Shown: one piece after another, positions 1-64,000 of the stretch
Layout: the number at the start of each line of letters is the position of its first letter
Numbering within the stretch: position 1 is the stretch's first letter
Assembly (NCBI RefSeq): GCF_900289045.1
Contig: NZ_LT985188.1
Coordinates: forward strand, 372,001-436,000
Direction of reading: 5' to 3'
Origin: Micropruina glycogenica
GTDB taxonomy: Bacteria > Actinomycetota > Actinomycetes > Propionibacteriales > Propionibacteriaceae
Length of the DNA stretch: 64,000 nt
Program-made: the position numbers and the translations under genes
Notes under the pieces: model-generated
Databases searched by the model: none
The model's input: only the letters and a program-made list of their open reading frames with translations
Told to the model about the DNA's origin: nothing

Positions 1-3000
1 CGAGATGATACCGTCGGCCTTCGCGGCCAGGTCTTTCATCGCCGGTGGCGGATCGAACTTGCCCCCGGTACGGCGCAGGGCTGCGACCACGGGCTGCTGG
101 TAGCGCTCGATCAACCACAGTGCCAGCTTCTTGACGTGATGCGAACGCGGGCCGATCCCGAGGCTCTCCCACTGGTACTGGGCCGAATAGAGCGGCATCA
201 GGAAGAACTGGACGATTCCGGGCAGAACCGCCTCACAACCCTCGGCCTCGACCACGTCGACGACGTGATTGTTGGCGTCTGGGTGGAACTTGACCAGGAT
301 CTCGCCCACGATGCCGACCCGGGGTTTGCGGGGCACCTGCTGCAACGGCAACTCGTCGAAAGCCGCCACGATCCGCTTGATCAGCCCGAGGTAGCCAAGG
401 TTGCGACCCAGCGTCGGACTGTAGCCCCCGTACTGCAGAAACTCCTGGCAGACGGCGTCCCAGCGGTCGTAGAGCGCCTTCGCGGCACCCGGCTCGACCT
501 CGTAGGGCCGAACCCGCAGCAGCACGGTCTGCAACAGATCGCCCAGCACCAGCGCCTGGATCGCCGGGTGCAGCAAGCCGGGCGTGATCGAGAACCCGGG
601 GTTCGCCTCCAGGCCCTGCACGCTGATCGCGAGCACCGGCACCTGGGGGTACCCGGCGTCGGCCAGCGCCTTGCGCAGCAGTCCGACGTAGTTGGTGGCG
701 CGGCACATGCCGCCGGTCTGCGTGATGGCGACGGACGTCCGGTGGGGGTCGGCCTCGCCGGATCGGATCTTGTTGACCAGTTGGCCGACCACCATGATCG
801 CCGGGAAGCAGGCGTCGTTGTTGACGTACTTCAGCCCGACCTCGATGTCGTCGGCGCTCGCCTTCTCGAGCAACCGCATGCGCAACCCGAGCTTGCGGAA
901 CACCGGCATCAGCAGCCGGAAATGCACCGGTGCCATCTGGGGCGCGTAGATGGTGTGGGTGTCGCGCGCGTGCTCGTCGAACAACACCCGTTCGCCCAGG
1001 GCGCCGTAGGTGCTCACGGTCGCCGAGCCGCGGCGCTCGGCGGCCGCCGCCTTCATCGACCGCAGCCGAATGGTGGCCGCACCCAGATTCGAGACCTCGT
1101 CGATCTTCAGCAGGGTGTACATGTCGCCGGCCTGTTCGAGGATCTCTTGCACCTGATCGGTGGTGATCGCATCGACCCCGCAGCCGAACGAGTTCAACTG
1201 CACAAGATGCAGGTCGGGCTGCCGGGCCACCGTGGCGGCGGCTTCGTAGAGCCGGGTGTGGTAGGCCCACTGGTCGCGGACCCGGATCGGCCGGGCGAGC
1301 CGGGTGGCCTCGGGTGCCACGATAGAGTCCTCGGTCAGGACGCCCATTCCCAGTCCGTTGATCAGGCTCGGCACGCCGTGGTTGACCTCCGGGTCGACGT
1401 GGTAGGGACGGCCGGCGAGCACGATGCCCTTCAGCCCGTGCTCGGCGAGGTAGGCCAGGGCGCGCTCGCCCTCGGCGCGAATGTCGGCCTTGAACCGGGC
1501 GTCCTCGGCGTAGCCGGCCTCGACCGCGGCTGTCGCTTCGTCGATCGTGACGTTCCAGTCGGCGAACACCTCGACCAACCGCTCGGCCAGTTTGACCGGC
1601 TGGTCGAGGTTGAGCAGCGGCGCCATGAACCGCACGCCCGGTTCGTGCAGCCGGGTCAGGTTGCGTTGCAGCACCTGTGGGTAGAAGGCGACGATCGGGC
1701 AGTTGAAGTGGTTGTCGGCGGCGTCCACCTGTTTGGCCTCCAGTGGCACGCACGGGTAGAAGATGGTGCGGATCCCCCGATCGAGCAGGTTCTCGATGTG
1801 GCCGTGGGCCAGCTTGGCCGGGTAGCAGGCGTTCTCGGACGGGATCGACTCCATGCCGCGTTCGAACACCTCGTGGCTGGACCGCCCCGAGATCGTCACC
1901 CGAAAGCCGAGGCTGGTCAGAATCGTGAACCAGAGCGGGTAGTTCTCGTACATGTTGAGCACCCGAGGAATGCCGATCTGACCCCGAAACGCCTTGTCAT
2001 CGGTGAGCCGGCGATACCCGAACAGGCGCCGGTACTTGTAGTCGAACAGGTTCGGCAGTTCCGACTTGGCGGGTACCCGCTCGGTGCTGGCGCCGCGCTC
2101 GCACCGATTGCCGCTGACGTGCCGGCTGCCGTCGCCGAAAGTCGAGATGGTCAGCTGGCAATGGTTCTGGCAGAGCCGGCAGGTGTCCAGCCGGGTCTGC
2201 ACTGTGAAGTCGTCCAGTTCGGCTGCGGCCAGTGCCTGCGACCGCTCGCCTTCGTGCCAGTTGCGCTGGGCGGTCAGCGCCGCACCGAAGGCGCCCATCA
2301 GGCCGGCGATGTTGGGACGGACGACGCGGGCGCCGGTCTGCAGTTCGAACGCCCGGAGCACCGCGTCGTTGAGGAAGGTTCCGCCCTGCACCACCACGGT
2401 GTCGCCCAGTTGCTCGACATCCTTGAGCTTGATCACCTTGTAGAGGGCGTTGCGGATCACCGAGTACGACAGCCCCGCGGCGATGTCGCCCACGGTGGCG
2501 CCCTCGCGTTGCGCCTGCTTGACCGACGAGTTCATGAACACCGTGCAGCGGGTGCCCAGGTCGACCGGAGCCGACGACTGCAGGGCACTGGCAGCGAACT
2601 CGGTGATGTCGAGGCTGAGTGACGCGGCGAACGTCTGCAGAAACGACCCGCAGCCCGACGAGCAGGCCTCGTTGACCGCGATCGAGTCGACCGCGCCGTT
2701 GCGGATGCGCAGGTACTTCATGTCCTGGCCGCCGATGTCGATCACCGAGGTCACCCCGGGGCAGACCCGTTCGGCGGCCCGGTAGTGCGCCATGGTCTCG
2801 ATCTCGCCGTCGTCCAGCCGCAGGGCGGCCCTGACCAGGCCTTCGCCGTAGCCGGTCACGCACGCACGGGCCAGATACGCGTCGTCGGGCAGCGCAGCGA
2901 GCACCGACCGCAGAATGCTGATCGACACCTGAACCGGATCGTTGCTGCCCTGGTAATGGCTGAAGACGATGTCGCCGGAGGTGTCGACCAGAACGGCTTT

Positions 3001-3978
3001 CACGGTGGTCGATCCGGCGTCGATGCCGAGGAAGAGCGGCCCGGACGCCGTCGCCAACTCGCCGCGAGGCACGCCGGCGAGCCGATGTCGGTCGTCGAAC
3101 TCGGCCCGCTCGGCCGGGTCGTTGAACAGCGGACGAAGGCGATTGCTGCCCAGCGGAATGACGACCCGCGGACGGAGCCGGCTCAGCAGATCGTCCACGG
3201 AACTCCGCGACGATCCGCCGGCCAGCAGGGCCGCTCCGATCGCGACGAACAGGTGTGCGTCCGCGGGGCAGCTGAACGAGGTGACCTGATCGGTGAGCGC
3301 GCGTTGGTAGGCCTCGCGAAGTTGGGGCAGAAAGTGCAGCGGGCCGCCGAGAAACACCACGTTGCCCCGAACCGGGTGGCCGCAGGCCAGGCCGGCGATG
3401 GTCTGGGTCGCGACCGCGGCGAACACCGAGGCGGCCAGGTCGGTGTGCGCCGCACCCTGGTTCAGCAACGGTTGCAGGTCGGATTTGGCGAAGACCCCGC
3501 AGCGCGACGCGATCGGGTAGAGATGCCGATAGCGGGCCGCCAGTTCGTCCAGCCCCTGGGCGTCGGTGTGCAACAGGCTCGCCATCTGGTCGATGAAGGC
3601 TCCGGTGCCGCCGGCGCAGGTGCCGTTCATGCGCTGCTCGACCACGGGCCGCAGAAAGGTGATCTTCGCGTCCTCGCCGCCGAGTTCGATGACCACGTCC
3701 GCGTCGGGCACCAGGCGTTCGACGGCCGCGGTGGAGGCCATCACCTCTTGGACGAACGGCACGCCGATCACCTCGGCGACCCCCAGACCCGCGGAGCCGG
3801 TGACCGCGCACTCGAACTGTCCGTCCGGCAACGCCTGAGCCACCTCGCTCAGCAACTCGCGCAGCGCCCCGCGCGCGTCCGCATGGTGCCGCCGGTAGGC
3901 ACTGAACAGCACCGTCGTGCCTTGCAGCACCACGCCCTTGACCGTCGTCGAGCCGATGTCCAGGCCGAGGGTTGCCAT
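1..3978 (-). CDS. 2-hydroxyacyl-CoA dehydratase activase-like giant protein (BadF/HgdC type), 3' end missing
   Basis: The frame is open from an ATG at 3978 to the left edge, giving at least 1326 residues without a stop. Two ASKHA ATPase modules lie in tandem: the first begins with LGLDIGSTTVKG and has a TCAGGTG cysteine loop, and the second begins LFLGIDAGSTTVKA (about residue 315) with NEACSSGCGS. The paired cysteines normally hold a [4Fe-4S] cluster at the dimer interface of dehydratase activators. About residue 600 onward there is DTCRLCQNHCQ and then a long HgdB/DUF2229-like region. Known relatives drive an electron into 2-hydroxyacyl-CoA dehydratases using ATP; the exact substrate here is unknown. 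A strong AGGAGG site precedes the start. It is divergent from a TetR gene with a shared operator, so it is probably repressed by it. No separate dehydratase subunits are visible in the window. Confidence 0.85.
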   Translation of the reverse strand, partial: MATLGLDIGSTTVKGVVLQGTTVLFSAYRRHHADARGALRELLSEVAQALPDGQFECAVTGSAGLGVAEVIGVPFVQEVMASTAAVERLVPDADVVIELGGEDAKITFLRPVVEQRMNGTCAGGTGAFIDQMASLLHTDAQGLDELAARYRHLYPIASRCGVFAKSDLQPLLNQGAAHTDLAASVFAAVATQTIAGLACGHPVRGNVVFLGGPLHFLPQLREAYQRALTDQVTSFSCPADAHLFVAIGAALLAGGSSRSSVDDLLSRLRPRVVIPLGSNRLRPLFNDPAERAEFDDRHRLAGVPRGELATASGPLFLGIDAGSTTVKAVLVDTSGDIVFSHYQGSNDPVQVSISILRSVLAALPDDAYLARACVTGYGEGLVRAALRLDDGEIETMAHYRAAERVCPGVTSVIDIGGQDMKYLRIRNGAVDSIAVNEACSSGCGSFLQTFAASLSLDITEFAASALQSSAPVDLGTRCTVFMNSSVKQAQREGATVGDIAAGLSYSVIRNALYKVIKLKDVEQLGDTVVVQGGTFLNDAVLRAFELQTGARVVRPNIAGLMGAFGAALTAQRNWHEGERSQALAAAELDDFTVQTRLDTCRLCQNHCQLTISTFGDGSRHVSGNRCERGASTERVPAKSELPNLFDYKYRRLFGYRRLTDDKAFRGQIGIPRVLNMYENYPLWFTILTSLGFRVTISGRSSHEVFERGMESIPSENACYPAKLAHGHIENLLDRGIRTIFYPCVPLEAKQVDAADNHFNCPIVAFYPQVLQRNLTRLHEPGVRFMAPLLNLDQPVKLAERLVEVFADWNVTIDEATAAVEAGYAEDARFKADIRAEGERALAYLAEHGLKGIVLAGRPYHVDPEVNHGVPSLINGLGMGVLTEDSIVAPEATRLARPIRVRDQWAYHTRLYEAAATVARQPDLHLVQLNSFGCGVDAITTDQVQEILEQAGDMYTLLKIDEVSNLGAATIRLRSMKAAAAERRGSATVSTYGALGERVLFDEHARDTHTIYAPQMAPVHFRLLMPVFRKLGLRMRLLEKASADDIEVGLKYVNNDACFPAIMVVGQLVNKIRSGEADPHRTSVAITQTGGMCRATNYVGLLRKALADAGYPQVPVLAISVQGLEANPGFSITPGLLHPAIQALVLGDLLQTVLLRVRPYEVEPGAAKALYDRWDAVCQEFLQYGGYSPTLGRNLGYLGLIKRIVAAFDELPLQQVPRKPRVGIVGEILVKFHPDANNHVVDVVEAEGCEAVLPGIVQFFLMPLYSAQYQWESLGIGPRSHHVKKLALWLIERYQQPVVAALRRTGGKFDPPPAMKDLAAKADGIIS

Positions 3979-3988
3979 GTCGCCTCCT

Positions 3989-4006
3989 ACAGAACGATCG
4001 TTCTGT
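3989..4006. promoter_or_regulatory. Perfect 18-bp palindrome, probable TetR operator
   Basis: ACAGAACGATCGTTCTGT is identical to its reverse complement. It lies just upstream of the activase ribosome binding site and about 50 bp before the divergent TetR start, the usual place for a TetR autoregulatory operator. Binding by this TetR is inferred. Confidence 0.65.
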
Positions 4007-4046
4007 CGGTTCCACGCTAGCGGCCGTACCGCTGCGGCACGCCCGA

Positions 4047-4058
4047 TACGCTGAACTC
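4047..4058 (+). promoter_or_regulatory. -10 element of leaderless tetR-family gene
   Basis: TACGCT (4047-4052) fits TANNNT and is followed by six bases and then the GTG at 4059. The transcript would therefore begin at the start codon. This supports the GTG over the longer upstream reading. Confidence 0.45.
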
Positions 4059-4667
4059 GTGGAGGGGCGGCAGCGACGGCAGCCCGGCGCACGCTCGGCG
4101 ATCATCGCGGCGGCGGCGGAGCTGATCGCGGTGAACGGAGTCGCGGGCACCTCTATTTCGGAAGTGGTGGCCAGGTCGGCAACGTCAGCCGGCGCCATCT
4201 ACCACCACTTCGGCAGCAAGGAACGTCTGGTGCTCGAGGTGGGGCGCAGCGCCATGGCCGTGCCTTTGCACCTGATCCTGAACACGGCCGCCGATCTCTC
4301 GCCGCACGAGTTGCTGAATGCGGCCGTGACGCAGGTGGCGAAGGACGCCCACACTCCGGCCCTGCTGCTGCAGATCTGGGCGGGAGCCCAGTCCGACCCG
4401 GCCCTGAAGCAGCTGGTGACCGTCGAGCTCGACACGTTGCGGGCCGGTTTGCGGACCCTGGTCGCACCGTGGTGCCGGGCGAACAGCCCGGCCATCGACC
4501 CCGAGGACCTGGTGGGTGTGCTCATCGGTCTGGTGGCGGGCTACGCGGTGCAGCGGGCCCTGCTGCCCGGTGAGGGCCCGGCCGGTTACCTGCCGATGGC
4601 CGTGGGATTGCTGCAGGCTGCGATGGTCACCGACGGCAGGCCGGCGCCCGCACCGAGGCTCAGTTGA
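4059..4667 (+). CDS. TetR-family transcriptional regulator
   Basis: This 202-residue protein starts at a GTG that matches a leaderless promoter. The N-terminal TetR helix-turn-helix is clear: a first helix around ARSAIIAAAAELIAVNGVAG, then TSISEVVARSATSAGAIYHHFGSKERLVLEV. The C-terminal ligand domain (about 65-200) carries no recognised signature; its middle looks like TetR_C domains that bind acyl-CoA or hydrophobic ligands, but that is not diagnostic. It is divergent from the dehydratase-activase gene and shares an 18-bp palindrome with it, so it probably represses that gene and itself. Its 3' end overlaps the convergent korB stop by 8 bp. Confidence 0.88.
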   Translation: MEGRQRRQPGARSAIIAAAAELIAVNGVAGTSISEVVARSATSAGAIYHHFGSKERLVLEVGRSAMAVPLHLILNTAADLSPHELLNAAVTQVAKDAHTPALLLQIWAGAQSDPALKQLVTVELDTLRAGLRTLVAPWCRANSPAIDPEDLVGVLIGLVAGYAVQRALLPGEGPAGYLPMAVGLLQAAMVTDGRPAPAPRLS

Positions 4668-5706
4668 CCGTCCAGGTGTCGCTGCCGTTGATCAGGCCCT
4701 GCAGAGCGCTCATGCGCTCGCCGGGTTGGGGCATGGTGATCTGGTCGCGCACCTGATCGTCGAAGCTCGGACGCTCCACCTGCCGGAAGATGCCGATGGG
4801 GGACTGCTGCAGCACACCGGTGTCGGTGAGTCGTGACAGTGAGAACGCCGGTGACGGGTCGGCTGCGTGCGCGTCGTGCACCACCACCTGGGCGGGGTCG
4901 GCGTCGGCGGTGTCGATCACCGACAGGGTGCCGTCCAGCGCGCGCACCACAGACTTCGAGCCGTCGGGGCCGAAGGTGATCGGCTCGCCGTCCACCAAAC
5001 GAATCACGCCCGGCGCCTTGGGGCCCTTGAGGTCGATGAACGCGTCGTCGTTGAAGATCGGGCAGTTCTGGTAGATCTCGACCAGCGCCGCGCCCCGGTG
5101 CCCGACCGCGGCGGTGAGCACCTCGGTGAGGTGCGCCCGGTCGGAGTCGATGGTGCGCGCCACGAAACTCGCCTCGGCGCCCAGCGCCAGCGAGATCGGG
5201 TTGAACGGGTGGTCCACCGAGCCGACCGGCGTCGACTTGGTGACCTTGCCCAGCTCGGACGTCGGTGAGTACTGGCCCTTGGTCAGCCCGTAGATGCGGT
5301 TGTTGAACAGCAGAATGGTGATGTTCACGTTGCGCCGCAGGGCGTGGATCAGGTGATTGCCGCCGATGCTCAGCGCGTCGCCGTCACCGGTGATCACCCA
5401 CACCGCCAGGTCGGAACGCGCCGTCGCCACCCCGGTCGCGATCGCCGGCGCGCGGCCGTGGATCGAGTGCATGCCGTACGAATCGACGTAATAGGGAAAC
5501 CGTGACGAGCAGCCGATGCCCGACACGATCACGGTGTTCTCGCGCTTGATGCCCAGTTGCGGCATCAGCCCCTGAAACGCGGCGAGCACGGCGTAGTCGC
5601 CGCAACCGGGGCACCAACGCACCTCCTGGTCGCTGGTGAAGTCCTTGCGGTTCAGCGGGGTGAGCGACAGCGGCACCCCGGCCAGGCCGGGAGCGGTGGC
5701 GGTCAT
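4660..5706 (-). CDS. korB: 2-oxoglutarate:ferredoxin oxidoreductase, beta subunit
   Basis: The 348-aa protein carries the thiamine-diphosphate half of the enzyme: WCPGCGDYAVL near residue 32 and the TPP/Mg motif starting GDGDALSIGGNH and ending in NN. Together with KorA it oxidatively decarboxylates 2-oxoglutarate to succinyl-CoA and reduces ferredoxin in the cytoplasm. The start ATG overlaps the korA stop by 4 bp (ATGA), so the two are translationally coupled. Length and motifs match actinobacterial KorB, which many members of the phylum use as an alternative to, or alongside, the dehydrogenase complex. Other 2-oxoacid substrates cannot be excluded from sequence. Confidence 0.93.
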   Translation of the reverse strand: MTATAPGLAGVPLSLTPLNRKDFTSDQEVRWCPGCGDYAVLAAFQGLMPQLGIKRENTVIVSGIGCSSRFPYYVDSYGMHSIHGRAPAIATGVATARSDLAVWVITGDGDALSIGGNHLIHALRRNVNITILLFNNRIYGLTKGQYSPTSELGKVTKSTPVGSVDHPFNPISLALGAEASFVARTIDSDRAHLTEVLTAAVGHRGAALVEIYQNCPIFNDDAFIDLKGPKAPGVIRLVDGEPITFGPDGSKSVVRALDGTLSVIDTADADPAQVVVHDAHAADPSPAFSLSRLTDTGVLQQSPIGIFRQVERPSFDDQVRDQITMPQPGERMSALQGLINGSDTWTVN

Positions 5707-7652
5707 CGGCCCTCCTTCGGGTCGTTGGGGGTCTTCTCGTCGATGACGTCGATCAGGTCTTCGGCCAGCTCCGACAACGAGATCGGCAGCCCGCGCACCC
5801 GCGAATAGCTTTCGCAGTCGACCAGGTACTTCGCGCGCAGAATCATCGCCAACTGGCCCAGGTTCATCTCGGGCACGATCACCCGGTCGTAGCGGCGCAG
5901 AATGTCGCCCAGGTCGGCCGGCAACGGGTTCAGGTGGCGCAGGTGCAGGGTGGCCACCGCGCGTCCGCTCAGCCGCACCCGGCGGGCGGCCGCCGAGATC
6001 GGTCCGTAGCTGGAGCCCCAGCCCACCACCAGCACCTTGGCCCGCCCCGACGGGTCTTCGACCACCAGCGGCGGCAGGTCGTCGGCGATGCCGTCGATCT
6101 TCGCCTGCCGCAACCGCACCATGTACTCGTGGTTGTCGGGGTCGTAGCTGACGTTGCCGGTGCCGGCCGCCTTCTCGATGCCGCCGATGCGGTGCTCCAG
6201 ACCCGGCGTGCCCGGAATCGCCAGCGGCCTGGCTAGCTTCTCGTCACGCGCGTACGGCAGGAACTCGCCCTCGGCCGGCGCTTCGGTGACGAAGCCGGGG
6301 TCGATCGCGGGCAGGTCGGCCAGGCTCGGCACCGCCCACGGCTCGGCGCCGTTGCCCAGGTAACCGTCGGACAGCAGGATCACCGGCGTGCGGTAGGTCA
6401 GCGCGATGCGCACCGCCTCGAGCGCCGTGTCGAAACAGTCGCCGGGCGACTGCGCCGCGATCACCGGCAGCGGGGCCTCGCCGTGCCGTCCATAGACGGC
6501 CTGGAACAGGTCGGCCTGCTCGGTCTTGGTGGGCATGCCGGTGGCGGGTCCGGCGCGCTGGATGTCGCAGATCACCAGCGGCAGCTCGAGCATCACCGCC
6601 AGTGAGATGGTCTCCATCTTCAGCGCCATACCGGGCCCGGACGTGCTGGTCACGCCCAGTGCGCCCGCGTACGAGGCGCCCAGGGCGGCACCCACGGCCG
6701 CGATCTCGTCTTCGGCCTGCAGGGTGATCACGCCGTGGTCTTTGGCGCGCGACAGAATATGCAGCACGTCGGACGCCGGGGTGATCGGGTAGGCGCCCAG
6801 GAACAGTTGCAGACCCGCCTTGGCGGCGCCCGCCATCAGGCCGTAGGCCAGCGCGGTGTTGCCGGTGATCTGCCGGTAGGTGCCCGACGGCATGGGGGCC
6901 GACGCGACCTGGTAGCGGGCGGTGAACACCTCGGTGGTCTCGCCGAACGCGAAGCCGGCCTTGAACGCGGCGATGTTGGCGTCGCGAATGTCGGGTTTGC
7001 CGGCGAACTTGCGGGCCAGAAAGTCGAGCGTGCCCTGCTCGGGCCGGCTGTACAGCCAGCTCAACAGGCCCAGCGCGAACATGTTCTTGGTGCGGGCGGC
7101 GTCTTTGCGGCCCAGCCTGAACGGCGCCACGGCGGCCACCGCCAGCCCGGTGAGGTCGAAACCGTGCACCTCGTAGGCCTCGAGCGTGCCGTCGGTGAGC
7201 GGGTTGTCGGTGTAGCCGAGCTTGGCCAGGTTGCGGGTGGTGAAGTCGGCGGTGTCGGCCAGAATCACCGCGCCGCGCGGCAGGTCGTGCAGGTTGGCCT
7301 TCAGGGCGGCCGGGTTCATCGCCACCAGAACGTCGGGGCGGTCGCCCGGGGTGCGAATGTCGAAGTCGGCGAAGTGCACCTGAAAGCTCGACACCCCCGC
7401 GACGGTGCCCTGCGGCGCGCGGATCTCGGCGGGAAAGTTCGGCAGCGTCGAGAAGTCGTTGCCCAACCGCGCGGTGTCTGAGGTGAACCGATCGCCGGTC
7501 AACTGCATGCCGTCACCGGAGTCGCCGGCGAAACGGATGACCACACGATCGACGCTGTGCACCTCGCCCATGCGGGCCCTCGCCCCCTTGTTGTCTGCCG
7601 AATTATCTGCCGAGCCGGTCAAGCTTAGCTGTTGGTCGAGTAGATCAGTCAT
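5703..7652 (-). CDS. korA: 2-oxoglutarate:ferredoxin oxidoreductase, fused gamma-alpha subunit
   Basis: The 649-aa protein has an N-terminal gamma domain (about 35-210, starting VIRFAGDSGDGMQLTG) followed by the alpha pyrimidine-binding domain (from about 265, AYPITPASD) and a C-terminal domain around residues 540-630. This fused order is the usual actinobacterial KorA. It works with KorB to make succinyl-CoA and reduced ferredoxin. Its start lies 8 bp inside the chelatase-like gene upstream, so korAB appears to be transcribed with the sulfate-assimilation operon. The ferredoxin-dependent sulfite reductase in that operon gives a plausible metabolic reason, although this is inference. Confidence 0.93.
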   Translation of the reverse strand: MTDLLDQQLSLTGSADNSADNKGARARMGEVHSVDRVVIRFAGDSGDGMQLTGDRFTSDTARLGNDFSTLPNFPAEIRAPQGTVAGVSSFQVHFADFDIRTPGDRPDVLVAMNPAALKANLHDLPRGAVILADTADFTTRNLAKLGYTDNPLTDGTLEAYEVHGFDLTGLAVAAVAPFRLGRKDAARTKNMFALGLLSWLYSRPEQGTLDFLARKFAGKPDIRDANIAAFKAGFAFGETTEVFTARYQVASAPMPSGTYRQITGNTALAYGLMAGAAKAGLQLFLGAYPITPASDVLHILSRAKDHGVITLQAEDEIAAVGAALGASYAGALGVTSTSGPGMALKMETISLAVMLELPLVICDIQRAGPATGMPTKTEQADLFQAVYGRHGEAPLPVIAAQSPGDCFDTALEAVRIALTYRTPVILLSDGYLGNGAEPWAVPSLADLPAIDPGFVTEAPAEGEFLPYARDEKLARPLAIPGTPGLEHRIGGIEKAAGTGNVSYDPDNHEYMVRLRQAKIDGIADDLPPLVVEDPSGRAKVLVVGWGSSYGPISAAARRVRLSGRAVATLHLRHLNPLPADLGDILRRYDRVIVPEMNLGQLAMILRAKYLVDCESYSRVRGLPISLSELAEDLIDVIDEKTPNDPKEGR

Positions 7653-8352
7653 TCACGGCTTTCGGTCGGGACACGACGAGAGATTCGGCGATCGCGCTGC
7701 GCCAGCGCTGTTCGATGAGGTCGACGAGCAGGTGATGCACGCCGACCGGACGGCTCACCGCGTCGGCTCCGGCCAACTGCAGTTCGTCGCTGAACCGGCC
7801 CGGCGCCAGCAGGTAGGCGGCCACCGCCACCCGGGCGTGGCCGGCGGCGCGCAGGGCGGCGACGGCCTCGGGCACGGTGGGTGAGGCGGCGGTGACGAAC
7901 CCCGCCAGGGCCGGACGGTCCACGGCCCTGGAAAGTTCGTTCGTCACCGCCCGCACCTCGGCGAGCGCCCGATCACGCAGTGACCCGGCACCGGCCAGCA
8001 CCACCGCGTCGAAGTCGTCCACCTCGGCGAGGCGGTCGACCACGGCGGGCAGCACGTCGGCACCGATCAGCGGGGTGGCGATGGCCCGTGAACCCGCGGC
8101 GGCGATGGCTGCCGGAATGTCGGACGTGACGTGGTAGCCGCTGGTCAGAAACACCGGCACCACGATTGCCTCGCCGAGGCGACGCAGCGTGTCGGTGAGC
8201 GTGGGGGTGTGAATGTCGACCCAGCCCAGGTGGGTCTCGACGCCGAGTCGCTCGGCCACTGCGGCGGCCAGCTGTTTGGACGTCTCGGTGCCGACCCGTG
8301 ACCGGGTGCCGTGCACGGCCAGCACCAGCGGCCGGCGATCAACCGACGGCAT
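7645..8352 (-). CDS. Sirohydrochlorin chelatase-like protein (CbiX/SirB family)
   Basis: This 235-aa protein begins LVLAVHGTRSRVGTE, the metal-binding histidine strand of the CbiX/SirB family, and repeats a related half with PALAGFVTAASPTVPEAVAALRAAG. The family inserts iron (or cobalt) into sirohydrochlorin. Here the product would be siroheme for the sulfite reductase encoded three genes upstream. The ATG at 8352 is fused to the cysN stop as TGATG. A longer upstream reading runs into cysN out of frame and is rejected. Confidence 0.85.
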   Translation of the reverse strand: MPSVDRRPLVLAVHGTRSRVGTETSKQLAAAVAERLGVETHLGWVDIHTPTLTDTLRRLGEAIVVPVFLTSGYHVTSDIPAAIAAAGSRAIATPLIGADVLPAVVDRLAEVDDFDAVVLAGAGSLRDRALAEVRAVTNELSRAVDRPALAGFVTAASPTVPEAVAALRAAGHARVAVAAYLLAPGRFSDELQLAGADAVSRPVGVHHLLVDLIEQRWRSAIAESLVVSRPKAVND

Positions 8353-9677
8353 CAGATCGACCAGTCCAGGGTCTCGGCTTCGAACTCGTCGCCACCGAGC
8401 GTGGTGCGCACCATGCCGGCTGCCAGCGTGCTGCCCATCTGCGGGTCGACCAGCAGAAACGCGCCGGTGCGCCGCGAGTCGGAGTAATTCTCGGCCACGA
8501 TCGGGGCGGCCAGCCTGATGCTCACCCGGCCGATGTCGTTCAGCGTCAACGCCTCGGCCGGCACGGGTGCCAGGGTGTCGAGGTCGAGCCGTCCCTTGAT
8601 CTCTTTGACGATGCCCTGCACGGTGCGGGTGGTGTGCTTGAGCAGCACCTTCGAACCGGGCCGCAGGGCGCGATCCGACAGCCAGCAGACCAGTCCGTCG
8701 ACGTCTTGGGTGGGGCTCGGCGCGTCGTCGGCGCCGGCGATCAGCTCGCCGCGGGTGATGTCGACCTCGTCGGCCAGCCGCAGCGTCACCGACATGGGCG
8801 CGAACGCCTCGGTCAACTCGGTGCCGGCGAAGTCGATGCCGACGACGGTGGTTTCGCGGCCGGCCGGCAGCACGCGCACCCGGTCGCCCACCCGCACCAC
8901 ACCCGAGGCGATCTGGCCGGCATAACCGCGGTATTCGGCGTATTGCGGGTCGAGCGCCGCGGCCTGCGGTCGAATGGTCAACTGCACGGGGAACCGGAAC
9001 GATTCGCTCTCGACCGGACCGCCCGCGGGCAGGTCTTCGAGCAGTTCGAGCAGGCTCGGGCCGTCGTACCACGGGGTGCGCTCGGAGCGGTCGACGATGT
9101 TGTCGCCCAGCAGCGCCGACACCGGCACCACGCGCACGTCGTCGACGCCAAGGCCCTTGGCCACCTCGGCCAGTTCGGCGGCGACGGTTTCGAAGCGGGA
9201 ATGGTCGAAGTCGACCAGGTCGATCTTGTTCACCGCGAACACCAGGTGCGGCACCCGCAGCAGCGCGGCCACGGCCAGGTGCCGGCGGGTCTGTTCGAGC
9301 ACGCCCTTGCGCACGTCGGTGAGCAGCACGAGCACGTCGGCGGTCGACGAGCCGGTGACCGTGTTGCGGGTGTACTGCACGTGTCCGGGGCAGTCGGCCA
9401 GCACGAACGTGCGCTTGGCGGTGGCGAAGTAGCGGTAGGCCACGTCGATGGTGATGCCCTGCTCACGCTCGGCGCGCAGGCCGTCGGTGAGCAACGCCAG
9501 GTCGACGATGCCCAGCCCCTTCTCACGGCTGACCCGCTCGACGGCGTCCAACTGGTCGGTGAGCACCGATTTGGAGTCGTGCAGCAGCCGGCCCACCAGG
9601 GTCGACTTGCCGTCGTCCACGCTGCCGGCGGTCGCCATGCGCAGCAGGGTGCCGCGGGTCGCAACTGCGCTGCTCAT
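8352..9677 (-). CDS. cysN: Sulfate adenylyltransferase subunit 1 (GTPase)
   Basis: The 441-aa protein is an EF-Tu-like GTPase with G1 GSVDDGKS, G3 DCPGH and G4 NKID, followed by two beta-barrel domains. CysN couples GTP hydrolysis to the CysD reaction that makes adenosine 5'-phosphosulfate from ATP and sulfate. There is no C-terminal APS-kinase domain: the protein ends soon after the third domain. The ATG at 9677 shares TGATG with the stop of the CysH-CysD fusion, so translation is coupled. Confidence 0.95.
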   Translation of the reverse strand: MSSAVATRGTLLRMATAGSVDDGKSTLVGRLLHDSKSVLTDQLDAVERVSREKGLGIVDLALLTDGLRAEREQGITIDVAYRYFATAKRTFVLADCPGHVQYTRNTVTGSSTADVLVLLTDVRKGVLEQTRRHLAVAALLRVPHLVFAVNKIDLVDFDHSRFETVAAELAEVAKGLGVDDVRVVPVSALLGDNIVDRSERTPWYDGPSLLELLEDLPAGGPVESESFRFPVQLTIRPQAAALDPQYAEYRGYAGQIASGVVRVGDRVRVLPAGRETTVVGIDFAGTELTEAFAPMSVTLRLADEVDITRGELIAGADDAPSPTQDVDGLVCWLSDRALRPGSKVLLKHTTRTVQGIVKEIKGRLDLDTLAPVPAEALTLNDIGRVSIRLAAPIVAENYSDSRRTGAFLLVDPQMGSTLAAGMVRTTLGGDEFEAETLDWSI

Positions 9678-11434
9678 CAGAAGTAGCCCTCTTTCTTGCG
9701 GTCTTCCATGGCGGCCTCGGTGAGGCGGTCGTCGGCACGGGTGGCGCCGCGTTCGGTGATGCGGGTGGCCGCCACCTCGGCCAGCACGTCGGCCACGTTG
9801 GCGGCGTCGGACTCGACCGCACCGGTGCACGACATGTCGCCCACGGTGCGGTAGCGCACGGTGCGGGTCACCACCTGTTCGGACGGCCTGGGCTGCGACA
9901 CCTCGCCGACCGCCAGCCACATGCCGTCGCGGCTGAACACCTCGCGCTCGTGGGCGTAGTACAGGGCGGGCAACTCGATGCCCTCGGCCTCGATGTAGCG
10001 CCACACGTCGAGCTCGGTCCAGTTGCTGAGCGGAAAGACTCGGACGTGCTCGCCGGCCCGGTGCCGCGGGTTGTACAGGTTCCACAGCTCCGGACGCTGG
10101 TTGCGCGGGTCCCACTGCCCGAACTCGTCGCGCAGGCTGACCACGCGCTCTTTGGCGCGGGCCTTCTCTTCGTCGCGCCGTCCGCCGCCGAACACGGCGT
10201 CGAAGCGGCCCTCGGCGATGGCGTCCAGCAGCGGCTGGGTCTGCAGCGGGTTGCGGGTGCCGTCGGGGCGTTCGAGCAGCCGTCCGTCGTCGATGTAGTC
10301 CTGCACCTTGGCCACGATCAGCCGGACGCCCAGCCGCTCGACCTCGGCGTCACGGTAGGCGAGCACCTCGGGAAAGTTGTGGCCGGTGTCGACGTGCAGC
10401 ACGGGGAACGGCACGGGTGCGGGCCAGAACGCCTTGGCGGCCAGGTGCAGCATGACCACCGAGTCTTTGCCGCCCGAGAACAGAAGCACCGGCCGCTCCA
10501 GCTCGGTGACCGCCTCGCGAATGATGTGGATCGCTTCGGACTCGAGTTCTTTGAGCTGCGAGAGCCGCCGCGTCGAGTTCACCTCGTTGGTCGATCTTGT
10601 CGAGACCCTCTCGGCCAGCGGAGGGGCCTCGACGGGCTCGACCGACGGGGTGAGGTTGAGGTTCTGCAGCGCGCTCACGAAGGTGGTCTCCAGGGTGATC
10701 GGGGGCTCGTCGGCCTGCACGTGCAGCCCGCATTCGGTCTTGGCCAGACCGGCCCAGCGGCCGGCCCGGGGGTCTTCGCCCGGCGCCACGGGGCGGGTGC
10801 AGGGGGCGCACCCGATGGACGGGTACCCCTGCGTGAGCAGGGGATTGGTCGGCACCGAGTGGGTGGTGGCGTAGTCGAGCAGCTCGTCGAAGCTCCACGC
10901 GGCGATGGGGTTGATCTTCACCATCTGGTGGCCTTCGTCCCACTCCACCAAAGCGGTGTTGGCGCGCAGGGCATTGTCTTCACGGCGCACGCCGGTGACC
11001 CACGCCTCGTAGCCGGCCAGGGTCTCGTTGATCGGGTCGACCTTGCGCAGCTGGCAGCACAGCGTCGGTTCGCGGTCGTGCAGCTTGGCGCCGTACTGGG
11101 CGTCTTGGGAGGCCACGGTCTGTTTCGGCAGCACGTCGACGATGGTCACCGGGGCGTTGCGGGCCAGCGAGTCACGGGTCTCGATGGTTTCGGCGAAGTG
11201 GTAGCCGGTCTGCAGAAACAGCACGTCGACGCCGGGCAGGTGCCGGGCTATCAGGTGCGGCACCACGCTGTCGCCGGCCATCGAGCACGCCACGGCGACC
11301 CGTCCGGCGAAGTGCGCGGCGGTCCACGCGGCGACATCGTCGGCCGTCCAGTCGGCTGAGTCGGCCTGAGCCTGTGCGACCAGCGCCTTCAACTCGGCGA
11401 CACTGCGCCGCCCGGTGGCCACCTGGGCGGTCAT
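9677..11434 (-). CDS. CysH-CysD fusion: adenylyl-sulfate reductase plus sulfate adenylyltransferase subunit 2
   Basis: One uninterrupted 585-aa frame holds two enzymes that are usually separate. Residues about 10-245 are a CysH reductase with the CC...CxxC iron-sulfur motif (CCQLRK, then CAPC) and the catalytic KTECGLH, which indicates an assimilatory APS reductase. Residues about 290-585 are CysD with the PP-loop SGGKDSVVMLHLA and the usual ending in KKEGYF. The linker of roughly 40 residues is encoded partly by a palindromic GGTCGA-type repeat. The fused product would make APS and reduce it to sulfite. An in-frame GTG at 10582, just before the CysD domain, could also start CysD alone. The start overlaps the sulfite-reductase stop by 4 bp. 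Confidence 0.88.
   Translation of the reverse strand: MTAQVATGRRSVAELKALVAQAQADSADWTADDVAAWTAAHFAGRVAVACSMAGDSVVPHLIARHLPGVDVLFLQTGYHFAETIETRDSLARNAPVTIVDVLPKQTVASQDAQYGAKLHDREPTLCCQLRKVDPINETLAGYEAWVTGVRREDNALRANTALVEWDEGHQMVKINPIAAWSFDELLDYATTHSVPTNPLLTQGYPSIGCAPCTRPVAPGEDPRAGRWAGLAKTECGLHVQADEPPITLETTFVSALQNLNLTPSVEPVEAPPLAERVSTRSTNEVNSTRRLSQLKELESEAIHIIREAVTELERPVLLFSGGKDSVVMLHLAAKAFWPAPVPFPVLHVDTGHNFPEVLAYRDAEVERLGVRLIVAKVQDYIDDGRLLERPDGTRNPLQTQPLLDAIAEGRFDAVFGGGRRDEEKARAKERVVSLRDEFGQWDPRNQRPELWNLYNPRHRAGEHVRVFPLSNWTELDVWRYIEAEGIELPALYYAHEREVFSRDGMWLAVGEVSQPRPSEQVVTRTVRYRTVGDMSCTGAVESDAANVADVLAEVAATRITERGATRADDRLTEAAMEDRKKEGYF
10589..10643. repeat. REP-like inverted repeat inside the cysH-cysD linker
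   Basis: The arms at 10589-10607 (GGTCGATCTTGTCGAGACC) and 10625-10643 (GGCCTCGACGGGCTCGACC) are imperfect reverse complements with an 18-nt spacer. The same GGTCGAGCTTGTCGAGACC type occurs between rplK and rplA. Here it is translated as part of the linker. Confidence 0.65.
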
Positions 11435-13128
11435 CGCAGCGCCTGTTCGTCTGAGCGCTTGGCCCAGGCCGAGAACGTCTCGCCCTTATCGCGCGAGTCG
11501 ACGAAGCTGCGCACCACGCGCTCGACGTAGGCGGGCAGTTCCTCGGCGCTCACCTTCAGGCCACGGACGGTGCGACCCAGGCCCGGGTCTTCGCGATCGG
11601 AGTTCGCCAGCCCGCCGCCCAGATGCACCTGGTAGCCGAACTCGGGCTCGCCGTCGGCGCCGGTGAGGATCTGACCCTTCAGGCCGATGTCGGCGGTCTG
11701 AATACGGGCGCACGAGTTGGGGCAGCCGTTCAGGTTCAGCGTGATCGGCAGTTCGAGCTTGACGTCGCTGAGCCGGTTCTCGAGCTCGGCGATGGTGGCG
11801 GTGGCGGTGTCCTTGGTGTCGACGAACGCGAGCTTGCAGAACTGAATGCCGGTGCACGCCATGGTGTTGCGGCGAAACGGGCTGGGGTCGGCGAACAGGC
11901 CGAGCTCACGCATCGCCTCGACCACGCCGGCCACCTCGTCGCCGGGCACGTCGAGCAGCAGGATCTTCTGGTGCGGGGTGAACCGCACCCGTTGCGACCC
12001 GGCCGCCTCGGCGATGTCGGCCACCTGCGACAGAATCGTGCCCGAGACCCGTCCGACCGTGGGGGCGAAGCCGATGAACTTGCGGCCGTCCTTCTGGTCG
12101 TGCACGCCGACGTGGTCACCGGCGTACGGCGCGGGGGCCGGGGGCGGGCCGTCGGGCAACTCGTAACCCAGGTACTCGTCCTGCAGCACCTGGCGAAACT
12201 TCTCGGGGCCCCACTCGGCCAGCAGAAACTTCAGCCGGGCCTTGTTGCGCAGGCGGCGGTAGCCGTAGTCGCGAAAGATGCGGACGACCCCGTGCCACAC
12301 CTCGGGCGCCTGCGCCTCGGTCACGAACACGCCCAGCCGCTCGGCCAGTCGCGGCGCCACGCTCAGCCCGCCGCCGACCCACAGGTCGTAGCCCGGGCCC
12401 AGTTCGGGGTGCACGACGCCGACCAGTGAGATGTCGTTGATCTCGTGCACCACATCGAGGCTGGGGTGGCCGGTGACCGCACTCTTGAACTTGCGCGGCA
12501 GGTTCGAGATGTCGGGGTCGCCGATGAACCGCTCCACGATCTGATCGATCACCGGGGTGGGGTCGATGATCTCGTCGGCGGCGATGCCGGCGACGGGGGA
12601 GCCGAGCACCACCCGGGGGCAGTCGCCGCAGGCCTCGGTGGTGATCAGGCCGACGGACTCCAACCGGCGCCAGATCTCGGGCATGTCTTCGACCCTGATC
12701 CAGTGCAGCTGAATGTTCTGCCGGTCGGAGATGTCGGCGGTGTCGCGGGCGAAGTCGATGCTGATCTGCGCGATGGTGCGCAACTGCTCGGTGCTGGCGG
12801 CGCCGCCGTCGATGCGCACCCGCAGCATGAAGTATTTGTCAGAGAGCTCGTCGGGGCCGAGCGAGGCCGTGCGGCTGCCCGAGATGTCTTGCCGCCGCTG
12901 GGTGTAGAGGCCCATCCAGCGAAACCGGCCATGCAGGTCGTCGGTGGGAATCGAGTCAAAGCCCTCTTTGGCGTAGACGTTGATGATGCGGTCGCGCACG
13001 TTGAGCGGGTTGTCTTCGGCCTTGAACTCTTCGTTGTGGTTGAGCGGCGTGGTGCCGTCGACCAGCCACTGGCCCTTGCTCTGACCTTCGCGCGGGGGTC
13101 TGACCCGGGCGGGCGCGGATGTGTTCAT
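11431..13128 (-). CDS. Ferredoxin-dependent assimilatory sulfite reductase (SirA/NirA type)
   Basis: The 565-aa protein contains the siroheme/[4Fe-4S] ligand pattern ACTGIQFC ... NGCPNSCAR and two ferredoxin-like half repeats, typical of the single-chain sulfite/nitrite reductase family. Placement with CysH, CysD, CysN and a siroheme chelatase points to sulfite rather than nitrite. It reduces sulfite to sulfide with six electrons from ferredoxin. I start it at the ATG 13128, preceded by AGGAG; a GTG at 13161 in the same frame would add 11 residues. A CysCys leader peptide lies just upstream. The stop overlaps the next start (ATGA). Confidence 0.92.
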   Translation of the reverse strand: MNTSAPARVRPPREGQSKGQWLVDGTTPLNHNEEFKAEDNPLNVRDRIINVYAKEGFDSIPTDDLHGRFRWMGLYTQRRQDISGSRTASLGPDELSDKYFMLRVRIDGGAASTEQLRTIAQISIDFARDTADISDRQNIQLHWIRVEDMPEIWRRLESVGLITTEACGDCPRVVLGSPVAGIAADEIIDPTPVIDQIVERFIGDPDISNLPRKFKSAVTGHPSLDVVHEINDISLVGVVHPELGPGYDLWVGGGLSVAPRLAERLGVFVTEAQAPEVWHGVVRIFRDYGYRRLRNKARLKFLLAEWGPEKFRQVLQDEYLGYELPDGPPPAPAPYAGDHVGVHDQKDGRKFIGFAPTVGRVSGTILSQVADIAEAAGSQRVRFTPHQKILLLDVPGDEVAGVVEAMRELGLFADPSPFRRNTMACTGIQFCKLAFVDTKDTATATIAELENRLSDVKLELPITLNLNGCPNSCARIQTADIGLKGQILTGADGEPEFGYQVHLGGGLANSDREDPGLGRTVRGLKVSAEELPAYVERVVRSFVDSRDKGETFSAWAKRSDEQALR

Positions 13129-13185
13129 GAGACTCCTGACAATGGGCGACTCGCGCGTCACGCGGGTCGTGGTGAGGCTGACGAC

Positions 13186-13272
13186 TCAGGCGCAACACAT
13201 CGCGCTGCTGTGCACGCGCAGCAGGTCGACGTGACGGCGGGTCACGAAGAGCGGCTGATGCAGGCAACGCAT
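13186..13272 (-). CDS. Cysteine-attenuation leader peptide
   Basis: A 28-aa ORF reads MRCLHQPLFVT, then RRHVDLLRVHSSAMCCA, and stops 57 bp before the sulfite-reductase ATG. The RRHVDLLRV core and the terminal CysCys match the small leader peptides that precede cysteine and sulfur genes in many actinobacteria. The expected mechanism is ribosome stalling at the Cys codons when cysteine is scarce, which raises expression of the operon behind it. It is too short for ordinary gene calling and the match is by motif. Confidence 0.8.
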   Translation of the reverse strand: MRCLHQPLFVTRRHVDLLRVHSSAMCCA

Positions 13273-13380
13273 GCTGCGACGGTACACAGCAGAACTGCGT
13301 GCGCTTGAATCGGTGAAGCCAAACCAGCTCAATGGTACTACTTATTGCCTGTGGTGCCCGCCATCTTGTTCGCTACTGAC

Positions 13381-14190
13381 ATGGCGAACCCCTACGCCAC
13401 CGACCTCGTCGAGGTGGGTGAGCTGCGCCTGTACGTGGAGCAGTACGGCGATCCGGACGGCCCGGCGACGCCGCTGCTGCTGCACGGCGGGCTGTTCGAC
13501 ATCGAACTTCAGTTCGGCGCGTTGCTGCCGGGGCTGTCGGCCGGCCGCCGGGTGATCGCGGTGGAGTTTCAGGGGCATGGGCACACCAACGACCTCGACC
13601 GGCCGTTCTCGAGTGCAGCCTTCGCCGGCGACGTGCTCGGCGTGCTCGACCACTTGGGCCTCAATTGCGTGGACGTGTTCGGCTTCAGCGTGGGCGGTGC
13701 GGTCGCGCTCGAACTCGCCGTGCGGCGCCCCGAGCGGGTGCGGCGCCTGATCGCCTCGTCGGTGTCGTTTCGGGCCTCGGGAATGCGCGGCAGCGAGAAC
13801 GCCCAGGCCGTCGGCGAGATGAAGGTCGAGATGATCGCCGGCACCCCGATGGAGGCGGCCTACCTGGCCAAGTCGCCGCACCCAGACCACGAGCACCTGC
13901 AGGGGCTGCTCGACAAGCTGGGCGCCACCTACGCGGGCGGCTTTCCCGACTGGGCCGACGACGACATTCGCGGCATCGCCGCACCCACCCTGATCACCGT
14001 CGGCGACGCCGACATGGTCAGCCTCGACCACGCCGTGGAGTTCCTGCGGTTGCGCGGCGGCGACGTGAACGGCGACTTCGACGGGCTGCCCGCCTCGCAA
14101 CTGGCCGTCTTTCCGGGCACGTCACACTTCACGGGCATCGGCCGAACAGACCTGGTGATCGACGTCGTGGTGCCGTTCCTCGACGCGTAG
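13381..14190 (+). CDS. Alpha/beta-hydrolase fold protein
   Basis: The 269-aa protein has the fold's markers in order: an oxyanion-hole HGG (LLLHGGLFD, about 35), the nucleophile elbow GFSVGGA (about 100), an acidic residue around VGDADMVS (about 210) and a C-terminal histidine in FPGTSHF. The substrate is unknown; relatives include esterases, haloalkane dehalogenases and signal hydrolases. ATG 13381 is chosen because residues before it do not look conserved. It is divergent from the sulfate operon and is followed closely by the mannosyltransferase gene. Confidence 0.82.
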   Translation: MANPYATDLVEVGELRLYVEQYGDPDGPATPLLLHGGLFDIELQFGALLPGLSAGRRVIAVEFQGHGHTNDLDRPFSSAAFAGDVLGVLDHLGLNCVDVFGFSVGGAVALELAVRRPERVRRLIASSVSFRASGMRGSENAQAVGEMKVEMIAGTPMEAAYLAKSPHPDHEHLQGLLDKLGATYAGGFPDWADDDIRGIAAPTLITVGDADMVSLDHAVEFLRLRGGDVNGDFDGLPASQLAVFPGTSHFTGIGRTDLVIDVVVPFLDA

Positions 14191-14199
14191 TCTTCGCAT
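14188..14199 (+). promoter_or_regulatory. -10 element of leaderless mannosyltransferase gene
   Basis: TAGTCT (14188-14193), which includes the TAG stop of the hydrolase gene, sits six bases before the GTG at 14200. The spacing fits a transcript that starts at the start codon. Confidence 0.4.
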
Positions 14200-15708
14200 G
14201 TGAATGAGGTGGACCAGAAGTCGGCCGTGCCGCATCTTCGTCCACCCACCCCCGAAACGCTGCGCAGGTACTGGCACGACATCGTCACCGCCTGGCGGGT
14301 GCCGGCGGTCAAGCGCGGCCTGCTCGCCACCACCTTGTTGTTCCTGGGTTCGCTGACCCCCGCCTACCTGCCGCAGAACAGCCCGTGGTGGGCCCCCATC
14401 AGAGCGCTGGGCTGGGACACCTGGCCGGCGAAGGTGCTCGGTACGGCCATGGTGGTCGCTGCGGTGGTGCTGCTGGTGGACGCCTGGTTCAGGCTCCGCC
14501 CCGGCCTCTATCTGGACTTCAAGCACTGGGCCGTCGGCCTGATCTGGAGCCTGCCGCTGTTGCTGGCCCCGCCGATCTTCAGCCACGACGCTTACAGTTA
14601 CGCCGCGCAGGGCTGGCTGCTGCACAACGGGCTGAACCCGTACGAAACCCCCGTCAGCGTGCTGCCGGGGGCGTTCGCCGATCAGGTCGCCTGGGTGTGG
14701 CGCTACACGCCCGCGCCCTACGGGCCGCTCAGCCTGCAGATCTCGCACCTGATGGTGGTGCTGGGCGGGCTCAACCCCTACTACTCCACGCTGCTGATGC
14801 GTATTCCCGCGCTGATCGGCGTGGTGCTGATCGTCTACTTTCTGCCGCGGCTGGCGGCCCGGATCGGGGCCGACGTTCAACTCGCCGCGTGGTTCTCAAC
14901 CATCAACCCGCTGCTGATCATCGACCTGGTGGGCGGCATGCACAACGACGGGCTGATGATCGGGCTGATCATCGTGGCCCTCTACATCGCCCAGGTGCGG
15001 CCCGAATGGTTCTGGCTGGCCGCGATCGTGGTGGGGGTGGCGGCGGCGATCAAGCAGCCGGCCCTGCTGGCCGCCTACCCGGTGGCCCTGGTCGGCCTGC
15101 CCTGGCGGTGGAACACCGCGCACGTGCTGAACAAGCTCGGACGCGCGGCGGTCAGCTCCGTCATCGCCGTCGCCACCTTCGTGGCCATCTCGTTGGCCAC
15201 CGGGCTGAACTTCGGCTGGATCAACGCCCTCGACGTGCCCGGCCGGGTCGTCACGCTGGCGCCCTTGTCGCTGATCGGGGAAGGCATTCGGCTGCTCTGC
15301 GTGGCCGCCGGACGCCCCGAACTGGGCACCCAGATCGCCGGCGGCCTGCTGGTGGCCGGCGTGGTGGCGTCCGCTCTTATCGTGGCGTACCTGGCGGTGA
15401 CGGTGGCACGGCGCCGTCCAGTCACCTTCTTGAGCTGGTCGTACCTGGTGATCGCCCTGCTCGGCCCGGCCATGCACTCGTGGTACCTGCTGTGGGGCGG
15501 CCTGCTGCTGCCGTTGACCAGGCCCACCGAGCGCGTCCAGCGAATCGCGGTGGGGGTGACCAGCGTGCTGCTCGGCTACGGCGCGGGCAACCTGGCCTGG
15601 CGCAACGACACCGGCATCGCCCTGGGTCTGGCCGGGCTTGCGTTGATCATCACCCTGCTGGTGCGCTACTTCGACGAACATCGCAAGGCAGCGAAGGAGA
15701 CGCCATGA
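14200..15708 (+). CDS. Polyprenol-phosphomannose-dependent alpha-1,6-mannosyltransferase (MptB-like)
   Basis: The 502-aa integral membrane protein has about a dozen hydrophobic segments and the GT-C catalytic loop FSHDAYSYAAQG near residue 128, followed by GLNPYET and TPAPYGP, all typical of MptA/MptB enzymes. These transfer mannose from a polyprenyl carrier to build the mannan core of lipomannan or lipoarabinomannan-like glycans at the outer face of the membrane. Whether the acceptor here is lipomannan is inference. The stop overlaps the next start by ATGA. Confidence 0.82.
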   Translation: MNEVDQKSAVPHLRPPTPETLRRYWHDIVTAWRVPAVKRGLLATTLLFLGSLTPAYLPQNSPWWAPIRALGWDTWPAKVLGTAMVVAAVVLLVDAWFRLRPGLYLDFKHWAVGLIWSLPLLLAPPIFSHDAYSYAAQGWLLHNGLNPYETPVSVLPGAFADQVAWVWRYTPAPYGPLSLQISHLMVVLGGLNPYYSTLLMRIPALIGVVLIVYFLPRLAARIGADVQLAAWFSTINPLLIIDLVGGMHNDGLMIGLIIVALYIAQVRPEWFWLAAIVVGVAAAIKQPALLAAYPVALVGLPWRWNTAHVLNKLGRAAVSSVIAVATFVAISLATGLNFGWINALDVPGRVVTLAPLSLIGEGIRLLCVAAGRPELGTQIAGGLLVAGVVASALIVAYLAVTVARRRPVTFLSWSYLVIALLGPAMHSWYLLWGGLLLPLTRPTERVQRIAVGVTSVLLGYGAGNLAWRNDTGIALGLAGLALIITLLVRYFDEHRKAAKETP

Positions 15709-16640
15709 CCGACGTGCTGTTCGAGGTGCAGGGCGGCGTCGGCCGCATCACGCTCAACCGGCCACGGGCCATCAACGCGTTGACCACGGCGATGCTTGCC
15801 GACATCGGCGAGCAGCTCAGTGCGTGGCGCGACGAGCCGTCCGTCGAGCGGGTACACCTGGTGGGCGCGGGCGAGCGCGGGCTGTGCTCGGGCGCCGACG
15901 TGCGCACGCTGCGCGCCGACGTGCTCGAGCGCGGTGAGGTGTCGGCCGAGGTGTTCTTCAGCGTCGAGTACGCGGTCGACGCCCTGATCGCGACGTATCC
16001 CAAGCCGATGCGCGCCGATCTGTTCGGCATCACGATGGGCGGCGGACTGGGGTTGAGCGCCCACTGCTCCGAGCGGGTCGTGCGGGCCGACAGCCGGCTC
16101 GCCATGCCCGAAACGATCATCGGGCTGTTCCCCGACGTCGGGCTGCTGTACGAGCTGTCGCGGGCGCCCGGTGAGTTGGGCACCCATCTCGCGCTCACCG
16201 GCGGCAGTGTCGGCGCTGAGGACGCGGTGCTGGTCGGGTTGGCCGACCGGGTCGAGGGTGAGGCGCCGTCCGGGGTGCTGATCTGGCACCAGCCGTGGAT
16301 CGACGAGTGCTACGCCGGCGACGACCCGCTGGCGATCGTGCAGCGGCTGGCCGAGCACGACGACCCCGAGGCCAGGGCCACCGCCGACGTGCTTCGACAG
16401 CGGTGCCCGTTCGCGGTCGCGGTCAGCCTGGCGGCGATCCGCCGGGCCGCCCTGCTGCCCGACGTGATGAGCGTGCTGGCGCAAGACCTGGTGCTCGCGG
16501 TGCCGATGGTGCTACGGCCCGACTTCGCCGAGGGCGTGCGAGCCCAGTTGGTCGACAAAGACCGCAACCCGTCGTGGCGCCCGGCCCGGCTCGAAGACGT
16601 CGACCCCACCGAGGTGGCGGCGCTGTTCGACGACCTCTGA
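15705..16640 (+). CDS. 3-hydroxyisobutyryl-CoA hydrolase-like crotonase-family protein
   Basis: The 311-aa protein is a crotonase: an oxyanion region GLCSGADVRTL (about 58) and GITMGGGLGLSAHC (about 108), followed by the subgroup signature MPETIIGLFPDVG that marks HIBYL-CoA hydrolases rather than ordinary enoyl-CoA hydratases. The usual reaction removes CoA from 3-hydroxyisobutyryl-CoA in valine breakdown. It is shorter than the usual 340-360 aa, mainly at the C-terminal part. No other valine genes are nearby, so the assignment rests on the motif. ATG 15705 overlaps the previous stop. Confidence 0.8.
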   Translation: MTDVLFEVQGGVGRITLNRPRAINALTTAMLADIGEQLSAWRDEPSVERVHLVGAGERGLCSGADVRTLRADVLERGEVSAEVFFSVEYAVDALIATYPKPMRADLFGITMGGGLGLSAHCSERVVRADSRLAMPETIIGLFPDVGLLYELSRAPGELGTHLALTGGSVGAEDAVLVGLADRVEGEAPSGVLIWHQPWIDECYAGDDPLAIVQRLAEHDDPEARATADVLRQRCPFAVAVSLAAIRRAALLPDVMSVLAQDLVLAVPMVLRPDFAEGVRAQLVDKDRNPSWRPARLEDVDPTEVAALFDDL

Positions 16641-16650
16641 GCAGCCCGCT

Positions 16651-16669
16651 GGTCGAGCGTGTCGCGGCC
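16651..16669. repeat. REP-like GGTCGAG repeat
   Basis: GGTCGAGCGTGTCGCGGCC in the gap between two convergent genes resembles the GGTCGAGCTTGTCGAGACC element found in the cysH-cysD linker and between rplK and rplA, with three differences. Confidence 0.4.
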
Positions 16670-16679
16670 CGGGTGCTGG

Positions 16680-18704
16680 TCAGCCGAACAGCGTGCCCAG
16701 GAAGGGGTTGGTGAACAGGTTCGCTCCGTCCATGCTCGTGAGCGTCGCCGCCTCCCACGCCCAGTCTTCGGTGTTCGAACGTCCGTCGCTGACCGTGCTG
16801 CGCACGTGGGTCAGAAAGTCGGTGGACGTCCACGGGCCGCCGGTGGCGGTGTAGGCCCAGCCCTTCGACCACTCCGGCAGCACCGCCCCGGCCGTTCCGC
16901 TGAAGCGTTCGATCAGCCACGTCTCCAACTCGGCGTAGAACTGGTCGGCCCCCTCCGTGCCCGGAATCGTGAGCACGTCGAACCAGACCGCGATATCCCA
17001 CCCGTTGGCCACGTCGACCGGGCCCTGGCCGAGCGCCGAGATCACCGGACTCTCTGCTGCGGCCACGCCCACCCGGCTCGGGTCGTCCAGAGCCGTCACC
17101 CGCAGTTCGAGCGCCGAGTTGACCGGGTAGCTGCCCTTGGCGGCATAACCGGTCAGCATCGAGGTGTACTGGCCGATCAGGTCGTGCACCGCCTGCTGCA
17201 CGTCGGCCCGGCGCAGGTGAATGGCGTAGCCGTTGGCGGTCACCTTCAGCGTGGTGGCCTGAATGTAGAGCAGGCTGTTCTTCGACGGCCCCCAGATGTC
17301 GCGCGACACCGGATAGGTGCCCGACACGCCCGCCCAGTTCTCACCGTCGAGCCCGAAGGCGGTCACCCGAGCCGCCATCTGCCCCACCGCCGGCGTCAGC
17401 GATGGGTCACCGTTCACCAGGTGGGTGATCAGGTTCTGCAGACCATCGGGCACGTAGTCGGCGAACGGATAGTTGAACGGCGTGCTCACCGCGATCGAAC
17501 TGGACGGCTTGGTGGGCGCCACCTGCCAGGTGTGCAGCCACGGGTTGTCGCTGAACGGGTACCAGATGATCTCGACCCGGCCCATGCTGTCGAGAAAGCT
17601 GGCGAACGAGTTCGCCGGCACCGGGTCGGCGACTGTCGGAGCGGCGAAGATGGTGGCCGAGGGCAGGTCGGTGATGCTCAAGCAGCGCAGGTTGTAGTTG
17701 GGCACCACCTGCAGAGTCGCCTCGGTGACCAGTGCCCGGCCGACGTGGGTGAGCACCGCCTTGGTGGCCGGCTCGTCGCGGGTCAGGGTGCGCGCGGTGT
17801 AGCGGGCGCCGGGGTTGGCCGGGTCGGTGGCCACCACGGTCAGGTTGACCACCTGGTTGCTCAGCGAGCCGTAGCTGGCCGCGAAGTCGTCGCCCGGCGC
17901 GCCGGGCACGGCGGTGCCGTGCGCCCCGATCGCCAGCACGCCCCCGACGGTCAGGTCGCCGGGTGCCGGCGTGTGGGGGAAGGAGTAGCCCGGGGCCGAT
18001 CCGCCACCACCGGGCTGGGCCTCCAGAAAGGTCAGCAGTTCGAGCATCGTCGCTCCGGCGCCCACCCGCACCCGAGTGGGCAGGCCGTTGCCGGCGGGCA
18101 GCAACTCCATGCCGGCGAAACCCTTGGTCAGATCGACCAGCAGCACCCGTCCGTTCGACGGAGTCGACGGGGTGACGGTCAGCGGCGACCAGCCGTGCAT
18201 CACGCCGCGCGGCCGCAACTGGTAGCCGTTGTCCTGCGCCCAGTTGCAGACCAGCGCCAGGTCGTCGGTGCTCAACGGTGCGCAGGTGAGCGTGGGCGGC
18301 AGCACGATCTGCCGGTCCCAGTTGCTGTACGGCAACAGGTTCAGCGGCACCGACGACGGAAACCCGGGCAGCACGGGGGGCGGGGTGGGCGGATCGACCG
18401 CACCCGCGTTCACCGTCCAGTCGTAGGTGTAGCCGGTCACCTCGTAGTGGGCGGTGCGACCGTTCATGGTGAGTTGCACCGGTTCGGGCGGCGGGGGCGG
18501 CTGGCGCCTGAGGTCGGCCTCCACGACCACGTCGGGGGTCACGATGGTGCCCTCCGCCCAGGGCTGGCCCGCCAGGTCAACCGTGGCCGAATGGCTCCGG
18601 GTCAGGTTGATGGACGCCGTCTGCCTGTACGTGCCGGCGCTGACGGTCCAATCGAGAATCACCCACGCCGAGTTGGTCAGCTCGATGCGCTGTGCCTGAA
18701 TCAT
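16680..18704 (-). CDS. Cholesterol-oxidase-type covalent-flavin oxidase (VAO/PCMH family)
   Basis: The 674-aa protein has a novel 110-residue beta-rich N-terminal part with a PPPPP linker, then an FAD-binding PCMH domain (about 130-320) and a C-terminal substrate domain resembling that of type II cholesterol oxidases. The segment QLRPRGVMHGWSPLT places His170 where the Brevibacterium sterolicum enzyme binds FAD covalently, and GDLTVGGVLAIGAHGT is the second FAD loop. A sterol or other hydrophobic alcohol is the likely substrate, but this is family inference. There is no obvious signal peptide. It is the last gene of a five-gene operon with tail-collar proteins, an unusual partnership. Confidence 0.75.
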   Translation of the reverse strand: MIQAQRIELTNSAWVILDWTVSAGTYRQTASINLTRSHSATVDLAGQPWAEGTIVTPDVVVEADLRRQPPPPPEPVQLTMNGRTAHYEVTGYTYDWTVNAGAVDPPTPPPVLPGFPSSVPLNLLPYSNWDRQIVLPPTLTCAPLSTDDLALVCNWAQDNGYQLRPRGVMHGWSPLTVTPSTPSNGRVLLVDLTKGFAGMELLPAGNGLPTRVRVGAGATMLELLTFLEAQPGGGGSAPGYSFPHTPAPGDLTVGGVLAIGAHGTAVPGAPGDDFAASYGSLSNQVVNLTVVATDPANPGARYTARTLTRDEPATKAVLTHVGRALVTEATLQVVPNYNLRCLSITDLPSATIFAAPTVADPVPANSFASFLDSMGRVEIIWYPFSDNPWLHTWQVAPTKPSSSIAVSTPFNYPFADYVPDGLQNLITHLVNGDPSLTPAVGQMAARVTAFGLDGENWAGVSGTYPVSRDIWGPSKNSLLYIQATTLKVTANGYAIHLRRADVQQAVHDLIGQYTSMLTGYAAKGSYPVNSALELRVTALDDPSRVGVAAAESPVISALGQGPVDVANGWDIAVWFDVLTIPGTEGADQFYAELETWLIERFSGTAGAVLPEWSKGWAYTATGGPWTSTDFLTHVRSTVSDGRSNTEDWAWEAATLTSMDGANLFTNPFLGTLFG

Positions 18705-18717
18705 GGCCGGTGCCCGG

Positions 18718-19242
18718 TCACAGGTAGCTGATCACATAGTTGATCGCCGCGTTTCGTGGACGGGTCTCGGCCCCGCCGCTCGATCCGGTCTGGGAGGCGT
18801 CGGTCTGGTTCTCGCCGTACACCCCCGGCGTCTCCGCGCCGCCGTAGTTGATGATGTGGTAATCGCCGCCGGCGCTGGCGTAGGTGTGGGTGTGGGCCTG
18901 CAGGCCGAAGGGCTGCATCGACCCGACGGCGTCGCCGGTGTTGCCGGGAATCGCCAGCGACGGCTGCGGGGCGGTGCGGGTGGCGGCGTTGGGGTCGACC
19001 CCGGCGCCACCGTCGGTGCCGCGGTGAAAGATGCCGCGGTAGTCGGGCACGCAGAACGTGGTCTTGGTGCCGCCGTAGCTGGTGCCGATCACCTTCAGCA
19101 GGCCTTGGTACTGGGGGTCGGTGTTGCCGAGTGCGCGCCCGTCGCAGGGCAGAAAGCCCTGGGCGATCAGGGCCGCCTCAGACGTCGGGGTGAGGGCGCC
19201 GGCGTAGGGCAGCACGCAGCCCACGGGGTACAGAGACGACAT
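18718..19242 (-). CDS. Tail-collar domain protein (microcystin-dependent-protein-like), single domain
   Basis: The 174-aa protein begins VGCVLPYAG, continues with GFLPCDGRAL and PDYRGIFHRGTDGG, and ends with an ETRPRNAAINYVI strand. These are the marks of the phage tail-collar domain also found in bacterial MdpB-like proteins. Tail-collar domains trimerise at the ends of fibres. It ends 13 bp before the oxidase gene and follows a two-domain paralogue, with a clear GAAGGAG site. No other phage genes are near, so I read it as part of a cellular system rather than a prophage remnant. Confidence 0.82.
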   Translation of the reverse strand: MSSLYPVGCVLPYAGALTPTSEAALIAQGFLPCDGRALGNTDPQYQGLLKVIGTSYGGTKTTFCVPDYRGIFHRGTDGGAGVDPNAATRTAPQPSLAIPGNTGDAVGSMQPFGLQAHTHTYASAGGDYHIINYGGAETPGVYGENQTDASQTGSSGGAETRPRNAAINYVISYL

Positions 19243-19261
19243 GAGGGTTCTCCTTCGTGGG

Positions 19262-20308
19262 TCAGGCCGTGACGGCTTTGATCAGGTAGTTGACGTTGAT
19301 GTTGATCGGGCGGCTCTCGGTGAGGCTGCCGTTGGCGCCTGTGGTCCAGGTGACCCCGGCGTTGGTTTCGGCGTGGTCGCCGATCGCGGTGGCCGCACAG
19401 CTCCAGTAGTCGTTGTTGTAGGTGTAGCTGTGGTCGTGGGCGGCGAAGCTGGTCGCCTCGAGTGAGCCGACCTGGTTGCCGGTGTTGCCCGGAAAGGCCA
19501 GTTTCGGTTGGGGTGCTGTGCGGGTCAGGTAGTCGGGGTCGACCACCGGCAGGTTCGGTACGGGCTGGCCCACCACACCGCGCAGGAATCGCCCACGGAA
19601 GTCGGGCAGCCTGAAGCTGGCCTGGTCGTCGGCGCCGAACATGTTCGACACCGTCGAGTACAGGGTGGGGTAGTTGGCGGCGACCTGCTTGGTGCCGGTA
19701 CAGGGCAACCACCCGGCCCCGGCCAGTGATGACGACCACGCGGCCAGGTCGCCCGCGAACGGCAGCACCGCTCCGACCGGAACCACATCGGGTGAGGTGA
19801 CCGCCTTGATGATGAAGTCGACGTACTGGTTCACCGGACGGGTTTCGGTACTACCCTCTTTCGACACCGACGACGTGGTAGAGCCCGAGAGGCATTCGTG
19901 GCCCAGGGTGTGCGTGCTCTTGAGGTAGTGGTTGTAGTAGTTGTAGCTGTGCGTGTGCGCTTCGAGCGAGTCGGCTTGCACCGAGCCGACGCTGTTGCCG
20001 GTGTTGCCGGCGTTCGACAGGTCCGGACGGGGTGCGGTGCGGGTCGCTGCGCCCGGGTCGCGCTGGTTCGGGTCGCTGCCGTCGAGGCCGCGCAGAAACA
20101 GGCCCTTGTACTCGGGCACCGCGAAGCCTGACGAGGTGCCGCCGTAGCTGTTGCCCAGCACGGTGAACAGGTCGGGGAACTGTGAGTTGGGGTACACCGA
20201 GCCGTCGCACAGAATCCACCCGGCGGTGATCAGGTTGAGCACGCCCGCGCCGTCGGTACGTCCGGCGTACATGAGCACGGTTCCCACAGGGGTGGTCGAG
20301 GCTGACAT
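19262..20308 (-). CDS. Tandem tail-collar protein (two domains)
   Basis: The 348-aa protein contains two consecutive tail-collar domains. Repeat one (about 1-170) runs VGTVLMYAG, WILCDGS, VPEYKGLFLRGLDGS, STETRPVNQYVDFII. Repeat two (about 175-348) runs VGAVLPFAG, WLPCTGT, LPDFRGRFLRGVVG, SLTESRPININVNYLI. The halves are clearly homologous but diverged, so the duplication is old. Each collar half carries the AHTHSY or AHDHSY histidine motif, a possible metal site. It sits between the pentapeptide protein and the single-collar protein with gaps of 18-19 bp and its own AAGGAG site. Confidence 0.82.
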   Translation of the reverse strand: MSASTTPVGTVLMYAGRTDGAGVLNLITAGWILCDGSVYPNSQFPDLFTVLGNSYGGTSSGFAVPEYKGLFLRGLDGSDPNQRDPGAATRTAPRPDLSNAGNTGNSVGSVQADSLEAHTHSYNYYNHYLKSTHTLGHECLSGSTTSSVSKEGSTETRPVNQYVDFIIKAVTSPDVVPVGAVLPFAGDLAAWSSSLAGAGWLPCTGTKQVAANYPTLYSTVSNMFGADDQASFRLPDFRGRFLRGVVGQPVPNLPVVDPDYLTRTAPQPKLAFPGNTGNQVGSLEATSFAAHDHSYTYNNDYWSCAATAIGDHAETNAGVTWTTGANGSLTESRPININVNYLIKAVTA

Positions 20309-20326
20309 GGGTCTCCTTCGGTTGGG

Positions 20327-21949
20327 TCAGATGGTGGGTGGGGTCTGGGTGGTGATCGCCACGGGCCAGTAAGTCTGCGGGCAGCGTTCGGGGTCGGCGG
20401 GTACCAGCTTGGGGCCCTGGCAGGGGCCGTTGCCGGTGGGGCAGAAGGTGGTGCCGTCGGTGGGTGCCAAAGTGGTGGCGGCCGTCCAGCTGATCGGCTC
20501 GATGGGCACGGTGATCGAGCCCAACGCGTAGTGGGACACGATTTTCAGTCGCCCCCCGGACGGCGGGGGTGCGTCGGCCGCGATGGCCGCGTTGGTCAGG
20601 TTGGCGCCGTCGAGGTTGCTGCCGGTGAAGTCGGCGCCCTGCAGCGCGGCTCCCACGAACGAGAACCCTTTGGTGTGCAGCTTGCCGAGCAGGGTGCCCT
20701 GAAACCCGGCCCCGGCCAGGCAGGCCCCGTCGAAGGAGACACCCACCAGGTCTTTCTCGGCCACGCCGCTGAAGTCGATCTCGGGCAGAAACGCGTTGGC
20801 GAAGTCGGCCTCGCGCAGGCTGGCCCCGGCCACCGTCGCCGCCTTGCCGTACAAGAACGCGTAGGCGAACGTCACGCCCTGGGCGTTGGCGTTGCTGAAG
20901 TCGGCGTCGAACAGGTAGCTGTAGGCGAAGTTCGCAGGCCCCGACGACGCGGACTGATCCAGCGGCGACAGAATCGCTCCGTGAAACGCGGCCCCGTTGA
21001 GGTACGAGCCGGTCAGGTTCGCGTTGCAGAGCGAGGCACCGGTGAAATCGGCCTTGGCCAGATTCCAGGCAATCATGTTGACGAAGTCGAGAATGGTGCC
21101 GCGGGCGTTGATCTGCGGCGGCTTGGTGGGGGGCGCCGGAAACTGGTTGATCACCGCTCTGGTCAGGTTCAGCCAGCGCCAGTCGGGGCCCAGCGACGGG
21201 TAGTCGATAGTCGCCGAGGTGAGGTCGATCCAGGCGTCCTGCGCCGCCCCCAGCGGCGGCACCAGCGTGGTGGCGGTCAGGTCGCAGCCGACGAACAGCG
21301 CGTGCCCGAAGGTCTTGCCGGTCAGGTCGGCGCCGGCGAGCCGACAGCGCGAGAAGTCGAACGGCATCGCGGTGACGTCGAGGCAGGTGAAGTCGACGAA
21401 CGACAGGTCCGAGCCGTTGGGCACGTTCCACCCGCCCGGCGCGGTGAAGCTCCAGGCCGGGTTGGTGCGGGCGGCCTGCCAGGGTGCCAGGTACGGGCCC
21501 GCGCTGCCGGTGCTGGTGGCCACCACCGCGCCGTTGCCGTCGCCGGTGCCCAGGTTCACCAGGGCGTACCAGAGTTGGTCGGCCGGGTTCTGCCACCAGA
21601 AGGTGAGGTTGGGCCCGAGTTGGTAGAGGCCGAACAGGGCGGCTGCGGCCTGGTCGGTGCCGGTGGCGCAGAACACGGTGCGGGTGCTGCCGGCCACCTG
21701 CTGCTGCTGCGCGACCACGTACCGGCCGTTGCTGAGTGACTGCAGCAGAAAGCCCTGACCAGGCGTCTTGGGCGGCAGTTGCACGGTGTAGGCGTTGAAC
21801 GTCTGGTTGGTGGCCGACGACGCACCCGGCACGCTGTCGAGTCGTCCGTCGTCGCCCACCACCGTCCAACCCGGCACCGCGCCCACCGGGGGCATCGGGG
21901 CGCCGAGGTAGGTCGAGAAGCCGAACTGCGAAATGCTCAGAATGTTCAT
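20327..21949 (-). CDS. Pentapeptide-repeat protein with beta-trefoil-like N-terminus
   Basis: The 540-aa protein has an N-terminal part (about 1-190) with GFLLQSLSNGRYVVAQ and other turns that look ricin-B-like. Residues about 190-435 are loose A(D/N)LXX pentapeptide repeats (for example ADLTGKTFGHALF, ADFTGASLCNANLTGSYL, ADFTGSNLDGANLT), which should form a right-handed quadrilateral helix. The last 100 residues have several cysteines. Role unknown; pentapeptide proteins often bind other macromolecules. ATG 21949 follows a GGAG site, 11 bp after the preceding gene. A longer upstream reading belongs to another frame. Confidence 0.8.
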   Translation of the reverse strand: MNILSISQFGFSTYLGAPMPPVGAVPGWTVVGDDGRLDSVPGASSATNQTFNAYTVQLPPKTPGQGFLLQSLSNGRYVVAQQQQVAGSTRTVFCATGTDQAAAALFGLYQLGPNLTFWWQNPADQLWYALVNLGTGDGNGAVVATSTGSAGPYLAPWQAARTNPAWSFTAPGGWNVPNGSDLSFVDFTCLDVTAMPFDFSRCRLAGADLTGKTFGHALFVGCDLTATTLVPPLGAAQDAWIDLTSATIDYPSLGPDWRWLNLTRAVINQFPAPPTKPPQINARGTILDFVNMIAWNLAKADFTGASLCNANLTGSYLNGAAFHGAILSPLDQSASSGPANFAYSYLFDADFSNANAQGVTFAYAFLYGKAATVAGASLREADFANAFLPEIDFSGVAEKDLVGVSFDGACLAGAGFQGTLLGKLHTKGFSFVGAALQGADFTGSNLDGANLTNAAIAADAPPPSGGRLKIVSHYALGSITVPIEPISWTAATTLAPTDGTTFCPTGNGPCQGPKLVPADPERCPQTYWPVAITTQTPPTI

Positions 21950-21960
21950 GGCGGCTCCGA

Positions 21961-24900
21961 TCACGACGTGGCGAACAGTTGGGTGGCGAACAGCACGCCG
22001 GACGAACCCATGGCGCCGAAGGCGGTCACGGTCTGGCCGGTCTTGAGCTGGGCCAGGGTGGCGGTCACGCCGTCCAGCCGAATGATGGTGCTGTCGTCGG
22101 TACTGACGCTCAGAATCGTCTGCGGCGTCTCTTGCAGCACCAGTTGTGGCGCGGTGATGCTCAGAATGCTGCCCTGGTAGGCCTTCACCGGCGGCACCCA
22201 TAGGCTGACGCTCGGCTCGGGGGTGGCCGAACCCTGCAGCTGTTCGTAGTTCAGCGAGTAGACGTCGCGAATGATGTCGACGGCGATGGCGGCGGCGGCG
22301 AAGTCGTCGGTGCGGGCCAGGAACGACCCGTCCGGGCGGTACAGGTCGAGGTGATAGTCGTCGGGCGAGCGGCCGAGGCCCTCGTACGACAGCACGTACA
22401 GGTAGCCCTGCGGCTCGACCGCCACGTCGAGCCAGACGGTCTGGTCGGTCGCGTTGGCCAGGGGCATCGTGGCCTGCTTGGTGCCCGAGCCGGTGGGGTC
22501 GAAACAGGGCAGCGGGTTGCCGCTGGTGTCGAACGCCTGCACCCGGCAGGTGCCCTGCTCGAGCACGAAGATCTGGCCCTGCATGCCGAACGTGATGGCC
22601 CGGGGCACCGACACCAGACCGATCCGTGTGCCGGGTCCGGCGAACATGCAGGCCTTGGGGGCGGTTTCGTTGGGCTGGCCGGCGGCCGGCACCTTGAGCA
22701 CGTAGATCTTGCTGTGGTTGGCGTCGAAGCTGATGCCGGCGACGTAGTCGTTGAAGGCGGCCAGTCGATCCATCGGGAAGGGGAAGCGCCCCCAGCTCAG
22801 GCTCGGGTCGGGGTTGAGGTTCGGCGGCTGGCTGCCGCCCGACTCGGTCCACACCAGTTCCAGCCGGCGCAGGTGCGCCTCTTGCCCGATGTTGGTGGCC
22901 GGGTTCGCATCGAGGTAGAAGTTGAGCCCGGTGCCGTCGTAGGCGCCGGTGCGCTGATAGGCGAGTGCGGGCTTGACCACCATGCCTGACTCGGCCGCGT
23001 AGGCGCTCTGCGGGTTCTGCAGCAGCGACACGTTCTCGACGGTGAAGTGGCTCGCGTCGGTCTGGTAGGTGTAGCCGAGCATGCCGGCGCTCTGGCTGAT
23101 GGTGATGCCGTCGAGCCGGGTGAGGTCGGTCTCGGTTGCGACCGTCGCCGTGGGTTGCGTGGCCGGCGGCTCGCTGGTGGTACCCAGCCACTGCCGCGAA
23201 CCGTCCACCAGGATCGTCTTCTCGGTGAACTGGTACACCGAGAACTGATCAAGCGGTGGTGCGTTGTTGGTCACGATGACGCTCACCGCGCGCGTGGACG
23301 GGTTCGGTCCGGTGCCGTCCCCCTTGGCGTCCACCCAGTCGCTCTGGCCCTGGCCGGCCTGCCACCCGGTGGGCGAGTACATGAAGACGCTCACCTGAAT
23401 CTGGCCGCCCGCGGGCAGGCTCGAGAAGTCGAGGTGCAGGGGGGTGTTCCATGTGGTGGCCGGCATCTGCAGGGTGGTCACCGCCGGGGTGGCGTTCGTC
23501 GAGAACGCGATCGACACCTGGTAGGTGCCGCCGATCGCCTCGGGCGGAAACTCGTGCATGGTTTCGTCGGGATTCATGGTCAGCGACAGGGCGAAGGTGC
23601 GGGCGATGTCGGTGGTGAACACGAACGGCGAGTCGACCACCTCGACGATGGTCTGGCTGAGTTGGGCCACCGTGATGGCGCCGTTGAAGATCAGCGAGGC
23701 GATGTCGAGAAACGGAATCGATTCCACGACCGCACCCACCGCGATCTGGGCCAGCAGAATCACGCCGTAGGCGCAGCCGGTCTGCAGCAGATCGGGCAGC
23801 AGGCTCTCGGCGAGAAACTTGCCGATCGCCTCCGCGTCCTGCTGAATCATCGTGGCGGCGTTGAGCTTGGTGTTCATCACCACGCCGACGATGGTCTTGG
23901 CCAGGTTGAACATCGTGCCCTTGTGGTTCCACACGCTTTCGGTGAGGGCTGCGCTGTCGACCGTGGCGGCGTCGTACATCAGCAGAATCATCGGCAGCGC
24001 CAACTCGAACACCGCGGTGAACGAGATGCCCAGGGCGCAGACGTCCTGGTCGTAGGGGCCGCGGCCCAGCCCGCCCCACATGATGCGGACGACGTTGGCT
24101 TCTTTGGGCAGGTAGTCGATGGTGAGGGTGGTCGGGGCGGCGGGCACCGGAATGCCGCAGATGGTGCCGGTCGGGCTCACCCAGGTGAGGAACTTCTTGG
24201 TGTGGTCGGGTTCGATGAAACCCATGCCCGACCAGATCGGGTCGTCAACGTTGCAGAAGTCGCCGGGCCACTTGGTGTTGACGTTCTCGATGATCCAGTG
24301 GCCGGGCTCCGACGGGTCGGGCACCTTCACCTCGGTGTCGCTGGCCCCCAGGTCGATCGGTACCAGGGTCTGCGACGAGCCCTCGCCCTGGTACTTCAGA
24401 AACTGCACGTAGGCAGACAGGTGCCGCAGCCAGTGGTTGGTGCAGTCAAGGGTGAGCTGCCCTGCGTAGGCGGGGTACTTCGGGTTGACGTCTTTGCTCA
24501 TGTCGACCTTCAGCGAGCTCGCGTCGACACTCAGCCCGCTGCCGGGTGACAGGTTGGTCACCGTCCAGGTCACGTCGTCGTCGGTCGCAGTGGAGTCGGC
24601 CACCGTCGCGTGGGCGCGAGGCGTGAGGGCGCCCGACGGTGTGGCGTGGTAGTCGGTGGACGCCACGGCGTCCTGCGTGTTCCAGGTGACACCTTCGAGT
24701 TGCTCGGCGTTCTTGGCCGCCTGCAGCGCAGCCCCCAGCGAGCCCGAGAGGGCCGGCTGCAGGGCGTCGATGTTCATCCGCTGCGAGTACACCCAGTCGC
24801 CGGGCTGTGAGCCCGAATCGGTGGGTTGGGCCGCCCGCGCGGTGAGCAGCTTCTCGATCGCGGGGTCGTTGCCCTCGCGCCACAGCAGCGGGTCTTTGGT

Positions 24901-25476
24901 GAAGGCGTCCACCGACGGGGGTGACGGGTAGAGCAGGTGTTCGGTCGGGCTGAGCATCACCGCGTAGGGGTCGCTGATCCAGCTCTGGCCCTGCAGCAAG
25001 AGCTCGCCGAGTTGTTGGGCCAGATCGCCGGCGTTGGGCCTGATGCAGGTGTCGAGAATGTAGCTGGGCACTGTGAAGTCGTCCTGCGATGACAGGTTGG
25101 CCAGATTGTTGTGCAGAAACAACAAAGCGCAGGCGAGGTCTTCGGAGTCGTTGAGCGGGTCGTCGGCGCCCGGAATCGAGATCGCGAAGGTGACCAACTG
25201 GTTGTAGGTCTGGGTGCCCGGCCCCTTGGGTCCGTCGACGGTCACCGGTGTGCGCACCGCCTGAATCACCACGCCGTCGGACGGGCTGGTGGCCACGCCT
25301 TTCACGTAGTGGGTGATGCGATGGTGGGCCGCCTGCAGCCTCTTGCTGCCGCCGACCGCCGCCGCGAGGGTCGCCGGCGTATGCCTGTGAATGGGGTAGC
25401 TCCGGCCCCGCTTGTGAAACGTGTAGGTACGGTTCGGGTCGAGGTGCGACAGGTCGAACTGATAGCTGATACTCAT
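21961..25476 (-). CDS. Large unrecognised protein heading the tail-collar operon
   Basis: I do not recognise this 1171-aa protein (1175 if it begins at the ATG 25488). The N-terminus starts SISYQFDLSHLDPNRTYTF and has no signal peptide. The N-terminal half looks globular and polar. Residues about 510-650 hold several hydrophobic stretches (around FELALPMILLMYDAA, GVILLAQIAVGAVVE and ASLIFNGAITVAQL) that could insert in a membrane or form a core. Residues about 660-780 look beta-sandwich-like. The C-terminal third contains an NHL-like strand pattern (AITFGMQGQIFVLEQG, VEPQGYLYVLSYEG), suggesting a propeller. It is first in the operon and probably its scaffold, which is inference. Confidence 0.75.
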   Translation of the reverse strand: MSISYQFDLSHLDPNRTYTFHKRGRSYPIHRHTPATLAAAVGGSKRLQAAHHRITHYVKGVATSPSDGVVIQAVRTPVTVDGPKGPGTQTYNQLVTFAISIPGADDPLNDSEDLACALLFLHNNLANLSSQDDFTVPSYILDTCIRPNAGDLAQQLGELLLQGQSWISDPYAVMLSPTEHLLYPSPPSVDAFTKDPLLWREGNDPAIEKLLTARAAQPTDSGSQPGDWVYSQRMNIDALQPALSGSLGAALQAAKNAEQLEGVTWNTQDAVASTDYHATPSGALTPRAHATVADSTATDDDVTWTVTNLSPGSGLSVDASSLKVDMSKDVNPKYPAYAGQLTLDCTNHWLRHLSAYVQFLKYQGEGSSQTLVPIDLGASDTEVKVPDPSEPGHWIIENVNTKWPGDFCNVDDPIWSGMGFIEPDHTKKFLTWVSPTGTICGIPVPAAPTTLTIDYLPKEANVVRIMWGGLGRGPYDQDVCALGISFTAVFELALPMILLMYDAATVDSAALTESVWNHKGTMFNLAKTIVGVVMNTKLNAATMIQQDAEAIGKFLAESLLPDLLQTGCAYGVILLAQIAVGAVVESIPFLDIASLIFNGAITVAQLSQTIVEVVDSPFVFTTDIARTFALSLTMNPDETMHEFPPEAIGGTYQVSIAFSTNATPAVTTLQMPATTWNTPLHLDFSSLPAGGQIQVSVFMYSPTGWQAGQGQSDWVDAKGDGTGPNPSTRAVSVIVTNNAPPLDQFSVYQFTEKTILVDGSRQWLGTTSEPPATQPTATVATETDLTRLDGITISQSAGMLGYTYQTDASHFTVENVSLLQNPQSAYAAESGMVVKPALAYQRTGAYDGTGLNFYLDANPATNIGQEAHLRRLELVWTESGGSQPPNLNPDPSLSWGRFPFPMDRLAAFNDYVAGISFDANHSKIYVLKVPAAGQPNETAPKACMFAGPGTRIGLVSVPRAITFGMQGQIFVLEQGTCRVQAFDTSGNPLPCFDPTGSGTKQATMPLANATDQTVWLDVAVEPQGYLYVLSYEGLGRSPDDYHLDLYRPDGSFLARTDDFAAAAIAVDIIRDVYSLNYEQLQGSATPEPSVSLWVPPVKAYQGSILSITAPQLVLQETPQTILSVSTDDSTIIRLDGVTATLAQLKTGQTVTAFGAMGSSGVLFATQLFATS

Positions 25477-25488
25477 CGATTTACACAT

Positions 25489-25983
25489 TCCGGTAAATGC
25501 GCCTGCACGCGGGCGCGCGGGGGCAGCAGGGCGATTGGACGGTCGGTGGGCGGGGGGTCTTTGCCCACAGTGCTCGAGGGTGGGTGAGCATTGCTGGGCC
25601 CTTTTCTCAGGCTTGAGTAAAAGGCCGGCCAGATGAGCATGCTCTCTCATCGCATTGCTCGTCAATAGCGTGATCATGGGTACTATTGCGAACCCCGGCA
25701 TGGGCGTTCGGGGGTGACCAGCAGGTGTGGGCGGGTATCGTGCATGTGCTCCCAATAGTGCAGTTTACTAGGTGTTACTCACGTCTTAGGGTGCTTGTTT
25801 CTGGGGCTCGGCCCGCGCGGTTTCGTCGCTGGTTGCTCATGCCGCATCGGTGGGTGTGCGCCGGCTTGGCTTTCACGCCGGTCGCTCTTTCGTGCGCTCG
25901 ATCGTTGTTGAACCACGTTATATTGCACGAGACTATGGATAACGCGCGGCGTGCCTTTGTCGTTCGTCAGAAAAATGTATTGG
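25489..25983. other. Intergenic stretch of lower GC, no gene seen
   Basis: About 495 bp between the tail-collar operon and the exonuclease gene. It is visibly richer in A and T than its surroundings and has no convincing ORF on either strand. It probably holds the operon promoter, and the rest may be a remnant of a transferred segment. Confidence 0.5.
25636..25665 (-). promoter_or_regulatory. Possible promoter of the tail-collar operon
   Basis: On the minus strand TTGACG (25665-25660) and CATGCT (25641-25636) are 18 bp apart. The leader would be about 150 nt to the large-protein start. Confidence 0.3.
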
Positions 25984-26814
25984 TCAGACCGCGTAGTCGA
26001 CGACCACGGGGGAGTGATCGCTCATTCGATCCTCGTAACTGGGTTCACGGTCGGTGCCGCCGGTAACGGCGCCGGCCGCCAGTGCAGGTGAGGCCAGGTG
26101 GTAGTCGATGCGCCAGCCGGTGTCATTGCCCCAGGCCTGGCCGCGCCACGTCCACCACGAGAAGGGTCCGGTGTCATGGGGGTGCAGGCTGCGCACGACG
26201 TCCACCAGGGTGCGCGGGCCGAGCAGCCGTCCGAACCACTGCCGCTCGTCGGGTCGAAACCCCGGTTGCCGCAGGTTCGCCGTCGGGTTGGCCAGGTCGG
26301 CCCGGGTGTGGGCGATGTTGAAGTCGCCGAGCACCAGAAACTCGCGGCCCGCGCGCCGCGCATCCAAACGCGCGCGGGTCAGGTAGCGGCCGAACGACGC
26401 CATGAAGCGCAGCTTGCGGCGCTGTTTGGCGGCCCACTCGGGGCCGTAGTCAGGGTTGCCGCCCTTGGGCAGGTACAGCGAGCCGACGGTCAGCGGTGGT
26501 CCGTCCGGCGGGTCGAGATCGACCTCCAGGTAGCGGCCCTCGTGGTCGAAGCTGCGGCTGCCGAAGCCCGTGCGCACCGCCGACGGCGCCCAGCGCGCCA
26601 ACACGGCGACGCCGTTGCGCCCGGCACGGCTGCCGGCGTCGTAACTGAGCCGGTACTGCGGCCGCGCGTCCACCGGCAGGTCGTCCACCCCGCACCGCAC
26701 CTCTTGCAGGGCCACGATGTCGGGCCCGCGCTGCTCGAGCCAGGTACCGAAACCACGCCGCACCGACGCCCGAATGCCGTTCACGTTGGCGGTGGCGATG
26801 CGCAGCGTGGTCAC
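25984..26814 (-). CDS. xth: Exodeoxyribonuclease III / AP endonuclease
   Basis: The 276-aa protein begins LRIATANVNGIRASVRRGF and carries the EEP-family metal and catalytic motifs: ALQEVRC (Glu), SLYLPKG, LGDFNIAHTRADLANP (Asp/Asn) and the closing MSDHSPVVVD (Asp-His). It cuts DNA at abasic sites in base-excision repair. The GTG 26814 is in frame with the conserved first strand. A TAACTT box lies close upstream on the same strand, so the transcript may be leaderless or nearly so. Confidence 0.92.
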   Translation of the reverse strand: MTTLRIATANVNGIRASVRRGFGTWLEQRGPDIVALQEVRCGVDDLPVDARPQYRLSYDAGSRAGRNGVAVLARWAPSAVRTGFGSRSFDHEGRYLEVDLDPPDGPPLTVGSLYLPKGGNPDYGPEWAAKQRRKLRFMASFGRYLTRARLDARRAGREFLVLGDFNIAHTRADLANPTANLRQPGFRPDERQWFGRLLGPRTLVDVVRSLHPHDTGPFSWWTWRGQAWGNDTGWRIDYHLASPALAAGAVTGGTDREPSYEDRMSDHSPVVVDYAV

Positions 26815-26871
26815 GGCAGCCCAAGTTACCTGCCCTGGCGTGCCGAGTGCTCGACGCGAATACTGACCACC

Positions 26872-27431
26872 ATGGGCACACTCAGCTACGGCATGATCAC
26901 GTCGCTCGACGGCTACGCCGAGGGCCCGGACGGACGGTTCGACTGGGCGACGCCCGACGAGTCGACGCACCGCTTCGTCAACGAGCGCGAGCGTGAGTTC
27001 GGCACCTACCTGACGGCCGGCGCCTGTTCGAGACCATGCAGGTCTGGGCCGAGGACGACTGGCTCCAAGGCGAGCCGGACGTGCTGCACGAGTACGCCGA
27101 CATCTGGCGCGACCGCGACAAGATCGTCTACTCCACCACCATGGCCGCACCCACGCTCGCCCGCACCCGGCTCGAACGCACCCTCGACCTCGACGCCGTG
27201 CGGGCCCTGAAGGAATCGACGGACGCCGGCATCTGCGTCGGCGGGCCCACCCTCGCCGCTGCGTTGATGAGGGCGCGGCTGGTGGACGAGCTGACCATGT
27301 ACATCGCACCGGTGGTGGTCGGCGCCGGTGCGCCGGCCCTGCCGGGGGTGTCGCTCGACCTCACCCTGCTCGAGGAGCGCCGGCTCGGGGACGGATTTCT
27401 GTACGTGCGTTACGCGATTCGCAACCCGTGA
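26872..27431 (+). pseudogene. DHFR/RibD C-terminal-like reductase gene with a one-base deletion
   Basis: The N-terminal part reads MGTLSYGMITSLDGYAEGPDG in one frame, and from about 27013 the protein continues in another frame as QVWAEDDWLQGE to the end at 27431. Restoring one base between 27012 and 27013 would give a normal YLYGRRLFETMQVW junction and a 186-aa dihydrofolate-reductase-like protein of the RibD C-terminal family. These proteins bind NADPH; their substrates are mostly unknown. The gene is otherwise undamaged, so this is either a very recent mutation or an assembly error. Confidence 0.75.
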
Positions 27432-27452
27432 CGAGGGCTCACCTTCTCGGGG

Positions 27453-27944
27453 TCAGCGATAGTTGGCGAATTGAACCGCGAAGTCGTAGTCGGCTGCCTG
27501 AATCAGTCGTTGGCAGGCCTGCAGGTCGTCACGCTTCTTGCTGAACACCCGCAGCTCGTCGCCCTGCACCTGGGTGCGCACGCCCTTGGGCCCCTCGTCG
27601 CGAATCAGCTTGGCGATCTTGCGGGCGTCGTCGCCCGAAATGCCCTGCTGCATGGTGGCGGTCAGCTTCCAGATCTTGCCCGACAGCCGCGGGTCGCCCG
27701 GCTTGAGCGCCTTCAGGTCGATCTTGCGCCGCACCAGCATGGTCTGCAGCACGTCGAGCACCGCCTTGACCCGCTCTTCGCCGGACGCCTCCAGCTCGAT
27801 CACGTCGCCGGAGTGCTTGATCGAGGCGTCGGTGCCCTTGAAGTCGTAGCGATTGCGGATCTCTTTGCTGGTCATGTTGACCGCGTTCTCCAACTCTTGG
27901 GCGTCGTACTTGCTGACCACATCGAACGAGCTGTCTCCGGCCAT
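27453..27944 (-). CDS. yajQ: YajQ-family nucleotide-binding protein
   Basis: The 163-aa protein matches the full YajQ (DUF520) family: [19 protein letters not shown] at the start, [14 protein letters not shown] in the first half and [25 protein letters not shown] at the end. Two ferredoxin-like halves are expected. Family members bind nucleotides and, in some bacteria, cyclic di-GMP; which ligand applies here cannot be told. It is a stand-alone gene, convergent with the damaged DHFR-like gene. Confidence 0.9.
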
Positions 27945-28023
27945 CGTCGCTTCCTCATCTGTGACTGTCGTGGATTGGTGGGCTCCGGCCCGGTGTTGCT
28001 ATCTTTGTCGTCGGCCCCAACCT

Positions 28024-28105
28024 GGCAGGTTGCCCGAGCGGCCAAAGGGAGCGGTCTGTAAAACCGTCGGCATCGCCTACGTAGGTTCGAATCCTACACC
28101 TGCCA
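28024..28105 (+). tRNA. tRNA-Tyr (GTA)
   Basis: The acceptor arms GGCAGGT and ACCTGCC pair, the anticodon loop CTGTAAA gives GTA, and there is a long variable arm as expected for tyrosine tRNA. The T-arm GGTTCGAATCC is intact. A TATCTT -10 box lies at 28000-28005. Confidence 0.95.
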
Positions 28106-28115
28106 CCGCCACGAT

Positions 28116-28148
28116 CCCCTGGTGAACGATCTGTTCGCCAGGGGTTTC
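28116..28148 (+). terminator. Terminator after tRNA-Tyr
   Basis: A 12-bp stem (CCCCTGGTGAAC with GTTCGCCAGGGG, one G-U pair) closes a five-base loop and is followed by TTTCG. Confidence 0.7.
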
Positions 28149-28264
28149 GCCTTGTCGCCCCGCTATTGCCCTTACCGGCGAGCGCAGCGTCCCGAATTCT
28201 CGTTCCGGCGAATCGCCGAAAGCGACTTCGGCTCGATCTTCGAGGTTGTCGCAGGCGTGTCACC

Positions 28265-28277
28265 TAGACTGGTCGGC
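28265..28277 (+). promoter_or_regulatory. -10 element of leaderless GNAT gene
   Basis: TAGACT (28265-28270) lies seven bases before the ATG at 28278. The same TAGACT box with the same spacing precedes the aminotransferase at 34232. Confidence 0.45.
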
Positions 28278-28781
28278 ATGCTCATGCAGCGAGCGCTTCC
28301 CTTGCCAACGCCGGCGAGGCCGGCAGGCGTAGTGATCCGACCGCAGGTGGCGGGTGACAGTGTTGCGCTGGGCGCCCTCTACTGGGACTCCTACCCCAAG
28401 GGCGTGGCAGCCGTCGATCTCGAAGACGCCATCGAAGAGATGGAGGGCGTGTTCGAGGGCGAGTACGGCACCCCGGTCGAGTCGGCTTCCCTGGTGGTCA
28501 CCGACAACGCGGGCGCGCTGCTGGGATGCATCCAGACCGTCACCAGCCCGCCGTGGGAGGGCATTCCCGCGGTGCCGTTCGTGATCGAACTGTTCGTGCA
28601 CCCGGGTCAGCGGCGCCGCGGCCTGGGTTCGCTGCTGTTGCTGACGGCGGCGCAGGCCGTGCACGAAGAGGGCTGGGAGAGCATCGCGCTGAACGTGCAA
28701 GAAGAGACCGCCGCCGAGGCCACCCACCTGTACCGGGCGCTCGGGTTCACCGAGATCACGCCGGCCGCGGTCGAGAGCTGA
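28278..28781 (+). CDS. GNAT-family N-acetyltransferase
   Basis: The 167-aa protein has the GNAT acetyl-CoA loop in FVHPGQRRRGLGSLLL (about 108-123), preceded by the beta-4 strand VPFVIELFV and followed by ALNVQEETAAEATHLYRALGF, the usual beta-5/alpha-4 pattern. It should transfer an acetyl group to an unknown amine. The ATG 28278 is favoured over upstream starts because of the TAGACT box seven bases before it. The 3' flank is the first insertion-sequence copy, starting about 25 bp after the stop. Confidence 0.82.
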   Translation: MLMQRALPLPTPARPAGVVIRPQVAGDSVALGALYWDSYPKGVAAVDLEDAIEEMEGVFEGEYGTPVESASLVVTDNAGALLGCIQTVTSPPWEGIPAVPFVIELFVHPGQRRRGLGSLLLLTAAQAVHEEGWESIALNVQEETAAEATHLYRALGFTEITPAAVES

Positions 28782-28811
28782 GCGCTCGGCCGAGACGCGC
28801 GCCCCGCTGAT

Positions 28812-30184
28812 CCTGTGGACTCATGTCAAGATGCCCGCTTGGGTTGGGTCGTTGACTCATTTCGTTTTGCCCGCGTCATTTTTGTTCGGGATAGGTAGAC
28901 GTGGTTGCGTTTGGCTGCTTTGAGGATGGTGCCGCGGCGGCGGGCGAGTTCGAGCAGGTTGCGTTGGATGAGGTCGATGTCTCGGCGTAGTTGGGCCGGG
29001 TTGGCCTGGGTGATGCGACTGTCAAGGTGTCGCCGGTCCTGGTCGTCGAGGACGGTGGGGTGGTCACGGAGCAGCCGGCCGGCCGGGGTGGTGGCGGTGT
29101 CGTAGGTCTTGGTGACTTTCGCTCCGGTGCGGGTCTTGGTTTTCAGCTTCTGTTGCGGGGTGAACAGGTTGGACAGTTCAGCGGCCAGGGGCCATAGCTG
29201 GTTGAGCAGGTCGAGTTCCCGGCTGGTGTCGTAGCGGTAGTAGCCGACGTTGCGGCGGACTCTGGTCCAGTTCTTCTGTTCGATGTGGGCTTGGTCGTTG
29301 GAATGGTTCGGGCGGCCGCGGGTGAACGTGATCTCACGGGTGTTGCACCAGCTCATCAGGTGGTGGTTAATGAACTCGGAGCCGTTGTCAGAGTGGACGC
29401 CCACGATCGCGAACGGGAACCGGAGGGCGAGTTGCTCCAGCCCGGTGGCCACGATCCTTTCGCCCTTGGACTTCACGGTGATGGTTTCGGTCCAACCGGT
29501 AGCCACGTCGACAGCGTCCAGGCTGTAGTGGAAGTGGCCGTTGTTGTCGCCGCCGTCGTGACCGACCAGATCGATCTCGATGAACCCTGGCTGGGTGTCG
29601 TCCCACTCGTGCCAGGTCTTCAGCGGGATCGACGATTTCAACAGCGATCCGGGGCGGGTCAAGGACCGGCCCTTGAGGTTGCCGACCAGCCCGAGCCGGT
29701 AGGGCCGCAATCGGCGATCGATGGTCGCCGCCGACATGGCCAGCAGTGCGTCGATGACTTCGGGTGTCGCGTTCAGCTCGCCCTTGGCGACCAGGCTCGC
29801 GACCAGGACCGGCAGCGCTGGGCGCACGATCTTGCCGCTGGGTCCGTCCAGCACCGCCCAGCACACCGCCAAGGCGTCGATCACCTCAGGTCCGTAGCGG
29901 AACACAGGCTCGCGGGGCCTGCGTGGCCGGTTCACGTCCACACCGGCGACCGCTGCCCGGATCATCTTGCGGGCATGGTCTCGATGCCAGCCGTTGACCG
30001 CGACCAGATGATCCAAAATGGTCGACTTCTCAGCCTTGGTCGCCTTCGGCCACGCCTTGACCTGGCTCGCCAGCACAGCCTTCCGTTGCCTCATCGTCAG
30101 CCCCATCCCCGCAGCCTGACCCACGCGGGCATTCTCAGATGAGTCAACGACCCCACCCACGCGGGCATTCAGCACGAGTCAACT
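28812..30184 (-). mobile_element. Insertion sequence, copy 1 of a tandem pair
   Basis: The element of about 1373 bp is bounded by direct repeats CGCTGAT at 28805-28811 and 30185-30191. Imperfect terminal inverted repeats share GACTC and ATGCCCGC. A second copy of the motif (GTCGTTGACTCAT, then TGCCCGC) lies just inside each end. It holds one integrase-core transposase gene. The exact outer boundary could move by a few bases. Confidence 0.85.
28826..30106 (-). CDS. Integrase-core (DDE) transposase, copy 1
   Basis: The 426-aa transposase has an N-terminal DNA-binding region, then the catalytic core: first Asp in FIEIDLVGHDGG, second in GVHSDNGSEF and the Glu in QAHIEQKNW. A long C-terminal tail is rich in basic residues. 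I place the start at ATG 30106; a further ATG at 30094 and longer starts inside the terminal repeat are possible. The family is an rve-type group (ISNCY or IS481-like); I cannot settle which. It is identical to the copy at 30206-31486 and is related to the transposase at 51765-52961. Confidence 0.88.
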   Translation of the reverse strand: MGLTMRQRKAVLASQVKAWPKATKAEKSTILDHLVAVNGWHRDHARKMIRAAVAGVDVNRPRRPREPVFRYGPEVIDALAVCWAVLDGPSGKIVRPALPVLVASLVAKGELNATPEVIDALLAMSAATIDRRLRPYRLGLVGNLKGRSLTRPGSLLKSSIPLKTWHEWDDTQPGFIEIDLVGHDGGDNNGHFHYSLDAVDVATGWTETITVKSKGERIVATGLEQLALRFPFAIVGVHSDNGSEFINHHLMSWCNTREITFTRGRPNHSNDQAHIEQKNWTRVRRNVGYYRYDTSRELDLLNQLWPLAAELSNLFTPQQKLKTKTRTGAKVTKTYDTATTPAGRLLRDHPTVLDDQDRRHLDSRITQANPAQLRRDIDLIQRNLLELARRRGTILKAAKRNHVYLSRTKMTRAKRNESTTQPKRAS

Positions 30185-30191
30185 CGCTGAT

Positions 30192-31564
30192 CCTGTGGAC
30201 TCATGTCAAGATGCCCGCTTGGGTTGGGTCGTTGACTCATTTCGTTTTGCCCGCGTCATTTTTGTTCGGGATAGGTAGACGTGGTTGCGTTTGGCTGCTT
30301 TGAGGATGGTGCCGCGGCGGCGGGCGAGTTCGAGCAGGTTGCGTTGGATGAGGTCGATGTCTCGGCGTAGTTGGGCCGGGTTGGCCTGGGTGATGCGACT
30401 GTCAAGGTGTCGCCGGTCCTGGTCGTCGAGGACGGTGGGGTGGTCACGGAGCAGCCGGCCGGCCGGGGTGGTGGCGGTGTCGTAGGTCTTGGTGACTTTC
30501 GCTCCGGTGCGGGTCTTGGTTTTCAGCTTCTGTTGCGGGGTGAACAGGTTGGACAGTTCAGCGGCCAGGGGCCATAGCTGGTTGAGCAGGTCGAGTTCCC
30601 GGCTGGTGTCGTAGCGGTAGTAGCCGACGTTGCGGCGGACTCTGGTCCAGTTCTTCTGTTCGATGTGGGCTTGGTCGTTGGAATGGTTCGGGCGGCCGCG
30701 GGTGAACGTGATCTCACGGGTGTTGCACCAGCTCATCAGGTGGTGGTTAATGAACTCGGAGCCGTTGTCAGAGTGGACGCCCACGATCGCGAACGGGAAC
30801 CGGAGGGCGAGTTGCTCCAGCCCGGTGGCCACGATCCTTTCGCCCTTGGACTTCACGGTGATGGTTTCGGTCCAACCGGTAGCCACGTCGACAGCGTCCA
30901 GGCTGTAGTGGAAGTGGCCGTTGTTGTCGCCGCCGTCGTGACCGACCAGATCGATCTCGATGAACCCTGGCTGGGTGTCGTCCCACTCGTGCCAGGTCTT
31001 CAGCGGGATCGACGATTTCAACAGCGATCCGGGGCGGGTCAAGGACCGGCCCTTGAGGTTGCCGACCAGCCCGAGCCGGTAGGGCCGCAATCGGCGATCG
31101 ATGGTCGCCGCCGACATGGCCAGCAGTGCGTCGATGACTTCGGGTGTCGCGTTCAGCTCGCCCTTGGCGACCAGGCTCGCGACCAGGACCGGCAGCGCTG
31201 GGCGCACGATCTTGCCGCTGGGTCCGTCCAGCACCGCCCAGCACACCGCCAAGGCGTCGATCACCTCAGGTCCGTAGCGGAACACAGGCTCGCGGGGCCT
31301 GCGTGGCCGGTTCACGTCCACACCGGCGACCGCTGCCCGGATCATCTTGCGGGCATGGTCTCGATGCCAGCCGTTGACCGCGACCAGATGATCCAAAATG
31401 GTCGACTTCTCAGCCTTGGTCGCCTTCGGCCACGCCTTGACCTGGCTCGCCAGCACAGCCTTCCGTTGCCTCATCGTCAGCCCCATCCCCGCAGCCTGAC
31501 CCACGCGGGCATTCTCAGATGAGTCAACGACCCCACCCACGCGGGCATTCAGCACGAGTCAACT
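30192..31564 (-). mobile_element. Insertion sequence, copy 2 of a tandem pair
   Basis: This copy is identical over the whole 1380-bp period to the first and in the same orientation. It is bounded by CGCTGAT at 30185-30191 and 31565-31571, so a single CGCTGAT separates the copies. Its right boundary abuts the -35 box of the tRNA-Thr promoter. Confidence 0.85.
30206..31486 (-). CDS. Integrase-core (DDE) transposase, copy 2
   Basis: The protein is identical to the transposase at 28826-30106, with the same Asp-Asp-Glu core (EIDLVGHDGG, HSDNGSEF, HIEQKNW). No disabling change separates the copies, so both could be active. As with copy 1, the precise start is uncertain. Confidence 0.88.
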   Translation of the reverse strand: MGLTMRQRKAVLASQVKAWPKATKAEKSTILDHLVAVNGWHRDHARKMIRAAVAGVDVNRPRRPREPVFRYGPEVIDALAVCWAVLDGPSGKIVRPALPVLVASLVAKGELNATPEVIDALLAMSAATIDRRLRPYRLGLVGNLKGRSLTRPGSLLKSSIPLKTWHEWDDTQPGFIEIDLVGHDGGDNNGHFHYSLDAVDVATGWTETITVKSKGERIVATGLEQLALRFPFAIVGVHSDNGSEFINHHLMSWCNTREITFTRGRPNHSNDQAHIEQKNWTRVRRNVGYYRYDTSRELDLLNQLWPLAAELSNLFTPQQKLKTKTRTGAKVTKTYDTATTPAGRLLRDHPTVLDDQDRRHLDSRITQANPAQLRRDIDLIQRNLLELARRRGTILKAAKRNHVYLSRTKMTRAKRNESTTQPKRAS

Positions 31565-31571
31565 CGCTGAT

Positions 31572-31601
31572 TTGAGGCCCGCGCCGTCCCTCGTGTAGTG
31601 T
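31572..31601 (+). promoter_or_regulatory. Promoter of tRNA-Thr/tRNA-Met/rpmG
   Basis: TTGAGG (31572-31577) and TAGTGT (31596-31601) are 18 bp apart and start about 15 bp upstream of the tRNA. The insertion sequence and its target repeat end at 31571, directly against the -35 box. Confidence 0.55.
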
Positions 31602-31615
31602 TTCCTGCGGTCCAG

Positions 31616-31688
31616 GCCCCTATAGCTCAGTCGGCAGAGCGTCTCCATGGTAAGGAGAAGGTCTGCGGTTCGATTCCGCATGGGGGCT
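31616..31688 (+). tRNA. tRNA-Thr (GGT)
   Basis: The 73-nt tRNA has an anticodon stem TCTCC/GGAGA with loop ATGGTAA giving GGT. Acceptor arms GCCCCTA and TGGGGGC pair with one wobble. Confidence 0.95.
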
Positions 31689-31746
31689 CTGCGTTTGGGG
31701 TAGATGGAACAAACCGCCCATCGTGCCCGTTGGGTACTCCGAACGG

Positions 31747-31822
31747 GGCGGGATAGCTCAGGCGGTAGAGCAAGCGGCTCATAATCGCTGTGTCGCGGGT
31801 TCGAGTCCCGCTCCCGCTACCA
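31747..31822 (+). tRNA. tRNA-Met (CAT), elongator type
   Basis: The 76-nt tRNA includes an encoded CCA. The anticodon loop CTCATAA gives CAT. The acceptor GGCGGGA pairs with TCCCGCT with a G-U first pair, as in other actinobacterial elongator tRNA-Met genes. It lies 38 bp before rpmG. Confidence 0.93.
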
Positions 31823-31860
31823 AACCGGCAACACCCTGCAAGACGAGAGAGAGCAACGCG

Positions 31861-32031
31861 ATGGCCAAGAAGCAGTCGGAGATCCGGCCGAAGATCACCT
31901 TGGCGTGCACCGAGTGCAAAGAGCGCAACTACATCACCAAGAAGAACCGGCGTAACGACCCGGATCGTCTTGAGCTGAAGAAGTTCTGCCCCAAGTGCCA
32001 CCTGCACACCGCGCACCGCGAGACTCGCTGA
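31861..32031 (+). CDS. rpmG: 50S ribosomal protein L33
   Basis: The 56-aa protein begins [19 protein letters not shown] and has a second CPKC pair, so it is the zinc-binding (C+) form of L33. It is a peripheral 50S protein near the E site. The ATG at 31861 follows a purine-rich stretch. It is part of a tRNA-Thr/tRNA-Met/rpmG unit closed by a strong terminator. In actinobacteria C+ forms often have zinc-free paralogues made when zinc is scarce; none is in this window. Confidence 0.96.
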
Positions 32032-32046
32032 GCGCATCAACCATCG

Positions 32047-32073
32047 AGCCGCCCCTACCACGGGCGGCTTTTT
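32047..32073 (+). terminator. Terminator after rpmG
   Basis: AGCCGCCC pairs with GGGCGGCT around a seven-base loop and is followed by five T. Confidence 0.85.
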
Positions 32074-32078
32074 GGCGT

Positions 32079-32252
32079 TCGCGGTAGTTGGGGACGGTTT
32101 CCATCTCCCGCCACACAGGTGCCGGCATCAGTCTCTGGTGCCGCTTTCTGTCGCTGCTGCCGTGTTATAGCCAGGCACCACACAGTCAAGCCGGCACCAG
32201 TGATCGATGCCGGCATCAGGGGTCTCGTTTGGCGGTAGTTGGGGACGGTTCC
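32079..32252. repeat. Two direct copies of a GCGGTAGTTGGGGACGGTT repeat
   Basis: The 19-base unit occurs around 32081 and again around 32232, flanking about 130 bp that contains internal GCCGGCATCA and GGTGCCGG repeats. Related GGGGACGGTT units occur after rplA and near 51.6 kb. No gene is seen in this gap between rpmG and the dehydratase genes. Confidence 0.6.
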
Positions 32253-32314
32253 TATCGACCGCCAGGCCGACGGCCAACCCGGGTGGCTGCGATGCGGCGG
32301 ACGAGGGCACGCAC

Positions 32315-32327
32315 TAACCTGTCGCCC
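32315..32327 (+). promoter_or_regulatory. -10 element of leaderless hadA-like gene
   Basis: TAACCT (32315-32320) lies seven bases before the ATG at 32328, the spacing expected for a transcript starting at or next to the start codon. Confidence 0.4.
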
Positions 32328-32756
32328 ATGATTACCGACAGCCACATCGGTCGGACCTACCCGGCGACCGACCCGTACGTGGTCAGCGCCGCGAAGGTGG
32401 CCGAGTTCGCTGACGCCCTGGGCGACGCCGCCAACCCCGCCTACGCCGGCCCCGACGCGGTCGCACCCCCCACCTTCGCTGTGGTGTTGTCGTCGGCGGC
32501 GTGGGGTGCGATGTTCGACGACCCCGAGTTGGAGTTGTCGTTGAGCCGCACGGTGCACACCGACCAGCGGTTCACCTGGCGCCGTCCGCTGCGGGTGGGC
32601 GACCAGGTGACCGCCACCCTCACCATCGAGAAGTTCCGTGCCCGTGGCTCCAGCGCGTTCATCACCATCGTGGTGGGGTTGGACGACGCCGACGGCGAGC
32701 GGGTCTGCGACGCGACGTCCACTCTGTTGCACACCTGGCCCGAGGAGATCGCATGA
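32328..32756 (+). CDS. (3R)-hydroxyacyl dehydratase subunit, HadA-like (MaoC N-terminal type)
   Basis: The 142-aa hot-dog protein belongs to the FAS1-like/MaoC N-terminal family: YVVSAAKVAEFADALGD, AVAPPTFAVVL and FTWRRPLRVGDQVTATLTI. Such proteins lack the catalytic His/Asp pair and form heterodimers with a catalytic MaoC subunit, here encoded next. In mycobacteria the equivalent pair dehydrates hydroxyacyl-ACP in long-chain lipid elongation; the role in this organism is inferred. The stop overlaps the next start by ATGA. The rpmG-hadAB-murB order is common in actinobacteria. Confidence 0.85.
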   Translation: MITDSHIGRTYPATDPYVVSAAKVAEFADALGDAANPAYAGPDAVAPPTFAVVLSSAAWGAMFDDPELELSLSRTVHTDQRFTWRRPLRVGDQVTATLTIEKFRARGSSAFITIVVGLDDADGERVCDATSTLLHTWPEEIA

Positions 32757-33175
32757 GCACGGTCGAGTTGGCCACCTCGCAACCGGGCACCGTGCTGCCC
32801 GGCATCACCGCCGCCTTCACGCGGGGCGCCCTGGTGCGCTACGCGGGGGCGTCCACCGACTTCAACCCGATTCACTGGAGCGACCGGGCGGCCGCCGACC
32901 TGGGCCTGCCCGGCGTGATCGCCCACGGCATGCTCACCATGGGCACCGCGCTGCGGGTGGTCACCGACTGGTGCGGCGACCCCGCCCGCGTGCTGAGCTA
33001 CTACGTGCGGTTCACCAGGCCGGTCGTCGTGCCCGATGACGACGAGGGCGCCACCGTCAGCTTGGGCGGCACGGTCACCAAGGTCGACGACGGTGTGGCG
33101 ACGGTGAGCATCGAGGCGCTGTTCGACGGCGTCAAGGTGCTCGGTGCGGCCACCGCCGAGGTGCGCCTTGACTGA
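32753..33175 (+). CDS. (3R)-hydroxyacyl dehydratase catalytic subunit, HadB-like MaoC protein
   Basis: The 140-aa protein carries the hydratase-2 motif with its catalytic Asp and His in DFNPIHWSDRAAADLG followed by GVIAHGMLTMG. It should form a heterodimer with the preceding subunit and remove water from 3-hydroxyacyl thioesters. Length is typical of a single hot-dog domain. It is translationally coupled to the gene before it, and murB starts within its last codons. Confidence 0.88.
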   Translation: MSTVELATSQPGTVLPGITAAFTRGALVRYAGASTDFNPIHWSDRAAADLGLPGVIAHGMLTMGTALRVVTDWCGDPARVLSYYVRFTRPVVVPDDDEGATVSLGGTVTKVDDGVATVSIEALFDGVKVLGAATAEVRLD

Positions 33176-34226
33176 ACTGCTGGCCGACCACACCACCCTG
33201 CGCGTCGGCGGCCCCGCCCGACGTTGGGTCGAGGCGACCACCCTGCACGAACTGGTCGAGGTCGTCCGCACCGCCGACGCGGCCGGCGAGCCGGTGCTGG
33301 TGCTGGGCGGCGGCTCCAACGTGCTGGTCGGCGACGACGGCTTCGACGGCACCGTGGTGCATGTGGCCACCCGAGGCATCGAGATAACGGGCGGCAGTTG
33401 CACCATCGACGAACCAGGCGCGGCCCAGTGCGGGGGAGCGGTGGTCACCGTTGCCGCCGGCGAACCCTGGGACGGCTTCGTGGCCACCGCGATCGAACGC
33501 GAATGGCGCGGCATCGAAGCCCTGTCGGGCATTCCCGGCAGCGTGGGTGCCACCCCGATTCAAAACGTCGGGGCCTACGGCCAAGAGGTGGCGCAGACCC
33601 TGTGGTCGGTCCGCACCTGGGACCGCCACACCAACGCTTATGCCACCTTCGCCGTCGGCGACTGCGGCTTCGGCTATCGCACGTCGCGGTTCAAGAGCGA
33701 ACCGGGCCGGTACGTGGTGCTCAGCGTCACCTACCAGTTTCAGCAGGGCGACCAGTCGATGCCGATTCGGTTCGGCGAGCTCGCCACCCGGCTCGGCGTG
33801 CAGGCCAAGGGCCGGGCACCGATGACCGAGGTGCGCGAGGCGGTACTGGCTCTGCGCGCCGGCAAGGGCATGGTGCTCGACGCCGCCGACCACGACACCT
33901 GGAGCGCCGGGTCGTTCTTCACCAACCCGCTGCTGGACGCCGCCCAGGCCGCCACCCTGCCCGAGGCCGCCCCCCGCTACCCCCAGCCGGACGGCACGGT
34001 GAAGTCGAGTGCTGCCTGGCTGATCGAGGCCGCCGGGTTCGGCAAGGGTTTCGGCACCCCGCCGGCGACCCTGTCGACCAAGCACACGTTGGCCATCACC
34101 AACCGTGGGGGAGCCTCGGCCGACGACCTGCTGCGGCTGGCCCGGCAGGTGCGCGACGGCGTGCGCGATCGGTTCGCGGTGACTCTGGTACCCGAGCCCA
34201 TGCTGGTGGGCGTTTCCCTAGACTGA
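33168..34226 (+). CDS. murB: UDP-N-acetylenolpyruvoylglucosamine reductase
   Basis: The 352-aa protein reduces the enolpyruvyl ether to form UDP-MurNAc in the cytoplasmic stage of peptidoglycan synthesis. It starts LTELLADHTTLRVGGPARRW, with the FAD loop LGGGSNVLVGD, the GIPGSVGATPIQNVGAYG segment, the catalytic serine loop GSFFTNP and the closing glutamate in LVPEPMLVG. It lacks the extra loop typical of some type II enzymes, but I have not classified it. The start is taken as TTG 33168; an in-frame GTG at 33144 with an AAGG site would overlap the previous gene more. Confidence 0.93.
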   Translation: MTELLADHTTLRVGGPARRWVEATTLHELVEVVRTADAAGEPVLVLGGGSNVLVGDDGFDGTVVHVATRGIEITGGSCTIDEPGAAQCGGAVVTVAAGEPWDGFVATAIEREWRGIEALSGIPGSVGATPIQNVGAYGQEVAQTLWSVRTWDRHTNAYATFAVGDCGFGYRTSRFKSEPGRYVVLSVTYQFQQGDQSMPIRFGELATRLGVQAKGRAPMTEVREAVLALRAGKGMVLDAADHDTWSAGSFFTNPLLDAAQAATLPEAAPRYPQPDGTVKSSAAWLIEAAGFGKGFGTPPATLSTKHTLAITNRGGASADDLLRLARQVRDGVRDRFAVTLVPEPMLVGVSLD

Positions 34227-34231
34227 GCCGC
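34219..34231 (+). promoter_or_regulatory. -10 element of leaderless aminotransferase gene
   Basis: TAGACT (34219-34224) sits seven bases before the ATG at 34232, inside the last codons of murB. Confidence 0.4.
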
Positions 34232-35428
34232 ATGGCGTCCATCTTCTCTGCAGTTCCGCTTGCTCCCCGAGACCCGATTCTCGGCCTCACCGAGGCCTTC
34301 AACGCCGACCCCAACCCGGCCAAGGTCAACCTCGGCGTCGGGGTCTATCAGGACGCCACCGGCAAGCTGCCGCTGCTCGAGTGCGTGCGGCTGGCCGAGC
34401 AGCGGCTGGCCGAGAACCCCAAGCCGCGCGGGTACCTGCCCATCGATGGGCTGCCCGGCTACGTGGCGGCCGTGCGTGAACTGGTCTTCGGAGCCGACTC
34501 GCCGGTGCTGCGGCGCACCATAACCGTGCAGGCGTTGGGCGGCACCGGGGCGCTCAAGATCGGTGCCGACTTTCTGCGCCGCACCGCCCCCGAGGCCACC
34601 GTGTTGATTTCGAACCCGTCGTGGGAGAACCACGAGGCACTGTTCACAAGGGCCGGTTTCAGCGTGGGCACGTACCGCTACTACGACGAGCAGGCCAAGG
34701 GCGTCGACTTCGACGGCATGATCGCCGACCTGGCCGCAGCCCCGGCCGGCACCGTCGTGGTACTGCACGCCTGCTGCCACAACCCCACCGGCTACGACCT
34801 CACCGCCGACCAGTGGGCCACGGTGCTCGACACGGTGCGCGCCGGCGGCCTGGTGCCGTTTCTCGACATGGCCTACCAGGGCTTCTCGGAATCGCTCGAA
34901 GCGGACGGGGCGGTGGTGCGGCAGTTCGCCGAGAGCGGCATCGCGATGCTGGTGGCGACGTCGTTCAGCAAGAGCCTCAGCCTGTACGGCGAGCGCATCG
35001 GCGCCCTCTCGCTGGTCTGCGCCGACGCCGACGAGGCGGCCCGGGTACTCAGCCAAGACAAGATCGTGGTGCGCACCAACTACTCCAACCCGCCCACGCA
35101 CGGCGCCCAGCTCGCCACCACCGTGTTGACCGACCCCGAACTGCGGGCGCTGTGGGTCGACGAACTGGGTGGCATGCGCGACCGCATCAAGGCCATGCGG
35201 CATCGTCTGGTGGCCGGCCTCGAGGCCGCCGGCATCACCGACATGGGGTTCATCGCCACGCAGGTGGGCATGTTCAGCTACTCGGGGCTGACCAAAGACC
35301 AGATGGTGGCGCTGCGCGAGCAGCACGGCGTGTACGGCACCGACAAGGGCCGCATCTGCGTGGCTGCGCTCAACGACAACAACGTCGATTACGTGTGCCG
35401 AGCCATCGCGGCGGTGCGCGGCGCGTGA
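34232..35428 (+). CDS. Aromatic/aspartate-type aminotransferase (class I)
   Basis: The 398-aa protein matches the AspC/TyrB subgroup: VNLGVGVYQDATGKLPLLE at about 32, the substrate-pocket GYLPIDGLPGY, HACCHNPTGYDL and the PLP-lysine segment SFSKSLSLYGERIG. It exchanges the amino group of aspartate or aromatic amino acids with 2-oxoglutarate. The pattern alone does not decide between aspartate and tyrosine/phenylalanine. It begins 6 bp after murB but seems to have its own leaderless promoter. Confidence 0.9.
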   Translation: MASIFSAVPLAPRDPILGLTEAFNADPNPAKVNLGVGVYQDATGKLPLLECVRLAEQRLAENPKPRGYLPIDGLPGYVAAVRELVFGADSPVLRRTITVQALGGTGALKIGADFLRRTAPEATVLISNPSWENHEALFTRAGFSVGTYRYYDEQAKGVDFDGMIADLAAAPAGTVVVLHACCHNPTGYDLTADQWATVLDTVRAGGLVPFLDMAYQGFSESLEADGAVVRQFAESGIAMLVATSFSKSLSLYGERIGALSLVCADADEAARVLSQDKIVVRTNYSNPPTHGAQLATTVLTDPELRALWVDELGGMRDRIKAMRHRLVAGLEAAGITDMGFIATQVGMFSYSGLTKDQMVALREQHGVYGTDKGRICVAALNDNNVDYVCRAIAAVRGA

Positions 35429-35452
35429 CCCCGCAGGCTGGGGCCGTGCCGG

Positions 35453-35482
35453 TTCGACTCGCTTCGGCAAGCCCGGTACACT
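35453..35482 (+). promoter_or_regulatory. Promoter of the tRNA-Trp/secE/nusG unit
   Basis: TTCGAC (35453-35458) and TACACT (35477-35482) are 18 bp apart, about 85 bp upstream of tRNA-Trp. The -10 is good and the -35 moderate. Confidence 0.4.
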
Positions 35483-35566
35483 TCTTGTCTTGGTGAGTTC
35501 ACCTCTGATCGGCCATGCCCACAGCTCACAAGGCACCGGGCGCCGGCCTGAGGGGGTTCACCACGA

Positions 35567-35639
<73 letters not shown>

Positions 35640-35668
35640 CTGGACCAACCGAGTGTGAAGGATCTTTT

Positions 35669-36043
35669 GTGGCGCAGGAGAAGGACAATGCCGACGGCGA
35701 CAACGGCGTTCCCGCTGCCCAAGATCCGGCGCGCGAGGTAGCCAAGGCGGCGGCGAGCAGCCGTCCGGTCCGCAAGTCGGCGTCGAACGACGAGACGTCG
35801 ACCAAGAAAGATCACGCGACCCCCAAGCAGCGCGCAGGCGGTGCCCGGGCCACCCGCAAGCGCACCACGCCGGTGTCGTTCGTCCGCGAGTCGGCCGACG
35901 AACTGCGCAAGGTGGTGTGGCCGACGGCCACCCAGCTGCGGCAGTACTTCGTGGTGGTGCTGGTGTTCGTTCTGCTGGTGATCGCCTACGTCAGCGCCCT
36001 CGACCTGCTGTTCGGGTGGGGCCTGCTGAAGATCTTCGGCTGA
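35669..36043 (+). CDS. secE: Preprotein translocase subunit SecE
   Basis: The 124-aa protein has a long charged N-terminal part (about 1-75) and then the conserved SecE core FVRESADELRKVVWPTATQL with a single membrane segment near the C-terminus. It clamps SecY in the translocon. The GTG at 35669 follows an AAGGA site. The extended N-terminus is common in actinobacterial SecE. Confidence 0.95.
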   Translation: MAQEKDNADGDNGVPAAQDPAREVAKAAASSRPVRKSASNDETSTKKDHATPKQRAGGARATRKRTTPVSFVRESADELRKVVWPTATQLRQYFVVVLVFVLLVIAYVSALDLLFGWGLLKIFG

Positions 36044-36069
36044 GACAAGTCGATACGAGAGAAGTAACT

Positions 36070-36876
36070 GTGTCTGAAACGCATGCCACAAACGATGACG
36101 CCGAGTTCGAGATCGACCTCGGTCCGGCCGACGCGCCCGCGGCCAGTGACGACTTCGAGGTCGACCTGGGGTTCGGGGCCGAGGTCGACGAGCCCGACGA
36201 CGGCCTGTCGATCGACCTGAGCGAGCCCGAGCCGACGGCCGACGAGGCCGACGAAGACGACGACGCCGGTGACGAGGCGGTGCTCGCCGAGCTGCGCGAG
36301 AAGCTGCGCACCCAGCTGGGCGACTGGTACGTCATCCACACCTACTCGGGCATGGAGAACCGGGTGAAGCAGAACCTCGACTCGCGGGTGAAGACCCTCG
36401 GCATGGAGGAGCTGATCTTCGAGTCGGTCGTGCCCACCGAAGAGGTGGTCGAGACCCGCAACGGCACCCGCAAGACCGTCACCCGCACCCGGATGCCGGG
36501 CTACGTGCTGGTGCGCATGGACCTGACCGACGAGTCGTGGTCGGCCGTGCGGCACACGCCGTCGGTCACCGGCTTCGTGGCGCACGCCAACGCGCCGGTG
36601 CCGCTGTCGCTGCAAGAGGTCGAAGACCAGCTCGCCCCGGCGGCCCTGGCCGCGGCCGCAGCCGCCAGCAACGGCCCCAAGAAACGCACCCGCAAGGTCG
36701 AGGTCGCCGACTTCAAGGTGGGCGATTCCGTCATGGTCGTCAACGGGCCCTTCAGCGGGGTGCACGCGACCATCACCGAGATCAACGCGAACAGCCAGCG
36801 GCTCAAGGCGCTGGTAGAGATCCTGGGTCGTGAGACCCCGGTCGACCTGACGTTCAACCAGATCGCCAAGGTCTAG
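36070..36876 (+). CDS. nusG: Transcription termination/antitermination factor NusG
   Basis: The 268-aa protein has an acidic N-terminal extension (about 1-80), then the NGN domain starting [19 protein letters not shown] and the C-terminal KOW domain starting [16 protein letters not shown]. It binds RNA polymerase and couples it to Rho or ribosomes. The acidic extension is typical of high-GC Gram-positives. GTG 36070 is the first start after secE with the conserved region in frame. Confidence 0.96.
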
Positions 36877-36916
36877 TTCGCTAGCAATAACACAACCAGT
36901 TAGGACCCAACCAACC

Positions 36917-37348
36917 ATGCCTCCCAAGAAGAAGGTAGCGGCGATCGTCAAGGTCGCCCTCAACGCGGGTGCGGCCACTCCGGCTCCGCCGGTGGGCACC
37001 GCGCTCGGCCCGCACGGCGTCAACATCATGGAGTTCTGCAAGCGGTACAACGCAGAAACCGAAGCCATGCGCGGCACCATCGTGCCGGTCGAGATCACCA
37101 TCTACGAAGACCGCACGTTCACGTTCATCACCAAGACGCCGCCGGCCGCCGAGCTGATCAAGAAGGCCGCCGGAGTCAAGAGCGGCTCGGCTCGTCCGCA
37201 CACCGACAAGGTCGGCAAGATCACGGCCGCCCAGGTGCGTGAGATCGCCACCACCAAGCTGCCCGACCTCAACGCCAACGACCTCGAGGCCGCGGCCAAG
37301 ATCGTCGAGGGCACCGCACGCTCGATGGGCATCACCGTCGAGGGCTGA
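36917..37348 (+). CDS. rplK: 50S ribosomal protein L11
   Basis: The 143-aa protein begins [31 protein letters not shown], with the [14 protein letters not shown] linker and the rRNA-binding C-terminal domain. It forms the GTPase-associated centre and the thiostrepton site with 23S rRNA. Standard length. It follows nusG by 40 bp. Confidence 0.98.
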
Positions 37349-37357
37349 TCACCCGCC

Positions 37358-37376
37358 GGTCGAGCTTGTCGAGACC
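37358..37376. repeat. REP-like GGTCGAGCTTGTCGAGACC element between rplK and rplA
   Basis: This 19-base unit is the clean form of the repeat also embedded in the cysH-cysD linker. Confidence 0.55.
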
Positions 37377-37467
37377 AGCACCGCAGTAGAACAAAGAGCG
37401 GGAGGACGCCCGTCCGCACCGCACCTGGCAATCGGCCACACGAGGCCGTATTCACAAGGAGACCAGA

Positions 37468-38169
37468 ATGAAGCGAAGCAAGGCCTACCGGGCCGCCGCG
37501 GAGAACATCGACGCGACCCAGCTCTACAGCGCCGAAGAGGCGCTGGCCCTCGTCAAGAAGGGCGCCAGCGCCAAGTTCGACGAGACCGTCGAGGTCGCGA
37601 TGCGGCTCGGCGTCGACCCACGTAAGGCGGACCAGATGGTCCGTGGCACCGTGAACCTTCCCAACGGCACCGGCAAGACGGCAAGGGTCCTCGTCTTCGC
37701 CACCGGTGAGAAGGCCGCGGACGCACTCGCGGCCGGCGCCGACGAGGTGGGCGCCGACGAGCTGATCGAGAAGATCACCGGCGGCTACCTCGACTTCGAC
37801 GCAGTCGTGGCCACCCCCGACATGATGGGCAAGGTCGGCCGGCTGGGCCGGGTGCTCGGCCCGCGCGGCCTGATGCCGAACCCGAAGACCGGCACCGTCA
37901 CCATGGACGTGGCCAAGGCGGTCAGCGACATCAAGGGCGGCAAGATCGAGTTTCGCGTCGACCGGCACGCCAACCTGTGCTTCGTGGTCGGCAAGGCGTC
38001 GTTCAGCCCCGAGCAGCTCAGCCAGAACTACTTCGCGGCTCTCGACGAGGTGCTGCGGCTCAAGCCGTCCGCCTCGAAGGGCCGGTACCTGAAGAAGGTC
38101 ACCGTGTCGTCCACCATGGGTCCGGGCGTGAACGTCGACCCGACCCGCCTGAAGCCCGCCGAGGTCTGA
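37468..38169 (+). CDS. rplA: 50S ribosomal protein L1
   Basis: The 233-aa protein begins [26 protein letters not shown] and carries the L1 motif [22 protein letters not shown] and [16 protein letters not shown]. It binds the L1 stalk and, in many bacteria, its own mRNA. Good AAGGAG site before the ATG. It is followed by a large inverted repeat and a new promoter for rplJ. Confidence 0.97.
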
Positions 38170-38184
38170 TCGGCACCGAGGTCT

Positions 38185-38254
38185 GAACCAAAGGAACCGT
38201 CCCCTGAACTGCAGGGGGCGGTTCTTTCGGTTCAGGGGACGGTTCCTTCGGTTC
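38185..38254. repeat. Large inverted repeat of the GGGGACGGTTC family after rplA
   Basis: The 25-base arms at 38185-38209 and 38230-38254 are reverse complements with one mismatch around a 20-base centre that itself contains a third GGGGCGGTTC unit. It may also terminate the rplKA transcript, but there is no T run. Confidence 0.75.
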
Positions 38255-38269
38255 ACCGACGGCCTCGAT

Positions 38270-38298
38270 TTGATGGCCTCTTCACCGTGGCCTAGAAT
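38270..38298 (+). promoter_or_regulatory. Promoter of rplJL
   Basis: TTGATG (38270-38275) and TAGAAT (38293-38298) are separated by 17 bp, close to the sigma-70 consensus. It explains why rplJL can be expressed apart from rplKA. Confidence 0.7.
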
Positions 38299-38304
38299 GG
38301 GGGA

Positions 38305-38425
38305 GCCGAAGACCGCTGGTGGCGCCGAAGGGTGTCCTAAGGATCAACGATCGCCCGCGCAGGTAAATCTGAACAGCTCGTCACGAGTTTGCCCCGGATT
38401 GCCCTGCGCGCCGGGGTTTTTCCAC
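38305..38425 (+). ncRNA. Ribosomal protein L10 leader
   Basis: The untranslated leader between the rplJ promoter and the rplJ start is about 155 nt. It contains paired elements and a hairpin CCCCGG...CCGGGG followed by five T (38392-38421), as in the known L10(L12)4 autoregulatory leader. Excess L10-L7/L12 would bind it and reduce expression. Confidence 0.55.
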
Positions 38426-38459
38426 GTCTACGGCATCGACGGAAGTGGGAAGGAGACTC

Positions 38460-39047
38460 ATGGCGAGGGCTGACAAGGCCGCAGCCGTGGCGGAGCTGAA
38501 GGACAGCTTCACCAACTCGGCTGCCGCTGTACTGACCGAGTACCGCGGTCTCACCGTGAAGAATCTGCAGGAACTGCGCAGGTCTTTGGGTGAGAACGCC
38601 ACCTACGCCGTCGCGAAGAACACGTTGACTGAGATCGCTGCCCGTGAAGCGGGCATCGAGGGCCTCGAGCAGCAGCTCGCCGGCCCCACCGCGATCGCCT
38701 TCATCTCCGGCGACGTCGCAAACGTCGCCAAGGGACTGCGTGACTTCGCGAAGGCGAACCCGCATCTGGTCATCAAGGGCGGTGTCATGGACGGTCGTGT
38801 CCTCGACGCCGATTCGGTGAAGAAGCTGGCCGACCTCGAGTCTCGCGAGGTTCTGCTCGCCAAGCTCGCGGGCGCCATGAACGGCAACCTCGCGAAGGCC
38901 GCCGGACTCTTCGCCGCGCCGCTCAGCCAGGCCGCTCGCGTGCTGGCTGCCCTTCAAGACCAGAAGCAGGCCGGGGCCACCCCGGCAACCGATGCAGCAC
39001 CCGCTGCGGAGGCCACCGAAGACGCGGCTGACGCTGCATCGAAGTAA
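38460..39047 (+). CDS. rplJ: 50S ribosomal protein L10
   Basis: The 195-aa protein begins [17 protein letters not shown] and has the [22 protein letters not shown] core. The C-terminal tail is rich in alanine, which carries the helix that binds L7/L12 dimers. It is the base of the ribosomal stalk. ATG 38460 follows GGAAGGAG; an upstream in-frame ATG at 38445 has no good site. Confidence 0.97.
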
Positions 39048-39064
39048 GAACGAAAGGAACAACC

Positions 39065-39460
39065 ATGGCGAAGCTCAGCTCGGACGACCTCCTGGAGGCG
39101 TTCAAGGAGATGACGCTGATCGAGCTCTCTGAGTTCGTGAAGCAGTTCGAAGACACCTTCGGTGTCACCGCGGCCGCTCCGGTCGCGGCCGCCGCTGCCC
39201 CGGCCGCTGCCGGTGGTGCCGGCGACGCTGCCGAAGAAGAAGAGGTCAGCAACGAGGTCGACGTGATCCTCGAGTCGGCCGGCGACAAGAAGATCCAGGT
39301 CATCAAAGAGGTGCGCGCGCTCACCAGCCTGGGCCTCAAGGAGGCCAAGGACCTGGTCGAGGCGGCTCCGAAGCCCGTTCTGGAGAAGGTCACCCGCGAA
39401 GCCGCTGCCAAGGCCAAGGAGGCCCTCGAGGCCGCCGGCGCCGCGGTCAGCGTCAAGTGA
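39065..39460 (+). CDS. rplL: 50S ribosomal protein L7/L12
   Basis: The 131-aa stalk protein has an N-terminal dimer domain ([18 protein letters not shown]), an Ala-rich hinge and the C-terminal factor-binding domain with [24 protein letters not shown]. It recruits EF-Tu and EF-G. It follows rplJ by 17 bp with a GAAAGGA site. Confidence 0.98.
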
Positions 39461-39504
39461 GCTGACAAATCCCGTCAAGTGACCTGAGGTCACCGACGCA
39501 CCAC

Positions 39505-39550
39505 GACAGCGGCGGACCCCCCGGGACGATCCGAGGGATCCGCCGCTGTC
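39505..39550 (+). terminator. Terminator-like hairpin after rplL
   Basis: GACAGCGGCGGA pairs with TCCGCCGCTGTC around a GC-rich centre. There is no T run, but position just after rplL and stem length support termination. Confidence 0.6.
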
Positions 39551-39579
39551 TGCCTCTGCCTCCGCGGGCCCAAATGCTA

Positions 39580-39613
39580 ATCGGCGGCGGAACCTCGTGG
39601 TTCCGCCGCCGAT
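39580..39613 (-). terminator. Terminator hairpin of the small secreted-peptide gene
   Basis: A perfect 15-bp stem (ATCGGCGGCGGAACC with its complement) closes a TCGT loop. Read on the minus strand it follows the peptide stop by about 40 bp and precedes ATTAGCATTTG. Confidence 0.6.
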
Positions 39614-39649
39614 CTGCCTGCGGGGGTGGGATTGGCTGGATTGAGAGGT

Positions 39650-39796
39650 CTACTTCACCGACTTGGTCAACTTGACCGATTGCGGCCACCAGCCCTCACC
39701 GCCGGCATGATCGCCCTGAGTGGCTGCGCTGATCGGAACGATGGCGACGGCCAACAGAGTTGCGGCGGCCACGATGGCCTTACGGATTCCCTTCAT
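39650..39796 (-). CDS. Small secreted-type peptide precursor, candidate signalling peptide
   Basis: The 48-aa product begins MKGIRKAIVAAATLLAVAIV, a basic N-terminus with a hydrophobic core, and has a PISAA cleavage-like site near residue 25. The predicted mature part of about 23 residues contains GDHAGGEGWWPQS and a KLTKSVK tail. A strong GGGGGAG site lies five bases before the ATG, so it is clearly translated. I do not recognise its family. It is divergent from an XRE-TPR regulator and its promoter -35 overlaps a palindrome that is repeated after that regulator. That arrangement suggests a secreted signal read by the regulator, which is inference. Confidence 0.75.
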   Translation of the reverse strand: MKGIRKAIVAAATLLAVAIVPISAATQGDHAGGEGWWPQSVKLTKSVK

Positions 39797-39837
39797 TGTT
39801 TCTCCCCCGGAAGAAATGGTTGTGCATTGTGCTGACA

Positions 39838-39867
39838 ATGATGGTCGAGACTTGACGGATATGTCAA
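39838..39867 (-). promoter_or_regulatory. Promoter of the small peptide gene, overlapped by a palindrome
   Basis: On the minus strand TTGACA (39867-39862) and CATCAT (39843-39838) are 18 bp apart. The leader would be about 35 nt. Confidence 0.5.
39852..39867. promoter_or_regulatory. Palindromic operator candidate, site 1 (TTGAC-N6-GTCAA)
   Basis: TTGACGGATATGTCAA sits between the divergent peptide and regulator genes and covers the peptide -35 box. AAGTGACAG-type half sites lie next to it toward the regulator. Confidence 0.6.
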
Positions 39868-39909
39868 GTAGTGACAGCCTAAGTGACAGACCCCCGGAGG
39901 AGGTGCGTT

Positions 39910-41199
39910 TTGTCGGCGTCGCTAGCCCACAGCGAGTTTGGAGCGCGGCTGCGCGAGACACGTAAGCGTCTCGGTCTGTCACAGAGCGAGCTGGGTGGCG
40001 ACCGGTACTCCGGCAGCTACATCTCCCATCTGGAGAGCGGCCGTCGGGCCGCATCGGCCGAGGTGATCGAGTTTCTGGCCGGGCGACTGGGCGTCGAGGT
40101 CGAAGAGTTGGGCATGGTTGCCGCTCCGCCGACCGCGCTCGAAAGCGTCGAAGACATTCAGGCGCTGGAGATGTTGCTGGTCGCCGATCGGGCCTGGCAC
40201 GACCGCGACTGGGGTACTGCCGGTGAACTGGCGCTGCGCGCCGCGGCGTCCGCCCTGCAGGCGGGGCATGCCGAGCGGCACTGGCAGGCGCTGTACCTGC
40301 GGGCGCAGGCGGCGCTGGCCGAGGGCGACTTCACCGATGCGATCCACTTCGCCGAGCAGTTGGCCACCCACCAAGTGGCCGTCGCGTCGCCTACTCTTCG
40401 TGCGCGCGCGTTGTGCCTGTCGGCCACCGCTCACCGGGCCGGCGACGAACTTCCGATGGCGTTGGTGCACGCCGGCCAGGCCGTCGAACTGGCCCGCGAC
40501 GCACCACCCATCGTGCTGGCCGACGCACTGATGTGCCTTGTCAGCGCAGTTTTGGAAAGCGGGCGTCCGACCGCGGAGTCTGATCGTCTGTGTCGCCGCC
40601 TCGAAGACGTCAGCCTGCACGTCGAGTCGTCGCACGCCCGCGGCGTCATCTACTGGACATTGGGCACCGCATCGTTCAAATCGGGCAACGTCAGCAAGGG
40701 CCTCGAGATGCACGACTCGGCCCTGCAGTTGCTGAGCCCTCGACGCGATCTGCGCCTGTGGCTGCGGTTGAACATGTCTGCGGTCGGCTGCCGGCTGAGC
40801 GCCGGCATCACCGAGGGCGTCAAAGAGTTGCTCGACGCAGCAAACGGCGGCCTGATGCTGATCGGCAACCCGTTCGACATCTTCGAGTTGCGACATGCCG
40901 AGGCGAAACTCGAGTTGCTCGAGGGCCGTCCGCTTGAAGCGCGCAAGTTGGTCAAGACGTTGATCGCTGATCCGGCCCTGCGGTCGGCGGTGGCGACCAA
41001 CGGTCGCGCCGAAGAGTTGTTGGCCGACATCGAGCTCGATCTGGGTGAGAAAGACCTTGCCAGGGCGGCATTCATTCGTGCCGCCGGCCTGTACGGAATT
41101 CAAGAGCAGTTCCGCCAGGCCAGCCTGTGCTGGCAGCGTGCGGTCGACCTCGAAACCCTGCGTGCCCATAATATGGACACTGTCGCAGACGCTAGTTGA
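39910..41199 (+). CDS. XRE-family regulator with TPR domain (RRNPP-like)
   Basis: The 429-aa protein has an N-terminal helix-turn-helix, FGARLRETRKRLGLSQSELG then SGSYISHLESGRR (about 7-60), followed by about 350 residues of paired helices. These look like tetratricopeptide repeats, for example AGELALRAAASALQAGHAERHWQALYL and ALVHAGQAVELA. An XRE domain joined to TPRs is the architecture of peptide-sensing RRNPP regulators and also of some stand-alone regulators. The TTG start at 39910 follows GGAGGAGG with good spacing. Its stop codon lies within a second copy of the palindrome found upstream, and the secreted peptide gene is divergent from it. Function as a peptide receptor is inferred. Confidence 0.85.
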   Translation: MSASLAHSEFGARLRETRKRLGLSQSELGGDRYSGSYISHLESGRRAASAEVIEFLAGRLGVEVEELGMVAAPPTALESVEDIQALEMLLVADRAWHDRDWGTAGELALRAAASALQAGHAERHWQALYLRAQAALAEGDFTDAIHFAEQLATHQVAVASPTLRARALCLSATAHRAGDELPMALVHAGQAVELARDAPPIVLADALMCLVSAVLESGRPTAESDRLCRRLEDVSLHVESSHARGVIYWTLGTASFKSGNVSKGLEMHDSALQLLSPRRDLRLWLRLNMSAVGCRLSAGITEGVKELLDAANGGLMLIGNPFDIFELRHAEAKLELLEGRPLEARKLVKTLIADPALRSAVATNGRAEELLADIELDLGEKDLARAAFIRAAGLYGIQEQFRQASLCWQRAVDLETLRAHNMDTVADAS

Positions 41200-41211
41200 C
41201 AAGACTGTCAA
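41196..41211. promoter_or_regulatory. Palindromic operator candidate, site 2 (TTGACA-N4-TGTCAA)
   Basis: TTGACAAGACTGTCAA overlaps the regulator stop codon. It shares TTGAC-N6-GTCAAGT with site 1. A further GTTGTCAAC lies at 41229-41237, inside the next promoter. Confidence 0.6.
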
Positions 41212-41229
41212 GTGATGGTCGAATAACTG

Positions 41230-41258
41230 TTGTCAACGGCACAACCCCCCGATAGCGT
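41230..41258 (+). promoter_or_regulatory. Promoter downstream of the XRE-TPR gene
   Basis: TTGTCA (41230-41235) and TAGCGT (41253-41258) are 17 bp apart. No ORF follows; the expected transcript leads into two hairpins. Confidence 0.5.
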
Positions 41259-41264
41259 CGTTGA

Positions 41265-41396
41265 TGGGCACTGCTGATCGGTGTTCGCCTTGTGAGTTTC
41301 CTCCCGTTGCCCGAGGCGAACACCGATTCGGTGTAAAAGGGGTCCCCCGCCCCAGGAGTTTGAGCCGCCGTTCCCCCACGGCGGCTCCTCCATTTT
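41265..41396 (+). ncRNA. Candidate small RNA with two hairpins
   Basis: The expected transcript of about 130 nt contains a perfect 13-bp stem (41277-41289 with 41315-41327) whose 25-nt loop includes TTTCCTCCC, and a perfect 10-bp stem (41362-41371 with 41378-41387) with a TCCCCC loop followed by CATTTTC, a likely terminator. C-rich loops can pair with ribosome binding sites. It is not a confident match to a named RNA family. Confidence 0.45.
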
Positions 41397-41543
41397 CTGG
41401 CCAGTGCGTGTGACGACGACCCTGCGCGGGCGACGCCCGACGACGTGACGGGGAATACCCGTGCCCCAGCTGAGCGTTGAGCCTGTGAGGGGTTTGAGCC
41501 TCTCCTCACCATCGCTGTCGCCCAGCAGGTGTCGGACCTCGGT

Positions 41544-41572
41544 TTGCCAACATCTGCAGAACGTACTAATGT
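41544..41572 (+). promoter_or_regulatory. Promoter of rpoBC
   Basis: TTGCCA (41544-41549) and TAATGT (41567-41572) are 17 bp apart, giving a leader of about 90 nt before rpoB. Confidence 0.6.
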
Positions 41573-41671
41573 AGCTGTTTGCCCATCGCTCACCAACGAC
41601 CCGTGATTTGACGCGGGCCGTTCTGCGTGCAAAGAACCGGTCTCACACCGGGTTTTGGAAGGACCATCACC

Positions 41672-45145
<3,474 letters not shown>

Positions 45146-45216
45146 GTCAACCGCTCAGTCGCAATCAACTCAGACCTACTTTCGAAACACGAGTTCGAAG
45201 AAAAGAGAGAAACCAC

Positions 45217-49098
<3,882 letters not shown>

Positions 49099-49112
49099 AC
49101 TGATTGACGAGG

Positions 49113-49143
49113 CGGGCGGCTCCTTCGGGAGCCGCCCGTTTCG
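49113..49143 (+). terminator. Terminator after rpoC
   Basis: An 11-bp stem with TTCG tetraloop (CGGGCGGCTCC with GGAGCCGCCCG) is followed by TTTC. Confidence 0.85.
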
Positions 49144-49268
49144 GCTTTGTCGGTGGGCCGGCGGGCACCTGGGTACGGTCAATCCTCCGCTCGGCGCTGT
49201 GCCTCCAGCGCGTCCGCCACCTTGAGACGCCCGCGACGGTTCCCGAGGTGCGCCGGCCCAGGACGTGG

Positions 49269-49372
49269 GCGATCTCGAGATCGCTGCCTACTTTCGGCCT
49301 GGCCGCACGCTCTCGTGTTGCAGGGCGACATCGTGCGGCGAGGGTGAAAGCGGTGAGCGATCTGGAGATCGC
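49269..49372. repeat. Pair of 16-bp palindromes GCGATCTNNAGATCGC
   Basis: GCGATCTCGAGATCGC (49269-49284) is a perfect palindrome. GCGATCTGGAGATCGC (49357-49372) differs in one central base. They lie 88 bp apart in an otherwise gene-free 300-bp stretch after rpoC, upstream of the frameshifted gene. Confidence 0.55.
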
Positions 49373-49391
49373 CGAATCATGAGTCGCCGCC

Positions 49392-49404
49392 TATAGTGCT
49401 GTCC
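49392..49404 (+). promoter_or_regulatory. -10 element of the frameshifted membrane-protein gene
   Basis: TATAGT (49392-49397) lies seven bases before the GTG at 49405, a near-ideal leaderless arrangement. Confidence 0.45.
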
Positions 49405-50219
49405 GTGACCCGGGCGCTGGTGAGTCGTGGCTGGCTCGTCGCAGCGCCACTCTGGGTGGTCGCCGCGGGCGCGCTGCTGGGCGGCGCACGCATGGGGTTG
49501 GTGGGACTGGCTACGCGGACTGATCACGGTGCTAGCCGTGCTGGTCGGCCTCGGCGTGCTGGTGGCCCGCTGGTACAGCATCGCCTTCTTCACCAGCAGG
49601 GGATTCTGGCTGCCCGATGAAGGTGCCGGGCGGTGGAAAGACGTGATCGACCGCCACGACTTGGCCCTGACACTGCGTACCAGCACGCGGTGGGGCTCTG
49701 ATGTCACGTCGACTTCCATCGGCTCGCGCGGTGGCCCCGGGCGGGGCCTCATTGGAAGAGAAACTGCCCGAAGAGCTGCCCGGCCACGCCGCTGCCATCC
49801 CTCATCCCGAGCACGTGGAACGGGTGGGGGCTTGGACGGACCGATTGCTGCAGGCATTGTCGGGCCACCGAGAGCAACCGGCCACCGCTCGCCACTGGCT
49901 GAAGCCGACCGAGGAGTTGCCGGCACATGTGCTCCAGGTCGTCTTCGCACCTACGCCTGGCGCGGCCAGTGTGGAGCTGTTGGTCGGCGGTGAGGATGAG
50001 CGGCCGGTGATCAGGGTCGACGGCAACTTTTGCGCGTGGCCGGAGGGTGAGGACGACGACTTCGAGTCCAAGACGTTCGAGCAAGCCGTGCTGGACGAGA
50101 GCGTCGCCGTCCTTGATGCACTGCTCGGTGACGTTCCCCGTGAGCCGTTGCGGGCTTGGCGGATCGCGGACGCCGACGGGCGGTGGCGGGAGTTCTATGC
50201 GCGCAAGCTTAGCTTCTGA
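49405..50219 (+). pseudogene. Membrane-anchored hypothetical protein broken by frameshifts
   Basis: Coding-like sequence passes through three frames. From GTG 49405 it reads TRALVSRGWLVAAPLWVVAAG, a first membrane helix. After a GGGG run near 49492 the next frame gives WWDWLRGLITVLAVLVGLGVL, a second helix, then FFTSRGFWLPDEG. Near 49690-49740 it moves again to a frame with EEKLPEELPGHAAAIPHPEHVERV and a soluble part ending FYARKLSF at 50219. Removing one base at each of two places would give a single protein of about 270 aa. I do not recognise it. The last part could also be a separate 172-aa gene starting at 49701. Confidence 0.5.
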
Positions 50220-50344
50220 CGAGCTGCTCGCCCGGCTGAGTTGGTGCCGACAACCGCGAGCAATGAGCGTGAAATGCGGAGTGGAGAGGTCTCTCGACCA
50301 GCACGTTGACGACCTGGACGGGTGACCGGATCCATCGCTCGGCC

Positions 50345-50356
50345 TAGGGTGGGGGC
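50345..50356 (+). promoter_or_regulatory. -10 element of leaderless rpiB
   Basis: TAGGGT (50345-50350) lies six bases before the ATG at 50357. Confidence 0.4.
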
Positions 50357-50848
50357 ATGAAGATCGTTGCGCACAGCGACCACGCCGCGGTGGCCATTCG
50401 CCAGGAGATGATCGAGCAGGCCCGCGCCATGGGCCACGAGGTGGACGACCTGGGGCCGGCCGAGGGCGAGAGCGTCGACTACCCCTACGCCGGGGCCGTG
50501 GTGGGGCACAAGGTGGCCTCGGGGGAGTACGACCTGGGCCTGCTGGCCTGCGGCACCGGGGTCGGCATCTCGATGGCGGCCAACAAGGTGCCGGGGGCAC
50601 GCGCGGTGGTGTGCTCCGAGCCGTACACCGCCAGGTTGTCGCGTGAGCACAACGCGTCCAACATCGTGTCGGTGGGGGCCCGGGTGGTGGGCCCGGGGGA
50701 GGCCCGCATGATCGTCGAGGCGTTCCTGGGTGCCGAGCCAGCCGGTGGACGGCACGCCGAGCGGGTCAAGATGATCAACGCCCTCGACGACCCGTCGCTC
50801 GACCTGGACGCCCTGTACCAGATGGGTCCGGCCGCGCATTCCGGGTGA
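50357..50848 (+). CDS. rpiB: Ribose-5-phosphate isomerase B
   Basis: The 163-aa protein interconverts ribose 5-phosphate and ribulose 5-phosphate. It begins MKIVAHSDHAAVAIRQ, and LLACGTGVGISMAANKVPG holds the catalytic base and phosphate loop, with EHNASNIVSVGARV later. Members of this family in actinobacteria usually use a glutamate or cysteine as base; the ACGTG cysteine is present here. It is a stand-alone gene with a leaderless-type promoter. Confidence 0.92.
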   Translation: MKIVAHSDHAAVAIRQEMIEQARAMGHEVDDLGPAEGESVDYPYAGAVVGHKVASGEYDLGLLACGTGVGISMAANKVPGARAVVCSEPYTARLSREHNASNIVSVGARVVGPGEARMIVEAFLGAEPAGGRHAERVKMINALDDPSLDLDALYQMGPAAHSG

Positions 50849-50866
50849 AGGTGAGACGGGGCGCCC

Positions 50867-51580
50867 TCAGCTGCCGTCGGGGTAGCCGCCGCGGTGCGAG
50901 ATGACCGGGTGGTGCGGAAGCGTGTCCGGGCGGGGCAGCCTGGCCCGCCAGCAGTCGGGGGGAGCGGTCAGGTCGAGCGCGTCGGTGATCGGTTCCAGTG
51001 CCCGTCGAAGTGCGTCATCCTCGACCTCCGGTGCGCGCACCTACTGCTCGTAGGCCGCCCGGCCCTCGGTGGTCAGGACGACGGTCTTCCCCGTGCCCGC
51101 GCCGGTGACCTGCGCCAAGCCCTGCATGGTGAGCCACGTGGTCATCACGGCCAGCGTCTCCTTGCCGACCCCGGTGAGCCTCGGTAGGTCGCGGACGGGG
51201 ACCGGCCCGGCACCCAGGGCCGCACCGGGTAGGCCGCGTACGACAGCGCCAGCGGGTTCGTCGCCTCGTAGGCAAGGGTGCGGTGGACGAGCGCCTTGGC
51301 CAGCAGCGCGGCCAGGTCGCGGGGCCGTCCGGGCGGCTCGGTCGCCGACCCAGCCTCGAGGCTCAGCCGGCCGCCGCCTGCCGCGTTGTCGGGCAGGGCG
51401 GCGCCGATCGCGTCAACGGCGGCTTCGAGTACCCACGAGCCAGGGCCCGCGTCCAGGCCTGCCGTCCCGCCGATCCTGAGACGTCACGTGTGGAACCGCG
51501 GACTCGAACTCGTTGTCGGCCTCGATGGTGAAGGCGACCAGCGCCCACGACAGAAGCGTCGACAGCGGCGCACGGCTCAC
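50867..51580 (-). pseudogene. Decayed winged-helix (MarR-like) regulator gene
   Basis: On the minus strand a GTG at 51580 opens SRAPLSTLLSWALVAFTIEADNEFES, then the frame breaks. Further downstream VPVRDLPRLTGVGKETLAVMTTWL and GKTVVLTTEGRAAYEQ appear in another frame, followed by an in-frame stop (TAG) and then by a C-terminus ending PHHPVISHRGGYPDGS. These pieces match, in order, an actinobacterial winged-helix protein family with a similar N-terminus and the same GGYPDGS ending. There are at least one frameshift and one internal stop, so it is not functional as a single protein. Confidence 0.7.
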
Positions 51581-51596
51581 CGGCCCAGGCTATGCG

Positions 51597-51675
51597 CCGG
51601 TGGGGACGGTGACCACGGGGACGGTGTGAACGCAACTCACAGAACGCAACTCGGAACCGTCCCCACGTTCACCGG
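51597..51675. repeat. Inverted GGGGACGGT repeat upstream of the third IS
   Basis: CCGGTGGGGACGGT (51597-51610) and ACCGTCCCCACGTTCACCGG (about 51656-51675) are inverted, with another GGGGACGGT unit between them. It belongs to the same family as the repeats at 32.1 kb and 38.2 kb. Confidence 0.6.
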
Positions 51676-51703
51676 CCGGCCGACCGAACCCGGCGCTTCG
51701 TCT

Positions 51704-53026
51704 TGCCTCACGTCAAGATGTCCGCGGGTGATTGGCGCGTGCCTCATATGAAATGTCCGGATGGTTAGGCGGCGGGGCGGGTGCCGAGGGTGCGTGCTTT
51801 GGCTAGGTCGATGAGTTGTTGCTGGATGTGGTTGATGCCTCGGGTGATGCGTGCTGGGTTGAGCTTGTCGTGTTCGGCTGCGAGCCGGGCACGGGTCGCG
51901 GGGTCGGGCGGGCCGGTGTCGAGGAGCCGCTGGTAGGGGGTTTTGGGTTTGTCGTAGACACGCTTCTTGCGGCCGCTGCGGGTCTGGGTCCAGTCGACGG
52001 CTTTGACGCAGGGCAGCAGGTGGTTCTTGCGGGCCATGACCAGGTCCCAGAGTTGGTTGAGCAGGGCGAGTTCGGTGTCGGTTTCGTAGCGGTAGCGGAA
52101 GGCGTGGCGGCGGACCCAGTCGCCGTTGCGTTGCTCGATGTGGGCGTTGTCGTTGTGGTGGTAGGGCCGGCCGCGGGTGATCGGGATGTGGTGGTCGTCG
52201 CACCAGGCGATCACGGACCAGTTCATGAACTCGGAGCCGTTGTCGAAGTCCATGCCGGCGATCGGGAGGGGTGCCAGTTTGGCGATCCATTCCAGGCCGG
52301 CGTGGACGTGCACGAACGCGTTGTTGCGGATGCTGCGCAGCATGGTCCAGCCGGTCACCGGATCGGTTGCTGACAAGGTGCGAAGGAACTCGCCTTGGAG
52401 TGTGTGGCCGCAGTGAGCGACAGTGTCCAACTCCAGAAACCCGGGCACGGTGATCGGGTCGTCGGTCGCGGTGCGCAGCGGGATCGAGGACCGCAGGATG
52501 TGCGAGGGTCGGGTGCTGGACAGGCCGGCGGCGGGGTAGCCGGCAGCCTTGTGCGGTTTCAGGTAACGGTCGATCGTGGCTGCCGACATCGACCTTAGTT
52601 CGTCGATCACCGTGTCGCTGACCCGGTCGGCGACCTTGCCGAGCTCACGGTCTCGAACCAGCCGACACAGGGTGTCCTCCATCACCACGGCCAGGTACTT
52701 GCCCGATGGTTGACCGGCCAGCCGCCACACCTCCTGCAACACGATCAGCGCATCGTAGGAGTACTTGCGTGGGCGTGGTTTCCGCTGCTGGTCGCGGGCC
52801 GCGCCCTTGCGGGTGGCCGCGGCCCGGATCGCTCGGCGGGCGTGATCGCGGGTCCAGCCCGTCGACGCCACTAGCGCGTCGAGGATACGGCTCTTCTCAG
52901 CTCTGTCCGCCTTCGCGTATTCGCGGGCGAACTTCTTGGTCACATCACGGCGCGACGCCATCGACAACTCCCTGCTCACAGGGCCAGGGAACCCCAACAG
53001 CTAGGCGGACATCCTCATGTGAGGCA
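51704..53026 (-). mobile_element. Insertion sequence related to the tandem pair
   Basis: The element of about 1323 bp has terminal inverted repeats (TGCCTCACGTCAAGATGTCC at the left and a close complement at the right) plus a second copy of the motif (GTGCCTCATATGAAATGTCC) just inside the left end. This mirrors the end structure of the tandem copies, with a diverged sequence. Target repeats are not clear. Confidence 0.78.
51765..52961 (-). CDS. Integrase-core (DDE) transposase of the third IS
   Basis: The 398-aa protein shares the layout of the tandem copies: N-terminal ASTGWTRDHARRAIRAAA, the core with FLELDTVAHCGH (first Asp), GMDFDNGSEFMNW (second Asp) and NAHIEQRNGDW (Glu), and a basic C-terminal end. 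ATG 52961 has an AGGGAG site six bases upstream; a start at 52997 is possible. It is a diverged relative, not a copy. Confidence 0.87.
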   Translation of the reverse strand: MASRRDVTKKFAREYAKADRAEKSRILDALVASTGWTRDHARRAIRAAATRKGAARDQQRKPRPRKYSYDALIVLQEVWRLAGQPSGKYLAVVMEDTLCRLVRDRELGKVADRVSDTVIDELRSMSAATIDRYLKPHKAAGYPAAGLSSTRPSHILRSSIPLRTATDDPITVPGFLELDTVAHCGHTLQGEFLRTLSATDPVTGWTMLRSIRNNAFVHVHAGLEWIAKLAPLPIAGMDFDNGSEFMNWSVIAWCDDHHIPITRGRPYHHNDNAHIEQRNGDWVRRHAFRYRYETDTELALLNQLWDLVMARKNHLLPCVKAVDWTQTRSGRKKRVYDKPKTPYQRLLDTGPPDPATRARLAAEHDKLNPARITRGINHIQQQLIDLAKARTLGTRPAA

Positions 53027-53070
53027 CGCGCTGCCCTTCCCGGACCTTTTACGTGAGTCAAGTCGCGCTT

Positions 53071-53099
53071 TTGCGATCGAGGCCGCCAAACGGTAATCT
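53071..53099 (+). promoter_or_regulatory. Promoter of the rpsL-rpsG-fusA operon
   Basis: TTGCGA (53071-53076) and TAATCT (53094-53099) are 17 bp apart. The leader of about 130 nt before rpsL is long. The IS ends 44 bp upstream of the -35 box. Confidence 0.6.
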
Positions 53100-53236
53100 T
53101 GGTGGTTGTGTTCGGGCGACCGAACCATCATGTGTGCCCGACCCTACGTTTGCGTCTGCGTCGGAGCGACACCCAAGAAGCGAAACAGCGTTCGCACGAA
53201 CGTGCCTCTCAACACGACGGAAAGTGATACCAGCCG

Positions 53237-53608
53237 GTGCCCACTATTCAGCAGCTGGTCCGCAAGGGCCGCACTGACAAGGTCAGCAAGAACAAGACGC
53301 CCGCGCTCAAGGGTTCCCCGCAGCGCCGCGGCGTGTGCACGCGTGTGTACACCACCACCCCCAAGAAGCCGAACTCGGCGCTGCGCAAGGTCGCTCGCGT
53401 GCGGCTCAGCTCGGGTGTCGAGGTCACCGCGTACATTCCCGGTGTCGGTCACAATCTGCAGGAACACTCCATGGTGCTGGTGCGCGGCGGTCGTGTGAAA
53501 GACCTGCCGGGCGTGCGTTACAAGATCATTCGCGGCTCGCTCGACACCCAGGGTGTCAAGAACCGCAAGCAGGCTCGCAGCCGCTACGGCGCGAAGAAGG
53601 AGAAGTAA
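53237..53608 (+). CDS. rpsL: 30S ribosomal protein S12
   Basis: The 123-aa protein begins [33 protein letters not shown] and has the decoding-centre loop [20 protein letters not shown] (lysine at the position of common streptomycin resistance) and [27 protein letters not shown] start at 53237 fits the conserved N-terminus. Its stop shares TAATG with the rpsG start. Confidence 0.98.
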
Positions 53609-54078
53609 TGCCTCGCAAGGGGCCCGCCCCGAAGCGCCCGGTCGTCGTCGACCCGGTCTACGGTTCGCCGCTGGTTTCCCAGCTGGTCAGCAAGATCCTG
53701 CTGGACGGCAAGAAGACCACCGCTCAGAGCATCGTCTACGGCGCGCTGGAGGGCACCCGGGCCAAGACCGGCGTCGACCCCGTGCAGACGCTGAAGAAGG
53801 CGCTCGACAACATTCGTCCGGCGCTCGAGGTGAAGAGCCGCCGGGTCGGCGGCGCCACCTACCAGGTGCCGGTCGAGGTCAAGCCGGCCCGCGCCACCAC
53901 GCTCGCCATGCGCTGGCTGGTCAGCTTCTCGCGAGCTCGTCGCGAGAAGACCATGACCGATCGTCTGATGAACGAGCTGCTGGACGCCTCGAACGGCCTG
54001 GGTGCCTCGGTGAAGCGCCGCGAAGACACGCACAAGATGGCGGAGGCCAACCGCGCCTTCGCCCACTACCGCTGGTGA
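53608..54078 (+). CDS. rpsG: 30S ribosomal protein S7
   Basis: The 156-aa protein begins [31 protein letters not shown] and contains [24 protein letters not shown]. It initiates assembly of the 30S head. The start overlaps the rpsL stop by one base. Standard length. Confidence 0.98.
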
Positions 54079-54165
54079 TCTGAGGCTCTCCACCCGGGCG
54101 ATCCCCGGGGAGAGCTTCACGCCTGCCCGCCCACAACTGCAACACAGACTCGAGGAGCCCCTACC

Positions 54166-56268
<2,103 letters not shown>

Positions 56269-56405
56269 GTTTGACTCCACCGCGACCGTAGACAAGACTT
56301 GGTAAGGTTCGTGCCCCATGTGGGGCCGACCGTGACCAGGGATCATACAACCCCAACCACAGACGCCGCGCGAACCGCGCGTGGCGACATCATGAAGGAG
56401 CCTCA

Positions 56406-57599
56406 GTGGCAAAGGCCAAGTTCGAGCGGACCAAGCCGCACTGCAACATCGGCACCATCGGGCACATCGACCACGGCAAGACCACTCTGACCGCGGCGAT
56501 CACCAAGGTGCTGCACGACAAGTACCCGGAGTTGAACGCCGTTTCGGCATTCGATCAGATCGACAAGGCGCCCGAAGAGCGCCAGCGCGGCATCACGATT
56601 TCGATCGCGCACGTCGAGTACCAGACCGAGGCTCGTCACTACGCGCACGTCGACTGCCCCGGGCACGCCGACTACGTGAAGAACATGATCACCGGCGCTG
56701 CTCAGATGGACGGTGCGATCCTGGTCGTGGCCGCCACCGACGGCCCGATGCCGCAGACCCGTGAGCACGTGCTGCTCGCTCGTCAGGTCGGCGTGCCGGC
56801 GATCGTCGTCGCGCTGAACAAGTGCGACATGGTCGACGACGAAGAGCTCATCGAGCTCGTCGAGATGGAGGTCCGCGAGCTGCTGGACGCCCAGGAGTTC
56901 GACGGCGACAACGCTCCCGTCGTGCGCGTGGCCGCCTTCCCGGCCATGCAGGGTGACGCCAAGTGGAGCGAGTCGATCCTCGAGCTCATGAACGCGGTGG
57001 ACGAGTACATTCCGCAGCCCGAGCGCGAGACCGACAAGCCGTTCCTGATGCCGATCGAGGACGTGTTCACCATCACCGGTCGTGGCACCGTGGTGACCGG
57101 CCGTATCGAGCGCGGCATCGTCAAGACCGGCGAGACCGTCGACATCATCGGCATCGCCGACAAGAAGCAGTCGACCACCATCACCGGTGTGGAGATGTTC
57201 CGCAAGATCCTCGACGAGGGTCGCGCGGGCGAGAACGTCGGCCTGCTGCTGCGCGGCACCAAGAAGGACGACGTCGAGCGCGGCATGGTTGTGATCAAGC
57301 CGGGTTCGACCACCCCGCACACCGACTTCGAGGCCAACGTGTACGTGTTGACCAAGGAGGAGGGTGGCCGTCACAAGCCGTTCTTCAGCAACTACAGCCC
57401 GCAGTTCTACTTCCGCACCACCGACGTGACCGGTGTGGTTCAGCTGCCCGAGGGCACCGACATGGTGATGCCCGGTGACAACACCGACATGACCGTGCAC
57501 CTGAACAAGCCGATCGCCATGGAGGACGGCCTCAAGTTCGCCATTCGCGAAGGCGGCCGCACCGTGGGCGCCGGCCGCGTGACGAAGATCATCAAGTGA
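56406..57599 (+). CDS. tuf: Elongation factor Tu
   Basis: The 397-aa protein begins [35 protein letters not shown] and has [22 protein letters not shown] and [23 protein letters not shown], with the C-terminal barrels intact. It delivers aminoacyl-tRNA. GTG 56406 follows GAAGGAG. The 137-bp gap after fusA holds a TAAGGT -10-like box at 56303, so tuf may have an extra promoter. The rpsJ cluster does not follow. Confidence 0.98.
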
Positions 57600-57624
57600 T
57601 CTGAGCAACGCACCGCAGTAGTGT

Positions 57625-57666
57625 CACCAGGACCTCCGCTTTCGGGCGGGGGTCCTGGTGCTTTTA
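57625..57666 (+). terminator. Terminator after tuf
   Basis: CACCAGGACC pairs with GGTCCTGGTG around a GC-rich inner stem and is followed by CTTTTA. Confidence 0.85.
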
Positions 57667-57726
57667 TCGGCACCGTGTACTACAATCTGTCGTAGATGAT
57701 GCATCAACCACTTGTCAATGAATGAC

Positions 57727-57785
57727 AGGTCAGGGATGTTGGATCATCTTGTGTGGTGACAGAATCGATCACCACAACCTGACCT
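57727..57785 (+). repeat. Nested inverted repeats in the leader of the membrane-protein gene
   Basis: Outer arms AGGTCAGG (57727-57734) and CCTGACCT (57778-57785) enclose inner arms TGTGGTGA (57752-57759) and TCACCACA (57769-57776). Both pairs are perfect, so the transcript leader would fold into a two-part stem ending about 20 nt before the ribosome binding site. Confidence 0.5.
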
Positions 57786-57818
57786 ATACGTGCAGCAAAG
57801 ACCCAAGGAGTGCATCCC

Positions 57819-58334
57819 ATGTCCAAGTCAGCCGGCGCAGCGAAACTGGTCGGAATCATCAGCATCATCTTTGGAATCGTCGCCTTCCTGGGCGGCGTCG
57901 TCACCTGGGCCACCGTCACCAGCCAGCTGGCGGCCGAGAACATCACCGTGCCCGCCGATTCTCCGCTGGTTCCCGGTGCCAAGGTGCAGGACCCGATCAG
58001 CGCCTACGCCCAGGCCCAGATCATCAATCACCACGCGCTCACCGCGAGCCAGGGCAAGACCTACGCCGAACTGGGCGCCATGATCACCGAGGCCCGCAAC
58101 GCCGGTGACAATGCCACGGTCGAGAAGCTGACCGCCACCCGCACCACGCTCATGAACGCCTCGTTCTTGAGGGCGTCGCTGTTCACCTCGGTGGTCGCCT
58201 ACGGCGTCGCGCTGCTGGTGATGGGCCTGGGTATCATGCTCGCCCTGCTGGGCTGGGCGTTCATGTCACTGGCGCCGGCCAAGGCCACGGACGCCCGGGC
58301 TCAGGCGAGTGCCGACGAGGCTGCAGCAGCCTGA
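57819..58334 (+). CDS. Small two-helix membrane protein (family often mislabelled LigA)
   Basis: The 171-aa protein has a first membrane helix around LVGIISIIFGIVAFLGGVVTW and a second near the C-terminus (SVVAYGVALLVMGLGIML). Between them is an extracytoplasmic domain with DPISAYAQAQIINHHALTASQGKTYAELG. That middle signature marks a common actinobacterial family carried in databases as aromatic ring-opening dioxygenase LigA, which is not supported by its sequence. The function is unknown. AAGGAG lies eight bases before the ATG. A GTG at 57810 in frame would add three residues. Confidence 0.82.
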   Translation: MSKSAGAAKLVGIISIIFGIVAFLGGVVTWATVTSQLAAENITVPADSPLVPGAKVQDPISAYAQAQIINHHALTASQGKTYAELGAMITEARNAGDNATVEKLTATRTTLMNASFLRASLFTSVVAYGVALLVMGLGIMLALLGWAFMSLAPAKATDARAQASADEAAAA

Positions 58335-58360
58335 CCCGAGCCCGCCCTGAGCGGGCAACC

Positions 58361-58402
58361 CGAGAAAGGTCATCGGGGGAACTCCACCCCGGTGACCTTT
58401 TC
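58361..58402. terminator. Bidirectional terminator between convergent genes
   Basis: AAAGGTCATCGGGG and CCCGGTGACCTTTT form an imperfect stem flanked by A and T runs on either side, just after the membrane-protein gene and overlapping the dehydrogenase stop. Confidence 0.6.
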
Positions 58403-59278
58403 CGTTGCCTGCCACAGCGCGGTCAGGGCTGCCGCCGAGCGAGCCTGTCGGGGCAGGGGCGCCCGGCCCACCGGGCCGGCCACGCCGAACATGCCGATCG
58501 GGCCGTAGTACCCACCGGCGGCGGCCTGCCGGCTCGCTGCACAGAACACCACCGGCTGGGCGCCGTCGCCCGCCGACTGCATCACGCGGGTCGCGCCGCC
58601 GAGTAACTGCGGCACCCCCCGGTCGCCGCCGGGCATCATGCCGGTGACCGCCCAGCCCGGATGAGCCGCGTGGGCGTTGAGGCCCCAGTCGCCGGCGGTG
58701 CTGTGGCGCTGCAGTTCGCGAGCGAACATGATCATCGCCAGCTTGCTGTTGGCGTAGGCCTGCGCCCGCGACCAGCGACGCTCGAGATCGAGGTCGTCGA
58801 AGCGTAGCCGTCCGGCGCGGGCAGCGATCGAACCCAGGGTGACCACTCGGGCGCGACTGGCGGCGCGCAGCGAGTCGACCAGCAGGGCGGTGAGCACGAA
58901 ATGCCCGAAGTAGTTGGTGGCCATGACCAACTCGTGATTCTGCGGGGTGACCTCGCGCCTGCGAGTGCCACCGATGCCCGCGTTCAGCACCAGCATGTCG
59001 ATGCGCCGGCCGACGTAGGCGTCGGCGAAGGTGCGCACCGCTTCGAGGTCGGCGGTGTCGAGTCGGGCGACCGTATGCGTGCCCTCAGGGTGCTCGGCGC
59101 GCAACTGCTCGGCGACCTGTTCGCCCTTGTCTGGGTTGCGAACCGCCAGCACCACATCTGCACCGGCCAGGCCCAGGGCGCGGGCGGTGGCACGTCCGAT
59201 ACCGCTGCTGGCCCCGGTGACGATCGCGAGCCGTCCCTTGCGCGACGGAATGGTCAGGGGGGTCAGTCGGTCTTTCAT
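58370..59278 (-). CDS. Short-chain dehydrogenase/reductase
   Basis: The 302-aa protein has the NAD(P) fold start LAIVTGASSGIGRATARALGLAG, the NAG of LVLNAGIGG, NYFGHFVLTALL and the catalytic YANSK motif (AYANSKLAMIMFAREL). Size and the region after the active site resemble the retinol dehydrogenase/WW-domain oxidoreductase-like group. The substrate is unknown. ATG 59278 leaves a short lead before the first strand. Confidence 0.85.
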   Translation of the reverse strand: MKDRLTPLTIPSRKGRLAIVTGASSGIGRATARALGLAGADVVLAVRNPDKGEQVAEQLRAEHPEGTHTVARLDTADLEAVRTFADAYVGRRIDMLVLNAGIGGTRRREVTPQNHELVMATNYFGHFVLTALLVDSLRAASRARVVTLGSIAARAGRLRFDDLDLERRWSRAQAYANSKLAMIMFARELQRHSTAGDWGLNAHAAHPGWAVTGMMPGGDRGVPQLLGGATRVMQSAGDGAQPVVFCAASRQAAAGGYYGPIGMFGVAGPVGRAPLPRQARSAAALTALWQATEKVTGVEFPR

Positions 59279-59388
59279 GGCTCACGAGCCTATTGGCTGG
59301 CACCCTCGGCCGATGGGCGACACCCGCTGGTCGGGCGCAGCGTTGGTCGAAGCTTGGTCGACAACCGGTCCGGTGCGATGCTGGCGGC

Positions 59389-59790
59389 ATGAACGATGGC
59401 CACTCCGAGCCCCGACCCCAGCGGTTCGATCCCATCTTCGCGACCTGGACCTCGCCGGACGGGCTGCTGCCCGACCCGGCCCGACCGGGCGGAGCCCCTG
59501 CCGAGCCGGCAACTGTTGTGGGTGCCGTGCCGCCAGAACTCGCCGAGGCGACGGGTGCGCAGGCTGATGACCCACGCGGGCTGTCGTGGGCGCAGCGGGC
59601 ACGTTGGAGCGCCCTGGCGGTCGTCAGCCTCTGGGTGGGGGCCATCGTCGGTGCATTTCACCTGGCCCGACACTGGTCGGCGACGTCGGCGACCGACGGC
59701 GTATCAGGCTGGCTGGCCTGGCTGGTGATCGGCATGTGCCTGTCGCTGGCCGGGCTCTCCATTCAGCGTCTTCGCGCGGGCCGTTCCTAA
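59389..59790 (+). CDS. Small membrane protein with two C-terminal helices
   Basis: The 133-aa protein has a polar N-terminal half and two hydrophobic helices (ALAVVSLWVGAIVGAFHLA and GWLAWLVIGMCLSLAGLSI). I do not recognise the family. It overlaps the convergent glnS stop by 4 bp. A GATGCT box at 59377-59382 is six bases before the ATG, so it may be leaderless. Confidence 0.6.
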   Translation: MNDGHSEPRPQRFDPIFATWTSPDGLLPDPARPGGAPAEPATVVGAVPPELAEATGAQADDPRGLSWAQRARWSALAVVSLWVGAIVGAFHLARHWSATSATDGVSGWLAWLVIGMCLSLAGLSIQRLRAGRS

Positions 59791-61454
59791 CCCTGACGCT
59801 TCTGAATGGCCGCCCATTCGTCGCGCAGGCCCACCGTGCGGTGAAACAGCATCGGCTCGCGCGGGTCGTGAGCGAAGTAGCCGAGCCGTTCGAACTGCAC
59901 CACCTCGCCCGGCGGTGTGTCGGCCAGTGCCGCCTCGAACTGAGCGTCGAGCAGCTCACGCGAGTCGGGGTTGAGGTCGTCCAGGGGCTCACCGGTGCGC
60001 TCGCCGGGCACCTCGGCCGAGAACAGCCGGTCGTACAGGGCGGCCCGGCCGGGCACGGCGTGGGCGACCGAGACCCAGTGCATGGTCGACTTCACCTTGC
60101 GGCCGTCGGGGGCGTTGCCGCCCCGTGAGGCCGGGTCGTAGGTTGCGTTCACCTGCACCACATTGCCGTCGCCGTCCTTGACCACGTCGGTGGCGGTGAT
60201 CAGGTAGGCGCCGCGCAACCGCACCTCGCGGCCGGGGGACAGGCGGAAGAATTTGGGCGGGGGTACCTGGGCGAAGTCGTCGGCCTCGATCCACAACTCG
60301 CCGCTGAAGGCGACGCTGCGCACGCCGTCACCCGGGTTCTCGGGGTTGTTGGCCACCTCGAAGTGCTCGACCTGACCCTCGGGCCAGTTGGTGAGCACCA
60401 GCTTCAGCGGCTGCAGCACCGCCATGCGACGCTGAGCGGTGGCGTTGAGGTCGCGGCGCACGAAGCTCTCCAACGCCTCGATCGCCTGGCGGCTGTTGGT
60501 GCGCGTGGTGCCGATGTCGCGGCAGAACGCCCTGATCGCCGAGGCCGGGTAGCCGCGCCGCCGCAGCGCCCGCAGGGTGGGCATGCGGGGGTCGTCCCAG
60601 CCGTCGACCAGGCCGGTGTCGACCAGGGTCTTCAGCCGGCGTTTGCTGGTGACGGTGTGGGTGAACTCGAGCCGGGCGAACTCGATCTGCTTGGGCTGGT
60701 CCTGCGGCAGTGGCAACTGCTCCAGGTACCAGTCGTAAAGCGCGCGATGGGTGTCGAACTCGAGCGTGCACACCGAGTGGGTGACGCCTTCGATCGCGTC
60801 GGACTGGCCGTGCGCCCAGTCGTAGGTGGGGTAGATGTCCCAGGTGTCGCCGGTGCGGTGATGGTCGGCGTGCCTGATGCGGTACATCACCGGGTCGCGC
60901 AGCTGCATGTTCTCGTGCTGCATGTCGATCTTGGCGCGCAGCACCCGGCTGCCGTCGGCGAACTCACCGGCCCGCATGCGGCGCAACAGGTCGAGGTTCG
61001 CCTCAACGCTGCGATTGCGGTATTCGCTCTCGACGCCGGGCTTGCCGAAGCCGCCGCGCTGCGCCGAGATCACGTCGCCCGGTGAGTCGTCCACGTAGGC
61101 CTTGCCCGCCTTGACGAGCAGCTCTGCCCACTCATACAGCTGCTCGAAGTAGTCGGACGCGTAGAGCACGGACGCCGGCGCGTAGCCGAGCCAGGCGATG
61201 TCGTCGACGATCGAGTCGACGTACTCGGTTTCTTCAGTGTCGGGGTTGGTGTCGTCGAGGCGCAGATTGCACAGGCCGCCGAAGTCGTCGGCGATGCCGA
61301 AGTCGACCACTATCGCCTTCGCGTGGCCGATGTGCAGGTACCCGTTGGGCTCGGGCGGAAACCGGGTCTGCACTCGTCCGCCGAAAGTGCCCTGCTCGTT
61401 GTCGCGCCGAACGATGTCGCGAATGAAGTCGTTGGCGGCGGGCTCGGCGGTCAT
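59787..61454 (-). CDS. glnS: Glutaminyl-tRNA synthetase
   Basis: The 555-aa class I enzyme has the HIGH variant in PEPNGYLHIGHAKAI and the KMSKS-like VTSKRRL, with the GlnRS-type C-terminal anticodon-binding barrels (around FSGELWIEADDF and VPGRAALYDRLF). It charges tRNA-Gln directly. GlnRS is not universal in actinobacteria, many of which use misacylated Glu-tRNA-Gln and GatCAB, so its presence is informative. The ATG 61454 is preceded by TAGGTT seven bases upstream, a leaderless arrangement. Confidence 0.94.
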   Translation of the reverse strand: MTAEPAANDFIRDIVRRDNEQGTFGGRVQTRFPPEPNGYLHIGHAKAIVVDFGIADDFGGLCNLRLDDTNPDTEETEYVDSIVDDIAWLGYAPASVLYASDYFEQLYEWAELLVKAGKAYVDDSPGDVISAQRGGFGKPGVESEYRNRSVEANLDLLRRMRAGEFADGSRVLRAKIDMQHENMQLRDPVMYRIRHADHHRTGDTWDIYPTYDWAHGQSDAIEGVTHSVCTLEFDTHRALYDWYLEQLPLPQDQPKQIEFARLEFTHTVTSKRRLKTLVDTGLVDGWDDPRMPTLRALRRRGYPASAIRAFCRDIGTTRTNSRQAIEALESFVRRDLNATAQRRMAVLQPLKLVLTNWPEGQVEHFEVANNPENPGDGVRSVAFSGELWIEADDFAQVPPPKFFRLSPGREVRLRGAYLITATDVVKDGDGNVVQVNATYDPASRGGNAPDGRKVKSTMHWVSVAHAVPGRAALYDRLFSAEVPGERTGEPLDDLNPDSRELLDAQFEAALADTPPGEVVQFERLGYFAHDPREPMLFHRTVGLRDEWAAIQKRQG

Positions 61455-61572
61455 GAGCGCAAACCTATCAACGCCGCCGCAACTCACGGGCCGCGCCGTC
61501 GCCGCGAGACGAACCGGCGGTGCGGCCGGCGTCCACAGGGTGAGAGGCCTGGCTAAATATAGTCAGGAGGAC

Positions 61573-61584
61573 TAATATAGAGAG
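61573..61584 (+). promoter_or_regulatory. -10 element of a leaderless small membrane protein gene
   Basis: TAATAT (61573-61578) sits six bases before the GTG at 61585, the best match to a leaderless start in the window. Confidence 0.45.
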
Positions 61585-61908
61585 GTGTCCACAGGGGGGA
61601 CGGACGACCTCAACAGGAAGAAGTACCCAGTTCTCATGTCTGCTCTGCAGATCGACAATCGCCAGTCCGACGCCGACGCCCGCTACGGTCTGGCCGACGT
61701 ACGCGCCGAGGTGCTCGACGATCACGTCATGACCGTGCTCGTGCGCACCACCGTCGGCGTTCTCACCGCGATCGCCGTGGCGATTCTGGTGGCCGGTGTG
61801 GCCACCCAGAACGCGTTCGGAATCGTCGGGGGCGGCCTGGCGACGATCATGCTGACCACCGCACTGATCTGCATGAGTTCGGTGCCCGAGAAGCTCTTCA
61901 ACCGCTGA
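61585..61908 (+). CDS. Small membrane protein
   Basis: The 107-aa protein has two hydrophobic segments (VGVLTAIAVAILVAGVATQ and GGGLATIMLTTALICM) behind a charged N-terminal part. I do not recognise it. The start is taken as GTG 61585 because of the adjacent TAATAT box. An ATG at 61636 would give a 90-aa protein that starts SALQIDNRQSDADARYG. It ends before a clear terminator. Confidence 0.55.
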   Translation: MSTGGTDDLNRKKYPVLMSALQIDNRQSDADARYGLADVRAEVLDDHVMTVLVRTTVGVLTAIAVAILVAGVATQNAFGIVGGGLATIMLTTALICMSSVPEKLFNR

Positions 61909-61940
61909 CGCGCCGCCGGCGACGCAAGCACACCCCGACG

Positions 61941-61968
61941 GGGGCGACACCCACAGTGTCGCCCCTTT
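61941..61968 (+). terminator. Terminator after the small membrane protein
   Basis: A perfect 10-bp stem GGGGCGACAC/GTGTCGCCCC with a five-base loop is followed by TTTC. Confidence 0.85.
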
Positions 61969-62026
61969 CGGCGTTTGTTGACCTGACCTGTGGACTCACC
62001 CGACACCGGCCCCGGGGTCGGGCAGC

Positions 62027-62680
62027 ATGGCTCTGGTGAACGAACTTGCGCGGGTCCTCGGCATCAATCTGCTTGCGTCGTTCGCCGCCCGGTTGCCGGC
62101 TCGAGTCGGCACCTCGATTCAGTTGATGCTGGTGGTGGCTGGTTCGCTGCTGCCGCTGTGGCCCCTGTACCGGGGCTGGGTGCAGCTGCAGGATCTGCTG
62201 GCCTACGCCGCCCTGTGGATGACCCTGTCGGTGATCAGCACGCTGATCAGGCTGAACACCATGACGCGGCGCAGCCCGAAGACCCCCTTCTTCGCACTGC
62301 ACTACAGCATCATGATCGGGGCGTTCAGCCTGGTGAGCGGTGCGTGGGCGGTGATCCTGCTTTTCGAAGCGGGCCCCAGCGGTGGTTGGTTCTCGCTGAT
62401 CCCCACAGCTTGTGCGCTGCTGCTGGCCAATGCCTGGTCGCTCGCCGACGGCTGGTTCGTGCGCGGCGGCAACCGGGCGGCCAAGCTCTGGCAGGTGCTG
62501 CTGCCGGGCTACCTCAGATTCGTGCCGGTGCTTGGCGCAACGATCTCGGGCGCGGTGCTGATTCTGGGTGACGCTCCGCAGAGCTACCGGCTCATCGCGG
62601 CTGCCGTGCTGATGCTGATCATCGCGGGCATCGACATCACCCTCGCCGTTGCCTCTGTGCGGCTGCGGCCAGGCCCTTAG
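62027..62680 (+). CDS. Multi-pass integral membrane protein, unrecognised
   Basis: The 217-aa protein has about six hydrophobic segments: around IQLMLVVAGSLLPLWPLY, LLAYAALWMTLSVISTLI, IMIGAFSLVSGAWAVILL, SLIPTACALLLANAWSLA, VLGATISGAVLIL and LIAAAVLMLIIAGIDITL. No signature motif was recognised. The ATG 62027 or the GTG 62036 could start it. It precedes gltX by 37 bp. Confidence 0.65.
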   Translation: MALVNELARVLGINLLASFAARLPARVGTSIQLMLVVAGSLLPLWPLYRGWVQLQDLLAYAALWMTLSVISTLIRLNTMTRRSPKTPFFALHYSIMIGAFSLVSGAWAVILLFEAGPSGGWFSLIPTACALLLANAWSLADGWFVRGGNRAAKLWQVLLPGYLRFVPVLGATISGAVLILGDAPQSYRLIAAAVLMLIIAGIDITLAVASVRLRPGP

Positions 62681-62717
62681 GCTCGCGCCGGTGAGCATCG
62701 ACTAGGCTGAACCGGCT

Positions 62718-64000
<1,283 letters not shown>

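Follow-up and report, generated by a model that had tools for sequence, protein, structure and literature searches.

Between the ribosomal protein gene rplL and the RNA polymerase gene rpoB of Micropruina glycogenica, a 48 amino acid secreted-type peptide precursor is encoded divergently from a regulator with an XRE DNA-binding domain and a TPR-like solenoid. The two genes, with a pair of palindromic operators and a structured small RNA (sRNA), likely form an autoregulated peptide-receptor module of RRNPP-like working whose output is the sRNA. The peptide-signalling interpretation of this locus had been put forward in an initial annotation made from the letters of the DNA, and it is supported here: the gene pair, its co-conservation and the operators are seen in the sequence, while binding is inferred, as are secretion, maturation, import, repression, and the transcription and targets of the sRNA. 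Positions below refer to the window, i.e., the whole stretch of 64,000 nucleotides that was analysed.

Organization of the Locus

The Micropruina genome, a single contig, has 3.84 Mb, and the locus is flanked by rplL (39065–39460) and rpoB (start near 41672). Reading from rplL, the order is an inverted repeat, the peptide gene on the reverse strand, a palindrome, the regulator gene, a second palindrome, the sRNA segment, a terminator-like hairpin and a promoter-like sequence for rpoB (Table 1).

Table 1. Features of the peptide, regulator and sRNA locus (window positions)
Feature	Position	Strand	Basis or remark
Inverted repeat, strong, probable terminator	39580..39613	.	Between rplL and the 3' end of the peptide gene; from sequence
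Gene for 48-aa secreted peptide precursor, ATG start at 39796	39650..39796	-	Kept in relatives; purifying selection
Probable Sec signal peptide, residues 1–24 (..VPISA/ATQ)	39725..39796	-	Sequence; cleavage site judged by eye, without a signal-peptide predictor
Conserved peptide core AGGEGWWP	39683..39706	-	Alignment: G-x-W invariant; tandem repeats in relatives
Peptide promoter TTGACA-18-CATCAT	39838..39867	-	Top promoter-like match of the region, 10/12
Operator 1, CTTGAC-N6-GTCAAG (CTTGACGGATATGTCAAG), over -35 boxes of both divergent promoters	39851..39868	.	Predicted from palindrome and conservation
XRE-TPR regulator, 429 aa; HTH residues 9–67, TPR-like helices 80–428	39910..41199	+	
Operator 2 (GTTGACAAGACTGTCAAG), over regulator stop codon; TTGACA is the -35 box of a probable sRNA promoter	41195..41212	.	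Predicted
Structured small RNA, conserved; two hairpins with C-rich loops (ACCCCCC; CCTCCCG)	~41225..41338	+	Covariance-model match at G000:C1:413225-413338
Terminator-like hairpin (GAGCCGCCG..CGGCGGCTC, T-rich tail) 3' of the sRNA	41362..41387	+	
rpoB promoter-like TTGCCA-17-TAATGT, downstream of the sRNA	41544..41572	+	By eye; counterparts in relatives

This layout bears on three claims of the initial annotation. Its description of the genes (a 48 amino acid peptide divergent from a 429 amino acid XRE-TPR protein, between rplL and rpoB) held. Its statement that the cassette is inserted there held in part, the word being a relative term; within the family, the site is the same in most carriers. 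Its proposal that signalling is tied to the transcription core is unproven; the sRNA segment and the terminator precede what appears, partly by eye, to be rpoB's own promoter. We considered whether operator 2 controls rpoB and think this less likely, because a terminator and a separate promoter-like sequence intervene.

Elsewhere in the window, two adjoining open reading frames (ORFs) of 449 amino acids (28826–30175 and 30206–31555) encode 100% identical proteins with an integrase core domain (rve), apparently the tandem duplicate of an insertion sequence and a recent event. A different rve-type transposase ORF of 410 amino acids (51765–52997; E 8e-7, below the curated cut-off) lies between rpoC and the EF-G gene.

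The Peptide Gene and Its Conserved Core

The precursor (MKGIRKAIVAAATLLAVAIVPISA/ATQGDHAGGEGWWPQSVKLTKSVK, 48 amino acids) has the ribosome site GGGGGAG; no other signal-like ORF in the 64-kb window has a [GA]xWP core. Of 148 relatives, 24 have a regulator homologue, as do 31 named genome records; the close ones nearly all lie at the same rplL-rpoB site. Among 35 distinct loci with a regulator homologue, 34 carry a divergent ORF whose product has a basic N-terminus and also a hydrophobic stretch; a [GA]-x-W core is present in 33 of these 34, the remaining one having Y for W. As controls for this association we used dinucleotide shuffles, regulator-free loci and random sequence. Under the same rule, a signal-like ORF with the core is found in 33/35 loci and in 0/3,500 shuffles that keep the dinucleotide make-up of these regions. 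Fifteen family members without the regulator have neither the operator nor such a peptide behind rplL, in a stretch of 219–422 bp where rpoB was reached and otherwise of up to about 1.5 kb. The 35th locus belongs to the long-read metagenome-assembled genome (MAG) Micropruina SSC1, where the ORF is frameshifted. A different frame of this long-read MAG still gives the core (GSGEWPQIKK), so the break is likely a sequencing error or a recent frameshift.

Substitutions in the peptide gene are commonest at third codon positions, with an uncorrected pN/pS of 0.36 to 0.72 in four groups. By this sequence comparison, the peptide gene is real and under purifying selection. The initial annotation had named co-occurrence of peptide and regulator in relatives as one check on its reading, and a regulator kept beside a missing or broken peptide ORF as one refutation. 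That comparison has been run: the pair co-occurs, the ORF is intact in all but one of the distinct loci, and the interpretation is supported. As for the features it saw in the mature sequence, GGEGWW falls within the conserved part of the alignment, GGxGxWP, in which G-x-W is invariant, while the KLTKSVK tail is not conserved.

In several relatives the core is repeated in tandem behind one signal sequence: there are five AGGGIWPK units in locus L012, three AGGGIWYK in L021, three GEGIWY in L011 and three ADRGIWY in Desertihabitans aurantiacus (L025/L072). Outside Propionibacteriaceae, Curtobacterium sp. ISL-83 (L069) has four AGEGNWPS-type units. Locus L124 has three GNWPDPM units, the f22 genomes two or three DIxWP, and a plasmid of Streptomyces sp. 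NBC_01006 (L154) three DIGWP. The simplest explanation, inferred from these repeats without processing having been observed, is cleavage into several near-identical short peptides. In RRNPP(A) systems the active peptide has roughly 5–10 residues and lies near the C-terminus of its precursor; here the candidate, predicted from the sequence without maturation having been observed, is the conserved 7–9-residue core near the C-terminus.

The Regulator

The regulator starts at a TTG codon after GGAGGAGG. It matches HTH_31 and HTH_3 (E 4e-10 and 3e-8, respectively), and its TPR matches are weak. The AlphaFold model shows the helix-turn-helix (HTH) domain followed by an all-helical TPR-like solenoid (mean pLDDT 90.9). 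When the model was searched against the PDB, eukaryotic TPR proteins came out on top, and Rap-CSF, RapF with peptide, PlcR-PapR-DNA and NprR were among the matches; query TM-scores to Rap, PlcR and NprR were 0.27–0.50, not above those of the eukaryotic TPRs. A sequence search of the PDB found similarity to RRNPP proteins through the HTH only, otherwise to designed TPRs, and no homology beyond the HTH.

Two defining features of RRNPP(A) systems are present: a receptor with an HTH that is mostly N-terminal in such systems and a C-terminal TPR solenoid, and an adjoining small gene for an exported precursor, the export being judged from the signal-like N-terminus. That the protein works like an RRNPP receptor is well supported by this architecture, but a common origin with Rap, NprR, PlcR, PrgX, Rgg or AimR is not established by sequence or fold. 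We therefore speak of RRNPP-like working and leave membership undecided, because the architecture agrees but the sequence similarity stops at the HTH.

Operators

The palindrome of operator 1 contains the -35 hexamer TTGACA and overlaps both -35 boxes of the divergent promoter pair. A TTGAC-N6-GTCAA sequence lies approximately 50–100 bp before the aligned start of the regulator in nearly all family members. Some clades have N5 spacing or one-letter changes, and Curtobacterium has two copies of TGAC-N6-GTCA; most family members also have a second dyad (N6 to N8) at the regulator's end. The initial annotation had noted a palindrome on the peptide -35 box and a second copy at the end of the regulator, and this held, both copies being conserved in most carriers. 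In the whole genome, operator 1 alone matches YTTGAC-N6-GTCAAR exactly. Operator 2 has one mismatch to this pattern, and one-mismatch matches are genome-wide fewer than those to a reversed control pattern; the claim for operator 2 hence depends on where it lies and on its being conserved in relatives. Since the operators are built around TTGACA -35 boxes, repression is the simplest mode of action. That the regulator represses is a guess from operator position, possible but inferred from sequence alone and without binding data.

A Predicted Structured Small RNA behind Operator 2

The segment directly 3' of operator 2 is conserved far above its surroundings and folds into two C-loop hairpins (z-score -6.6 for 41222–41400). 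Over 20 sequences, both sides of the pair have changed at 9 of 20 pairs (54 cells, compared with 16 in shuffles), and 94% of cells can pair, compared with 31–42% when the partner is slid. A covariance model, searched against the 148 relatives, gave full-length matches in 10 genomes, all behind the XRE-TPR regulator, and zero matches elsewhere. The model was trained largely on sequences from these same 10 genomes, so the informative part of the result is the absence of unlinked copies. Other genera of the family (L013, L015, L016, L018, L063, L020) show a different hairpin at this position; it, too, is conserved and has a CCCCC loop.

The 6C RNA of Actinobacteria (Rfam RF01066) consists of two hairpins with C-rich loops, and the Micropruina sRNA is alike in this respect. 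An identification as 6C RNA was rejected: no Rfam family matches the sRNA locus by covariance model, and no 6C RNA was found in the genome. The Micropruina sRNA differs also in sitting behind an operator beside a regulator. We conclude that this is an undescribed structured sRNA, its structure and covariation being shown by the comparison and its transcription inferred. From the C-rich loops one may guess that it binds G-rich ribosome sites, a possibility only. In Micropruina the ribosome site of the peptide gene (CGGGGG) is complementary to a C-loop; by eye this is not conserved in other genera, and we do not claim it.

Distribution in Actinomycetes

In a sample of Actinomycetes, 64 of 395 genomes have regulator homologues, many with a divergent secreted mini-peptide that ends in a WP-type or CC motif. 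The view in the initial annotation that RRNPP-like pairs are known mainly from Firmicutes was not borne out by this survey. Where Nocardioidaceae loci lack a divergent peptide, there is mostly a convergent one with a WCC end. Twenty XRE-TPR loci of the Nocardioidaceae type had been tried as a negative control and were rejected as such, because most of them carry these convergent peptides. In Nocardioidaceae and neighbours (L103–L122), the convergent WCC mini-peptides are present in two or three copies in some loci (L103, L104). In genome group f23 (L136–L151, L169–L182), the XRE-TPR regulator is strongly conserved, and divergent from it are secreted peptides of 40–53 amino acids with a PGxFCC or WPxMCC end. 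No signal-like ORF with a CC end occurred in 1.28 Mb of random sequence with the dinucleotide make-up of the window or in 89 kb of control loci. No relatives were found in viral contigs.

Do the peptides follow their receptors? On a tree of 107 regulators, peptide type (GxW, CC, WP or none) changes 15 times, compared with 50 times when shuffled; some of the "none" labels are detection misses, the peptides having been found later. Clade-wise peptide types fit co-evolution of peptide and receptor, which is possible, and shared ancestry alone explains part of the pattern.

Two loci give hints of function through their neighbours. In Curtobacterium sp. ISL-83 (L069, 671–2815), the precursor with four GEGNW cores comes first in what looks like an operon that also encodes a cupin and a tRNA-synthetase-like enzyme of class I (Met-type); this is possibly an uncharacterised biosynthetic or modification pathway. 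On the Streptomyces sp. NBC_01006 plasmid (L154, 1–2662), the DIGWP precursor is divergent from the XRE-TPR gene; an ATP-grasp gene follows it directly, and an MFS transporter is encoded nearby. These neighbours appear to be either target operons of the signal or enzymes that modify the peptide.

Discussion

We favour a peptide-receptor pair because of the co-occurrence of the two genes, the purifying selection on the peptide, the tandem cores, the common operator and the distribution of peptide types by clade. In the model we propose, the precursor would be exported via the Sec route and trimmed to a short peptide around GGEGWWP, which would be taken back up, probably by an Opp-type importer. 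Such re-import is possible since five Opp-type binding proteins (SBP_bac_5) are over the cut-off in the genome, although their function is not known and other roles are possible. The peptide would then be bound in the TPR solenoid of the regulator. A regulator dimer is predicted to occupy the TTGAC-N6-GTCAA operators, which overlap the -35 boxes of three promoters (the divergent pair for peptide and regulator, and the one for the sRNA), and the peptide would relieve repression, giving an autoinducing loop with the C-loop sRNA as output. The sRNA may then act on G-rich ribosome-binding sites. Against the model stands the lack of direct evidence for secretion, processing, import or binding, and so do the HTH-only sequence link to RRNPP proteins and the higher rank of eukaryotic TPR proteins in the fold search.

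Could the precursor instead be a RiPP or bacteriocin-like product, with the XRE-TPR protein merely the regulator of its pathway? Tandem cores are common among RiPP precursors, and the Curtobacterium operon with its cupin and tRNA-synthetase-like genes, as well as the ATP-grasp gene after the Streptomyces plasmid precursor, would suit such a pathway. However, the rplL-rpoB site has no enzyme, exporter or immunity gene, the peptide gene being followed by the inverted repeat and rplL; the N-terminus resembles a Sec signal and not a RiPP leader; and peptide type tracks receptor clade. We consider this alternative unlikely. A toxin-antitoxin logic, in which the XRE protein controls a small ORF for a toxin-like, hydrophobic membrane peptide, has in its favour a small hydrophobic ORF adjoining an XRE gene with a common palindrome, but conservation falls outside the hydrophobic stretch, relatives repeat the core in tandem and the regulator has a long TPR solenoid, so that this is the least credible of the alternatives.

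Another alternative is a secretion monitor: precursor left unexported in the cytoplasm would be sensed by the regulator, which would report Sec or protease capacity, not other cells. Peptide and receptor do come from the same cell, and the locus is chromosomal, single-copy and mostly fixed at its site in the family. Yet the most conserved and repeated part of the precursor follows the signal sequence, so it appears to be the mature part that is read, and core types that diversify with receptor clade fit signalling better. We regard a monitor, too, as improbable, and retain the signalling module as the preferred reading.

The module shares with the RRNPP(A) receptors (PlcR-PapR, NprR-NprX, ComR-ComS, Rgg-SHP, PrgX-cCF10, Rap-Phr, AimR) the HTH and TPR receptor, the adjacent small gene for a precursor with a secretion-type N-terminus, and a predicted operator at its own promoters; a short C-terminal core as the signal is predicted for it as well. 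Propeptides with several pheromone copies have been described in phage Rap systems of Bacillus (PMC11343458). Unlike RRNPP(A) systems, the actinobacterial pair has GGxGxWP, WPxP or ..CC cores, a longer TPR-like solenoid and a linked sRNA, and no sequence homology of its regulator to them was found beyond the HTH. Recent surveys treat RRNPPA as systems of Bacillota, and signalling in Actinomycetota as typically based on small molecules (PMC10075063, PMC12700828; also PMC4748050). Gamma-butyrolactone receptors (ArpA type), which are used in actinobacteria (PMC4748050), are likewise small autoregulatory signalling modules of this group. They are TetR-type proteins with small-molecule ligands and no encoded peptide. 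We found no report of the present peptide-receptor class in the literature searched, which left out preprints and many subscription papers.

It is tempting to go further and to suppose that XRE-TPR peptide-pheromone signalling is widespread in Actinomycetes, with undescribed signal classes (GxWP, WPxP, WCC/CC) in divergent and convergent layouts, and that in Propionibacteriaceae it drives an undescribed C-loop sRNA; "undescribed" here means not described in the literature checked. This bolder reading we would as readily doubt as accept.

RRNPP-type sensing has been described as a trait of Bacillota, and an equivalent architecture with a peptide alphabet of its own is present in several actinobacterial families, its carriers including genome groups with 6–9-Mb genomes and Streptomyces plasmids. 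The pairs predict testable peptide ligands for receptors whose present annotation goes no further than helix-turn-helix protein, might give access to silent gene clusters such as the Curtobacterium and Streptomyces operons, and add a candidate peptide-controlled sRNA as an output.
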